The notes under the pieces are model-generated. The model saw nothing but the letters and a program-made list of their open reading frames with translations, ran no database searches and had not been told where the DNA came from. From NCBI GenBank assembly GCA_002102555.1, contig MCFL01000047.1, positions 62,001 through 126,000 of the forward strand: a DNA stretch of 64,000 nucleotides. The letters are read 5' to 3'. This document shows positions 1 to 64,000 of this stretch, in pieces. The position numbers and the translations under genes were made by a program. Numbering within the stretch: the stretch's first letter is position 1; the number at the start of each line of letters is the position of its first letter. Source of the stretch: Catenaria anguillulae PL171. Its lineage: Eukaryota; Blastocladiomycota; Blastocladiomycetes; Blastocladiales; Catenariaceae.

Positions 1-2005
1 TTTTTGCGGACTGCAAACCACAAATCATCCAAGACCTGATGTCTACCGTCCTTGCCAGCCGAAGCGCCAGGGAACGACATGTTCAACCCTTGAATGCGCA
101 CCACATCGTTTTCAGCGTCCGTTCCCGCCTGAATCCTCGCACGCTCGGCAACAATGTGCGGATCCGTCGGGATACTTGCATCACGCACGGCCTCTTCGTC
201 ATCATCGGGTCCGCCGTTGCTAGCGCCCTTGCCTTCACCCGTCAAGAACGACGGAAGCGAAATAAGCGGCTCGGTTTGCAACGGGTTGCGCGACGCGCGG
301 TTTGCGAGGTAAATTGTGCCGAAAAAGAAGACGACAATGTGGCCGGCAAGAATGAGCAGCGTGATCGGGTAGACGCTATCGGATCCGGCGGCAAAAGGGC
401 GGTACGAGGTCATGTCGGTGTTGGCGAGGACCATTTCGAGGAAGCACTTGTTGATGGCAAACGAGGGGAGCACAATGTACACAACCATGCTGACCGTTGA
501 GGAGAGCTGTCCAGTGCATAAGAGATGTGTGAGAAACAAAGTCGTCATGAACGAGTAGACGAGCGCTCACACGTACAGTCATCTTGAGCAAATATGTCAG
601 GATTTGAGGGCCAATCGATGCGGCAATAATGAGCAAAAACAGGACAGACGGCACCGATTCCTTGGACTCGAAAAAGAAGGACAGGACGGCCGATTGCAGA
701 ATAACCACGGTGGTGAACAGGAGCATGAGCAGTAAAGCCAAGCCGATGCTCATATACTTGGCCCCCATCATGAAGAAGGAAATGACCAAGAGACCAATCA
801 CGGCTGCACAAAGGTAAATCGCCACAGTCGAGAGATAAAAGACGGATGGAGACAATCCGTTGGTGAAAAAGTAGGCGAATTGGCCTTCAACGCGTTCAGC
901 AACCATGTTGCGGGTTGCCGCCATGAGAATGAAGAAACTATCGTGGGACGACACACGAGAGAGTGAACTTTAGCTCACGTCCAAGTGATACACGGACTTA
1001 AGGGGAAAAAAGGCGACAAACGTACACGGCCATCGTCAACAAAGGTGGGACGTAAACCGCGGCGAACGACACGGCCTCGGACGCGTGGACCTTGTACGGT
1101 AAACGAGTGCCATTGAGCTTGAGCGCCCACGGGGCGACGGAACCGGACGGGCTCGACTGGTGCAAGGCGACAATGCGTTCGGCAATGCGTGCGTACGCCG
1201 ACGAGTTGAAGGCAGCCAAGGGACGAGCGTTAGCCGGGCCATCTTCTGGCTCGGTTTGCGCAAGGAGTGCCATGAAGCCTTTGCCGATATCCGCATCGCC
1301 CGCCTCGGGAGGTGGGGGACGGAACAGAAAGCCAGGGTTTGGATCGGCCGCAGCCTCGGCAAGAACAGACATGGGTGGAATGTTGGACGCATTGGTCGGA
1401 CCGGGAGGCAAGGCGCGTTGAGCACCGTTGAGAATCGAGTTGAGCATGAGCTGCGGGATGTCGAGCGTCCATTCGGCCAAGTTGGGGTTTGGGTTGAGCA
1501 CGATCGAAATGTTGAGCGGAGCAGTCGGGTTCTTGGGTGTCGGTGCCGAGTGCAGCAAAAAACCACCAAAGGGTGGAATTGTTTCGGGCTGCTGAGAGTC
1601 GATCTTGGCCGCATAGAATGAGGCATACCGAGTGCTAAGTGCCGCCAAATCACCCATCGAGTCGGCCTTGTACCAGTACGGCTTCATGAAGAACTGAATG
1701 AGCCTCTTGTTAAACCGCTCCTTGCGGTAATCCATGATGGTGGCATTGGCTTCCGCACGGATGGCATCCACGGCCCACGAGTCGGCGGAACCACCTCCAA
1801 CATACGTTGGCACAAATGTGATGAAGTTCTTGTACGGGGTTGGGTTGGGGACATTGAACCGGTTTTGGACAGAGGGGTCTTTCTTTGCCAAATAAAGCAT
1901 GACAACGCAGAAGAAGAGTGGGAAGCCAAAGAGCGGCACAGCGGATCCAAAGTCAGACTGGAACAGCTGGAAGCGGAAGCGGAACATGGACTTGAACTGT
2001 TGCAT
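1..2005 (-). CDS. Half-size ABCA-type ABC transporter, N-terminal part (3' end outside window)
   Basis: ATP-driven membrane transporter of the ABCA family, which usually moves lipids or sterols. Predicted exons are 2005-1026, 937-577 and 506 to the window edge, joined by GT-AG introns of 88 and 70 bp; both junctions keep frame. The protein starts with a short cytosolic stretch and a first membrane helix (about residues 15-35, containing FGFPLFFCVVMLYL). A roughly 290-residue extracellular loop with several N-x-S/T sites follows, then a cluster of hydrophobic helices (for example SIGLALLLMLLFTTVVILQS). After the last helix comes the linker typical of ABCA proteins, with AERARI and NDVVRIQGL, leading into the nucleotide-binding domain, which is cut at the left edge before Walker A. 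The ATG at 2005 is a choice: an extra upstream exon is possible, because the paralogue at 3324 has about 25 more N-terminal residues. It is divergent from that paralogue. The substrate cannot be inferred. Confidence 0.85.
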
Positions 2006-3323
2006 CCACGTTGCGTTGGTGAGCTCTGGGCGAGTGCGATTCCGCCCAGCCGCGGTGTCGCCGACCTCGATGGTTGTGCTGGAGGGCCGTCCCGGGACTG
2101 CAAGGGCACGAGGACGGGCGCAGACATGGCGGTTGGGGACTTGCAAGCAAGCGACTGGCGAAATGTGAGTAGGTATCGCTTGGCCGGCGGACCGTCTATG
2201 TATCTGTATCTGTAGGCTGCAGCGCGGAATCAGCGCTACTGGGATCTCCCAATGTATCCGGCGAACTCGGCAGGTGGGACCGTGGGAGACGTGAGAGGGA
2301 TTTTGGGATTGGAGAAAGGCCGGGGACAAGTCGCGGCGCCAGCAGGGCATGGGGGCGATTATTTCAGAGCTAGGGTCATATCTGACGGTATACATGTGCG
2401 AGTGCCTTGCATTCGCCAGCAACTAACCTTGCGGCGGTAAGCTCGGCAAGAGCGGCCGCAATGGCGGCGTCATGCACACACCACCATGGATGTGCCCACA
2501 CGGTATAGTCGGCATGGTCCGCCACAAGCCGCCAGGCTGCTGCCACGGTAAATGTTTCGGGCCATTGTGTGGCCTGGCACGCTGGCATCCACACATGCAC
2601 ACAGGAGCGATCATCAAATGCATTGAATTGCGAGCAGTTGATCAAATTGAAACACGTGGGCGGCTGAAACAGGTCGCGTGATAGTTGATCGCTGCATCAT
2701 TTTTCGATTGCGTGCGCGCATGAAAGGTTGTGTGATCATGACCGTGTTGCATGAGTGTGGCGTAGTGTGGGCGTGGGCAACTTGGCTCCATTGATCGGTC
2801 CAGTTGACACGGCGTGGCGGTGACAATTTGTCACACCGTGTGGGCCGAAGGGCGGCGGCGGTCAACATTGCAATTGGCAAAATCACAGCCAGCTTCAAAT
2901 TCACGGCAGCTGCATGCATGTATGATGACCCATGGGCATGGCCGAGCTCGAGCATTTGCCACACCCGGCCCGCTGCACACATGATTTGTAAATCCTTAAT
3001 CCATACACACATGATTCCGGATCTTCCATCACGCCCATTCCTCTCCGCAAAGCAACCCTGATACAGTACAAGTGCTGGATATCATTCCCCACGCAGTATC
3101 CGCACTTCGCTTGACCATCCCAGGTCATCCCGTCCTGCCCGCTGCTGGCTGCGTGTCTCCTGTCTCCTGCTCTGTTTTTCGAGAGACGGCTTAAGAAATA
3201 GACCTTTCCCTTCACATCAGCGCCGGCCGAAGTCTGACAACTCTTGCCCACGCCTCGTTGTCCGCTTTCCTGCAACCACGACCAAGATCACATAGACGGC
3301 CCACCCATTCGACAAGCAACACC
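2006..3323. other. Intergenic region between divergent ABCA genes
   Basis: About 1.3 kb separates the two divergently transcribed ABCA-type genes, so it should hold both promoters and perhaps a short 5' exon of the left gene. I see no convincing coding exon and no recognisable element. CA/TG-rich words are common (CACACATG recurs near 2470-2600 and 2980-3010), but I cannot assign them a function. Confidence 0.4.
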
Positions 3324-6300
3324 ATGCAAGCTGAAAAAATTGGCGCCCGTGCCACGGCCACGGCCCGCTACTCTGTCCGGTCGACCCCGAGTTTTGCTCG
3401 CCAAGTGTCGGCCATCTTGCGCAAGTCGCTCATCACTCGCATGCGAGCCCCGCTTCCCTTGCTCATCAACCTGCTGTACACGGGCTTTGTGCTCATGCTT
3501 CTTTGGCTCACGAGTATCAGCTTCAATTCGCTCGCAAAGCAATCCAAGGTCAACAACTTCCCAAAACTCGCCGACCCGGCCGACACTTGCCAATTCGTTC
3601 CCGCCAATGACTGCGTTCACCTCGGATTCACCAACTACAGCAACATTGACCCGGTCCTGTATCAACTCAAGCGGGTCGTCGAGGAGTCTGAGGCGCCCAA
3701 CAAGGTCAACTTCCGCATGTTTGGTTCGGAGCCCGAAATGACTGCGTACTATGACAAGTTTCCACGGGCACTCGTGTCGGCCGTGTCCTTTGACGATGTC
3801 AGGGCGGTGACCCAGCTTCCATTTGACCCGTCCGAGGATCCCAACGCCATCAAGTTGCCTGCCAAGCAAGCAGTACGCTTTGTTGCAATGCATAATCCCC
3901 TCCTGGTTTCACATTCTTATCATCGCCTCCTTCCCGCAATGCGCTGTAGTCTGTTTCGTACGCTGTCTTCAGTAACGTCACTGGCCGTACCGAGTCTCCA
4001 ATCGCTGGTCGTATTGCAACCATTCAAGCATATGTCGAATTTGCTCTCATCAACGCCCGGAGGGCTCAGTTTGCGCTCGCTCCGCTTCCCGCGCCGTTTG
4101 CCACGTCAACCAAATCTGGCTCGACCGCCAATGCGTCTGCATTCCCGTACTTGACCTGGATCAACATGGAGCAAGGCCGTGCACCCATGTTTGGCATCTG
4201 GAGTGGAATCTTCCTCATGTACTTTGCTTTTGACTTGTGGAACTCAATCTTTTCCGACATCGCCACGGATAAAACAACCGGCATTCGAGAAGCATTGACG
4301 GTGCAAGGTTTTTCACCAACCGCTTACTGTACGTTCTGCCTCGCTGTCCTCAAGCAAGCACCTGCATAGCGGTGGCTCACTTTTCTTTTGGACCACTCCA
4401 GGTTTGGCCCAATTCATTGCACACATGATTGTCAACATTCCTGTCATTCTCGTCTTGACCCTCGTCTGCGTGATGGTCCCCACTCTGTACCCGCTTGCCG
4501 ACCCGACCTTCCTCTTCTTCATTATGTTCCTTTACCTTGCGAGTTTGGTGCTTTTTGGTCTCTTCCTGTCAACCTTTGTCGAGGACCCAATCAACGGCCG
4601 GTACCTGAGTCTGTTTGTGTTTGCCGCGTGCTTTTGCCTCGTCTTCTTTGTCGGCATGTACAAGTGGGACATTTCCTACAAGGACTTGACGTGGGGCGTG
4701 ACTGGCGCCAGCGAGTTCTTCATGTACCTGCTCTCGCCCGTCATCATTGCTCGCATGTTTGCCATCTTCAACTTCAACGAGACCGTGTCCCGTGGCTCGA
4801 GCTGGTCGAGCCTGGTGGATTCATCCAAGTCGTCGCAAATCCCCTTCCTCGTCGTGTTCTTGCTCTTTGACACGGTCCTGTACGCCGGGCTCTTGTGGTG
4901 GGCGGATCACGTCTCGCATGGCGGCATGCCCGTTCTGTTCCCATTCAGCGCCGAGTACTGGAACGCCAGCCATGCCGCCGCCACCTTGGACGATAAGGAG
5001 GACGAGACGGCTGCCGCCGTGATCGGCGGCAAGGACGATGCCTCATCGTCGTCGTCCCGCACCGCTGTCCCTGACGGCGACGCGCGCTATGTCAAGATGC
5101 CTGGGTTTTCGGAAATCGCAAAGAACCACGCAGAAGGACCCGCCGTCTCGTTGCGTAACGTCGTCAAGGTGTTCAGCACACTCAATCGCAGTGGCCAGGC
5201 GTACATTGACCGCGCGTTTGTCAAGAACATGACCTTGGACATTCCACGTGGGTCGGTCGTCGGCTTCGTTGGCCGGAATGGTGAGGGCAAGGTTTGTTTT
5301 CTTTCTGTTGCTTGATGACTTTGCCCTGGACCGAACTGACCTACGAATCCACGCTTCATCCACAGACAACAACCATGCGCATGATTTGCGGCCTGCTCAA
5401 TCCGGACGAAGGCTACATCAACGTCCTCGGAACGCGTCTGTCGCCAATCTCGGTCCGCCATGTCCAGTCGCAAATCGGCCTTTGCTCGCAACACAATGTT
5501 CTGTGGCCGCACTTGACGTGCCTCGAGCACCTCAAGATTATGGCCGATATCCGCGGTATCAGCATTGAAGAGGGGTCCGAGGGATCCATCGACGATTACC
5601 TTCTCCATTTGTTGCATGATGTGTACTTGGGCAAGCGTGCGCACGCGCGGGCTGGGACCATGTCGGGTGGGCAGAAGCGCAAGTTGTGCATGGCTATGGC
5701 GCTCGTCGGCTCACCAAAGCTGATTCTCCTTGATGAGCCGGTTCGTATTTCATTTGCCAAATCTCAGCTCACTCTGTGTGGTACTGACGCAACACTATTG
5801 ACTTTTGTTTCTAGACCGCCAACATGGATGTGTACACTCGCCAGCACGCCTGGGCGTTGATTCAACAAGCACGCAAGCACTCGACTCTCATTCTCACCTC
5901 CCATAGGTTCGTCTTGAATCGTTTCCCCCGAAACCATGTTGACCGATTCTGACAATGAAACTTGCACTGTTCACAGCATGGAAGAAATCGAATGTGTCTC
6001 CGACTACGTTGCCATCATCAAGCGTGGTGAGGCTCGTGTCGTAGGCACGCCTCTTTGGATCAAGAACAAGTATGGTGCCGGGTACCGCGTTTTTGTCGAG
6101 CACGACGTGACACCAGCCGGCTCGTCAGCTTCGCTCGCTTTCCAGCCTGAAAAGGTCCTTGATGTTGTCCGCGAGTACTTTGGCGGTCCCTCGAGCGCCG
6201 ACCTGATTGGCGTCAACCCGACCAGTGTCACGATTCACATTCCGATCCCAGAGGGCCAAGAAGAGACCACGCACCAGGATGGAGATGTCGTTGCGGCGGA

Positions 6301-6608
6301 TGGTAACGAGAGCGTGCACAAGAAGGCGGCCAGGTTCATCAAGGAGTGGCATCGGTTGAACAAGGAACATGCATTGTGTGCTGCCGGTATCAGGTATGGC
6401 TTTCCCTCCTTCGTCTATCCATATGGGTACTTTTGAAATACTTGCTAACCGCGACTCGTTCTTGCTCAGTTTGTCTGTGATCCCGCTCGAGGACGTCTTC
6501 ATTACCCTCAACGACAAGTGGACTATTGAGCAGGAAAAGGAAGATGCCAAGGAGGAGGAGGACCGTATCAACAGCTACTACCAGGGACCCAAACCTGTGT
6601 CGAGCTGA
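3324..6608 (+). CDS. Half-size ABCA-type ABC transporter (complete)
   Basis: Predicted exons 3324-3872, 3950-4328, 4402-5291, 5366-5740, 5815-5906, 5977-6393 and 6470-6608 give 946 residues with every junction in frame. Order: cytosolic N-terminus, first membrane helix (about residues 47-68), extracellular loop, a block of further helices (about 300-500), then one nucleotide-binding domain. Walker A reads GRNGEGKTTT, with the lysine near residue 606; Glu replaces the usual Ala before GK. The signature is MSGGQKRK, Walker B is LILLDEP followed by TANMD, where ABCA proteins normally have TAGMD, and the switch histidine lies in TSHSMEE. A typical ABCA C-terminal regulatory segment ends in an acidic tail. 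With one TMD and one NBD it must dimerise, like Dictyostelium and oomycete half-size ABCA proteins. The start at 3324 has a good context (ACCATGC). The family normally exports or flips lipids; the substrate here is unknown. Confidence 0.92.
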
Positions 6609-6835
6609 GATGCAAGTATACGATTGCGGCTCGGGGGATGGGATTTTTGAATGATGTGTGCGTGCGCAACAACCGTGACCTCGTCGTCGAATATTCCTTT
6701 TTTTTTGCAATTTTGTTTAATATACACGCAGCTAGAGAGTCGCGACGCAGTTTTGACCAGCCAGCTGCAAATGAGAATATTTTCGTTTCGCTGTAACTTT
6801 GACACAGACACGTTTGCTCCAACTCGAGCCCGTAA

Positions 6836-7289
6836 CTACAGACCAAAAATGATCTGAAATGGGAGGCAGTGGAACGTGAGCACGCTGCTCAAGGATGCGA
6901 AAAGAGGAACGGATTGCGGCTGCAAAAATGACGTACGGTTGTGGATACCAGGTCCTCCGTCTCAAGGAAAACCTTGAGGAAGGCGTCGTTCAGTGGAATT
7001 GTGGGAGGCTCAAAGTCGACGGTTTCGTTTTGGAGCAGCGACGAGGCACTCGCCGCGTGGACCGGTCGCTGGCGAGGAAAAGCGGGGCATTCTTTGAAAC
7101 ACGGGAACGGGGAATGGCTGGGGGATTGTGCTGGTTACCAGGGAGAACGGAAATGTGTTGGGGGGTCAACATACTCGTGGGAATCGACAGGTCGTAATGG
7201 AACAAGACGATTTCGAGACGGCAGGAAGGTGGGGCAGACCGGACTAAAATCATGGGCGTATTGGCGGCCCGGCGCGAAATGGATAGTAC
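6836..7289 (-). CDS. 3' exons of an unidentified multi-exon gene
   Basis: Three consecutive exons can be joined in frame on the minus strand: 7289-7139, 7091-6937 and 6853-6836, with GT-AG introns of 47 and 83 bp. They end at a TAG at 6838-6836. The peptide reads like real coding sequence: an exon beginning VLSISRRAANTPMILVRSAP, then SCRLEIVLFHYDLSIP, then a segment with IPLNDAFLKVFLETEDLVST, and a five-residue last exon (IIFGL). At least one more exon lies upstream, perhaps around 7360-7430 (a stretch reading KKAQLVLTT) or further, but I could not fix its start. I do not recognise the family. The evidence is protein-like composition plus consistent splice phases; it could still be chance. 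Confidence 0.4.
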
Positions 7290-8058
7290 CTGGAAAAAGA
7301 AATGAAGAGATACATGGAGACGGGACGTCGTCACGCGTCGAATGCGACGCGCTTTTACCACTGTGGTCAACACCAACTGAGCCTTTTTGCTGGACGATGA
7401 GTAATACAAGGGCCACTTTGCTGGTCATGGTCAACTTGGTCCGCTTCGGCAAAGCAATGACGAAGGCTTCTGAAGTTGTTGCTGATCGTCTGAAAGTGCC
7501 GTCCAGTGGATGCGAACGGGCCAAACAATGTCAGAGCGTTTGCTTGAATTCGCGGACCGAGCGCCAGATATATTATGCGAAACACATGACATTGCTTTTG
7601 CTAATATCACATGGAGGTAAAATAGATCCGCTGTGTCTCCGTGAGGGAGCCCGTCGCCGACCCTGCGAGGTCCCATGATCCATGATGTGAGGACGCGCTG
7701 CCACCTTCACATCGCAAAAACAAATCCGACGACAGAAACCAACGAAACAGAGAAGCAGCCAGCCGTAACAGTGTCATGCCCATACGATGATGGTCCGTGG
7801 TTCCAAGTTGACCTGCCGTAATCTTTGTAAACACAGCAGGTCTTGGCCTGGTTCATTTTGATACGAGCGGTGTTGTTGTGTGCTTTCATGGCACCAAGCC
7901 ATGGTACGCATGAATGCGAGTCTTCATGTACCATTTCCTCAGATGGACCACTCATATCCCAATACCTTACCAAAGACTGAAAAATGTTACAGCCATTGAC
8001 AACATGTCAATCAGCTAGATCGAGACCGATGAACATCCACTCAACCCACAACAAACTC

Positions 8059-11000
8059 TCAAGATAAGGCCCCATGCAAGCACCGCCAAATGGATTGACA
8101 AAGGGCACGGACAAACAACTCTACAATTGCACCAACGGCGTGCTCGCGCTCGTCACGAATCACCACATTCACATGGGGCGGATGCAGCGACAAAAGGTAC
8201 ATGGCTGTGTCATTTGGGTTCAGGAACATGAGCAACGGCGGCCCGCTCGCGTCGCTGGTGAGTTGCCGCACTCCATAAGGCCATTCAGATTCAAGAGTGA
8301 GAGCAATCGCTGTTGGCCGTGTGATGCAAAGTACGTGTAAGCGTGTGCGCGAAAAAGATCGTAGAAACTCAACGGGCGGACGTACCATTCCAGTCGCCAG
8401 GGACAGAAAGCAGCGTGTGAACGGCAGGATCAAGTGCAACCAGCGACACACAAAAGAATTCACGAGCAGTCGCCAACCACGTTCGGGTGTCGCCACGGTG
8501 GTCATCGTCCAAAAGCGACCGCCATTTTTGATCCCTCGCATGATCCACCTCGGCGCGCGTCAACAATGACCGAATCATGGACTGCGCGTCTGCTTGCACC
8601 TGCGCAGGATCCACGGGCCCCGCGGGGACGATTCGGGCGATGACAATCGCCGGCGTTGCGCAGAAACATGGGGAAAGTAGTGGTGAGCAACCGAAGCGGC
8701 ACTGGCTGTGCTATGAGATCGAGCAACGACTGCGGGAGGCGGTGCTGGGGCGGGTGGAGTTTCCAAGCAATAATACTCGATTCCGGCAGGGACTTGTCGC
8801 AGCACGGCCACGTATTCGTTTGAATTGGCGGCGTTGGACACTGGCGCAACCAATGCTACATCGGCACCCGTCCAAGAAATGAAGAAAGCGTTGGATTGTG
8901 CCATGAGACCGAGCTTGAATCGAACCGGATGAGAAAACAGATACGACACGAGCTGCGAGTTGGGCTCAGCAACAGTGCCATGGAATAGGCGACACTTTGA
9001 GTATCCGGCCGGCGGAAAGTGGTGCAACAAGGCCCGCAAAATGTCAATGACGGCAAAGACCGTGTTGACGGAATCGAGAATGAGAAGACGCATTTTGCGG
9101 ACGTGGTAGTCAAAGAGAAACGAGTTGACATGAATCTGTGTCAGTTCATTCAGGTCCGGTTGTCAGTCATACATGTTCAGACAAATGCGGGTAAAAGAAA
9201 ACAAAAGGCAAGTGGACAAACCAGATTCTTGAACTTTGAGCACTCCTCGGTGAACAGCCGAAATGATTGGCGGGAATAGTCGGGAAGATTGAAACCTAGG
9301 GCAAGAGCAAGTAAAGTAAGAAAACATGCGGAATCAAGCCGAGAATGAGCAGGGCGTACCAGGACTCGGCAGTCGCTGCTGATGTGGGCCGTAGCGACGG
9401 TTGACCGTGAACAAATTGACGGCCAAAAAGACTTGTTTTACCGCCACCTCCACAAGCAAAACGCCGCCTTGGAACGACTTTTGCAAGTAGACTCGATCCG
9501 TAGGCACCGTCACGTTGGGTGCGACCACAAACTCATCCTTTTCGTGCTGCTGACTGATGAGTACGAGCCCGAGCGTCGACAAATACTGACAATAGTACTG
9601 GAGCATTTCGGGAATCAGCTGGGCAAAGAAGGTGCGTGCCTCCTCGGGTCGCGATGTCGCATTTGGCTGAAACGAAAACTGGTCCAATACACGGCAATGG
9701 AAGAGAACCGGGGTACGACACCAATGAATGAGACGAGCAAACCGAAGCACACTCTTCAAGTCCGAGTCGCTGACGGTTGAGGTTGCCGGGGCGGATGGCG
9801 ATGGTTTTGGATTTGGCGCCAAGGCAGTCGTTGAAGACAACTTTGCTGGGGCGCTTGTTGGCGCGGACGGTGACAGTGTTGGAGCGAATGAGGCTGAGCT
9901 GCCCTGACTAACGTTACGTTGATGCCGCTGCCGCCAGCGCTCGTACAGCAAGCAGAGGCTTTCTCCACGCTCACGGGAACGATTGTATGCGGCAAGGAAA
10001 GCCTCGTACGCAAGCACATGCTGCTCGGGAATGGAAAGGCGGGCATCGAGTGAATCGGGTCGTTCGTCGTCGTTGTCGTCCACGACCTTGTTGCTCGAGT
10101 TGGGTTCTTTGCCAGGCACCGGTGATGGCCGGAATGAGCCTCTGGCGGGTGACGTTGGAACAGAATCAGCAATCACGACCACATCACCAATCGCAGCCGG
10201 CATGGCCCGCCCTACGCCGAGCTTGCTGCGACAAACGCCTCGACCCACAGCAGCAGAGTGATTACCAACCTCATTTCCACCATACCTGCGCTATCCGCCA
10301 ATCCTCGAGTGCAAACGGTCTGTAACACTGGGAAACTCTGCACCTCCCGGTCCGCGAAACCCAGCTTGGCCATGGTGATTGTGTTCACGCGCTGAACGTG
10401 TTGGGCGTACTGGTCGAGGTATTCCAAAACCTTGGCCGCAAACGTGGAAAATGTCGCCGCCTTCACGTCCCAGCCAATCACCTTGATGGATCCTTGCATC
10501 ACTTGGACAAGTAAAAGTGTTTGTCGAACGACGCTGACCCGTGTCACCTTGTCAGCCTTGAAGCAATGCGTGTGCGCCGAGTAAAAGCCGCGGTCGTCGC
10601 TCGGCGTACTCGGAGTCACGCTGGCCACAATCCGACTTACGGCTTGCCTGTGTTGACTCTGGTCTTGCACAACAAATGGCGCGAAGCCTGCTGGCGCCGA
10701 CTTGCGCACATGCTCAAACAACGACTCAATCTTCCACCTTGCCAACCTGGTTGGAAACTCACGGTAATGCAAGCACGGGTGATGGCACTCGGTGCCCGTG
10801 GCAGCAAGCTCTGTTGCAATCCGCTCCCACTGCCCTGAAAGCACGGCATCGTCAATCATGACATCCAACACTGCTTGTTCGTGTGCGAGGCGAACATGAT
10901 CCATGAGCGCATCCACTTGAATACTGCCATGCGTCCACAGCTCGACCATCCACTGCAAACCAGCTGTGGATGCTGCGTCCGATGGCGGCCGGAACAGGAC

Positions 11001-14000
11001 CTGCCCGTCTCGGGCCAAGTAAACGCAAACACATGCGACACCTTGGCCAATGGAGACCTCGGCCGGGGTTAGATTGCGCGACGAGACGGAGCAATACAAG
11101 AATGCCAATTCGCCGGGCCCAATCACGTCTGTATTCGTTGCCATGGCCGAAACGGGCAACGCTTGTCCCATGAGTGGTGATCCAGGCGTGAAAGTGGTCG
11201 TCGCCGTTGATGTCGGAGTCACAGCGGTGGAAGTGCTGGTCGGTGCTGGGGTCAGCATGGGCGGCGTCGGAAAGACATCGGAATGCACGTCGTAGCGGAT
11301 TTGGAGATGCTGCGACAAGGCTTGCACCACGTCGATACCGCCGAGAAGAGTCGTGAATTGCATCATGGATTGTCGTAGAAACATAAGGTACTTGGGCGAC
11401 AAACTTGCGAGGGAACCGCACGGGGTCGACATTGGCAAGAAGCGAGTCACGCGCGGACCGCGGGTGATTGGAAGCAGAAAATCGACGTCGGCCTTTGTCA
11501 ACCTAGACAGCGAGACAGTGGACCGAGACAAGTGCGTCGCAACATGCTGAAGGATGACGTTGCCTAATCGGGCAGAGACAATGGATGTAACTTCGTTGGT
11601 AAAGTCGCGTGTTGGGGGAACGAGCCCGTGCAAATTCAGGACAAGCTTGCGATGGCTGACGTTGGGCGTGGACGGGGAAGTTGCGGAAGCGTCCTCTCGG
11701 CACCGGGCCCACCAGCGCTGTTGAGATCGCGTGGCGCAATGGATGGCGTGTTGAAGGCAGATGTCGCCGAGTTGAATGCTACGGGTAATGGGTTCATGCT
11801 GACACTCATGGAAACGGACATGGACGCACTTCCACCACCGCCGCCACCACCACGAATGCTGCCCTCTCCACCGGTGCCACAACCACCTGAGCTGCCGACC
11901 GACGTTTCCGACAAGTGCATGTAATACACATCGTCCGAGGGGCGCCTGGGCTCATCACAAACACGTGACGGCGGTTACTGACCGCCAGCGAGTTCAACGA
12001 GGCCGCCACCGAGTTGAGTGCCACTTGTGGTTTGAGCCGCCAATGCAACGGGAACGAGTACGAAAACTGCACTGGACATGCGAATTGGCCAATCGCCATG
12101 CGACCCTTGCGTACATTGCCCCCAGCAGACGCGGCAGCGGCAGCGGCGGCAGCCAAAGACGTTGATGAGGCTGTTGTCGGAACACCCATCGACATGGAGG
12201 TGCCACTCACGGGCGATGAATCCCTTGCTGTGGGCTCCCTGGGTTCCGGCGAGTCGGGCATGATCAAGTACTTTGACGCCGTGTGCGTGTCCCGCAGCTC
12301 GCTCAGAAGCATGCGCGTATTGACTCGATGTGCAATGGCCACGGCAACTTCTTGAAACTGTTGAACCACGTCTTGATTGGCCGTGTACAAGACGATGCTC
12401 CCGCTTTCCGCGGTAAAGATGATCCACTCATCCATGGGCTCGAATGGTTCTTGCTCGTCTTGTCCAACAGTTGGCGAGATTTCCGCCGACGGAACTTGGG
12501 ACAAGGGTGACTGACTTCCGAGATCCTTGCCCATCGGCATTGTTGTTGACGGTAAGCTGATCCCAAGCCCTTCCAAGTCTGAAACATCCACGTCCAGAAT
12601 GCTTGACGCCTTGCTTGCACTTGCACCGCCCGAATTCCCGCCGCCGCCACCCACGAGAAAACTGGGCTTGCCACTGGCGCCTACAACCTCGTCAAGAAAT
12701 CCATCAGCGCATTTGCCCCCATCGCGCTTGGGCACCAAGTAAAACAGGTTATCCAGTCGCACACCGTGGTATCGCCCGTACATGGACTGCGCGTTTTGCA
12801 GCTCCTTGAGTACCATGTCGATCGGCGCGGGTTTCAAAAGCGTCAACGGCAACACGTGCCGCGGCAGCACGCCGAGATCGGACAACACCAAACGCAATCG
12901 CTCGACTGTCACGGGCGACAGGCGCAAGAGAAGACGCGCAATCGTGGATCGAATGAAAGCCTGCAATTCGGCCGTGTGCGCATCAATGATGGACGTGAGA
13001 GCGGGCGCATCCCGCTCGAGGGAAAAGTAGCAAAAGTGGAGCTCGAGGTTGAAGGGCAACACAAGCTGATGCTGTTGCTGGATGGACAATTTGGACGATA
13101 CGTCGGCGAGCGAGTTGAACGGTGGGGAGGGAGCTGTGGGTAGCGAGGTGACGCGACGAGGAACACAGTCAGGTTGCATAAAGGCTAGCGCGCAAAAATA
13201 GTACGGTTGAACGAGGTTGAAGTAGGTCGAGTCGGGAATCACACGCATCATTTTGTTGAGCTCACGGTCAAATCGCGTCACGGTATCCTCAATCAACTTT
13301 GCCGCGTCCATCATGCTGCCAGTCGAGCCCATGGAATCCAACGCTCTCGTGGAGCCGGTCAAAAGGGATGACGTGGACGACGAGAGCGGCACTTTCCCGG
13401 AAGCTCCTGCCGCTGATTGTGATGTGGCCGGCTGCGCCTGCCGCAACAAATCAAACACGAGCATCAACCTTGTGACGTCGACCGATGCCGACACCTCATG
13501 CAAAGCCTCGATACACATGGACACGTCCCTTGGGTGCAGCTGATGCGACAAGGAATACACACACTCGACCAATGCCGGCCACGCGCACTGATTCAAAATG
13601 GCCTCAATGTCCTGCGTCTGTACGTGGTACCCAGTGTAGTAAAAGGTGGAAACGAGCGCCGACTGCACGGCTTGCCCCGCCCTTGCCCTTGTGTGCGGGA
13701 TCAACGGCACCGTGTCCCACATGTAGTAGATCATCTTGTCGACCAGACACTCGTACACAATCGTGTAAGGCACTTTGGTATCCCTCGGCACGAAAAAGAT
13801 GAGCACCGTTGACGCCACGTACACGAGGCAATCAAAGTTGGTAATTGGCGCAGCGAATCCGTGGTGCTCGTGAATCGCCAAGTGCACATTTTCGTGGTCA
13901 AACTGACACTCGAGGGCGGCACACGACGCGGCCAAGTGGCGCTTGTATGTGCGGGAAAACGATAGCACGGGCACATGAATGGCCAGCGTGGTGCCCATGA

Positions 14001-17000
14001 TGGTCATCTTGGAATGGGTCAGGACGTGCGTCAACGAAAACAGCGGATCGTCCTCGGGGACCGTGGACCGGAGCAGGCAATCGATCGTGTACATGGCCGA
14101 GAGCTTTTCGGTCAAATCGCGCGACTCGGCAACAGCAATGTCTGCGTCGCCGGGCATTTGAAAGTTATCAATGACGAGCTGCTGCTGGTCCTTGAACGAA
14201 ACAAAGCACTGCAGCGCGCCCTTGGCCAGAACTACCATGTCGGCCGAGGCATGGACAACAACGTATCCTTGGCCCGTGTGGTGTTGAATGGTGAGCTGCG
14301 TCATGCGCGTGAGCAGCTCCGGCGATACCGTGTACACGTACTGCCGATGTTTGAGAAGCGATTGGTTGAGATAAAGATTCGGCCCAGCCACCAGCGAGAT
14401 GGTGCCGTGGAATTGCAAAGGACCCGTCATGATACCAGGCAACCCGCCGCCGTTGGTGAACACGCTTGCGGGCAAATTGTAAAACAAGCACCGCCATGAC
14501 GAATGCATCCTAGTCGACGACGATGACGACGACGATGACGCGGCTGTGTCTTGATGCGGCTGCTGTTGCTGATCGCCCGATTTCTGGGCCCCGTTTGCGT
14601 TGCCCACTGCAACAAACCCGAGAGCCGCACCGCCACCATTCGAGCTGCTGGTGGCGTAGACGGAGACGGGAATCAATCGCACAAACCAAGCCCCACCGCC
14701 CACCTCCATGTTGGCCCACTTTTTCAGCTCGTATGCCACCTCATGCTCGGCTGCTGCAACATGCACATGATGCTCGTCCATCCACGCCGAGGCATGTGTC
14801 TTGAGCAACGATTCCACGAGCTGGACATAGGTACCGAAGTTTTCGCGCGACGACGATGCGGCCGCAGACGAGCTTCCCGAGCCCACAGCGGCCGCTTGTT
14901 GTGCGGCTTTTGACTGTCCACCGCTGCTGGATGTGCTGGCGGTACTGCTGCCCCCACCTCCACGAGCCACTTTGACAGCGACCTCGGTCACAACCTTGTG
15001 CACCAAATCCTGATCCACGAGCGCCTTCAAGAAATCGTTGAATGCGGCAACATCCCCACGCGGGCCCACATTGGCGGCATTGGACCCAATTTTTGCCACA
15101 GCCGCCGCAACCGCCGCCGCATTGCCGCCACCACCGGCCCCGCCCGCCGACGACGCTGGTGTGGCCACGCCCGACACGCTTGCAGTGCCCGCTCCAACGG
15201 CTCCGCCAGACCTGCCAGTCGCTCCACCGGTTTGCTTGATCAAATCCAGCGTAAACTCATTGTACGCCAACACAATAATCTCGACCCTGGCCGCGGACCA
15301 GTCCGGCAATGACCGGACACGGTACTGCACCGAGACGTACGGAAGCCAATGGAGCATCAAGTACACGGAAATCCGCCCAGCACTCCCGCTGGATCCCGCG
15401 GCACTTGCGGCCGATCCGCCCGCCCCACCTCGTCCCGTGCCGACGTTCTTGTCCGCCTTGGCTCCGCCCACACCTACTGCCGGCCCTGGTGCATTAGCGG
15501 GCGGCTGATACGTGACCGATTGGATATGAAACCCTTGTGCCAAGCGTGCTTTGATGACAAGCAATGGGCTCAACACGTCGTAATCCCTGTACCGCGACGG
15601 AATGCACGCCACAGGCAGCGGTAACCCCATGGCTGCGCCGCGCGGGTCCCAGGGAAACACCAAATGTGCGTGCGAGGGTGGCGAAAAGTCAATGACGAAT
15701 TGCGGGGCGCCCACGCTTGATGCCGATGTGGGTGCATGATGCATGTGCCACCCTGGACCGGATGGGCGCGAGGCATATGCGGACGAGGACGACGCAGAGA
15801 GCGACAAGGACACGTCGCGCACGAGCACACTCTCGACATTGAGTGCCTCCCCAAACGGCGTCCACGTGCCGCGCGTGGCCATGACCACGTGTTGCAAGTG
15901 TTCCATTTCGGGCACGTGCCCAAATTGCGCACAGTGCCAGGGCTCCACGAGCACCACGTGCACGCGAATGCATGCGGCGGCAAGTGCCTGGAGTGTTGGG
16001 ACCAGACCCGCGGGCGAGATTGACAGCAGGCCGTCTGTGATGAGCACAATGGACGACGAGGATGTAGGGAGAGTTGCTGGTCCGTTGGCCAGCAGTCGGA
16101 TTACGTGTAAGGACACGGAAAGCAAGTGTGTCAGATCGGTTGGCCGGGTACTTGACGACGAGTTTGGGGTTGTTGAGTTGAGAACCATGGACAGTTTGTG
16201 CATGATGCGGCGGAACAGGCGGTTGGGTGACCATTTGCGAGTGGCGTCGTTTGGGTCCAGGCGGATGCGGGTAATGTACCGCGGGTTGGCAACGGTGGTG
16301 CCTGGGGTCGAACATGTGCCCAAGTCGGCCAGGATTGAAAGATCAATGACGACATTGTCCGCCTGCGTATAGAAGCTCCCTGTCAGAATGCGGCCGTGTG
16401 AAGGAAAAAAGAAAGAAAAGATACATAGTGTCAGAACGCAACAACATACCGTAAGAGCGGCATTTACCAGGCCATCGTACACGCCGCACAAGTGGTCAAA
16501 CACACGCTCCAGCAATACACCACGACGCGACACGGACCGGACACTCGGGCTGAGGTCCAGGACAACGACCACATGTGAGATGCTGTGAAAGAGCTTGATG
16601 CGCGTATGCGAGGTAATCTGAATCGGGCGGGTGGGCGCCAAGTCGGTGACTGTTGGACCAGAAGGGGCAGGAATGCCAAGAAAGAGCGATTCTGTGGACG
16701 GAGCGGCGGATTCGGTCAAGAGCGCATGGTGGGCACCCGATAATCGAGACGGTGCTGTCGCTGGAGCAGCCGTCGAGGTGGGCACCGGGTCGGTAAAGAC
16801 CGGGGATAGGACAGACCGAGCTGTTGAGATTGCGTGGATTGAAAGTGCCGAGGATAAAAGCTAGGCAGGGGTCGCGGACGTAATGAATAGGATGGAACTG
16901 GTGAGATGACGACACGAGCCCAAGATTGAATAGCGCAATCACATACGTTGGATTCAGGCCATGTATCCAAGGTGAAGGGTCGACCCAACAGACGCAAGAG

Positions 17001-17501
17001 AACATGCTCGATGCGAATATGGTTGGCGGCCGGCGGAAACGCGAGTGGATCATTGGCAGCAGGCGTACGAACTGGCACCGCCGCTGACTGGTCCGCATCC
17101 GACGCAACTTGCTGATGGTCCTGGCTTGAGCCATTTCTGGCCGTGCCTGAGGGTACAATCGAGACATTGACCCGAAGAATCAGGGACTTGATTGGCAAAA
17201 CATCCGACACAGTTGCTGTCGCGGCAATTGGAGCCGCTGTCACAGATGCCGAGGAATGCGGATGCTGGCCGGATCGGCGCGAACGGCCCGATTGCGAGTG
17301 GGATTGCCGGTGCTGGATCCCGTGAGAGCTGCCTGTCGTAGAGGGCGACGGGGGCGACCGTGGCAAGGTCTGTGGCAGAGGCGTGTTGGCGGCGATTTCG
17401 AGGTCGGTTTGTGCACATGTTCGTGGTTGCAGGGTTGTTCCTTGGGCGCCAGTATAATTGGCGTGAGTGGCGGTATTTGCTGAGCGATGTGAGCTCGTCA
17501 T
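8059..17501 (-). CDS. SZT2: SZT2-like giant protein (KICSTOR scaffold family)
   Basis: A minus-strand gene of about 9.4 kb encoding roughly 2,900 residues; human SZT2 has about 3,400. Predicted exons: 17501-16947, 16860-16450, 16362 to about 11980 (one exon of about 1,460 codons), about 11940-11793, 11727-10270, about 10225-9357, a 25-codon exon near 9290, about 9138-8690, about 8595-8385 and about 8320-8059. The junction near 11960 is unresolved and the acceptor near 10225 or 10142 is ambiguous. The N-terminal third resembles SZT2's von Willebrand-like domain: VVVVLDLSPSV aligns with the family's ELDLSPS, SIVLITDGLLS with IIVITDGV, and QFGHVPEMEHLQHVVMAT with SFGHVPNVELMKFIAMAT. Near the C-terminus, VNSFLFDYHVRKM matches the family pattern. 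Long Ser/Gly/Ala-rich insertions interrupt the conserved blocks. In animals SZT2 tethers GATOR1 to lysosomes for amino-acid control of mTORC1; that role here is inference. Confidence 0.75.
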
Positions 17502-17994
17502 GGTGGATGATGACTGTGGAGGAGCAGCGGCGACGAGGAAATGAACGGCCAAACAATGGCAGTCGCGGATCCCAAGTCGGGTGGAGAAACGATGGAGATG
17601 AGCGGGGATGATCGGATTGACGGTTGGCGGTGATTCAGTCCTGAGTGGTTTGCATGAAGTAAGTAGTCAGTCCATTGTGAGGCCAGCTTAAGCTTGGATG
17701 ATGAATGTGCAGGTTGATATTCTTTGTTTAATTTCATTGTTTCACACATGACATGATGGTCTGAGCGCGACCTTCAAATGATGATCTTGTTCAGCAGAAA
17801 CGACAAGGTCGGTGGCCAGCCGGAAACGCAGCCAAAGAAAAAGACATGAATTGAATGTGATGGAGGAGTGCACATGTAGTATGTATGCCTATCGAGGGTG
17901 CGTATCAAACAAGAAGAACAGAATTTAAACAATTATAGGTGGGAGAGTACAAGAAAACAATCAACAACAAAGCCAACGACGCTTACTGCTCGAA
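17502..17994. other. Intergenic, 5' of SZT2-like gene and 3' of uL22m gene
   Basis: About 490 bp that should hold the SZT2-like promoter and the 3' end of the uL22m transcript. It is AT-richer than the flanking genes near 17880-17980. No open frame looks coding and no element is recognisable. Confidence 0.4.
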
Positions 17995-18786
17995 TCACGC
18001 ATCGTAAAACAGTTTCTTCCACTTGTTGTAGATGGGCTTCTCGGGCAGGATCATCTTGACGTTCCTTGCCTCCTTCTTTGGTGGCAAGAAGGCGCGCTTG
18101 CCCTGATACGTGTTGCCCCTGTTGGGAGCCAAGCGGACATTGGCGACTTTGACCTCAATCTTCATGTGACTCCTCGGGCTCGTCAACCGTCCAAACCTAC
18201 CACGGCCGTGAATATTGATGCCGTGCGAGTAGATGCCCTTGCCAACCCAAGCTTGGGCAACAACGAGGCCACGATCGGGCAAGCTCGGGTCGCCAAACTT
18301 GATCTGGCGAGTGTTGTGCAGAATGTGGTTGAGTGTGCGGACGATTTGCGGAGCGGGCTTGCGGGTGGCAAACCGCATCTGGTCAATGGCCTCCTTGAGG
18401 GGCAGGCCCTTGATTTGGCGAGCGAGCATGTTGAGTTTCTGGGGCGAGTACTGCATGTCGCCCGTGGAGATGGTGTAGGACGAGTTGGAGATGTAGGTCT
18501 CGTTGGCGGGCAAGGCAGCGAGCGAGTCGAGGCCTGCGGGCAGACCCGTATCGATCGTCTTGTCCTCGTTTTCTTGGATGGCATCCTCAAAGAGGGGCGA
18601 AGCGGATTTGGAGATGGTGGCTTCTGAATCCTTTTTGCTTGAGGAGGCAGCGGCGGCAAGTCGAGGGCTGCATGTGGACAGGAAGCGGAGGCCAATAAAA
18701 GGCGTTACGGCAGCGGTACCGGCAGCGCAAGTTGGTGGCCGGAGGACCAGGGGCCGACGGAGCAAGTGAAGGAGTGTGGATTGCAT
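17995..18786 (-). CDS. MRPL22: Mitochondrial large-subunit ribosomal protein uL22m
   Basis: An intronless frame of 263 residues starting at the ATG at 18786. The first about 50 residues are rich in Leu, Arg, Ser and Ala and lack acids (MQSTLLHLLRRPLVLRPP), typical of a mitochondrial targeting peptide. After a linker comes the L22 fold, from about residue 105 (YSPQKLNMLARQIKGLPLKE) through ATRKPAPQIVRTLNHILHN, with the long basic hairpin ending in HGRGRFGRLTSPRSHMKIEV. The C-terminal extension with KWKKLFYDA is common in fungal uL22m. The protein lines the peptide exit tunnel of the mitochondrial ribosome. No defects seen. Confidence 0.93.
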   Translation of the reverse strand: MQSTLLHLLRRPLVLRPPTCAAGTAAVTPFIGLRFLSTCSPRLAAAASSSKKDSEATISKSASPLFEDAIQENEDKTIDTGLPAGLDSLAALPANETYISNSSYTISTGDMQYSPQKLNMLARQIKGLPLKEAIDQMRFATRKPAPQIVRTLNHILHNTRQIKFGDPSLPDRGLVVAQAWVGKGIYSHGINIHGRGRFGRLTSPRSHMKIEVKVANVRLAPNRGNTYQGKRAFLPPKKEARNVKMILPEKPIYNKWKKLFYDA

Positions 18787-19117
18787 AGTGCTTGTTTCAA
18801 TGGCTTCAATGGCAGGCAGGAACGCATTTCATTGAACAAGGACAATATGTAGACAATAGTCAATCGCAAGCCCATGTTGTAGTCGGTCGGTCGGTCAATT
18901 ATGGAAGTTGATCTTTGCATCCATCGAAATGGATCGGCGGCCCTGTAAATTCTCGATGCAAAGGCGCCACACGCGCATCGCCCACGATATGTGGGCAATA
19001 CATCATACACGCATGGACGGTATTGAAGCTCTTGACAGACAAGTCGGTGCAGCTACTGTGAGCAATCTCTGCAATCCAGCACAAACTCCCAATTGTTTTG
19101 TTTTTTCCAAGCTAAAG

Positions 19118-20632
19118 ATGGCCCAAGTCGCCTCGTGCCCCTGCGCCAACGTCTCGCTGCTCCTTACCGAGGGACCCGACAAGAGCTTCCATGTCCAGGA
19201 CGACCCGCGCCTCCACCTCGAGGGCCACCAAGCTACCGCCCTTCCGCACTCGCTCAAGGTCACACACCCGCACCTCACCTCCATCCTTGACCCGGACCAC
19301 TGCCGCCTCAAGTGGCTCGTCTGCGGCAACTGCCTCCCGCCCCACGTCGTGTACGGCGTCGAAAACGACGACGAGCAAGCACTCTCACACAACCTGCTCC
19401 TTCCGCTCGACCACAAGCTCGTCCTCACCCAGCACGTCCTCGTCGGCGCAGACGCTGAGGCGCTCCCAAAGAGTCACCCGCGCTTTTCGCCTCTGTACAA
19501 GGTTGTTGTCCCCACCTCGCGCTCGTTTGGGCCAGAGGTTCCTGGAACCGAATTGACGCCCGAGCTACGCACTGTCCTCACGCAACTCGACGCAACCTAT
19601 TCCGCTCATGTCGCAAAGGAAACCGCCGCCATGGAGGCACGCATCGCAACGTTTCGCGACGCGGAATTGGCCAACCTCAAGGCCTTGGACGCGCGCGTGG
19701 CAGAGGAACGCGATTGCTTGTTTGCCGCTGCTGTTCGGTTGCGCCGCGGTGTCACGCTGGATGATAACGGTTCACCTCCAAATGCGCCACCACCTGCAAG
19801 CTCTCGAACCGCTGTCACCAATGGCACACGATCAGGCTTGCTCCCGTCATCAGTTGGCGTGTCTGCATCCGCCAATGCATCGTCTGCCACCTCGCCCGAC
19901 CCCTCGCGACCCGCAACCGCAGCCACGGCCATGAACCCAACACTCGATGTGCAGCTGAGCGCCAGCTTCCGCCCTGCAGCGACGACCACTGCGATGACTG
20001 GAGGCGCATCGGATTTGGAACGCGAGTCGTCACAACCCTCCCGTGCCAACAGGCCTCGCCAACGCACACTTACAGGCGGCGTCCCCACCGCATCTGCATC
20101 GGCAGATACCAACTCAGTCGCCGATGGCGACATGTTTCTGTTTGACGACGAAATCGCGTCCCCACCGTCACCTCCACTCCACGAAGCAAGGGCCGCATCC
20201 TCGGAAACCGCCGCATCCGCAAGCAGCGATATGGAATCGGACGTGGACGACTCGCCCACACCTGCCGCCGCACATCATTTCGGCACCTCGCTGCCCATGT
20301 CGATTCCACCAGTCCTAACCCCATCTACTGGCCGCTCGCGCCAACCCACGGTCGATCCGCCACAACCCGCGCACATTTCGCTCGTCATGGCGCCACCACC
20401 TGCGCCTGTCCCACACACGCCGGTACCTTCAGGGTCACCACCCGCGCCGGTCGGCGCCGTGCCCGTGGGCGACGGCACCTCGGACGAAGACCTTGGCGAT
20501 CTCGACAGCATTGGGCATGCCTTGCCGCCACATGCGTACCTGGCAAGGACGTATGCCGCGCCTCCGGGCGTGCTGGTTGTTGGAAGCAAGCCTGCAGGCG
20601 CAGGCGAGCGCGGGTTTAGTTTTCGCGGATGA
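19118..20632 (+). CDS. Unidentified Cys-motif protein with Pro/Ser-rich tail
   Basis: A single frame of 504 residues from the ATG at 19118 (context AAAGATGG). The first about 75 residues carry a CPC motif near residue 6 and a CGNC motif near residue 70, followed by LPPHVVYG; the spacing resembles a small zinc ribbon of the Mss4/GFA kind, but this is only a resemblance. A charged helix follows around residues 165-205 (AKETAAMEARIATFRDAELA), probably a coiled coil. The remaining about 300 residues are low-complexity Pro/Ser/Ala with two short conserved-looking islands: an acidic one (DMFLFDDEI) and TSLPMSIPP, then an acidic stretch (SDEDLGDLDSIG). The last two recall the acidic and SLPVSVP segments of PRAS40. 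That similarity is weak. In-frame codons continue upstream to 18908 but lack a better ATG. Function unknown. Confidence 0.75.
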   Translation: MAQVASCPCANVSLLLTEGPDKSFHVQDDPRLHLEGHQATALPHSLKVTHPHLTSILDPDHCRLKWLVCGNCLPPHVVYGVENDDEQALSHNLLLPLDHKLVLTQHVLVGADAEALPKSHPRFSPLYKVVVPTSRSFGPEVPGTELTPELRTVLTQLDATYSAHVAKETAAMEARIATFRDAELANLKALDARVAEERDCLFAAAVRLRRGVTLDDNGSPPNAPPPASSRTAVTNGTRSGLLPSSVGVSASANASSATSPDPSRPATAATAMNPTLDVQLSASFRPAATTTAMTGGASDLERESSQPSRANRPRQRTLTGGVPTASASADTNSVADGDMFLFDDEIASPPSPPLHEARAASSETAASASSDMESDVDDSPTPAAAHHFGTSLPMSIPPVLTPSTGRSRQPTVDPPQPAHISLVMAPPPAPVPHTPVPSGSPPAPVGAVPVGDGTSDEDLGDLDSIGHALPPHAYLARTYAAPPGVLVVGSKPAGAGERGFSFRG

Positions 20633-20712
20633 AGTGTGCACGTGTATGAGTAGACGGGAGAGATGGGAGAGAGCGCAGCGGGGGGGCCCGAGGGATGGGG
20701 CCCCCAGAGCAT

Positions 20713-20761
20713 GTTGTGAGTGTGAGTGTGAGTGTGAGTGTGTGTGTGTGTGCGTGTGTGT
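20713..20761. repeat. GTGTGA/GT microsatellite
   Basis: Runs of TGTGAG grade into (TG)n just after the stop codon of the gene ending at 20632. Simple-sequence repeat, probably in the 3' UTR. Confidence 0.9.
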
Positions 20762-22796
20762 TCTACGCGGTGTTTTTGCTCGGTTGCACTTGTTCCTTGT
20801 TGTGTTTCGTTCATCTTTGCACCTGCCGCTGGTTGGTTGACAAGATCCTCACACTCCCCTGTGCCGTTAACTTGCTGTTGTTTTCGCCTTCTCATGATTC
20901 CATTTCTCAACTTGAAGGATGATATATCCCACCACACCACCCCTCCCTGTGCACTCTTGCTTCGCGACCCAGCTTCCGTGCATCTCGTCATTTTCATATA
21001 CTCGTGCATTCGCTGGCTTCATAATTTCGTCGACCTCCAGCTTGCTATCACGTTGCAGATAAAGTAGTCCTTGCCTCTCCCATCATGTTTTTGCTCCAAC
21101 CAAAAGCCACAACCCTCGGCACCCACCGCAACTTTGCTCTCCTTCCATCCAACCCACCTGCTACCCACCTGTCCAACTCCCATCACAACACTTGCAACCT
21201 GTGCACAACCCAAACCAACACCACAGGGGAATGCCACGCATTTGCCGTCTCCAAAAAGATCCGTAGCCACAAGCCAAGTATCCCAGCAATGCATGACAGT
21301 GTGGTCTCCTTGCCCAAGTTGCGTGACGCAGGCAAATCCGTCGGTATCCGCTTTCCAGTGGGGCAGTCTGACGGACAGCCATGGAATTGAGTGGAGCAAA
21401 AAGAAACCATCCCACTTGCATGGGCATCATGGGCTACTGATCCTCTGGACTTATACCAACCCAGAGCAACACGCATAGAATGGCAGCAACGAGATGTGCA
21501 TTACGTTGTGTTGGGCTCGGTTGAGACAACCAAGTGCAAACTGATGCTAGGGAATCGAATCGTGGGCAGAAACATGAAGAGCAAGCTCCAGTGACGTGAC
21601 TTGGCACTGCGGATGGTCCTCGTTTCGAGCTTGGTGGTTTCCATGTCGATGAAGGGCGGCCGTACGGTGCAAAGACGAGACTTGATGTTGCGCTGTGCGA
21701 AAAGCGAGAAACATGATGACGACGCATGACAAGATCAGTCAGTGTCCGGATTGTCACTGCTCGCAAACGTCGCCGTTGGCCGTGTGTACATCAACACCAG
21801 AGTCATCATCAGCACATTGCGGGGCGTCGTGCTGTTGTATTTCTTAATTCTTGGTCGAGTTGAGAGGGTGAGGATGCCAACGCCCCCAGTCCACTGCTGG
21901 CCGTGGGTAAAAGAGAAACGCGTCAACGAAAAAATGAATGACTGCAACGGATTTCTCCAAGTTATGTGCCAGTCGCATTTCAATTCACAGCCGATTGTGG
22001 CCAACTTGGGAGTAGGTTAATACCAACATCAGAGAATCAAAGCATAATCCAGCAAGCCAGGAAGCAGGCAAAGCTCAATCATCATGCAATAATGAGCAGG
22101 TGCTTCCCACCGTGGAGCCCACGGCAAGACAATGATGCAAAATCAAAAGGTAAATAAACAAACCCAAAGCAACCACCACAAGCGTAGTCTGTACCCAGCT
22201 GCTGCCTAATCTCTCATCGGACAGAAGGAAGGAGAGGGAAGGAGGGGGGAAGGAAGAAGGAGGAACAGGACACGGGCTGAACTGATTAGCAAATCGCCAT
22301 CCCGTATCCCATTTGTTGAGCGGCAGACGACTTGACACAAAGAGTGCCACTCTGGGCGACCCCAACCGCGAAACGTGACCAGGTCACGATCGTTTGTTTC
22401 ATGGTCCACTGGTAGATCCACCAACGCGCAATGGCTATTGGCAAACCCGTGAGATTCCCAAATGCTTTGGAATTGAAGCTGACCAGCGTTGTGGCCTGAC
22501 AGACAGGCAGGTCGTCATCGGAGTGAGTGCGAGCGAGAGCGAGAGGAGAAGAGAGAGCCGCATGTTGCAAGCAACAACAAAAAAAAAAAGACCAGGCGAA
22601 ATCGTGAACCCTGAATGCAACTTTCCTCGTCCGCGCCCAACCCCACTAGTGAGTGAGAACGGCCCGAGGATGGCTTTAGACAGTGGTTTCCAAAGACACC
22701 ATACACGTTGGCACCTGGCGGCAGCAGCGGGACGGACGTTGTCGCTTGCAGTTTGTGTGCTTGGACTTGCGTTTTGGCAATCAGAAAGAGTCAAAG

Positions 22797-22833
22797 AGAG
22801 AGAGTGTGTGTGTGTATGTGTGTGTGTGTGTGT
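22797..22833. repeat. AG/GT microsatellite
   Basis: An AGAGAG run followed by a (GT)n tract in a gene-poor stretch. Three imperfect copies of CGAGTAT lie directly downstream at about 22847-22868. Confidence 0.9.
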
Positions 22834-23722
22834 TAAGTAGAACGCGTATCGAGTATCGAGTATCGAGTGGGAAATGTGTCGTGTGGGAACGATGAGTGGG
22901 AAAGAGAGCGAGTCGCGTCGAGGGGGTCGCGGCCCTTTTATACCTGTTTCTTTTGTTTTGTGTCGACTGGATGACGTTTTTTGCCCATGACAACGCACAA
23001 CGTGTATCCATGTGGGGGCCCTCGATTCGCACTATGGAGGTAGGCTGTTTGGGTTGTGTGCTCACGTGGTGAGCTGTAGACAAGCGTGACGCGTCAACTA
23101 TTGAGTCTACACTTTCTAACCCAAGCGGATCGAGTTGTGGCCCAAAAGTTTCACAATACTTAATCACTCCAACAGACGCTTGTTGTTTCGCTATGCAACG
23201 GGTCCAAGAATTCAATACGTCGTGCGCATCATGTCACTCAAAATGCTTGAGCTATGCAGTGTTTCGGTGAAAAGTAGTAGGTAGATTGCAAGTCAGGCGT
23301 GTCACATCACTCGGCGCTCTTGTCCGAGCTGCCAATGCTCTTGTTGTCGGCCGCTTGCTGTATGAGTTCTGTATTCTCTCCCTCCATTTTTGCACACATG
23401 TCCTTGTTTTCGTGCATGTTTATCTGTCCGTTTTGTGATTCACTGTTATAGCCCCCTTGAAACGACTCTTTTCCCGACGTCTGGTGATTGGTCTATAGAG
23501 AAAACGAAAGTTGGACGGGCGCTCAGGCTTCACTCGCACGAGTTTCGTTGTAGCTTGAACCCGCTTCCAGCATGTTCACGCTGACAGTGCTGTTAGACTA
23601 ATGCTTGGGAGGAAGGCACAATCAAATAAGCAGAGAAGTAAATGGTTTATCAAAAGACACTTTCACAGACAGATACATCAACTCGCAAAAATGAATCATG
23701 TACAAATATTCACAAACCTCAC

Positions 23723-24979
23723 CTAGTACGAGTACTGGTCAACGGGAGCAGCAGCTTGGGTGGGCTCGACAGCGGGTCCATAGCCGTACTCAGCCTGCTT
23801 GGGCTGAGCAGCCTGCGTGGGCGTGTGCTCGCCGTATCCGTACTCGCCAACCGGCGCCACGGCCGTGGTCGTGGGCTTGACCTCCTCTTGGTAAGGGTAG
23901 CCGGCATCCTTGGGCTTGACCGCGTCGTACCCCTGGGTGGGCTGCACGGCAACAACCGTGGGCGCCGCCTCGGCGTATGCGGTCTTGGGGTGCTTGCGGC
24001 GGTGGCACTTCTTCTTGTGCTTCTTGGGGGCAAGGTCTTGCGTCGGGTACGCGTTGGCGGGCTCGGCAGCCTGGGTCGGGGCGGCAGCGTCGTAGCCGTA
24101 GCCGGGAGCAGCGGGTGCAACAGCATCCTTGGCACCTTGGTGCTCACCACCATAGCCGTAGTCGCCCGCAGCGGGAGCGGGGGCAGCAGCGTTCTTGGGC
24201 GCCTCAGAGCCATAGCCGTAGTCTCCAGAGGCAACGGGAGCAGCACCTTGCTTGGGCGCCTCGGAGCCATACCCGTAGTCGCCAGAGGCAACGGGAGCGG
24301 CACCTTGCTTGGGCTGCTCATAGCCAGAGTTGAGGTTGTCGGCCGTTTCGGGCTTCTTGCCGTATTGGTACTCACCCTCGGGCTCAGCGGCACGCGTGGG
24401 CTCAGCAGCGCGCGTCACAGACGAGCAGGGAGTGGTGGCGGCTTGCGTGGGAGCGGCCGAGGATGTGGCACAGGGCGTTGTGGCAGCTTGCGTGGGAGCA
24501 GCCGACGACGTCTCGCAAGGGGTGGTTGCGGCTTGAGTGGGGGCAGCCGACGACGTCTCGCAAGGGGTGGTCGCGGCTTGAGTGGGGGCAGCCGACGAGG
24601 TCGCGCACGGGGTGGTAGCAGCCTGGGTCGGTGCGGCAGAGGAAGTGGCGCAAGGAGTAGTGGCGGCCTGAGTCGGGGCAGCCGACGACGTGGCGCAAGG
24701 GGTGGATGCCTGAGCGGCACTCGACACAGCCTGAGTGGCCTTGGCGGTAGCCGAAGAGCAAGGCGTCGTGGCAGCGGGCTCCTCAGACTTGACCTGCTTG
24801 GTCTTTGTCACGCACGGCGTGGTGGTGGCGACGGGGGCGACGGTCGACGTGGCACATGGGGTCGATGAAACTTGGGCAGCAGACACGGTCGACGTGGTGC
24901 ATGGGGTCTTGACAGGGGCGGCAAGAACGGCAGAGGCGGTCAAGGCAATGACGGCAGCGAGGGTGAGCTTGGAAGACAT
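23723..24979 (-). CDS. Secreted repeat protein with TPC and YGYG units
   Basis: An intronless frame of 418 residues from the ATG at 24979. Residues 1-21 are a clear signal peptide (MSSKLTLAAVIALTASAVLA, then AP). Residues about 22-90 hold irregular TPC units. About 92-196 is a tandem array of a 15-residue unit, TTPCATSSAAPTQAA: six nearly exact copies plus a degenerate seventh, each with one cysteine after Thr-Pro, in a background suited to O-glycosylation. The second half is tyrosine-rich: three 19-residue units built around GDYGYGSEAPK, further YGYG motifs, a basic patch (KKHKKKCHRRKHPK) and a tyrosine-rich end. No transmembrane helix and no GPI signal are visible. Composition suggests a cell-wall, cyst-wall or adhesive protein. 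No family is recognised. Expression cannot be judged, though codon use is strongly C/G-ending. Confidence 0.88.
   Translation of the reverse strand: MSSKLTLAAVIALTASAVLAAPVKTPCTTSTVSAAQVSSTPCATSTVAPVATTTPCVTKTKQVKSEEPAATTPCSSATAKATQAVSSAAQASTPCATSSAAPTQAATTPCATSSAAPTQAATTPCATSSAAPTQAATTPCETSSAAPTQAATTPCETSSAAPTQAATTPCATSSAAPTQAATTPCSSVTRAAEPTRAAEPEGEYQYGKKPETADNLNSGYEQPKQGAAPVASGDYGYGSEAPKQGAAPVASGDYGYGSEAPKNAAAPAPAAGDYGYGGEHQGAKDAVAPAAPGYGYDAAAPTQAAEPANAYPTQDLAPKKHKKKCHRRKHPKTAYAEAAPTVVAVQPTQGYDAVKPKDAGYPYQEEVKPTTTAVAPVGEYGYGEHTPTQAAQPKQAEYGYGPAVEPTQAAAPVDQYSY
24415..24715 (-). repeat. 45-bp coding tandem repeat array
   Basis: Six nearly identical 45-bp units plus one degenerate unit encode the TTPCATSSAAPTQAA array of the secreted protein. 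The near-identity at DNA level suggests recent unit duplication or gene conversion. Confidence 0.85.
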
Positions 24980-26305
24980 GGTGAGGTGATGAGAGGGGAG
25001 TGATGTGGAAGGTCTATACGTCTATAGTGTATAAGGAAGTGGGTGGGTGCTTGGGAGGCGGATGAACAGGGCAGTTGCTGATGAAGGGAAATCGAGATGG
25101 GACGGGAGGTGGTGGGTGACAGCCAGGTATTTATGGTGTAGGTAGGTAGGGACTGGGATCGCAGATTCAAAGTCGGCGGGCAGTTCGATTCGTGAGACAA
25201 GAGTCCAAACGTGGAAACGGAAACGTGGGAATGCCACTCGCATTCAACGCGTTTGAATGGAATGAGTCGAAAATGAACGCTCCCTCGCCACTTTTCTCAT
25301 AACCGTTGCTGTATTGTGCTCTAAAGCCCCGAGCAGTGCGTGACCTTCATTTCTCGACATTCGTCGTATCTGCTCATAAGACCTGGCAAAATGGCAAGCA
25401 AGCACGAGATTGGGCTGGTTCCACGGCTGAGAGTCACGGCCCAGGTGGCTCGCGTGTTGGGTTGGAGCTAAGGATCGCGTCAACGCAGGCATTTCAAACT
25501 TGAGCTCCAAGTCGACTGGCACAGCTTCCCCAGCCGTCTGGTGAATGTTTCTACAATATCGAGTCAAAAGGCAGTGGCTCGGATTGTCCGTTGTTCTCGG
25601 AGTGCACAGCCGTGATTGGTGGGAGAGGAAAATTGTACGAAGAACCGCGGTCGCCAATATCAGCCCTGAGTCCCTGACCTTCGAGGGCTGCTTTTCCCCT
25701 AAAGTGGATCAGACGAGTCACTACTGCAGTTCGCAATGCATGCAACTGGAAGAGTCGTCGAGGTCTGTGTCAAGGTAGAACAGTGACCCTTGTCATCTGT
25801 CGTCGCCAGAAGAGTGGGATCCAATACTGTAGTCATTTACATTCATTTCCTCCGAATGTCACAAACTGGTCTGGCGGCGCCCCCAATGGCGGGCTTTGCA
25901 GGCGTGGCTGTCGCCAGTTCTTCTTGATGTGACATGTCGTTATCCTTCGGCATGACTGGCCGATGGGGCTCAATGGGGCCACATACTGAGCAGCTTATGG
26001 CTGGGAGCGGTTGGCCGAACGGAGCAAGCCATGCATCTGAACCGCCAACCCCGACCCCCGACGGTTGACCAGGCGTGACTGTTGGCGTGACCCACATATC
26101 GGCTTGGCGTGCACCTCTTTGCCAGCGGTGTACCCACTCAAAAGTTTGCAGTTTGAAAACGAGATATGTATTTACTATCACAAGTCAATCTAAGTACACA
26201 GTGCCACTCTGGATATCGATTCAACCTTGAGCAATGCAGCAAGCTCCAACGCAATGACCCATTAGCTAGCCAAACTCGCTCCCGCTTCCCCCGTTGTTGC
26301 CTGTC
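24980..26305. other. Intergenic region, about 1.3 kb
   Basis: Holds the promoter of the secreted repeat protein (minus strand) and that of the duplicated-motif protein (plus strand). A GGTAGG-rich stretch lies at about 25130-25150. Open frames here lack ATG starts or show no protein-like character. No RNA gene or repeat recognised. Confidence 0.4.
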
Positions 26306-28156
26306 ATGTCGGCCACCATCTCCTCCCTCGTCTCCGGCGCAGTGGTGCCGCCACCGCCGCCACCCACTTGCGCCGATGCTACCGCCTCTCGAGACCCGTC
26401 GGCAACGCAGCCCCTCACGCCAGCGCAACTTTCGCCCTTTCCTCCAATCCCTGCCCATTCCTCCTCAAACGACGACTCGGCCTCCATTCATGCGCTCCCC
26501 TCATCGGACCCATCTGCCTTCGACCCAGCACCTCGTGTCCGGGCAAACTCGTTTCCGACATCCAAACGAGAGTGGTCCGCCGCAGAGGCCCGCCAAGCCG
26601 CCGCAGAAGCCTCGGGAAAGTCTGGTTGGAAGAAGCGGTGGCGCAAGATCCGCAACTTGTTCAAGGCCATGCGCGGCGCTTTCCGCTCATCGTCCAGCTC
26701 AAAATCAGATGCCGGCTCAGTTATAGAAAAGGACGAGCGCGGCTTGTTGATGGTGCCGAAGCGTAAACACAAGGCAACCATGGTGAAAGAGGTGCTGCCA
26801 CCACCAATGCCGCCGGTTCCGCCAGTTCCGCCGTTGCCTGAAATCAAAGAGGAGCGCGCCGATACTGGCGCATTTGGCGTCTATTCAGTGTCCCATCACC
26901 ACATTGCTGGATCCTCACCCTCGCCCATCGCAGCCGAAAATGACGCCGATGACGATTCCACGCCATTGGCACTGCTCAACTCACCCGAGCTCGCACCACC
27001 ACGGATCCCTGCAATCCCCTTCCCTCCCGCATCAGCAGGGGCAAACAATATCTCCCCACCTCCGTCACCGCCACTTCACATCACGCCACCACAGCTCCTG
27101 ATTACGCTCGACGACGGCTACGTCTACGAAGCATTCACCATCGAACGCGCCCACGTCGTCTTCCCGCGCCGCTCCACCGACTCGACAGTACCCACCGTCG
27201 ACCGCCGCCGCCGGGTCAGGCGACGGTCAAAGACGCCCGCCGCCGATGAGGGCGAGCAGCCAGCAATCTCCATTTCAACCGAGGCGGCGAATGCGTTGAA
27301 TGACGACGAGGCACCGCCATTGCCGTCGCCAACACCTACATGGGCGAGTTCAGAATCTTTGGAACGGAGCTCGGTCTTGGCATCGACGCTCGATCGCATG
27401 TTGCGTCGTAAACGGGAGACACCGGGGTCTGCCGAGCAGGTATCGGCACAGCACGACGATGAGGACATGGACGTGATGGATCATCGTGGGTATTGCACAG
27501 CGACGGATACCGAATCCGAGCTAGAGTCACCGGCGGCTGGTCCATCGGCCGTTTCCGGCGCTTCTCCTGTTGACGACAAGGCCCTCGACGAAGGCTTTGT
27601 TGCCGAACTTGGTAACGACGACACACACCCGCCCAGTCCGACTGATGCGCTCCCGCCGGTTACATCATCCCCATCCCTCAGCCGCAACTCGATTTCCTCC
27701 TTTGACCTCTCGGATCTAGCCCACTCTACCCCGCTCCCACTCTCCCCGACCTCGGCTGCCTTCATCTCATCCTCACCACCGGCCTCGTCCGTTTCGCTTA
27801 CTCCATCCGACTCGGGCGTCGCGCACGACGACGAGCACGAGCACGAGCACGTCGAGCCCGCGCCTGAGCCCGACCAAGTCGTCGACAGCGGCACGCACTC
27901 GGACGACCTTGCCGACTCTGCCGGTGCTCCCACAGCGTCTCCGCCATCCATTCAAATCACGCTCGACGACGGATTTGCATACGACGCATTCACCATCGAA
28001 CGTGCACATAAGGTGTTTCCACGCCGTGCGGCCGAGCCCGGGTCGGGCGTCGCGACGATTGATCGGCGGCGGCGGGTCAGGCGCAGGAGCGAAATAGGCG
28101 GTGCAGAGCAGCAGCAAAAGCAGAAGCAGAAGCAGGCGCCCACGTCGGTCGAGTGA
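26306..28156 (+). CDS. Unidentified protein with a duplicated ITLDDG-AFTIERAH-FPRR motif
   Basis: An intronless frame of 616 residues from the ATG at 26306. Much of the protein is disordered, rich in Pro, Ser, Ala and acids, but three elements stand out. Residues 106-126 form a basic amphipathic helix (SGWKKRWRKIRNLFKAMRGA) flanked by serines. Residues about 266-312 and 551-597 are two copies of one motif. Each starts ITLDDG, then an aromatic residue, then Y-x-AFTIERAHxVFPRR, a 9-11-residue variable linker, and [TV]-x-[TV]-[VI]-DRRRRVRRRS. About 240 acidic, Ser/Pro-rich residues separate them, and the second copy lies close to the C-terminus. The basic ends could be nuclear localisation signals; the helix could bind membrane or calmodulin. 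I recognise no known family, and these roles are inference. Confidence 0.82.
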   Translation: MSATISSLVSGAVVPPPPPPTCADATASRDPSATQPLTPAQLSPFPPIPAHSSSNDDSASIHALPSSDPSAFDPAPRVRANSFPTSKREWSAAEARQAAAEASGKSGWKKRWRKIRNLFKAMRGAFRSSSSSKSDAGSVIEKDERGLLMVPKRKHKATMVKEVLPPPMPPVPPVPPLPEIKEERADTGAFGVYSVSHHHIAGSSPSPIAAENDADDDSTPLALLNSPELAPPRIPAIPFPPASAGANNISPPPSPPLHITPPQLLITLDDGYVYEAFTIERAHVVFPRRSTDSTVPTVDRRRRVRRRSKTPAADEGEQPAISISTEAANALNDDEAPPLPSPTPTWASSESLERSSVLASTLDRMLRRKRETPGSAEQVSAQHDDEDMDVMDHRGYCTATDTESELESPAAGPSAVSGASPVDDKALDEGFVAELGNDDTHPPSPTDALPPVTSSPSLSRNSISSFDLSDLAHSTPLPLSPTSAAFISSSPPASSVSLTPSDSGVAHDDEHEHEHVEPAPEPDQVVDSGTHSDDLADSAGAPTASPPSIQITLDDGFAYDAFTIERAHKVFPRRAAEPGSGVATIDRRRRVRRRSEIGGAEQQQKQKQKQAPTSVE

Positions 28157-28840
28157 GATTTGTACGAGTTTATTTTTGATAGATTTCTGTTTTTGGTTAT
28201 TCGCCTTTTTTGCTACACATCACACCAGGTTTCTGTTTGTTTACCCTGTCTGCAACAAGTCCTCCCTCTCTCTCTCTGGCCATTTTCTCGATGACCTCCT
28301 TTGTGTGCCGCCATGTGTGATCCGTTCGTGTTCAATGGACTCCTTTTTCTCCCCTCCTTCATATGCCAGTCCCCACCGATGTTGTTCTGTACGGTACTTC
28401 GCCGTTACCCTGCCCAAGATCATCGCCGCCTGGCATTTGAGCCGAGGTGCACTTATGAGGCAAGGTATATTAAATATGTATATGGTCAACCGAACGAACG
28501 ATCGAGGCCGATCGAGGAACCATCTGGCAGCTGACGCGACTCTCTCCTCGCCGATTGTCCGCACCTCACAGGCAAGGGAGCACACGATTTTGGGTTACCC
28601 TTTGCGACGGACAAAGGGCAAAGGGATCAGTTGCGATGAGTCGTCGAGCTGCCTGTCTGACAATCTGAAGTGCCTTGATATGCACCCGATCCATGGCTCG
28701 AGCGGTTGCTTTTGGGACAAAACATAGATGCATCCGCCGCCCGTCGCAAAGTACACTACGGCTCTGATCCCATGTCAACCAGCCAAATAGCCGAAACGTC
28801 AAACAGTTGATGAACTTGGATACCAAAGTCCACCCTAATC
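28157..28840. other. Intergenic region
   Basis: About 680 bp between two plus-strand genes: 3' UTR of the duplicated-motif gene (T-rich, with a TC microsatellite near 28265) and the promoter of the GPCR-like gene. No coding exon seen. Confidence 0.4.
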
Positions 28841-30600
28841 ATGTCCGCCCAACCCCCGCCGCCTCCCCATGCGGCCTTGAACGAGCTCATGGCCGTTGAG
28901 CTGAATCCAATATGGGACCCAAAGGCGTTCGACACCTCGTACTCATCCATTTCGTACATTGTCAGTGCCATGCAAATCCCGCAAATCGCGCTGTCGATTT
29001 TTCTCAATGGCCTCATCCTATACCTGGCATTCTGGCGGCGGCCGCAGCTGGTTGCTTCAGCGGGAAACGTGTTAACTGTGAGTGTTTGGTATGGCGCTTC
29101 TTGGTCGTGACCTGGAGGATATCACCAGCAACTGACGGTTTGCAAATGTGTAGTCTATCCAACTTTCTTTTCGCATGGTACCTCTTCAGCGTCCGCGTCC
29201 GTCTCGTGATTGCGCTGGAATGGTCTAGGGTGTGTGCGTCGCCTCGCATTCGATTCATCTTCTCCGAAAAGCACAATCTGATTCAATCACGCCTAAACTC
29301 AGGCGATGTGCATGGAATTTTCCATTGTTTGTGTCTTCTTTGTGTGCCATATGGCCATCAACCTCATGGCCATCTGCTTTGAGCGCTACCTGTCGCTCGT
29401 CCTGCTCAAGCGCGCCAAGCGCAAATACGCATTGCTGGCGCTCATTGCCTCGGCCATCTCGTCCTTGTTTCTGACTATGCTACACCATGTTCCCGAGGGA
29501 ATCGCTCTGATCGGCCGTGCGGGGATCTATTGCTATCCAACGCGGGCAGGACATTGGCAAGGCGCCGTGGATGCAGCGGCAATGGTGGCGCACTTTGTCG
29601 CCATTTTCAGTGTGTTGCTTTGTTTATCCAATGTGTCGGGCAGACTCTCACTCAACGTTTTGTGTGTCCGTGTGTGCAGTGGGATACTCGCTCATTTTTA
29701 TTCAGCTCCGTAGCATTTCGCGCAAAGCCGCCAGTGCCATGGCTTTTCCAGATCTTGGCCAGACAACGCTTGGCAACTTGGGTCATCAACGCAATGCATT
29801 GAGCGGAACGGCACAGCGGCAGCAGGCAAGCGGCGGCACGCACAAGCAGCATGGCATGAAATCTGGAGGCAGCGTGGTTGAGGCGCCCGCCATGCGAATC
29901 GTGTACGTTTGTGAGCGCGGCAACGACTGCTGTGTTGGTGCGGGGTTCACCTAATATCATTTCTCGCCACCATACAGGGCAACTGCATCGCAAGTATCGA
30001 CCACGTCTTCCAACGGCGGCGGCACGGCTGTTTCCACCATGGCCAATGTGCCAATGATAGGACCGACGCTTTCGTTTACCGGCGTCGAATCCACAAGCAA
30101 AGCCCCATCAACGACTGGGCCAACCTCATCGACCATGTCTCGATTTCTTAAGCGCAAGGCATCTGTTGCGTCCATGGCCTCGTCCATGGTGTCGGCAAAG
30201 AACGCAGAAGGCAAGGTGGTACTAAGAGGAATGCTGTCATTGAGCTCATACACGTACGTCCTCTTGGTCGTTGGACCCGTAACGTGAAAGGGGTTAACCA
30301 TAAACCATGTGCGATGCAGGTGTTTTGTTGTGTCGTATTCGTATTTACGTATGTTTTGTGATTGCACGGTCGACAGGGTCGGACACGATCGCGAAACAGT
30401 GGGTGTGCTCACCTTTTCTTGTACGCAGTTTGGTCGGCCCTCATTCACGGGCAAAGACCGAGCGTCCAGTTTGATTGGTGTACGTCAATAACTTTTCTCA
30501 ACGGTGCGGAAATGACCTGTGGCACTTATCGCTCGCGCTTAAATACGTGAATCGTCTAGTCCTTGTGTCGACCAAGTTCATTCCCGACTTTTGCGTACGT
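28841..30600 (+). CDS. Rhodopsin-like (class A) G-protein-coupled receptor
   Basis: The ATG at 28841 opens a short Pro-rich N-terminus and TM1 (IALSIFLNGLILYLAFW). Predicted exons: 28841 to about 29080, about 29128-29230, 29303-29609, 29680-29902, 29978-30257, 30320-30348 and further. TM2 contains LSNFLFAWYLFSV. The third exon encodes TM3 with AINLMAICFERYLSLV: ERY is the class A E/DRY motif, and the Cys in AMCME lies exactly 25 residues before that Arg, as C3.25 does before R3.50. TM4 is ALLALIASAISSLFL. An extracellular loop with YCYPT supplies the disulfide partner. TM5 contains GYSLIFIQL. A long Ser/Thr-rich third intracellular loop (about 130 residues) precedes TM6 (YVFCCVVFVF). The exons for TM7 and the C-terminus are uncertain (30400-30600), and I could not find an NPxxY. 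The first exon junction is also approximate. Ligand unknown. Confidence 0.7.
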
Positions 30601-31479
30601 TGGCCAATGCATCTGCTTCTGGGAACCGCCGCTCATTGGCAGCCGACTCGCTCTTCATAGGAACCGCTGATTCTGTTCTTGCTCGATCGGCAGTTCAAGG
30701 ACGCATTCAAGGAACTGATGGGATGGGAATGACCAAAGCGTTGTGGACTTGCCGATTCAAGTGCGGGTTAGAGAAATGAGTATATTTAAAGTAGGTAGAG
30801 CCCGGTGAAGATCCTTTCGCTTGTCCTTGGTTCCTTGGTTTGCCGCTTGCCGATAGTAATCTTCAAGTTTCCAATGAATCGACTGTGCCGAACACGACAG
30901 ATAGTGGATGTGCGACTCGGAAGCATGGGACAGTAGAGAAATACGACTGCAAATATCTTGCATTCAGTCCACGATCAAGCAGCAGGCGGTTCTTCTGCGG
31001 GTTAGTCGATGATTGTCCCCAACTGTAGGGCCTGATGCGGAGGGCTTGGAAACACTGGTGTTTATCTTTTCTCAACTCTCTCGACCTTCGACAACTCTGG
31101 CCTTGCCTCACAAGTTGCGTAAGCTGTATCGATTGGCGAGTCTCGTAAATCCATGTCGGGTGGATGAAAAGCGCAACAGGAAACTAGCGCATGGACGGGC
31201 ATAATGGGCGGGAAACCAATGGTGAAACGTATCCACAAACATAAAATACAAAAGCTCCCACACATGGCTGAACCACTAACACCATCTCACACCATCAAGC
31301 GGCCATACTCGTCGCGATATCCACATGCACGCTCAGATACCAGACGATGCGCTAGAATATAACAACCATTTTCGCCGGGACTTGCCACCCATATCGAATC
31401 GACTGCCGCGGCACCTTGGCGACATTTGCCCACCAACCGACAATCCGATACGGTAATACACAATGTGATTATTCCAAAC
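30601..31479. other. Intergenic region downstream of GPCR-like gene
   Basis: Possibly includes the end of the GPCR-like gene. Short frames on both strands show no consistent coding signal, and I see no repeats or RNA genes. Confidence 0.35.
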
Positions 31480-32180
31480 CTCAAGTTGCCGCGTTATGCT
31501 GTACAAAAAGTTCGGCAGCACACACCGCACAATCGACGTAGAGCAACCGAGATGAGATAGCAGCAACACCAGTGGACTGGAAATCCGTCCGACCTGGACG
31601 GTTGTCGGTAAGCAAATTGGAGTCAATGGCACGTAAAGGTACGGACTTGCTGGATAGTTGACAAGGGCTTTTCAAGTGACTGATGCGCCATGTTCCACTC
31701 CCGGCGGAACTTGCTGAAGGGACGGCCACGTTGTTGAACGTTGTGGAGACATTGCTTGGCCATTTCTTTCTAGTCCTCGTCGGGGACAACCAAATTCGGC
31801 CTTGAACTTGGAATTGTACCAGGTCCAAGTGCCAGTCGTGTTTTCGGGAACAACAAGTGTGCAAACCTGGCTTGGACGGGGTGAGGCACGTGGTGGTATG
31901 CGACGAGCGCCCAAAACTGCTTGTCGTGTAGCGCTCAACCGTCGTGGTCCGATCAGACAAGGCAGCTTGACAGAGCGAGCCCCGGCGAGCTAAATGGGCA
32001 AGTCGGACATGATGAAAGCCGACGTTTTGGATGGCGAAGATGACGATTGAGCCGGAGCCGGCGTGAGAAGAGTCGTCGATGGCGAAAACGAAGGTGTAGG
32101 GTGGGACTGTTCGCCTACGGTTGTTGTCAAGGTCAGCTTGGCGTGCAGCTGACAACACGGTGTAGTTGACAAGGTAAGGA
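31480..32180 (-). pseudogene. Coding-like, probably broken region; unidentified
   Basis: All three minus-strand frames contain stretches that read like protein, but none joins another by a convincing intron. From 32175, one frame reads NYTVLSAARQADLDNNRRRT and continues with PYTFVFAIDDSSHAGSGSI. Around 31950-31880 a second frame gives LHDKQFWALVAYHHVPHPVQ. Around 31860-31780 a third gives VVPENTTGTWTWYNSKFKAE. Either this is a decayed gene or transposon remnant, or a multi-exon gene whose splice sites I cannot place, or it contains sequence errors like those seen in nearby genes. No family recognised. Confidence 0.3.
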
Positions 32181-32397
32181 TTTAATGCTGATGTATCATC
32201 TTGGATGCTCCGATGCTCTGATGTTCGTCGTTGTGCAAAGTGGGGGAGGGGTTCGGTTTTGGGCAAACCATCCACATGTCGTGCGTGGCCCTGGTCGACT
32301 GGCCCGCATTGGACGACGACGGCAAGCACAAAGCACTATTGATGCATGACTGTACAAGGTAAATGTGCACTCGACAAAGATACAATTATCACCCTCT

Positions 32398-34133
32398 TCA
32401 GTCCTCTTCATCCTCATCCATGTCTGACCACTCTGCTTCCCCTTCACTGTCGTCCTCGTCCTCGTCGTCATCATTCCCACTACCTTCGCTGTCACTACTA
32501 CTATCACTTTCCCGACCCTCCCTCCTCCTCGCATGCGCCTTTGCCGCCTGCCTCACCACCATATCGAAATACGCCACGGTCCGCCTCTCTGCCCTGCCAC
32601 CGTCATCCTCTCCCTCGCCAACGCCTTGCACCACGTCGCGAAACGCGCTCATGCACACGGCAGCCGACATGAGCGGTCTTGGCCCAGCCGCAGGTGGGCT
32701 GCCACTTGCGCCGTGCCCAAACGCAGACAGGCGCACGGAATGCTCGACGCCGCACGAAAACAGGTAGGGTAAATCCGGATGCGGCAGCACGCGGTTGGGC
32801 AGCGACATGTGGCCCCACAAGATGTTGTCTGCGCTTGTCACGTTGAGGCGCGGCAATGGCTCGGTTGGGCTCGGGCTCGGGTCGTGTGCGTAGGGCGAGA
32901 GCAAGGCCGGTGGAATGCGCCACGTGTATATGCCAAAGTCGTCGCTGCCGCATACAACATGTGTGCCTGTTGGCAGAAAAGCTGGCACTTTGTGGGTTGC
33001 AATGTTGGAGAAGCCGGAAAAGTGGAAGGCGTCAGGATGGGCTGGATCGGGTGGTGGGGTCGAGTGAGAAAATGAGGCGAGCGGGGAGGCGTGGTATGTT
33101 GAGTAGAGATGTGGCAGGCCACTGCATGTGGATAGGCGAGGAGAGGCCAGAGGGTGAGCGAGAGGTCACCATCATAGAGAACGAATCGCGGTGAGCAAAG
33201 TACGTGCAATTGAGAGAGGGCGACGAGGTGGCGCGCGTCGGGCGAGAGGGCGAGTGACGCAATGTTATTGTCGCTGGTTAGATACTGTAAGTGTAAGGAG
33301 AAACACCATGAGTCAAAAATGGATTGAACAGCACCAGCAACAAGTGAATACTTTGCACGCACCTCCATAACTGGCTCTGGTTCATTTCCTCGAAAAAACA
33401 CTCTCCACTTCCGCTTGCCCCTGCTTTGCCCGCCGTTCCCTTCACTTTCGCGTTTGCGCTTGCGACTTGATCCGCCTCCGCCGAAACACGTGCGAAAATC
33501 AAACCTCGCCAACAATCCGCCCTCGCCACTCACTATGAACTCATTGTCGTGCAAAACATCGACATGCGACACGGGCAACGTGAATTGCAAACAGCCAACG
33601 CTCTTGGTCGCTTCGCGCACATCCCAGACCCTGACGGATCCGTCGTCGCATGCCGAGAGAAACACCCGCTCATTGAGTGTGGCGAGCCGCTGGACCACAT
33701 CTGCGTGCTCTTCGGCAAATGTGAGCGAGGGCTGGTTGCCGTGCGGAAAGTGATTGATGTCGTGGCACCGGACGATTCCGTCTGCACCCGAGGAGACAAT
33801 CAGTGTGGGCGAGGCAAAGATGGCGTGGAACACGTTGCGAGTGGCGCCGGTGAGTGGCGTGGTGATCGGGTTGGTAGACGGGAGGTCGTAAACGGGCCAC
33901 AGGCGCAGGTGAGTGTCGTCAGATCCGGATAGGAGCAGGCGCAAGCAAGGTGAGAGGGCGAGCGAGTTGACGCAGCCCGAATGGGCATTGAGGAGAACCG
34001 ACGAAGAGACAGAGGGCCAGGACCAATGTGTGCCTGGTTGGGCGCGGTGGCGGTCACGGTCCAGTGAGCGCGAACGCAAGAATAGTGGATATGGGGACAG
34101 TGCTGTTGATGGTAATTCGTCAATGGATTCCAT
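32398..34133 (-). CDS. WD40-repeat protein, DCAF5-like CUL4 substrate receptor candidate
   Basis: Start ATG at 34133. The first exon (34133 to about 33365) carries WD40 repeats: NAHSGCVNSLALSPCLRLLLSGSDD, shown by its ends NAHSGCVNS and LLLSGSDD, then VFHAIFASPTLIVSSGADG, then EEHADVVQRLA and SACDDGSVRVWDVREATK. WDVR is a DWD-box WDxR motif, typical of DDB1-binding receptors. A GT-AG intron at about 33364-33287 leads to YLTSDNNIASLALSPDARHL. After a 48-bp intron (33169-33122) the protein resumes with LYSTYHASPLASF, a Pro-rich loop, then THVVCGSDDFGIYTWRIP and NRVLPHPDLPYLFSCGVEHS, the arrangement seen in DCAF5/WDR22-type proteins. The C-terminus is a long acidic Ser/Asp/Glu tail. Splicing at 33169/33122 leaves the frame one base short unless the G run there is one base longer. 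Basic insertion with RKRKRE near residue 225. Confidence 0.8.
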
Positions 34134-34617
34134 TGCGTTGAGTGAGTCATTCCGGCTGTAACTTTTTGGTTGTTTGGTTCACTGTCAATATTTCTACACT
34201 GACGTCATCACAACCACAACTGAACCACGTTTCCATGCCATGTTCACAGTTCTGGAACACTTGTTAGCTCGTCTGGACGCGTCATGCACAATCGAGAATC
34301 GAGCAGCGGTTCCCAGCTCGATCCAACTCAGCAAGATCAAGATATGTCTCAATAGACTTGCACATCAAGGAGAGCACCCGTGATATATTTACGTGACGTT
34401 TTCACTTTCAATCGTGAATGAAATGATATGTTCTCTCCATTCATAGAGGGTACTGTACTTCTTGCTGCGCACACACACATCGTCTTCGCACTCGAAGCAT
34501 TTGCCCCGCCCGACCAAGCACTTTTTCGTTACAAGATTCATTTTCATTTACGTTCCATCCGATCCCGCCCTCCGCAAACAGCACCAGGACGCGCGTCCAA
34601 CGCAACCCATCATTAAC
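34134..34617. other. Divergent promoter region of WD40 and Ca2+-ATPase genes
   Basis: About 480 bp between divergent start codons. No coding exon, repeat or recognisable regulatory motif seen. Confidence 0.4.
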
Positions 34618-37600
34618 ATGACGGCCTCGCCCAGCCGCTCGCCCACGGCCCCACCTGCCGCCGCCGCCTCCTCGGCCAATGCCCAACCGACCCCACCCTT
34701 CTCGATCGCACAACAAACCCTGTCCAACCTCATTGACCACAAGGACCGCACGCTGTACGACTCGCTCGGTGGCACGCGCGGCATTGCCCGCTGCTTGCTC
34801 GTCAACCCGGCCGCGGGTCTGTGTCCGCCTGCCGACTACTCGACACCCACCCAGACGCGCCTCGACGATCTGGCAGCCGCCTCCAATGCACAAGGATCGT
34901 GGCTGTCGCGACTGCTCCCGTCGAGCAACAAGGAGGGAAAGCATGTCAAGCTCAAGAATGCGGCCAGCAATGAGGATGTGCCCATGGAGGTGCAGAGGAG
35001 TGCAAGAACAGGAGCAAATGCCGCCGTGTCGGGCACAGGAACGGGTCTGTCATTGGCGGCCACGGTTTCGATTGCCCAGGATGTCATTGACGAGGACGAG
35101 AGTGGCGGCGAGCCCATGCCGCAAGGTTCAACGCTTGACGCATTGGACAAGCGTGTCGAGGTGTTTGGCGAAAACAGATTGCCTGAGGTGAAATCGGCCA
35201 CGATTTTCGGTGCGATAAACCTTGTTGGTACAGAGTTTGTGCAAGCTCACTGACGCATGATTCATGATTCTCTTGGCAATTTGTATTTAGAACTCATGTG
35301 GGACGCTCTTCAAGACAAGACGCTCATCTTTTTAACGTGTGCCGCCCTCGTCTCGCTCGGCATTGGCCTCTACGAAGACTTTGGCATGCACCACGACGAC
35401 AAGGGCGAGAAAATCAAGTGGGTCGAAGGCGTCGCCATCATCATTGCCGTCACCATTGTGGTGCTTGTCGCCTCGGTCAACGACTGGCAAAAGGAACGCC
35501 AGTTTCGCGCCCTCTCAAAGCGCGCCGACGACCGCCAAGTCAAGGTTGTGCGCAATGCCCAGGTGCAGCTCATTTCCGTGTACGACTTGCTCGTGGGCGA
35601 CGTGCTGTGCCTCGAACCCGGCGACGTGATTCCCGTGGATGCCGTGCTGCTTAGCGGACATGGCGTGAAATGCGACGAGTCGGCTGCCACGGGAGAGTCG
35701 GATGCAGTCAAGAAGGCGGCAGACAAGGATGTGTTTTTGCTTTCGGGATCCAAGGTGCAAGAGGGCACGGGCCGCGGACTGGTTGTGGCCGTGGGCGAGC
35801 ACTCGTTCCATGGCAGAACAATGATGAGCATGCGCACTGAGGATCAAGAAACGCCGTTGCAGGTCAAACTGAACGAGCTGGCCGAGGACATTGCAAAACT
35901 CGGTGGGGCCGCGGCATTGTTGATGCTAGTTGTGTTGCTCGTCAAATATTTGATTACGACGGGTATGGCCGGCGGGTTTAATCCAAGTGGTCCCAATTGG
36001 CAGAGTGTGCCCAAGATCGTTGAGGCTGTTACTCAGGTACCGTTTCCACCACCATGTTTTCACACATACATACCGAAAGTCTGCTCATGTCACTAAAGTC
36101 ATTGGCAATGCACATGTGTCTAGATTGTCATCACAACCATCACAGTGCTGGTCGTTGCCGTCCCGGAAGGCCTCCCGCTCGCCGTCACCCTGTCGCTCGC
36201 ATTCGCCACCAAAAAGATGCTCGCCGACAACAACCTGGTTCGCGTGCTTGCGGCATGCGAAGTCATGGGCAACGCAACCACGGTGTGCTCGGATAAGACA
36301 GGCACGCTCACGCAAAACCGCATGACGGTCGTCCGCGGTATCTTTGGGCACACGGACGCAACCCACGAATCGGAAGGCCAAATGAAACACGAGGACGATG
36401 CCGGTCGACTCAAGTCTCTTGTCACGGACGACACCTTGTACGCGCTCGTCCACGAAAACATTGCCGTCAACTCGAGCGCGTTTCTCGACACGGACGCCAA
36501 ATCGGGCGCAACCTCGTTTGTTGGATCCAAGACCGAAACTGCATTGCTTGACATGCAGCGCCGCGCCGGTGTGGATTTTGCGGCCGTGCGAGCAAAGTCC
36601 AAGCAGGTGCACGTGTACCCGTTTTCGTCGGCAAACAAATGGATGGGCACACTTGCTTCACCTGCCCCGAATCACTTGCGCTTGCACGTCAAGGGCGCGT
36701 CCGAGATTGTGCTTGCGCATTGCGCTTCCGTGTACGTTCCGGGCCAGGGGCCACGGCCATTGACCGGCGACAGGCTCAAACATTTCCAGCACGTGATTGA
36801 TGCGTACGCCAACCAGAGCTTGCGGACGATTGCTCTGGCGTACCTCGATACCGACAGCGAGCGTGTACCGAGGGATTTGGTCACCAACATGCCACTGGTC
36901 AGCACCTCGGGTGGCGACGTGAGTATTGTCACGAGTATGGAGCTGAGCGCCGCGATTGCCGGCAGCGAAAATAACTTGCACGCTCCACCGTCTCCCAGTG
37001 GTTTTAGGCAAGGTGCCGGGTCGCAGACGCTTGGTGTACCCGGTGGCTCATCGACTCCCAATGGGCTGGGTCCAAAGGCCAGGCACACGGCCACATGGTC
37101 GGGGCATCCAGATGGACCTGGTCTTGTGCTCTTGGGTATTGTCGGCATTGAAGATCCGGTCCGCCCGGGCGTTCCAGAAGCCGTTCAGCAGTGCCAGCGT
37201 GCAGGCGTGTTTGTGCGCATGGTCACGGGCGACAATGTTGCGACGGCAAGGGCGATTGCTGCGAAATGTGGCATTTACCAGCGCGGCGGGCTCGTCATGG
37301 AGGGCCGCACGTTCCGCAAGCTGCCCGTTGACGTGATGGATCGCGTGATTCCCAGGCTGCAAGTGCTTGCTCGGTCGAGTCCTACGGATAAGCAGTTGTT
37401 GGTTGAGCGGCTCAAGGCGCTCGGAGAGACGGTTGCAGTGACGGGTGATGGAACAAATGATGGGCCTGCGCTCAAGCTGGCCGATGTCGGGTTTAGTATG
37501 GGCATTGCTGGCACCGAGGTGGCAAAGGAGGCGAGTGCGATTATCTTGATGGATGACAATTTTGCGTCCATTGTCAAGGCGCTGTTGTGGGGCCGGTCAG

Positions 37601-38764
37601 TCAACGATTCTGTTCGCAAGTTTCTTCAGTTCCAGTTGACGGTCAATGTGACTGCCGTCGTGGTCACGTTTGTGAGTGCCGTGAGCAGCAGCGAGCAGCG
37701 CAGTGTGTTAACGGCCGTGCAGCTCTTGTGGGTCAACTTGATTATGGACTCGCTCGCGGCGTTGGCATTGGCGACCGAACCGCCGTCAAATGAGATGCTG
37801 GTACGCCGTCTGCTTTGCGCACCGCCATGGACGACTGCCGCATGTGGACTGACACCAGGTATGCTCAACAGAATCGCTTGCCAGATAGCAAGGCCGCGCC
37901 GCTCATTTCCTACCACATGTGGAAAATGGTGATTGGCCAAGCCAGTTTCCAAATCATTGTCAATTTGCTCTCGCTCTACCTTGGCCCGCAAATATACGGC
38001 CCAAAGCCGTCAGACCGCGCGTCGTTGAATACCTTTGTGTTCAACTCGTTCATCTTTTTGCAAGTCTTCAACGAAATCAAGTACGTTTTCCCTTGTTTCA
38101 CTTGATTCCCTCCTGTCTGTTGCTCATCTTCGATGCGCTACCTTTCCACAGCTGCCGCCGACTCGACAACCAGCTCAATACATTCAAGGGCATGCACCGC
38201 AACCCGTACTTTATCTCCATCCTCATCCTGACTGTGGCACTCCAAGCCGTCATTGTCACTTTTGGTGCGTCTGCATTCCAAACTGTCCCACTGTCTGCCG
38301 GCGAATGGGTCGCATCGATCGCCATTGGCTTCCTCTCGATTCCAGTGGGTATCATTGTGCGCCTGCTGCCTGACTGGGGCTACAAGCCGCCTGTGGACGA
38401 CCGCGTGGTCATGACAAAAGAGCGGCTCGCGTGGGTCGGCGCCATTTCAACGGTCCAGACGCAGCTCAAGGTGTTTAATGCGCTGCGCGGGTCGGGCAGG
38501 CTGCAGCATTTGGCGGCAGGCGGAGCAGCGAGCAGGAGGAATGTTGGAAGTGTCAGTTTGAGCTCGCGGCAGGATGTCTTTTCGAGCGGAGCGGCATTGA
38601 CCGGCGGAAGCAATGCTGCTTTGGGAGGCAAGGCCAAGGGTGGGGGGTATACGGGCCCGTCGTCCAGTGCGGCGGCCAGCGGCGGGCTACTGTCGCCCGG
38701 TGCAAGTGGAGGGTCGCCAAAGAAGACAAAGGGAGGGTACTTTACGATTGATGATGACGCCTAA
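34618..38764 (+). CDS. P2B-type (PMCA-like) calcium-transporting ATPase
   Basis: Predicted exons 34618-35209, 35291-36036, 36124-37800, 37872-38080 and 38152-38764 give 1,278 residues with all phases consistent. It pumps Ca2+ out of the cytosol, at the plasma membrane or vacuole. Hallmarks in order: LPEVKSATIFELMWDALQDK (start of TM1), CDESAATGES in the actuator domain, VAVPEGLPLAV in TM4, the phosphorylation site CSDKTGTLT with Asp at residue 503, GDGTNDGPALK and ADVGFSMG in the hinge, and LALATEPPSNEM followed by PLISYHMWK. Late TM helices contain SLNTFVFNSFIFLQVFNEIN. The N-terminal about 190 residues and the C-terminal about 110 are low-complexity Ser/Gly/Ala; no clear calmodulin-binding helix is visible at either end. 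The acceptor at 37871 was chosen because it alone keeps the frame with ATG-CTG before it. Confidence 0.95.
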
Positions 38765-39204
38765 GTTCGAGGTTGCACATGAGGATGTTGGGTCTCTCTT
38801 TTCTTGTGTTTCAAGTCCATTCACTGCGCCCAACTACATCGGGACTTCCTCTCAGAGATTGTATCCCGTTGTCATATACGAATACGACTATCCCTTAGTA
38901 AAGCATTTCGCAAGGAGTGCCCATAATCAGCAGCGACTGTTACGAGAACGGGAGGGAGCGAGTTCAAGTTGGGATGAAGCGAGTACCCGTCATGAAGGGA
39001 CACAGTGCATGAAACATCGCGAATGTATGTTTGGATGAAAAACTCAACACAGCCGAAAACCGGTATAGACTCAAGCAGAAGGAGAAGATTCAACTCAACA
39101 AGAAACACAGTCAGCCATCTACTCTTGAACAAAACAAATGCACCGACGCATATGCGAACCGTCGTCTTATCATGGATCTACTTCATTTCCGGCATTCATA
39201 GCAC
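38765..39204. other. Convergent 3' intergenic region
   Basis: About 440 bp between the ends of the Ca2+-ATPase (plus) and OPT (minus) genes. No feature recognised. Confidence 0.4.
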
Positions 39205-42200
39205 TTACTTCTCCAAGACGTGGCACCAGTCACGGACACCCTTGGATCCAAAGTGGGGGCTCTCGCATTTACCCTTTGACGGGCAGTTGAGGAACCTGTG
39301 AACGAGTCAATTTTGTGGTCAGCAGCTGCGGTCGATGGTGCTGAAAAGGGCAACAATCAGCGGGAACTGACGTACCATTCGGGACCTTCGATTTGGCTGA
39401 TGCCAGTCACCAGCGCAACGAGCGAGACACCAACATCAAACGCAGTCGCTGTACAATCAATCGGCGAAAGAGTGTCAGCATCAACCGCACTCAAGTTCAA
39501 GGCGGAAAGAAAAAGTCGCAATACATACCCAAGACGTAGTTGTAGCGCGCCCACCAAGCCTGACGATAACGGTACGCAACGAATTGGAAGATGAACGCGA
39601 CAATGAACGTGGGCAAGTAGCCAGAGGTGGTCGGGCCGGGTCCGTTCGGCGAGAGCAAAATGGCGGGATGCGCGAGGACCCACCATTGGCCACCGACATA
39701 CTTGTGGCCAATCCACAGGACAATTGGCAAGAGAAGACCGCAGAGAGCACCCAACCCTGACATAAAGGGAAAGCAGTCGGAGTAAGCAGAAGCCATGGAC
39801 GGCAAACAAGAGCAGCATGAAGGACGTACAAATCACGGGCGCATACTGAGTGTCAAAGAAGAAGCGTTTGGCGCCAATCGCGCCCCAGATGAGTGCGGCC
39901 GAGTAGTACGTGTGCAAGCTATCAAGATAAATGCGAGTGAGTAATTCGATGATTCAATCGGACAAAATGCTTGAACGAACTTTGCGGAACCCCAATCAGC
40001 GCCGATTCCTTGGACACGGCCGAGCTTTTGGACTGTCAAGCGGTTGAAGAGTATTTATGTGAGTCGGAATCCAAAACCATCATCATGGGAGGACATACTG
40101 TGAGTAAACGTACTCCATTCAGTGTGAATCGGATCAGCCATCCAGAAACGGTAAGCGCCATACGCAACAAAGCCGGCTGTAAATGAAATTATGGCCATTG
40201 GCTTGGTGAGAATGTGGCATTGACGGCGGGCGCAGAAGCAAGTTTCCAATGTACCGATGAACTGGGACGTGAGCTGGGCAATGAAAATGTGGCGAGGCGG
40301 CACCTTCATGTAATGGCCAATCTTGAGATCGATGAGCAAGTCGCGGCATTGCCACGACACAGCAAAGCACACGCACTTGAAGGCCATCATGAAGATTGGG
40401 CGGCCGGGGATAATGAGGCCAATCACGAATTGCGATACGACGTTGAGGCCGAGCGTGCACCCGCTGTGGCATAGATGACAACGGTGGGAACGGTACCGAC
40501 AATGGCAAGCGCGATGGCGAGGAACGTGGCCCAAATGGGCAAGTCGATACCGCCCCATTGGCCGACAACGGTGATGAGCACGCCCGGTGACGATGAAGAA
40601 GCCATAGAACCACGACTCGGGTACCTACAGAAACGGAATCATGTGGTGTGAGATTGCAATGTTGGATCGCGGGCAAAAAGTATTAGCTGCGTACTTCTGG
40701 GTACTTATCAATGAGCTGCGAGGCAATATCAGATGGTAATCTGTCAGTTTGACCCTGTGAGATTCGCCGCTCGAGACAAATCCTTTGCGCACCTTGCAAT
40801 GAATGTCGTCCTTGTCATACTTTGCATTCTTGAACCGACGAGCAATGTCGGGTCCAAAGAATAGCGTCGTGTGCACGATCGACGCAACCTACACAACCCA
40901 GAGTGTGCCACTGTCAGCCATTGTGAAAGAAATGGAGCGGGAGCAGCGGCTGCACGACATACCAACGAGCTAATGTGACCAAAGTACGCTGAAGCAAACA
41001 AGGGAGTAAAGTGGATGGGAGCTGTGATACAATGTCACGAAACTTGTCAGTATCCCCATCGTGGCTGATGTCAATTGGAATGGGTGAAAATACAAACCCT
41101 ATATGAAGGAGTCGAGTGAGTCAGTTCAACGGAATCAGGATCAGAGAACGCACAGTCTGCTGGTAGTTTCACATACCCTCTTCAAGAAAAGACTTTCGTT
41201 CAATGTGCGAGTCTTTGGATCGACTGCCTCACGAGCCTGGAACCGAATACCCTTACCGTCAAACAGATGAGTGGCATTCAACCCGGTTTCCGCTGGCCAT
41301 GGTCCTTGCTTGAACCAGTTTCCCTGCCACGCCAGAGGAACCAGGAGCCAGGCAAACAAGGCCCACGAGACGAAATTGTTGACACTCGCCCTATTCATTT
41401 GAGGGAATCAGAACAGTGGTGAGAAAGACATTGCGACGGCGGCTCAGACCAAGATGAATGCGATAAAGCAAGAAACGTACCAGAAGGGAATGGCCATAGG
41501 AGTAGATCCGATCACTCCCCAGTCAAGCGACAAGGACATGATGCCGACGCCCCACTTGGGACTGCCCAAACGTTGCAAAACAAGGTTGTCCTTGGGCGCA
41601 ATCCAGCAAAGAAGGGGCAAGTTGACAAGCACTAGAATGAGATATCACAAGAACATTAGGATCGATTGACCGACTTGAGAGATTGGAGAGAATGCATCTT
41701 GACGTGGGGCGTACTTTTTGACAGGTAGCCCGGCCCAAGCGTTTGCCACAAGGTCATGGCAACAGCCGCAATACCAAAGAACTTGATTTGAGACATGTGC
41801 TTGTGGCCATCGGAAGCGTTGCCTTTGGTGGCCGTTTTGTGGAAGGCGGTGAAAAGGGCAACGGATGGGAGGACAGCGGGCCAAATCATGTTTGACGGGC
41901 GAATGAGGAAGCGGCGACAAATGCCTGCAAGGCCGAAGCCCATTGTGGCAGAGGCAAAGATGAAGAGCAAGTCCCATCCTGTGCCGAGCTTCAAGTCGAA
42001 GAACACTTCTTGCGCGCCAAGACTGGAGGACAAACAAATCAACGTGATCGGTCAGATTGGTTTGAGATCGCCATGTGAGACAGATGAGAAACGCACTTGT
42101 AAAAAGCGTAAATCGAGGATGAGCCAGTCGAGCCAAAGACGTTGATGAGCACATGTTCCTTGACCGAGAAGGGCCCAGGGTTAAGGTTCACTTCAATTCC

Positions 42201-42611
42201 AAACAAGTTGAACTTGTACCCGGGCAAAGTCGCAGCCATGATACGACCCAGCGGGTACGAAAGCAAGACAGTGACAAAGGAGCTGATGGCGATGGGGTTG
42301 GTGCGGAACAGGAACAAGATTTGATTCGCAAAGGCCACGGCGCAGCAGAAGAAGGTTCCCTGATGAGCGGAGCAGGTCAAACGTCAAAGCAAAAACCAAC
42401 AGGAAGACGCACGGGCTGATCAAACAGCATGAATGCAGATTCGTACCAACACCCAAACTCGGAAAGTAAGAGCTGGCGTGTCGACATTGTCCGTGGTCGG
42501 CACCAATTGTCCAACCATGCCTTCAAATTCGGCATCGATGACGAATGACTCGTTCTTGGTCGCAGTAGACGATGCGTCGTCGGCCCCAGTCTTGATGTCC
42601 TTTTCGGTCAT
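39205..42611 (-). CDS. OPT-family oligopeptide transporter
   Basis: Start ATG at 42611, stop at 39205; about ten or more exons with short introns. Proton-coupled uptake of small peptides (or of metal chelates and glutathione in some members) across the plasma membrane. The N-terminus ends in DTPALTFRVWVLG, matching the family's TLTFR-W-LG entry to TM1. Then come RIMAATLPGYKFNLFG, the OPT hallmark NPGPFSVKEH, and the SLGAQ-type motif seen as LGAQEVFFDLKLGTGWDLLF. Later: LTSQFIGTL, FTAGFVAYGAYRFWMADPIH, ALIWGAIGAKRFF, PFMSGLGALCGLLLPIVLW and a cytosolic tail with CPSKGKCESPHF. About 14-16 membrane helices would be expected. Minor frame uncertainties remain at exon edges near 40000-41100. No defect in hallmark residues seen. 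Confidence 0.93.
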
Positions 42612-44285
42612 GGTGACAAGGGATGCGGAAACGAAGAGATCTTTTGCCGATGTGTGGGAAAGTAGTGCAGGGTTGCTAGCGGGCTTGAAGGGAAAAGGTT
42701 TTGTGGAGGTAGTAGCGATGAATGTGTTTGACGAGGAGGGAGAACTCGGGCATTTATCTTGAGGATGTCTTCCCATTCCAGCCGAGCTTGTTCGATTCCA
42801 AGCAAGTAGCATGATTCTTTGGCGACTCGTTTTGCGCACTGTCTCAAGGCACGGAAATGCTGCTGGGGAGCTGTACCAATCACCAGGTAGATTACCGTTT
42901 CAGCAACACTTGTAAAAGCATCGTCTCTTGCAGAATCATGTAGACCACATTACAATCGCATCATCCATCGTTACCACCTGACCTGGCGTTACGAGTTGGC
43001 GTCGAGGGTTGGGGTCCATATGGAGCTGGCGCTTGGACCTGGCGTTTTGGACCTGGCGCTTGACCTGGCGACTTGCGTTGACGAAGTTACCGTGCAATTG
43101 GCACAAATCCTAGCTTCGCAATTAAGGTCACGCATTGTTTGTATGAATGCCAGGATGAGCAAGTTCAAGTCACGCCCAAGGAATTCCTGCGTGATCAACG
43201 AGATTGGCGAAGAACTGGGCGACATAGATCACCAGTCGAGCAGGTTGGCAAAATGTCGAACCACCTGGCATCCTGATCCTGCAGCGCCAGCACAATCTCA
43301 AGTGATCTTTTTCGAATTGCACATTGGTCACGCAGTTGCCGCCGTGTGACGATGCGTGGGACGCTCTCGCGTCATCGAATGTTTTGCTCTGTGGAATGAA
43401 ATGAGCACATGACTCGAGTACTGCCAAGTCTGTACAACCCGCAACAATGGGAAGAAATCCGGTGGCCATTGTACGTAGCCCCTTCCTGTGCCTTCTGTTC
43501 ACCGCTCTTTGGAGTGGGCGTGCTCCGCTGCGCTCCCCGGCTCAAAGCCAGGTTGTTGATGCGAAACATGAGCCCGTTTCAATTCACCGCCTGATCTTGC
43601 GCCAACTACCGCCAAGCCAAGAATTATAATGCAGCAATTTATTTGGTTTAAATACAATTTGTTGCACGCAAGTTGAGACCTGACACACAATCGCTCTACT
43701 CCTGCCCAGGTGGTTTACTCTCGATGCGCCACGACTTCGAGAACATGCGCTCGAGACGTTCCATCCATACCCATCTTGGCATCTTCCCTGGGACTTCAAT
43801 ACGTCGTCGGCACTATCCGGCATCTCGTCGACCTCAACCTGCTCGGGAAACAGACTCTAGAAGTTTCGCTACATGTCCGCCCGACAAACTTACCTTATTG
43901 AGCGATCATGTTTCTTGCGGCTCCCTGGCTCTTACAGGCATTCCCTTACCCATTCAAAGTAGAAATGAAACGGCGAGCGATGCTTTTGCAACCGGATTGT
44001 GCTGTATTTCGGGCCATGGTCGCAAGGATTGGATTGCAGAGCACACAAGAGCCGAGCCGAGTCTTTTCGCATGTATCGCCAATGGTTTAGAGTCAACTGA
44101 CCAAACAAAGTAAACGAGCAGGGTTGGGAAAGAAACGTTGGGAGAAAAAGAAGAAGGTACAGCACACATCGTTCGGTAATAATCAACATAGTTCCAAGAA
44201 AGTGTGAGAAATTCGGGCAAGTCTTTATCACCGAGTGGGTAAACAGGGCGGATGAAGTGTGAGAAGAAGAAAACCGAGCTTAAAA
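42612..44285. other. Intergenic region, about 1.7 kb
   Basis: Holds the OPT promoter and the 3' flank of the next minus-strand gene. Frames on both strands are short and not protein-like. It contains the small GACCTGGCG repeat cluster listed separately. Confidence 0.4.
42980..43070. repeat. Cluster of four GACCTGGCG words
   Basis: GACCTGGCG occurs at 42980-42988, 43036-43044, 43050-43058 and 43062-43070, the last three spaced 14 and 12 bp apart, with a related GAGCTGGCG at 43023-43031. It lies about 370-460 bp upstream of the OPT start codon, so it could be a regulator-binding array; no regulator is known to me. Confidence 0.6.
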
Positions 44286-45243
44286 TCACCAACCCTGGCC
44301 ATTTCCACCTCCAAATCCTTGATACCCTGGATAGTTGTTTCCAAACCCGTAGTCATACGGCGCACCGGGCGGACGTGGTTGAAATTGAGGTGTCGCTGGC
44401 GCGGCGGGGCGCGGCGGCAGGGACCCAGAAGTGGGCTGCGGTGGGCGTTGCTGATGATGAATTGGATGAAAGGTATTACTGTACATGGTACCGAATGGAT
44501 TGGGCGGCCGCGGGCGTGGTGGGAGTCCAGCATGAGATTGCGCGACGGCCGACGCGGCAAAGTGCTGCTGTGGAGCAGGAGGGCGAACACCAGGCATGTG
44601 GGACTGCATTGGTTGCGGCGCAGGAAACATGGCCATGAACGCAGGTGGGTGCAATTGAGCACCGGGAGGCTGTTGGAACTGGAACTGCGGCGATTGCGTG
44701 GCTGCGGGTATCACGGGCGGGAATCCAGGCATCCCGCCGCCAAGGCCCAGACCCAATCCAACATTGCCACCGATGCCACCTCCACTGATTCCACCGAATG
44801 TGCCCATCATGGGCGCCGTGGAAAACAAATCGGGCTCGCCGAGCCCACCCGCAAGTGTGCCGGCCGTGTTGCCAACGTTTCCGAAAATGAAATCCAAGTC
44901 GGCCTTGACACTCGATGCTATGGCCGGATTGTTCATCACGTCGACCATGGCTGCCGTGGTCACAATGAGCTGCTGGGTTTGCAACATTGGCTGCAATGGA
45001 AGCGGTGCAGGGGAAGGCGGTTTCCGCGGACGTGCTGATGGACGAGGCGGAAGACCATGACGAGCGGAACGAGCGGGAACAGCGGGCAGAGAAGGGTTGG
45101 AAAGGATGGACAGCTGAGGCTGAGAAGCCCAAATTCGAATTGTCAGAGACTGATGCTGATTGTTCGGTGGCAGCATTTGAATTGGTGGCAGCAGCAGCAG
45201 TCGGGAGCACAATTGGCGTAATTCCAAAGAGTCGGCTCATCAT
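44286..45243 (-). CDS. Unidentified Pro/Gln/Gly-rich low-complexity protein
   Basis: The likely start is the tandem ATG at 45243 (MMSRLFGITPIVLPTAAAAT). An in-frame intron of about 120 bp joins a Ser/Ala-rich N-terminus (NLGFSASA) to PMLQTQQLIVTTAAMVDVMN. The segment VDVMNNPAIASSVKADLDFI, then FGNVGNTAGTLAGGLGEPDL, is the only ordered-looking part. The remainder is Pro, Gln, Gly and Met-rich (MFPAPQPMQSHMPGVRPPAP) and ends in repeated Gly/Tyr (YPGYQGFGGGNGQGW), like prion-like RNA-binding proteins, but no RRM is present. The frame stays open upstream of 45243 through an Ala-Ser dipeptide run encoded by the GACGCC repeat, so the true start may be further upstream. Function unknown. Confidence 0.6.
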
Positions 45244-45348
45244 CAAGCCGACCCGACCGATGCCACCAGCAACGTTGGGCGGGTCATTTGAGCTTGCTGG
45301 TTGCGATTCCGTACTTGGGCCACTCGCACTTGTACCTGCGCTCGCTGA

Positions 45349-45353
<5 letters not shown>

Positions 45354-45383
<30 letters not shown>
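45354..45383. repeat. (GACGCC)5 hexanucleotide repeat
   Basis: Five copies of GCCGAC/GACGCC directly after the stop codon of the ankyrin-like gene. On the minus strand it would encode an Ala-Ser run if the downstream gene's first exon extends this far. Confidence 0.85.
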
Positions 45384-45386
45384 ATG

Positions 45387-47592
45387 CTAAGCGGCCGTCA
45401 GCGTCAATGCCATCTCCTTCTCAGACGGTGCACCCCAAACAATCGCATCGTCCAAATCCGTGTCCTCAAACCCGTCGCCGGAAATGACCTCTACGGGCGG
45501 CGTGGGCGGCGCCACGGGCAGCTTGCGGCCCTCCCTGCGCTCCACTACCGACCGCTCGTATGGAATCCCGTTGCGCATGACATAGCGTGGGTGCTTGTTT
45601 GCTCGAATCAGCTTGAGCGTCCTGCGCTGCGCACGTGCCTTCTTGCGCCGCTTGCGACGGATCGCCTGCTTCGCCTGGCGCTTGCGGGTCACATGCGGCA
45701 TGGCCCAGTAAACGGCATTCTTTGCCCACCACTCGCGCGCGCCGGGACGACCCTTTCCGGCCTTGGCGTACGTGAACCAGTTGTACTTGAGGCGCTTGAT
45801 TTGTGGATACTTTGGGTCCATCATGCGGTCACGCCACCAGTCGAGGACATCCAAGCGCCCATTCTCAGTGGCCCACTTGAGCGACGACGTCGAGTACTTG
45901 AGCTTGAGCCCCGAGTTTGCCCACCAGTTGAGCACGTCTACCCTGCCCTTGCGACTCGCGAGCCCCATCGAGTTGGGTGAGTATTTGAGCTTGGCACGAT
46001 CCTCCTTGTTCTTGAGCATGGCCTTTGAGCGCCACCAATCAAGCACTTTGAGCTGACCCACCTCGCTCGCCCAATCCATGGCCTTTGACGAGTACACCAT
46101 GTCGATCGACTCGCCGAGCGGCACACTTGGGCGCGAATGCGTGAACCACCACTCGAGCACACTGACGTGGCCGTTGCGGCTGGCCCACGCAATTGCGCGA
46201 AACGAGTGCTTTGGCGGAAACTGTGCTTGATTCCTGCGCCACCAGTCCAGGACTTGCACATGCCCGGCGCGCGCAGCGGCAATCAGGGCATTTGAATCGT
46301 AATGCGGCTGGGTACGATTGACCGGGTCGCGCAACCACCAGTTTTTCCACCACTCGAGCGAATCCACCTTGCCCCATTTCGACGCATAGTACATGAGCGT
46401 CTTGTTGCCATTGAGCGTCGGGTCGTTGCGCTTCTCGCGCATCTCGAGGTTGAGCAAATACCGCCCGCCACGCTTGGTCGCTTGCTCGACGTTGACAAAC
46501 CTGGTGCGGCCCTCGGCGAGCATCTTTGCGCGATTCGGCAGCGACGGCAACACGTTGATGAGGTTGCGCGTGCGGCGCTTCTTGGAGTTGCGAATGCCCA
46601 TGACCAGAATGAGTTCCATGAGCTCTTCGGGCAGCGGTGGAATGTTGCGGGCGAGAAACCGGACAAGCCGTTGGCGCTGGTTCGGGCGAGCTTTTTCTTC
46701 TTCTTTTTCTTCTCTTTTTGAGCTCGGCCAGCGCATGCTCGGGCGCAACTCTGCCTCGTCTTCTTCTTCCACATCTATGGCGTCCAAGTCAACACCCAAC
46801 TCAACCCCGCCAACCACCGGCTCAGCCACCAACGGGCAATAACCCTGGCCATTCAACTCGGCCATGGCCCTCGTGGCCGCCTCCTCGGCAGCCTGCAACC
46901 GCTTCTTCCCCTCTCGCTTTGTTTCCTCTCCGACTTGCCCGGGCGCACATTCCCTGGCAGCCTTGCTGCGCTTGCGCTGGCCGCATTGATCTCCTTGAGC
47001 CTTTGCGCACACGCCATCCAGGCCTGCGACTTTGGCGGGACATAGTGCCACTGCGCGTAAAACGTATCCGTCTTGCGCTGATTGATCTCGTCGGGCGTGA
47101 GGTCTGCCTCGTCCATCTCTTGTTTCACCATGACCTCGCCCGCAGATGGAGCATCCACGTCCATGGCATCCTCTTCTTGCTTGTTCCCTACCCCATGCTC
47201 GTCTTTCACCTTTGCCGCCATATCTACCCGATGCATCTCCTTCCACACCCACGCCTCTTGCTCTTGCTCCCGAATCACGACTGCTCCCACTCGAGATCCA
47301 CTTGTCTTTGCACCCGTAACATCTCCATGCCCAATTCGCGCTCGGCACGTTCCCTCGCCAACCGCACCGGCTCGCCCTCGACACCCATGGATGCGCGCAG
47401 GGGACGTGCGTGCGCCAGCTCGAGCGCAACGTGCCCGCCAAACCACTCGGGAGGCGTTGTGGACAGCGTTGAGATGGAATGCGGGATACGGGTTGCATGG
47501 GCACGGATTTGGACACGCGAAAGTTGGGGATTTGTTTGGGGTTTCGGGTATTGTCTGCGCATAGAAGCGTAGAGGTTGGGGCGGGTCCACAT
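45387..47592 (-). CDS. Tryptophan-rich ankyrin-like repeat protein (LDWW repeats)
   Basis: The C-terminal half is clear: an F-box-like entry (ARNIPPLPEELMELILVMGI), a linker, then at least seven repeats of about 30-40 residues around the core A-x-x-GHV-x-VL-[DE]-WW. Examples are ASKWGKVDSLEWW, ARAGHVQVLDWW, ASRNGHVSVLEWW, ASEVGQLKVLDWW, ASRKGRVDVLNWW and ATENGRLDVLDWW. A basic region (RKRQAKQAIRRKRRKKARAQ) and an acidic end follow. These WW-type ankyrin variants are, to my knowledge, abundant in Blastocladiomycota genomes. The N-terminal part is spread over three frames: from an ATG at 47592 (MWTRPNLYASMRR), through VIREQEQEAWVWKEMHRVD, to the repeat frame. The two frame changes, at about 47287 and 46952, have no plausible intron, but each is cured by one more base in a GGG run (minus strand). 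Role probably protein-protein interaction; nothing more specific. Confidence 0.75.
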
Positions 47593-47604
47593 GTTGGTAG
47601 CAGG

Positions 47605-48790
47605 TTACGGAGCTTCACGGTGCTGGAACGGATGTGGGTGCACGTTGAGGCGGTGGACCAGTGGCGAGTTGCTGGGCGAAGCGATACGTTGCGGCGGGTT
47701 CCAAGCCGAGGCAATTCGCAGCGGGGGTTTTGGCTGAGGCCAGGCGCTTTGGCGGGTATGGCGAAAACGGCGGCATCGAATGTGCTTACGCGAGGTGGTT
47801 GGGCGGAACCGTGGGGCGCTGGGCAGGGCGGAGGCGGATTTGTGCTTGGCGGCCGGTGGATCGCGTGAGACAAGGGCCACGGCGGCAACCCGGTGGGCAT
47901 GCCTTGTACATGTGGACCCGACAGCACCCGATGAGACACTTGCGATCATCGACCCATGCATCGTCGCCGTCGTCGTCGCACACCTCGCCTTCTTCCGTCT
48001 CACCTGCGGCTGCCGCCGTGGCGCGGCAGTCGGGGCGCAACCTTTGCACGCTTCCTGACAGGTGGCCGAATGTCCATACTGGCTTTCGACTTTGACTTGA
48101 CGGGCCTGACCTCGCTCGTTCCGCGCTTGCGCTTGCCTTGCGTCGCCAACAACTGGATTCGCCTTCTTCGGCTTCCTCCGCGCGACTCGCAACGGCCGCC
48201 GCTGCAGGTATTGCCCTGCCCGTTGCGCGGCCCGCACAAATCTTGATTGGTCGCCTTGTGGGCACTGAAGCGGATAAAAAACGTTTGCCCACCGGCGTGG
48301 CCGTGGTGCAAGTGCCAGCGGCAAGTTTGCGCTTCTTGGATACGGGTTTGGCGGTCGGCGACCCCGGACGCGACCTCGGTTTGTAACGATGCGTTCGACT
48401 GGCGCCGGCGCTTGATTTTCGCCGACGAGGACATCGACGAGTCCGGATCAGACGGCGGTGGCGCGGCGAGAGAAAATGTCAGCGAGGTGGATGTGCGCCT
48501 TTGTGAGAGATTGCGGTGGGGTGATCCGAGGCGAGGTGCTGGGAATGTGAACGAGGATGTGGATGCGCTGTGGGATTGGCAGAGGATCCGGCGGCGCAAG
48601 ATGCGGCTGGTGGTGTGCCTGGAGCAACGGCAGTTGGAGTGAGGCCGGGAATGTCCCAAACACTGCGCCTTGGCGGTGGGATTGCGGTGTTGCCGCTAGT
48701 TTTGCCTGCTGGACTCATGGCAGACAGAGTCAACGGCCACGACACTCGAGAATCGACACAGAAAGGAAAGAAAATGTACGATCGGCACAC
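47605..48790 (-). CDS. Unresolved gene for a Ser/Arg-rich basic protein
   Basis: Coding-like sequence without a resolved exon structure. From 48708 one frame begins MSPAGKTSGNTAIPPPRRSV. In another frame comes a Ser-rich stretch (TSSFTFPAPRLGSPHRNLSQ) that runs into MSSSAKIKRRRQSNASLQTE (ATG at 48434) and then a highly basic region (LLATQGKRKRGTSEVRPVKS, and RPPVRKRAKVAPRLP). This exon ends at 48004 with a perfect CAG-GTGAGA donor. An alternative frame around 47980-47900 contains EVCDDDGDDAWVDDRKC followed by closely spaced Cys and His, which could be a small zinc finger if it is coding. The gene might be separate or the N-terminal part of the ankyrin-like gene. Likely nuclear from composition alone. 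Boundaries are guesses. Confidence 0.35.
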
Positions 48791-50310
48791 TCGGAATCAG
48801 TGCTTGAGCCTGGCTTTGTGCTGGTGTGTCGGCGGCCGTCATGAACGGCACCGGTGCAGCATTCATGCTTGATGACGCGTTCGCACCAGCGGATGCCGGT
48901 GGGCGAGCGGGAGCATCGAGTGCCATGTCTGGTGTCGCCTCTTGTGCGAGATCGACCCTCGAGTCTTTGCGAGGGGAAGCAAAGCGTGCTGGCTTCTCAA
49001 CAGATGCGCCAAGTGGGCTGCTGCTGCCGCTGGCATTGTCATTGGCGTGGGGGGCCACTAAAATCAGCAGTGACGACTGCCTGATCTTTTGGAGGCAACG
49101 ACATGGCCAGGTGCCCTTCGGGTGGCCGGGTATTTTGGAAGATTGAAATGGCCAAGAGCGGTGCGAAACATGGATTGCGCAGAGTCTATGCGGCCAAATC
49201 GCCATGTATGATGCAGAGTCTTTCTTGCATCTATTGGCCTTTAGCTAGGCCTAGCTGGCCTGGCCTGCACATGGGCGTTGATACATGTGTACGCCATGCT
49301 GGTTTGCATGAAAACTTGATCGGCCGTGCGTGATCGCCAGTGATCGACATGACATATTTTTGTCCCTCTTGTGAGTGCTGGCCGTGGATGCATTCGAGCA
49401 CGGCCGCACCATCGATCTTCATTTTTGCGCTCCTCACCACATGCACACTTGCAAGGTGATCCCCATACCATCTCAAGTACCCAGCAAGCCCTCCGCATGT
49501 ATGGCTGGGTCGGGCTGGTTGTCAACTCCAGGACAACAACCTGCAATGGAAAAAAAGTGAGGGGTTCATGATAGAACAGAGTTCTAGATCTCTAGACTCA
49601 CACTCTGGAATCGAACAACCAAGGCAATTCATCACCGATTTCGGTTTCTGGAAGGTCATCTGTCCCGAGTCCGATAACCAGATCGCTCGGGTTGGGTTGC
49701 AACTGGCAATGAATCCAGCGTAATCATGACTCTGTTGCTAATGGCCCATCGGTTTCCCGCGAGGCTGCGCCCGTCTCCACCTGCCTTTGTGTTGGTACCT
49801 ACCATTTACACTTGGGATCTTGTCGGCCTTTCTTTCCCGGTCCCTCAACCCGGGTGTTGTCGCCGCCCGCCAGAGTGAAATGGAACTACATATGAAACTC
49901 GCAACTCGCGGTTCAGCGTACAGTAGCGTACTATCTCAGTACATTGATGAATAAAATACAGCCGTCGGATATCTCGGCTACGTACAACCAGCTCCCGTGA
50001 AAGCAAGTCAACGCGGGGGGCAAACAATTCAATGTGGTGCATGAGGGTGCTGCCTCATGAAGTCTGGGCAACATGAACGCGCCAGTCGTTCCCAGCCCAG
50101 AATTGGTGATGTCTCGCGAACGTGTGCCATAGTGATCGACTATTCCCACCAGTCTGTCCTACCACGTATCTGCCGTTTCTCTCGGCCAAATGGCGCACAT
50201 GTGGATGATTTGCCTTCATTAGCCCCACCACAACGTGCCTGGGAGCAAACGATCATATCCGTTACATTATGAAATGTTGAAAAACGTGGAGTGCTGCGTC
50301 GGATCCGTCT
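48791..50310. other. Intergenic region, about 1.5 kb
   Basis: Frames near 48840-49150 on both strands are partly protein-like (minus strand: ASVEKPARFASPRKDSRVDL) and might be an upstream exon of the unresolved gene to the left. From 49200 to 50300 I see no coding signal, repeat or certain RNA gene. Confidence 0.35.
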
Positions 50311-50700
50311 GTGGAGGCTGAATGGACAAGCCCACTCGCAATTCATGTTCTCAAGGGCAATGCGCCGCCGACAGACGCGTTCATGACTTTGGCAGAAGCA
50401 AGGAAAAGCGGAGGGCTTAAAATGGAAGCTCGCATGACATGGGCCCAGTTGAGGAGCAGCTGGCAACATGGCATCAAGGCAGCAGCCGAACCCTCCAAAC
50501 TCGCTCCGTGGAAGCAAGAAATGAAAATCGCGTTGAATTGCGTTCAATTGCCACCCGCCTCACGTCAATTTATGTATCATCGGCTTCTCGGTCGGTCTGG
50601 CCCCGTCTTTCCAAGCACAAGCACGATTGCGCACGCACTCGCCACATGCCCGATGAGGATCATGCCTGTGTCGGCGCCCGTCCTCTCATTCCTCCAAGGC
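50311..50700 (+). pseudogene. Possible relic of a LINE-type reverse transcriptase C-terminus
   Basis: Without an ATG, a frame reads MTWAQLRSSWQHGIKAAAEP, KLAPWKQEMKIALNCVQLPP, then SRQFMYHRLLGR. The continuation fits better in a second frame (KHKHDCARTRHMPDEDHACV). Order and spacing resemble the zf-RVT region at the end of LINE/non-LTR reverse transcriptases: an aromatic 'reFlWR' helix followed by a Cys/His cluster. The frame break and lack of any RT core nearby suggest a decayed 3' fragment. Weak evidence; it may also be an unrelated upstream exon or chance. Confidence 0.3.
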
Positions 50701-51027
50701 CTGCATGTGTTCAACAAACTTAAGTATGGCGGGCATCCCCTCCCCACACACTCCGTCACGTCACTTGCTTTAAATTTTATTTTCGGTTTGTCCCTGTACC
50801 CTGTAAATACTTTTTCGTTTCTGCTGCATTGCGTTGATCGCAATCGTCTTCCTTCCATTCCCTTCGTCCATTTCTTCCCGCCATCTCCAACCAACCATCC
50901 AACCAACGGCCGGACCGTTGCCCTCATCTCAAACACAAGCACCATCCATTCAAGTCTGTCGCGACCAACAATCCGACCGACTCACAACTCGACATCTCGC
51001 CAATCTTGAGCCGCCTCATCCAGCAAC

Positions 51028-52253
51028 ATGGCAGAACAAGGAGGCAACAACTTGACGGCGTTCCTCGTGACAATGTTTGCCGGTCTGGCAACAGCCGTTG
51101 GTGGCGCGTGTGTGCGCTTTGGATCCTTGCAGTCGCCCGCATTCTTGTCCATGAGTATGGCGCTGGCAGCCGGAGTCATGGTATGTACCTACAGGCCTTC
51201 CTGTTGTACTGCACTGCAACTGGTTCATATCGAACACTGTCTGACTCAGGCGTGATTGGTGCATGCTCTCACTGGCATTGATCACAGATTCACGTCTCAT
51301 ATGTCGAAATCCTTAAGAAGTCCGAAGAAGCCTTTGCCGAAGCCTGGCCAGCAACCCGTCGCGACCCCAACGGCCCAAAGCGTGCCGTGGTCATGGCCAA
51401 CGTCATGTTCTTCTGCGGCGTTATCTTTATCATTGTCCTCGACAAGGTGATCGACCGCGTGCAAGACTACTTCATGCCCGATGATGTGCCCGCCCCACAC
51501 GACCACCACGCTCCGCCCACAGCGCTTTCCAAGGAACAGCGCAGGTCGCGCCACCGGTCGTCCATGATTGCCCCCGATGTGCTCCAGTCGTACATGCACT
51601 CGTACGAGCAGAACGAGAAGCCGCGGTCACAGTATGGTGGACACGATGTTGAGCATGGCGCAAAGAGCACAACCGACATGTCGCCCGAGCAAAAGGCAAA
51701 GTTGATGCGCACTGGATTGGTGACTGCATTGGCAATTGGCGCGCACAATCTGCCTGAAGGTCTCGCCACGTTCATTGCCATGGCCAATGGTGCCGGCTCT
51801 GGTCTCCCGCTCGCAGTCGCCATCACAATGTACGCAATTTTCCTACGCCCTGGTACTTCGTTTCCCACCTTGTGACTCACCAATCGTATGCACATTTTTC
51901 CATGATAGCCAAACATTCCCGAAGGTGTGTGCGTCGCCGTGCCCGTCTTGTACGCTACAGGCTCGCGCGTCAAGGCATTCCTCATGTCGCTCGTCGCCGG
52001 TCTCTCCGAACCCATTGGCGCGGCAATCGGCTGGGCCATCATTGCCAGCATCAAGCCCAGCAAACTCAACTTGCTTTTCGGTATCATGTTTGGCCTCATT
52101 TCCGGCATGATGATCTACATTGCCCTAGTCGAACTGCTCCCAACCGCTGTCACCTACATGCCCAATGGACAAGGCCGTGTGGCTATGGCGCTTTGGACCG
52201 GTATCTTTATCATGGCGGCATCCTTGGTCATGTTTGAAATGGCAGGCGAATGA
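51028..52253 (+). CDS. ZIP-family zinc transporter
   Basis: Predicted exons 51028-51180, 51288-51829 and 51909-52253 encode about 346 residues. ZIP proteins import Zn2+ (or Fe/Mn) into the cytosol. The first helix is NNLTAFLVTMFAGLATAVGG, as in ZupT/GufA-type members. A variable His-containing cytosolic loop (APHDHHAPP) follows. The metal-binding helices are present: TM4 with LAIGAHNLPEGLATFIAMAN and TM5 with PNIPEGVCVAVPV. The C-terminal helices include LSEPIGAAIGWAII and MMIYIALVELLP, both GufA-like. With canonical GT-AG splicing at 51830-51908 the join between TM4 and TM5 is one base short; the family alignment requires ATG then CCA, as if GG had been read as G at the donor. No other anomaly. 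Confidence 0.92.
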
Positions 52254-54170
52254 TGGAGCTCCAACACCAAGGGGTGCTGTTTGGTGGGAAGCGTCCGGGA
52301 GCGTGCTGCGAGTTGTGTGTTGGATCATGTGTGTGTCTTGCGAGGACGCTCCTGCTACTTTGTTGCTGCTTGCACGTCAATTGTATCCCTTGCCTTTTGT
52401 TTTCTCATTTTCGAGTTTGTACATACTCCAGTCGTCCGCTCTCAGTGGCTCGCTTTTGCATCACGCACATATCTGTCATACCTTCCCCTCACGCGCTCTC
52501 GCGACCTTTGCGCCACCCTGCTCGTTTTTGCTTTTCTTGGTGCCCTATTCTGCCTGTTCATCTCCAATTTGTCCAATTTACATTTCAAAAGCGTTTTGTG
52601 TTGCTCCAATGTCAGATCTTCGAATGCCGGAATGGAAGGGCAGCTGCCAAACCTTTGTGAGTGAGGGAAACCAAGGGAAACCATGTTGCTTCGTCCCAGT
52701 TTGAACATCGTAAGCGGAGCAATCGCACAATTCCCAATGCATCAAACAGACTGTCTGCCAGACACCAATGTGTGACGCAAGGTGCAATGAATGTCCGCAC
52801 TCAGGACCGATTCCTTATACTGTATCTTGCCGACTTACCATCTCAAAACGCCAGTCGATACTCAACTCAAATGAAGCCGATAAAAACACGGCTTGTATCA
52901 TGGCAAGTTAGAGCAATTAGCACCCATCGGTCTGAAATTCAAAGTACCGTCTTTTCCGTTCTGATCGACTCAAATCGGTTCGTCTTCTTCTTCTTGCCCA
53001 ATGCCTATTGCCCTGCTTCATGCTTGTTCGCGGTAAAAATATCCGCCATCGCCATCCCACCGCGACTCCACCACCACACTGGACCATTGTCCCGCCATGC
53101 TGTACATCTCAATCATTACTGGTTGGGTTGTTGCTCTCCAATCAAAGCAGTCCGTCGAACGTCGCTTGGATGGCTCGACGGCTTCGCACACGCTTCTGAC
53201 GTGGAAGGCCTTCGTTACCTTGATTGCCTGTCTGATGGTTGTCCCCGCCGAACCCGCCTTTCCACGGGCGAGTTTAAGCCGCGATAACCACAGAATACGA
53301 GAGTCTGATAGATTAATGGCTGGGAACAATTGGAAATTGCGGCTGTGTGTGTTTGCGGATCGCCTTTCTTTTGCTTTCACGTGGTCAACTCCATTCTTTG
53401 TTTGGTCCCACTACGCCTTTGGCTCATTCATTCCTCTTTCCTCATTGGTCCTTGCCCTACCCGATTGAGCCATTTGTTTTGAGCGGATACTAACACAAGT
53501 ATCTAATGCCATTGTGTTTTTGCAGGAGTATCGTTGTTTGACGCGTGACGAGCAATCTGGGTGAGAGTAACTTGGGATTGAGGATTCGGAGACTTTCCAG
53601 CTCGAGCTGGTTGACCGATGATCAACATTGGTTTTGCCATCGATGGGAGTTTTCAGACAGGAACATCATTGGTCAACGTACGTGCCCAAGCGTTGGACTG
53701 ACGTCGCACTGATCGAACCATTCTTCGTCAACGATAAGTGCACCATTGGAGTCTGGCAGAGATACACAAGTACATGTACGGCCGGAAAATCCGTGCTAGT
53801 TCTGTACAGATCCTTTTGTTGATCCACTCTATTTCGGATGGTATTTGTCCATCGCGACTTTTTTTCCTTTGCTCGACTTTTACATGGCCCACATGTACAA
53901 AAGGAAAGCGTACAAATTGCCTTTTGAGTTGCGGGACGCTCGAATTCATTGTGTTGACGATAACATATGGAAACATGAGTAAAGTCAATCGCACCCAACC
54001 TCGCATTGCGCTTCGTTTCTTTGGGTCAGTCACTGCCGTCACCCACGTTAGTGAAGGAAGCTGCGGCACGGCACTTGTATTTCAAGCTTGAGCTGACAAT
54101 CTGCAAAACATATGCAACAAGCGTTCATGCTTCAACTTGGAGCGGTAAGCGGCCCAACACGCTCATACGC
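52254..54170. other. Intergenic region, about 1.9 kb
   Basis: Between convergent genes. Several short frames exist (for example one from the ATG at 53097 with a hydrophobic start, MLYISIITGWVVALQS), but none has support beyond being open. No repeats or RNA genes recognised. Confidence 0.35.
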
Positions 54171-56059
54171 TCAGCTGTCCTTTGTACCCGCCGCACCCTT
54201 GACAACGCCAACCAGTGCCTTTGCCATCTCCTCTTGCAATTCACCTACCAACCCTCCACCTCCCGATTCCCTCTTTCCGTCACGCAAACCTCCTGCTGTG
54301 TGCATCGCGCCTGCAGCACTTGCGCTCACGGCACCACCATGCCCCACCACGACTGTCTGCGGTGGTCCATCCTCATCCAAATCACTGTCGTCCATCTCCA
54401 CCATCCCCGGCTCATTGTACCAAATGGCCGCCATGCCCGTTGTCGGCGGATTTCGCGACGCGCCGCGCATTTGCGCGGGAATGCGCCAGTCGTGGATCTC
54501 GGCCACACCGCCGTTTGCCGAGTCATCAGCAGTGACGCGATTGAAGGACGAGGAAGGGCGAGAGGTGGCATAAGTCTTTGAGTACCTGCGCGGAATCGAC
54601 GTGAATGCAAGTCGAATGAGGCGGATTTGGCTCAGCAAGCTACACATGTGCGACAAAAAAAAAAAACCTGTCGGTCAACGACGAGAAAACCCCAGCACAC
54701 ATCTCGAATGGAAACATGCATACGTTGTTCGAAAGTATTGCACGACCATGTCGGCTACTTTTGCAGGCAACACCTGATGCTTTCCCGTATCGGCCGCTGG
54801 CGCTTGCTGCTGCTGGGCGGCACCATGCCCATGATGCCCCGTTGTCGTTCCGGCACCCGGCGGCACGGCACTTGGAATGGTATGAAATGCGACAAGCTTG
54901 ACAAGATATGCATCCAGCACGGGGCGCAGAATCGCTGCTGGGATCATGGGCAAGTTTGCGGCCAGTGTCATGGGAGGCAACGGCGGAGGTTTATCCGCAG
55001 CACCACCTTTCTTGCCGGCAGCACCTGGCGCAAGGACGGGTTTCGATCCGGCAAGCGACTTGAGCGAGTTGTTGTTTGATTTCGGATCGTTACCCAATGG
55101 TGCTTCGTAGGGCTCAAAGCCCTTGTGGACCGACGTGAGGATACGATCAAAGAGGAGTTTGCCCATGCTCAGGTGACGGACGATTGGTCGCGTGGGAGCG
55201 AATGTTCTTTGCACCAGCTTGGGATTTACATCGCGGGATGAGTCGTCATTCGGAAGCGTCGCTGCAACAATAAAAAGTCGTACAGATACGTCGAGTGATG
55301 AAATTGGACCAAATGCCTATCGCGCAAGTCGCCGTCGGATGTGAGCTTTGGGTTCGATGGCGGTGGGCCACGCAAGCGGATTTTTTCCGCCCATTTCCTA
55401 AGATGCTCGACATTCGTGAGCTGAAGCTTGACACAGCAACAAGTCAATGTGGATAAAACGTACGCCATGAGCATGACTTCCTTTTCTGCTTGTGAAAGCA
55501 CTTTGTCCACATTCTTGACAGACCTTTCGGGATACTCAGCCGTTCCCACAGGTTTCGTGAATGGTACAACGGGCACGCTCCATCCATGATTGCTTCCCTT
55601 GGACCCCGCCGCAGTACCCGAGGTATCCAAGGACTCAACAAACGCATCCAACTCACCGATCCACTCTTGGCTGACAAACACATCAAGCAGCGGAATGCAT
55701 TCACCTGCGTCAAATGCCAGAGCAGGATCAAGCGTCGTGGACGCGTCTGGGTCGCCAGTGGTGTGACCAGATGCGCCGGCGGCACCCTTGCGTGCGGCCG
55801 CAGCAGCGGCAGCCGACGACGATGATGAGGAAGATGTTCCAGTAGTGCTATTTGTAGATGGAGAGTTGGCGGTCGGTTTTGTTGCTTGGCGTCCTGGACG
55901 GGATGAGGTTGGACGCGCTCCACCAGGTCCAGATGGGGTTCCCATCGCCACGCCGCCGCCGGCTCCCGAACCCGCCGCACGTGACCCGCTGGCGGACCCT
56001 TGTCTCGGCGCTTGGGACTGCTGGGAGCTTGTTGCTGAGGGTTTCTGTTGAGTAGACAT
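54171..56059 (-). CDS. Unidentified protein, conserved-looking core
   Basis: Start ATG at 56059 (MSTQQKPSATSSQQSQAPRQ), stop at 54171, at least two introns. Residues 1-110 are low-complexity Ser/Gly/Ala. The core begins with ECIPLLDVFVSQEWIGELDA, then NVDKVLSQAEKEVMLMAYVL, a run of cysteines (LTCCCVKLQL) and NVEHLRKWAEKIRLRGPPPS. Around 55240 the frame changes to one reading LPNDDSSRDVNPKLVQRTFA, either through a short intron ending TTGTTGCAG or a one-base error. Then SMGKLLFDRILTSVHKGFEP and IPAAILRPVLDAYLVKLVAF. A GT-AG intron (about 54720-54640) leads to LLSQIRLIRLAFTSIPRRYS and a disordered tail. No membrane helix is certain. I do not recognise the family; the pattern suggests a helical scaffold. 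Confidence 0.6.
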
Positions 56060-56228
56060 GATCCTGTATGCAGACGTATTTACATGATAACGCCGGATGA
56101 TGAAGTATACATGTGCATCGCTCCTCAACTTGGTCGAAAAACCAATGGTCAAGCTCCAAAAGGCAACTGTGCATTCATGCGTTCAACGACATGTATCAAA
56201 GGACCTACAGAGAAAAAAAAACAATCAC

Positions 56229-59200
56229 TCACCTCCTTCTTCCACCCAATCCCCTGTCTGCGTCTCCACCCCCAGCAGCAGAAGCAGCAGCCTCTGCTTG
56301 CACCCCTCCAAAGCACGCAAACATGACGGTCGTGCTCCTGATGGCCTCACTCAACACCCGCTTCACCACCTCGGCCTCGTTGACCTTGCCGCCCGACCCA
56401 CCGGCGTCGGGCCGATACATGCCACCGAGCGTAAAGTAGGTGGCCTCAAGTGCCTCCTTTGCCGGCGGCGACTCGAACCGCACAAGCGTTTGATGAATAA
56501 ACTCAACCTCCACCGTCACCTGCAACAGGGCCGCGCCGGCGTTTGCGTCGAGCTTGCGGACCTTTTCGAGAATCGACGTGGCTAGCGACGTAAATGCAGC
56601 CGACAGCACGCGCGGGGTGAGCGGCGCAAACACGCGCGTGCACAGGGCGTGCACATTGACGAGGTGCAGCAAGACTTGAAACACCCAGGGCCGGATTTGC
56701 ATGTTGTCTCCTATGGTGCCAGCGCCAGTGCTCGCACCGCCAGTGATTCCCGGCGCAAACCCTTGCGCCACATACCCATCAACGACGCCATTCACTCGCC
56801 GCAACACGGCCGCCATGAGCGCCTGATCCATGCGGGCAACTACGTCGGTCAAATGTGCACGCTCCGCAGGCAACTTTGACCCTGCTAGCCCTTCGACGAG
56901 CGTCACGAGCGACGGCAGAAGAATGTGGTCGAGGTGATCTAAATTGCACGTTACATGGAGGGCGAGCCATGTCCAATGATCGGCCGCGGGCAGCGTCGCT
57001 GGAAACGTGAGCTTTTTGCTTGCAGCACTTGCCCCCGCTGATGCGGGATCTGTCGCAACAAGCGCATGCATGGCATCGAGAAACAGAACCGTCGACTCGA
57101 AAAACGCAGGCACAATCAGCGACCCAAGCTTTGCCCCCGTCACACTGACCCCACCTGCGGCCTCTGTAGCAGGGGCCCCAGGCGGCGTCAACGGCCTCGC
57201 CACCTTGAACGCCGCCTGAACCATTCCCCTTTGATATCCAGCAAACAACGGAATAATCGGCGTCACGCTGCCCGCGCCGGTGCCGGTGCCGCGCCGCCGC
57301 CTTCGAGCCGCCAATCCTCGATCCCAGGTAGCACCTTGACGTCGGCCATCCATGCACCCACAAGCATTTCCAGCACGCCGGCCTTTGCGCGCTCCATGGC
57401 CGCCACAACACTGGTCAGCGTGTCGGGCGGCACCTTGACGGAACGGATTGCGTCAGCACACGCGTGCATGTGTGCGGCCATGCGCGGAGCATACACGCCA
57501 ACTGTGACCGAGTTGACGCACGTAAGTGGCGGGAGCATGGGCAGGGACGTGAGTGACGACGACGAGGAGCCGGGAAGTACAAGGCCTGGAGGGAGTGGCG
57601 ACACGGGTGGGCGAGGCGACGCTGGGGATGCGGGGGATGCTGCTGAGTTGGCGCCCGACGCCGCGGCTGGCGAATTGAGCGCAAGCGAGTGTTGAATCAA
57701 CATGCCGAAATAGCCGGCCATGTCCTTGACCATCTTGTGGCACTGTTCCACTTTGACAAGGTCGAGCGCCGCAAATCCACGCCCACCGCCGGTACCACCA
57801 CCACCGCGGCCACGGGCGGCACCGGGCGTCGAGAGCAGAGGGTTTGATGAAAGGGCCGTCTTGGATGCGTACTTGCCTTCAATGTAGCCCTTGCCGAGTT
57901 TCCAAAAGTCGGGAAGCGAGTGGACAAGAGTTTGCGTGAGATCGGCAATCAAGGCGGTTCGTGCAGCCCAGGCTTGGACTTCGGGGTCCTTGGCTATATC
58001 AGAAAGAGTAAGATGAGCAGTAAGAATTGCTCTCTGGATCGCGATAGCAAGCAAGACACCATACCGAATAGCACATCGTACTCCTTTTTGTTGCGCAGGT
58101 GGACTGCCCGTCTAAACTGTGCTTCAGTAAACCGTTCCGGTTTAGCCGTATTCACTAAGCATCGCCGTCAATTGGTCAGTACTACTCGAGACGGAGATTC
58201 AAAAGGGCAACAACAACGTACGTGGCATTTCCCGATACCACATGCTCACCCTCTCCTTCAACTGCGATAAAATCCACTTGAAACGACTTTCCAAGTAGGC
58301 CCACACAGGATCGGCCGCAGGATCAATATCCAAGACGAGCGCAATGGCCGCCTCCTGCTCATCGGCCGACCGCGCAGCGTGCTGCTCTGTCAACTGTCGC
58401 ATCAACCTGTCCTGCAACGTGGCCATGACGCGCACCACCTCGTTCCAAATGGTTTCAAACAACATCTTTTGCTGCACTCTGCCGGGTGCCCCGCGGCGGC
58501 CGTTGGACTCGCGGGCACCGCCGCGGCTGCCCGGAACCCGGCACCGCCAATGCCGCCGCCCTCGTTGGCAGCAACCACGTCTGGATACATGCCCGCCATG
58601 AGCGCTTTCCCCTTTTTGTAATCCCTGACGGCCTCGATCCACCTGCCCGCACTGACGTGCGCTCTCAACCCAGCAGGCAAGTTGAAAAAGAATTTGAACC
58701 GCTCCAGCACCGCAAGCGTGCTCTTGATGCGTTCTGCCTGCCTCCTGCGATCCAAGATCGGGCCAAATACCTGCTTGACGGTGCTCGTGGCAATGTCGAG
58801 TGTATCGGAAAACGCATCTGTCCCATAATGCGTCGCCGGATCCAACTCCCTCTCTGTCCACCCACGAAACGCCTCGTCCACGGTGGATTTCGCCACCACA
58901 AAGTCGTCAAAATGGCTCCGGACCAGCGTGCGCATGCCCGCGGCGTGCTCGTCGTTGGTGTCGAGCAACTGCGAAAGCCCGTAGTCGAGGTCGCGGAACG
59001 ACGCGTTGGCGTGCACGGTCGAAAGAAACTTTTTCGGGTCAAAGTCCTTGTGGGCAATGCACAGGTGATCGCGCGTCACGTTGGGTAGCGACCGTGGAAG
59101 TGACCGGAAGATGGACGGTTTGAGCCTCAGCGGGTCCGTGTCGTCGAGATACAGCTGGTTGCCGTTGGGCGCCGTTCCACCAGTCAGATTGGATTGCGAG

Positions 59201-59509
59201 CCCGCGCGCGATGCAGGCGCTGACGGCTGCTGCGCAGCGTCTTGTTGTTGTTGTTGTTGGTCAGATGGTGGCGCAATAGGGTCGAGGTCGACCCACCGGT
59301 CCGTGTCCATGGATTCGAGGCCATACAAGGTGAGCAGTTCGCGTTCCGAGATGACGGGTAGATTTGGTGTCGACGCTTGTGGACTCCCAGGCGACAGTGG
59401 GCCGCCGTACGGGTCCTGCGGTGGGCGGCGCGGGCGCGAGGGCCGGCGATCGCGGTCACGAGGGGGGCACAGGAACGGGTGTCGGGGCGGGTGGCATTCG
59501 AGAGGACAT
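56229..59509 (-). CDS. SEC5: Exocyst complex subunit Sec5 (EXOC2)
   Basis: Sec5 is a subunit of the octameric exocyst, which tethers secretory vesicles at the plasma membrane. The diagnostic N-terminal Sec5 block is present: ELLTLYGLESMDTDRW, DPLRLKPSIFRSLP, then HKDFDPKKFLSTVHANASFR and DLDYGLSQLLD. Later helical-rod segments follow: KMLFETIWNEVVRVMATLQD, YLESRFKWILSQLKERVSMW, KPERFTEAQFRRAVHLRNKK, and LVHSLPDFWKLGKGYIEGKY. The C-terminal part is FAGYQRGMVQAAFKVAR through LLQVTVEVEFIHQTLVRFES. Predicted introns lie at about 58221-58158 and 58070-58015. No IPT/TIG domain, as in other fungi. The start is proposed as the ATG at 59509. Three single-base frame breaks, at runs 59462-59467 (one G too many), 58489-58492 and 57289-57290 (one C too few on the plus strand), must be corrected to read it through. 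Poly-Gln run near 59240-59260. Confidence 0.9.
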
Positions 59510-59732
59510 GGACGTGATGAAGCTGATGTATAAAGCAGATTGCAGTGGGTGGCATGAGATGAAAGTGGCGTGTCATGGGTTTTTGATATCGGTGTTATGT
59601 TTTCATAACTTGTACACTTCATGCATACCTTTTTTTTTTTGATCAGATGCGAACAGGTGCGCGAACAGAGAAAAGCAAATGGATTTGGGCCGTCGATCCG
59701 ACTGTGTCATATGTATGAATTGGGTCATCATC

Positions 59733-60105
59733 TTATTCCATACACATTTCGAGCATGAGCTGACATGCAACACACGGGGCCAGCGCGGTAATGAGGCCGC
59801 CTCGCTTTTGTATTGAGCGAAGCCAATCCTCCACACCAAAGCTGCCGTCTTTTCCGATTGGCAGACTGACCATGCCATCCCGAATTTGTACATCTCCCCC
59901 GACTTGGAACGACACCATAGTTGCACGGAACGCATTATCTGGGACTGAGTTGCCAAAAGGCCACTGGCGGTTCTTCTGCCGCCCAACATGATCGATCCAT
60001 GTTTCATTCCCGCTTCCCCTGACTCTGGCGGAATAAAGGAAGAAGTCAAGCACAGGGCAAATGGCAGTCCTGATGGCTGCATGACTGCGTTGACGTGATT
60101 TAGTT
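59733..60105 (-). CDS. C-terminal exon of an unidentified gene
   Basis: A minus-strand frame ending at 59733 is protein-like with no repeats: AIRTAICPVLDFFLYSARVR, then NETWIDHVGRQKNRQWPFGN, then VSFQVGGDVQIRDGMVSLPI and GKDGSFGVEDWLRSIQKRGG, ending LAPCVACQLMLEMCME. A plausible acceptor (CATGCAG) lies just upstream at about 60085. Upstream exons were not identified; minus-strand sequence around 60680-61040 is also partly protein-like (VHCGKRLDWFSNKHRAAMHG), but in-frame joins are not clear. Function unknown. Confidence 0.4.
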
Positions 60106-61201
60106 CATACGTGATCTGACGGATTCGGGTCGGTATCGGTCCGATGGTTAGGATGATGCAATGTGCCGTTGACAAGGAGTCATACGCACAAACGGTCCGT
60201 CTGTCCGTTACGTAAATATGTACTGTAACAATGGACCGGACCGAGCGAATGAGCATTCTTCCTGATGAACGGTCTGCGGGAGCAGACTGACACATGTGGT
60301 AAATACCTGCGTCACCATCGATGCGATTTGCAATTAAGCATTGTTCAAGTGTGGCGGTCGGCAGCGGCAAGAACCACAGTTGCCCGAGGGGAAAAATACA
60401 CCGACGATCTGCGAGATATCGTGTCAATAGGTATGTGTGTAGCGGCAAGAAGCAACGGCCGATCCGGAGTCCTGACGTGTATGGGGAGTGGTGGGCGTCG
60501 AATGGCATTGCGTCCTCTTGAACCCTGGTTCAAATGGTTGCGAGCAATGTGGCGGGTGGGAAACAAGCATAGACAGGAACGAGGGACCCAGAGATGGCGA
60601 GTGAATTTGTGCGCCTTGCGTTCTCCATGATAAGTTCTAAAGCCTCTTGGGCGTCTCGAAGATTGACGCCTGTCCCCGCTCATGGACACACCACCGTCGA
60701 GGTACCGGTCCTGCCGGTGGCATCCAGTACGACGGTCAGCCTGAGGTCCAAGGCACCGACGTCGAGCAATGAGTGCGCGCAGGTGCATGCAATGGTGTGG
60801 CGTGCGTGCCGCGACCAGATTGCATCAATCGGTGTTGAATCCGATCGGCACATGACGAGATGGCAACCTGAAACGCAATCACAGGCTGGGGAGATTGAGC
60901 CTTGTTTGCGGCACGAACACAACTGGTCGCCGTGCATTGCGGCAAACCCATGCATTGCGGCACGGTGCTTGTTCGAGAACCAATCGAGTCGCTTGCCGCA
61001 ATGCACTGTGCCAGCTAGGACTTTGAGCTCAACTTGCACAAGACTTGCTTATAAGCCCGATACCGTCGCTCGGAGCCTTGGCCCAAATGGACATGCCATG
61101 CCCAGTGACATTCTTAATTCGCTCACGCCCTCCTATACCGCATTCCGCACCGTACCGCTGTCTCACTGATCGATCATCCGTCCAACCAACCATCCGCCAC
61201 A
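60106..61201. other. Largely unassigned region upstream of zinc-finger gene
   Basis: Contains a perfect 14-bp inverted repeat (60932-61006) and perhaps exons of the unidentified minus-strand gene ending at 59733. The promoter of the zinc-finger gene should lie at the right end (about 61050-61200). Plus-strand open frames here look like shadows. Confidence 0.35.
60932..61006. repeat. Perfect 14-bp inverted repeat with a third partial copy
   Basis: GTGCATTGCGGCAA at 60932-60945 is the exact reverse complement of TTGCCGCAATGCAC at 60993-61006. A third, direct copy of TGCATTGCGGCA lies between them at 60951-60962. It could form a hairpin or be a set of binding sites; it sits about 200 bp upstream of the zinc-finger gene start. 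Confidence 0.8.
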
Positions 61202-62815
61202 ATGCTTGCAGCTTCCAACCTGATCCAAATGCAACATCCTCAATCACAATCGCCGCCGCCAACGGCACCAGCGCATGCTGCCGTCATCGCAACAGCTGCA
61301 CCTATCACGTCAACTCGTGTTGCCCGCGCTATTGCCGAGCTCAACACAAAATACCCTACCCATCGGTTCTCTGCCAAGCCCGACGGTGGCCTCGTCATTG
61401 ATGAGATTGCTACCGGTGAGCGTGCCACGAGCTGTCCTGATCCCGAATGCGCTCGAGTCTTGTACGTGATCTGGTTGAGTTGTTCGCACTTGAAAACGCG
61501 CGTCACTCACACTTGACTCTATCATCCTCACAGTGCCTACAAGCGCAGCAACTGTGTCTCGCGCCACGTCCAAACCGAACATGCTCCCGACACGCTCCCC
61601 TTTGTATGCTGCTCGCCTTGCACCTCGCGCACCAACCGCCGCGACCACTTTGTCGCACATCTCGCTCGCAAAAAGGCCCAATGCGCGGCCGCAATTCTCG
61701 CCCGGTGGAACGAGAGCGACATTGACTTGATGATGAAGCTCGTGTACCCAAACGCCGCCAGGCAAGGGTACGGCGCGTGGCGCCAGGCGCTCGTGCACGA
61801 CACCAACCCGGAGCACTTGGAAGCGCAATTGCGCAAGCTGGGCATGTCGATTAACGATGTTTTGGGCCAGGCGGAGACTCCCTCTGTGACTCCGAGTGCA
61901 ACTCCCATCATCGGCACTTCGGCCGCGGCCGCGTCCGGCATGTTGCCACCCATGCCCGTGTCACCGTTGACGCACGCTGTGCCCGTGTCGATGCCGTCCA
62001 CGTCCATGTCCGCTCCGTTCGCCCCGGCACCTGGAAGTAACAACAACAACTTTCTTGTCCCCGATTGGGCCACGCTGACGCCGCCTCCGCCGCCGCCCGC
62101 TGTGTTCATGTCCGACATGCCCATGCACTCGTCGTCGTACCAGCCGCAATTCTCACACCCCCAGGCCCAGTTCCCGGCGCTCGCATCAACCGCCTGGGAA
62201 TCATGGCCGCCCGCGCCTGCTCCGGCCCCTACCCAGCACGCATTCCACCACCAACCCATGCTCGCACCCCATGCAGCGCCTCTTTCTTCGCCCATGATCC
62301 CGACCGCGCCTGCCGCTGGATCCATGACGCCCGACCCGCAGCTCCCCGCATTCGCCCGCTTCGACTTTGACCCGTCGCCATTCCTTAGTGCCCAAGGCAC
62401 CGGCATCGGCGCGCTCCCAAGTCCCGCCACAAGTCCCATGACGCTTGCGTCGTCGGCAGCCATGCCCATGGGTGCACCCACGCCCACGCCGACGCCCATG
62501 GCAACAAGCGTGGCTGTCAACGTCAACGGGCTCATGTCGCCCACGGTCCCTGTGGCGCCAACGTCAAGGAAGCGGTCGCGGTCCGCAGCGCAGGTGGACG
62601 AGTCGGTGAGCGATTACGATGCGCTCTTGTTTGGATATGCGCCTGCGTCGTCGCATCGCGCCGCCTCGCATTTGCAGTCGGGAAACGGGGATAGCACCGA
62701 AAGGCAGCACAAGCGATTTCGTGTGAGCGGCAGCACCAGCAACGACGCAGGGTGGTTGCAGTTGCCGTCGCCCGTGCTAGCGCCCGTGGCTTTGGTGCAG
62801 GGCGAGTCGTACTAA
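61202..62815 (+). CDS. Zinc-finger protein with long Pro/Ala/Met-rich tail
   Basis: Exons 61202-61461 and 61534-62815 (72-bp GT-AG intron) encode 513 residues. After a disordered start, residues about 75-140 hold a C2H2-like module: CPDPECARV, then YKRSNCVSRHVQTEH, then FVCCSPCTSRTNRRDHFVAH followed by CAAA. The Cys and His spacing fits two degenerate C2H2 fingers, the first with a Cys-x4-Cys start. The basic/helical block after it includes RWNESDIDLMMKLVYPNAAR and GYGAWRQALVHDTNPEHLEA. The remaining about 330 residues are Pro, Ala, Met and Ser-rich, like an activation domain, with a basic nuclear-localisation-type patch (SRKRSRSAAQ) near residue 435 and RQHKRFRVSG near the end. Probably a transcription factor; target unknown. 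ATG at 61202 (CACAATGC) is the first in frame. Confidence 0.82.
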
Positions 62816-63635
62816 TTGTCGAGTTGGAGCGTGAGTGATTAATCGATTCCCATGATTTTTTGACTCTTGTATTAATACATGTACACACTCTTGGTCTCTT
62901 TGTTGGTTACCCCACTTTTTTTGCATGAATATCATACATCTTTGCAGTTTGACAATCTTGTTTCTTGGTCCAGTCTGAGTTTGAGCGAGAAACGACCATG
63001 CAATGGGCTTCGAACGACCAATATTTCCACTCCTTCACAGTTTTGGACATTGGAACTTGTCAGTCTTGTTGAGTGTCCAGAGAGAACGGAACCGCTCGCC
63101 AGTCCGCGCACATGACCAGTACGTTCAAAAAACGACGGGAAAGCCGTATAGAAACTGTGTGTGACATCAATATCGTCCGCTCGCCGCAAAGCTGACACAA
63201 TTTGGCCAGAGCATCATACGATCGGGCTGCACGTTGGTGCCAGAAGGGAGCCATGAAACGGCACGCGTCTGGCGGATCAGCACAGGTGCAAACAGCCCGC
63301 CGATCCAAATTGCGATGTGTTCCCAACCTCGCAACCACCCGCCGGCGCGGCCTGGGGCGGTTGGGGCGTGCCAACTTGTTTGCGTTTCGGGTGGTCCTTG
63401 GCTCCCAATTGCAAATCACCAACCCCAGCATGAGCATGACGCTTGCAGACCAGCCGATCCAAAAGGTTTCCCGTCACCGGCGCCATGGCCTGCCCCGCTC
63501 TCTTTGAAGGCGACTCGTCCATGAATGCCCCCCCGTCCGTGTCCATCTTCATAAAGGCCGCGACGACTTGCTCTCGATTCTCAGCTTGAGACTTGATCCG
63601 CCGCCTCTTGCGTCACCGAGTCGATTTCGCCCAGC
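62816..63635. other. Intergenic region; possible small minus-strand membrane-protein gene
   Basis: Divergent promoter space for the desaturase. On the minus strand, from an ATG at 63552 (MKMDTDGGAFMDESPSKRAG), coding-like sequence may join in another frame to FWIGWSASVMLMLGLVICNW, a good single membrane helix, and a basic tail (RPNRPRPRRRVV) near 63350. No intron joins the two frames cleanly, and there is a seven-base C run at 63526-63532, so this remains a suggestion. Confidence 0.3.
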
Positions 63636-64000
63636 ATGCCCGCCAAGCTCAACCCGGCGTCCAAGCCGTCACCCGCGTCCGCCCGGGACCTGCCGTCCAC
63701 GGGCCGTCTCATTACCACTGCGGAACTCGCAACCCACAACACGCCCGCGTCCTGCTGGCTTGCCGTCCGTGGCAAAGTCTACGACGTGACGTCTTTTCTG
63801 GACCGCCACCCGGGCGGCCGCGACCTGCTCTTGTTTGCTGCCGGCCGCGACGCGACCCAAGTGTTTGAAACCTACCATCAGTTCAAGGTCCAGGGCACAC
63901 TGCCAAAGTACCTGATTGGCGACTTGGCAGACAATGAGCTGCCCGTGTTCCCCGCACCGTCGCCCTTTTTTGTGGCCGTCAAGGAGCGCGTGTACGAGCA
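63636..64000 (+). CDS. Cytochrome-b5-fused front-end (delta-5-type) fatty acid desaturase, N-terminal part
   Basis: Starts at the ATG at 63636 (CAGCATGC) and runs off the right edge with no stop, giving 121 residues. After a Ser/Pro-rich leader, residues about 28-100 form a cytochrome b5 domain: TTAELATHNTPASCWLAVRG, then KVYDVTSFLDRHPGG, with the haem-ligating His in HPGG and the second ligand in VFETYHQF. After it, LPKYLIGDLADNELPVFPAP matches the linker of front-end desaturases, especially delta-5 types, which have an NELPIFP-like sequence. The desaturase domain with its His boxes lies outside the window. Such enzymes act in the ER to make polyunsaturated fatty acids such as arachidonate. 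Fusion to another b5-dependent enzyme cannot be excluded. Confidence 0.8.
   Translation, partial: MPAKLNPASKPSPASARDLPSTGRLITTAELATHNTPASCWLAVRGKVYDVTSFLDRHPGGRDLLLFAAGRDATQVFETYHQFKVQGTLPKYLIGDLADNELPVFPAPSPFFVAVKERVYE

What the first reader, a model, noticed from the sequence alone, without database searches (positions are those of the whole stretch)
28841..30600. Class A rhodopsin-type GPCR with intact C3.25 and ERY
The predicted TM3 has the ERY motif, with a cysteine exactly 25 residues before its arginine, and a cysteine in the second extracellular loop. That spacing is the class A disulfide geometry and is hard to get by chance. Typical fungal GPCRs (Ste2, Ste3, cAMP-receptor-like, PQ-loop) lack it. 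In a zoosporic fungus such a receptor could act in zoospore chemotaxis or host sensing.
Basis: partly seen in the sequence, partly recalled or inferred. Interest (0 to 1): 0.75.

Follow-up and report, generated by a model that had tools for sequence, protein, structure and literature searches.

The report
Divergent animal-type receptor in zoosporic fungus
This is a real, complete-looking gene for an animal-type (class A) cell-surface receptor in a swimming-spore fungus, one of about a dozen related genes that keep the hallmark disulfide and ERY motif but have lost several other parts usually needed to switch such receptors on.

Summary
The genome appears to be Catenaria anguillulae PL171 (Blastocladiomycota). 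Contamination is unlikely: 13 ERY-bearing loci, plus 3 that lost ERY, lie on several contigs and share intron positions. A family profile matches solved class A receptors (best E 5.4e-8); the window protein alone is just under the 7tm_1 cut-off. Rhodopsin-family receptors in zoosporic fungi have been in print since 2012, so the kind is known. The variant looks new: none of 13 loci has Asp at 2.50 (9 have Asn), all have Asp/Glu at 7.46 and 7.49 and Leu at 7.53, and the window protein lacks Trp4.50, Pro5.50 and Pro6.50. The TM2/TM7 exchange resembles the mammalian GnRH receptor. Most likely it is a G-protein-coupled chemoreceptor; zoospore or host sensing is inference, with no expression or ligand data.

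The parts
28841..29088 (+). exon 1: N terminus, TM1 (N1.50 = Asn56), start of TM2; donor gtatgg, phase 2
   Evidence: manual model and P0001-driven spliced alignment, 5' end extended to the ATG
29154..29229 (+). exon 2: rest of TM2; Asn86 at position 2.50 (29161-29163)
   Evidence: register from the HMM alignment to 5-HT2A and octopamine receptors
29303..29609 (+). exon 3: TM3 with Cys111 (29309-29311) and ERY (29381-29389), TM4, ECL2 Cys185 (29531-29533), first part of TM5
29680..29902 (+). exon 4: second part of TM5 with Tyr213 (5.58), start of the long third intracellular loop
29745..29786 (+). conserved ICL3 motif FPDLGQTTLGNLGH (family pattern roughly FPxLGxTTMxxLG)
   Evidence: pattern found in 11 of 13 ERY-bearing loci, alignment
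29978..30253 (+). exon 5: low-complexity Ser/Thr-rich ICL3 and start of TM6
30320..30348 (+). exon 6: middle of TM6 (SYSY in place of CWxP)
30429..30479 (+). exon 7: end of TM6, ECL3, start of TM7
30560..30594 (+). exon 8: TM7 with Lys409 at 7.42 (30574-30576) and Asp413 at 7.46
30661..30732 (+). exon 9: Glu416-Pro417 (7.49-7.50; EPLIL in place of NPxxY), helix 8 LLDRQF, stop

Best explanation
The locus is a functional gene for a divergent class A (rhodopsin-like) G-protein-coupled receptor of the blastocladiomycete Catenaria anguillulae, one of an expanded family of about 13 ERY-bearing receptors in that genome. Shown by sequence in the window protein: seven hydrophobic segments, the C3.25 and ECL2 cysteines, E-R-Y, Y5.58, helix 8, and acidic residues in TM7 (7.46 and 7.49) in place of the one in TM2 (2.50). 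Inferred: the receptor sits in the plasma membrane with an extracellular N terminus, binds a small diffusible cue in the helical bundle near Lys7.42 (Lys or Arg in 12 of 13 loci), and activates one of the organism's several G-alpha proteins through Arg3.50. Because P6.50 and Y7.53 are missing, its activation switch must differ in detail from the textbook CWxP/NPxxY route. Also inferred: it serves chemosensing (food, host or partner cells), probably in the zoospore.
For: Nine-exon spliced model with eight GT-AG introns of 65-80 bp, internal boundaries recovered with paralogue P0001 as the query except for one donor, where I adopted P0001's choice; recurring intron positions among paralogues. 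Co-linear second copy with no indels in exons, 9 of 1317 exon bases differing against 1.9-3.7% in three flanking stretches; dN 0.005, dS 0.013. Family profile A1 (8 of the 13 loci) matches 223 PDB sequences at E up to 1; the 60 listed are all class A receptors, best 5-HT2A at 5.4e-8. P0001 scores 46.9 and C335b 37.5 bits for 7tm_1, cut-off 30.5. C3.25 in 12 of 13, ECL2 Cys in 13 of 13, ERY in 13 of 13. Possible partners: G-alpha matches over the cut-off on 15 contigs, some probably second haplotypes; RGS 9 matches; arrestin-C fold 2 matches.
Against: The window protein itself does not clear the Pfam cut-off: 30.1 bits against 30.5 for the 442-aa model, and no 7tm_1 hit listed for the refined 438-aa model. 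Member C101a likewise shows no 7tm_1 hit, and only 5 of 8 members of A1 do at E <= 0.1. Four of the seven x.50 reference residues are absent. The hydropathy peak of TM6 is modest. The single-sequence AlphaFold model of P0001 was too poor to confirm the fold (pLDDT 47.5; Foldseek found no match at E <= 0.001). The exon-intron contrast between the two copies is small (9/1317 against 9/569). No transcript, localisation, ligand or coupling data. The chemosensory role rests on family expansion and lifestyle alone.
Confidence: 0.62

Rival explanations
1. [quoted passage not shown]
For: Lys in TM7 in 10 of 13 loci; TM6-helix 8 profiles weakly match cone opsins; papers propose a type 2 opsin in S. punctatus and a wider spread in zoosporic fungi (PMC5410147, PMC9616733, passages).
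Against: The lysine is 8, not 7, residues before P7.50, so at 7.42 and not 7.43; it is Arg in 2 and Met in 1 of 13 loci; position 3.28 is Phe or Tyr in 12 of 13 loci and Met in C1ab, so no Glu counterion there. The eLife 2025 survey detected no opsin lysine in its holomycotan rhodopsins (PMC12716839, section read).
Confidence: 0.05
2. It is a receptor for an internal, self-made signal (a gamete or aggregation pheromone such as a terpenoid or oxylipin) rather than a host or food cue.
For: No STE2 or STE3 match was found in the genome (the controls were silent too, so weak). The TM3-TM5 profile's best PDB match is the prostaglandin EP2 receptor (E 0.0013), and a basic TM7 residue could meet an acidic lipid (inference).
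Against: A family of about 13 diverging receptors is more than a single mating signal needs (inference). The EP2 match is weak and the basic residue is not at the prostanoid position (7.40; recalled).
Confidence: 0.2
3. It is a GPCR-derived 7TM protein that no longer signals through G proteins (decoy, chaperone-like or decaying gene).
For: Loss of D2.50, P6.50 and Y7.53; three related loci have lost ERY (C1c, C201a, C201b); C235c has internal stops in its model and C1ab could not be modelled well.
Against: ERY is kept in 13 of 13 loci; Tyr5.58 in 9 of 13 (the other four have a gap or Pro there in their models); the aromatic at 8.50 in 13 of 13; the window gene is open and its exons differ less from the second copy than its flanks do.
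Confidence: 0.13

Closest known systems
Fungal Rhodopsin-family GPCRs of Allomyces, Batrachochytrium and Spizellomyces (Krishnan et al. 2012, PMC3251606; 'class 15' of PMC12842992)
   Same: Zoosporic fungi; ERY in TM3; cysteines in ECL1 and ECL2; no Tyr in the TM7 motif (the paper gives NPXXX); 7tm_1.
   Different: The paper names Asp in TM2 and NP in TM7 among the motifs of its 12 sequences. Here Asp 2.50 is absent in 13 of 13 loci and 7.49 is Asp (12) or Glu (1). I could not fetch those 12 sequences, so direct kinship is untested.
Mammalian type 1 GnRH receptor (PMC5662886, passages)
   Same: Asn2.50 with Asp7.49: the same TM2/TM7 exchange as in 9 of 13 loci here (8 with Asp7.49, the window gene with Glu).
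   Different: GnRH receptor keeps CWxPY and Tyr7.53 and is an animal peptide receptor; I take the resemblance for convergence, without a test.
GPR84
   Same: Profile alignment puts CFVVSYSY of TM6 on CFALSYIP, i.e. Ser-Tyr in place of Cys-Trp at 6.47-6.48.
   Different: GPR84 keeps Pro6.50, the window protein does not; E is only 0.08.
Prostanoid receptor EP2
   Same: The TM3 Cys, ERYLS and the ECL2 Gly-x-x-Cys all line up, with one 4-residue insertion in ICL2 (E 0.0013).
   Different: Covers TM3-TM5 only and is weak; no claim of orthology.
Spizellomyces punctatus type 2 opsin-like GPCR (PMC5410147, passages)
   Same: Zoosporic-fungus class A receptor with an (E/D)RY ionic lock.
   Different: It is reported to have the retinal lysine; the Catenaria lysine is one residue off and not invariant.

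Membership tests
Class A rhodopsin-like GPCR (Pfam 7tm_1) | 7tm_1 score over the curated cut-off | tested here: inconclusive
   Window protein 30.1 bits against 30.5 (442-aa model); refined 438-aa model not listed. P0001 46.9, C335b 37.5, C101a none; 5 of 8 members of A1 match at E <= 0.1.
Class A rhodopsin-like GPCR (Pfam 7tm_1) | Seven transmembrane helices and helix 8 | tested here: met
   Hydropathy of the first, 442-aa model (TM6 peak modest), family alignment, helices in the low-confidence model of paralogue P0001.
Class A rhodopsin-like GPCR (Pfam 7tm_1) | Cys3.25 to ECL2 Cys pair | tested here: met
   12 of 13 and 13 of 13 loci; aligned to EP2 and nociceptin receptor cysteines.
Class A rhodopsin-like GPCR (Pfam 7tm_1) | D/E-R-Y in TM3 | tested here: met
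   ERY in the window protein and in the 12 other loci by which the clade was chosen.
Class A rhodopsin-like GPCR (Pfam 7tm_1) | Asp2.50 | tested here: not met
   Asn in 9, Tyr in 2, His in 1, Phe in 1 of 13; Asp in none. Not strictly defining: the type 1 GnRH receptor also lacks it.
Class A rhodopsin-like GPCR (Pfam 7tm_1) | CWxP with Pro6.50 | tested here: not met
   SYSY in the window protein; register from the weak GPR84 alignment.
Class A rhodopsin-like GPCR (Pfam 7tm_1) | N/DPxxY in TM7 | tested here: not met
   7.49-7.50 is Asp/Glu-Pro in 12 of 13, but 7.53 is Leu in 13 of 13: half met.
Class A rhodopsin-like GPCR (Pfam 7tm_1) | Sequence-profile kinship to solved class A receptors | tested here: met
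   223 PDB sequences at E <= 1, the 60 listed all class A, best E 5.4e-8.
Type II opsin | Lys7.43 (retinal Schiff base) | tested here: not met
   7.43 is Phe or Leu in 13 of 13; the Lys/Arg is at 7.42.
Fungal Rhodopsin family of Krishnan et al. 2012 | Clusters with the 12 published fungal sequences | not testable with these tools
   Those sequences could not be fetched; three protein searches returned only P0001.
cAMP-receptor-like (Dicty_CAR) | Dicty_CAR match / NxY in TM3 | tested here: not met
   ERY, not NxY; no Dicty_CAR hit for the window protein in Pfam; the 5 Dicty_CAR matches in the genome lie at other loci.

The most novel reading that the evidence does not exclude
Catenaria has evolved its own expanded chemoreceptor subfamily of class A GPCRs in which the activation core was rebuilt: the ERY lock and the disulfide are kept, while the TM2 acid is replaced by two TM7 acids (7.46 and 7.49) with a Lys/Arg one turn above (7.42), and Pro6.50 and Tyr7.53 are dispensed with. 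This would be a natural experiment showing which class A switches are essential for G-protein activation, in zoospore sensing of host or food cues.
Probability: 0.35. Interest if true: 0.6.

Novelty: new variant of a known kind. Interest (0 to 1): 0.42.

Why it matters
Class A receptors are thought to share one activation mechanism built on D2.50, CWxP and NPxxY (established knowledge, recalled). A fungal clade of about 13 paralogues that keeps the ERY and disulfide but rebuilt the rest gives an independent test of what that mechanism requires. It also names concrete candidate receptors for zoospore sensing; in the listings that I saw (15 of 150 papers; 6 of 6; 12 of 14; 10 of 10; titles and starts of abstracts only) no paper named such a receptor for a blastocladiomycete.

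Tried and rejected
Contamination from an animal: rejected; the gene sits on a contig of at least 126 kb near a WD40 protein and a P-type ATPase, has short introns, and has paralogues on C428, C335, C101, C411, C235 and C1.

First gene model with an intron-3 donor at 29622 (442 aa): replaced by the donor at 29610 (438 aa), which the P0001-driven alignment chose and which gives TM5 the length it has in P0001. The very first splice attempt was out of frame and was dropped. Searches used the 442-aa model.

Structure: AlphaFold2 of P0001 alone gave pLDDT 47.5 and pTM 0.31, with seven long helices plus helix 8 but no usable fold; Foldseek best E 1.5, so I draw nothing from it.

Relatives in other fungi: three protein searches (single protein, alignment A1, TM6-helix 8 region) returned only P0001. 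The word-based search and its candidate limits mean this does not show absence elsewhere. The window gene's own protein was not among the results either, so it may lack a deposited model of similar length.

Family count: small contigs C249, C138, C81, C49 and C115 are 95.4-97.7% identical and co-linear with stretches of C400, C428, C201 and C235. I count them as alternative haplotypes, which is inference; C138 and C115 also show many small gaps. Loci without ERY (C1c, C201a, C201b) and the canonical receptor C335o were left out of the 13, so 'ERY in 13 of 13' is partly by selection. In the tree of all 17 rows C335o (branch 3.13) fell among the ERY rows and C235a joined the ERY-less trio with support 46/11. 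In the tree C335o and C1ab were dropped (15 of 17 rows kept) and the 12 ERY rows then form one side of a 100/100 branch.

Only part of the family went into profiles: 8 of 13 in A1 and A3, 9 of 13 in A2. In A1 and A2 the C235a row is its second copy C49.

Full report
WHAT IS THERE. The window lies in G000:C400:62001-126000, a genome of 41.07 Mb in 457 contigs. The only protein returned by the database search, P0001, is named as a Catenaria anguillulae PL171 protein, and its contig has the same length, 122,347 bases, as C428 of this genome. I therefore take the organism to be C. anguillulae, a blastocladiomycete with swimming zoospores (lifestyle recalled).

GENE MODEL. I spliced the region by hand and then with a protein-to-genome alignment driven by P0001, 49% identical; the alignment's outer ends were extended to the ATG and the stop. 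Both give nine exons and differ only at the donor of intron 3, where I adopt the second: 28841-29088, 29154-29229, 29303-29609, 29680-29902, 29978-30253, 30320-30348, 30429-30479, 30560-30594, 30661-30732. All eight introns are 65-80 bp and GT-AG, and the product is 438 aa. Many intron positions recur at the same place and phase in the paralogues; their models were themselves driven by the window protein, P0001 or one another. A second, co-linear copy (C249, 96.8% over 9.8 kb) has no indel in the exons and 9 changes in 1317 exon bases, against 1.9-3.7% in three flanking stretches. The introns together differ at 9 of 569 compared bases, so the contrast with introns is modest; dN 0.005 and dS 0.013 rest on eight changed codons.

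THE OBSERVATION. ERY is at 135-137, Cys111 exactly 25 before Arg136, Cys185 in ECL2. In the window's six frames 3 of 22 [DE]R[YFW] motifs have Cys at -25, this one included, so the spacing alone is weak evidence. In the family it is strong: 12 of 13 loci, the exception being the poorly modelled C1ab.

THE FAMILY. P0001 and the window protein find 74 and 72 exon matches in the genome, second copies included. I fetched 16 stretches and modelled the loci. Thirteen loci bear ERY: the window gene, three in tandem on C428, two each on C335 and C101, one on C411, three on C235, one on C1. Of these, C235c has internal stops in its model and C1ab could not be modelled cleanly; the other 11 are open, though not all have a modelled start. 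Three more (C1c, C201a, C201b) keep the TM3 Cys but have lost ERY. A 17th, C335o, is a more canonical class A receptor (D2.50, ERF, NP in TM7; 50.2 bits for 7tm_1 over TM1-TM3 of a rough model). A tree of 15 of the 17 separates the 12 ERY rows from the three without it at 100/100 support, rooted on those three by my choice; the tree of all 17 did not, with C335o inside and C235a weakly outside.

IS IT CLASS A. The profile of eight members (A1) matches 223 PDB sequences at E up to 1; all 60 listed are class A receptors, best 5-HT2A at 5.4e-8. Its HMM alignment puts the family Asn on D2.50, Asp-Pro on N7.49-P7.50 and Leu on Y7.53. The window protein alone against the PDB gives only weak matches, best endothelin B receptor at E 0.046. 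A TM3-TM5 profile (A3) aligns both cysteines with those of EP2 (E 0.0013), and Tyr213 with the Tyr of YSLMIRRLR in the nociceptin receptor, 5.58 by recalled numbering (E 0.09). A TM6-helix 8 profile (A2) is weak, best E 0.029, and also draws unrelated proteins; its GPR84 alignment places SYSY on SYIP. The window protein is borderline for 7tm_1 (30.1 against 30.5; not listed for the refined model), whereas P0001 is clear (46.9). Of the seven x.50 reference residues the window protein keeps N1.50, R3.50 and P7.50 and lacks D2.50, W4.50, P5.50 and P6.50; W4.50 and P5.50 are judged by reading the sequence.

THE REBUILT CORE. Among the 13 loci: 2.50 is Asn 9, Tyr 2, His 1, Phe 1, Asp 0; 7.46 is Asp/Glu in 13; 7.49 is Asp 12, Glu 1 (the window gene); 7.50 is Pro 12, Ala 1; 7.53 is Leu in 13; 7.42 is Lys 10, Arg 2, Met 1; 5.58 is Tyr in 9, gap or Pro in the models of 4. 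The acid of the sodium/water network has thus moved from TM2 to TM7. The same exchange is known in the type 1 GnRH receptor, where Asn2.50 to Asp disrupts expression and Asp7.49 to Asn reverses that (PMC5662886, passages). A motif in the third intracellular loop (FPxLGxTTMxxLG) is found in 11 of 13 loci; I have no assigned function for it.

HOW IT PROBABLY WORKS. Shown: the sequence features above, and candidate partners (G-alpha matches over the cut-off on 15 contigs, some probably second haplotypes; RGS 9 matches; two arrestin-C matches). Inferred: a bundle-binding ligand, signalling through Arg3.50 to a G-alpha, and a sensory role in the zoospore. The opsin reading is unlikely because the lysine is at 7.42, not 7.43, and is not invariant.

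AGAINST THE LITERATURE. Krishnan et al. 2012 (PMC3251606, passages) reported 12 Rhodopsin-family receptors in three zoosporic fungi, with ERY, NPXXX, TM2 Asp and cysteines in ECL1 and ECL2. A 2025 survey counts 984 rhodopsin-class sequences in fungi, concentrated in Entomophthoromycotina, and names the glutamate class as the abundant one in Blastocladiomycota (PMC12842992, passages), which fits the many 7tm_3 matches here. A 2025 eLife paper reports D83 (2.50) conserved in its holomycotan rhodopsins and no opsin lysine (PMC12716839, one section read). My search for papers holding both Catenaria anguillulae and GPCR listed six, none of which by title and abstract start treats these receptors. 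So the kind is known; this D2.50-less, DPxxL clade is, as far as these searches show, undescribed. Supplementary tables were not open to me, so it may be in one.

Noticed in passing
G000 contigs C249, C138, C81, C49, C115: Small contigs 95.4-97.7% identical and co-linear with larger ones, as if a second haplotype had been left in the assembly; gene counts from this assembly would be inflated.
   Followed up: partly
G000, many contigs: 150 scored matches to 7tm_3 (class C, glutamate family) GPCRs, far more than class A; the search scored 150 of 169 candidates.
   Followed up: no
G000:C335:161064-162609 (L052): A separate, more canonical class A receptor (D2.50, ERF, NP) that sits on a very long branch.
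   Followed up: partly
G000:C201:215292-217295 and C1:440293-440844 (L062, L061): Three related 7TM loci that keep the TM3 cysteine but have lost ERY (VQY, DMY, EQL).
   Followed up: partly
window 29745-29786 and the same place in paralogues: Conserved third-intracellular-loop motif FPxLGxTTMxxLG in 11 of 13 loci, otherwise in a low-complexity loop; function unknown.
   Followed up: partly
window 26270-28156 (+): 628-aa low-complexity open frame without a Pfam match that holds two copies of a segment like ITLDDGxxYxAFTIERAHxVFPRR.
   Followed up: no
window 32838-34178 (-) and 36124-37932 (+): Neighbouring WD40-repeat protein and P-type cation ATPase segments.
   Followed up: no
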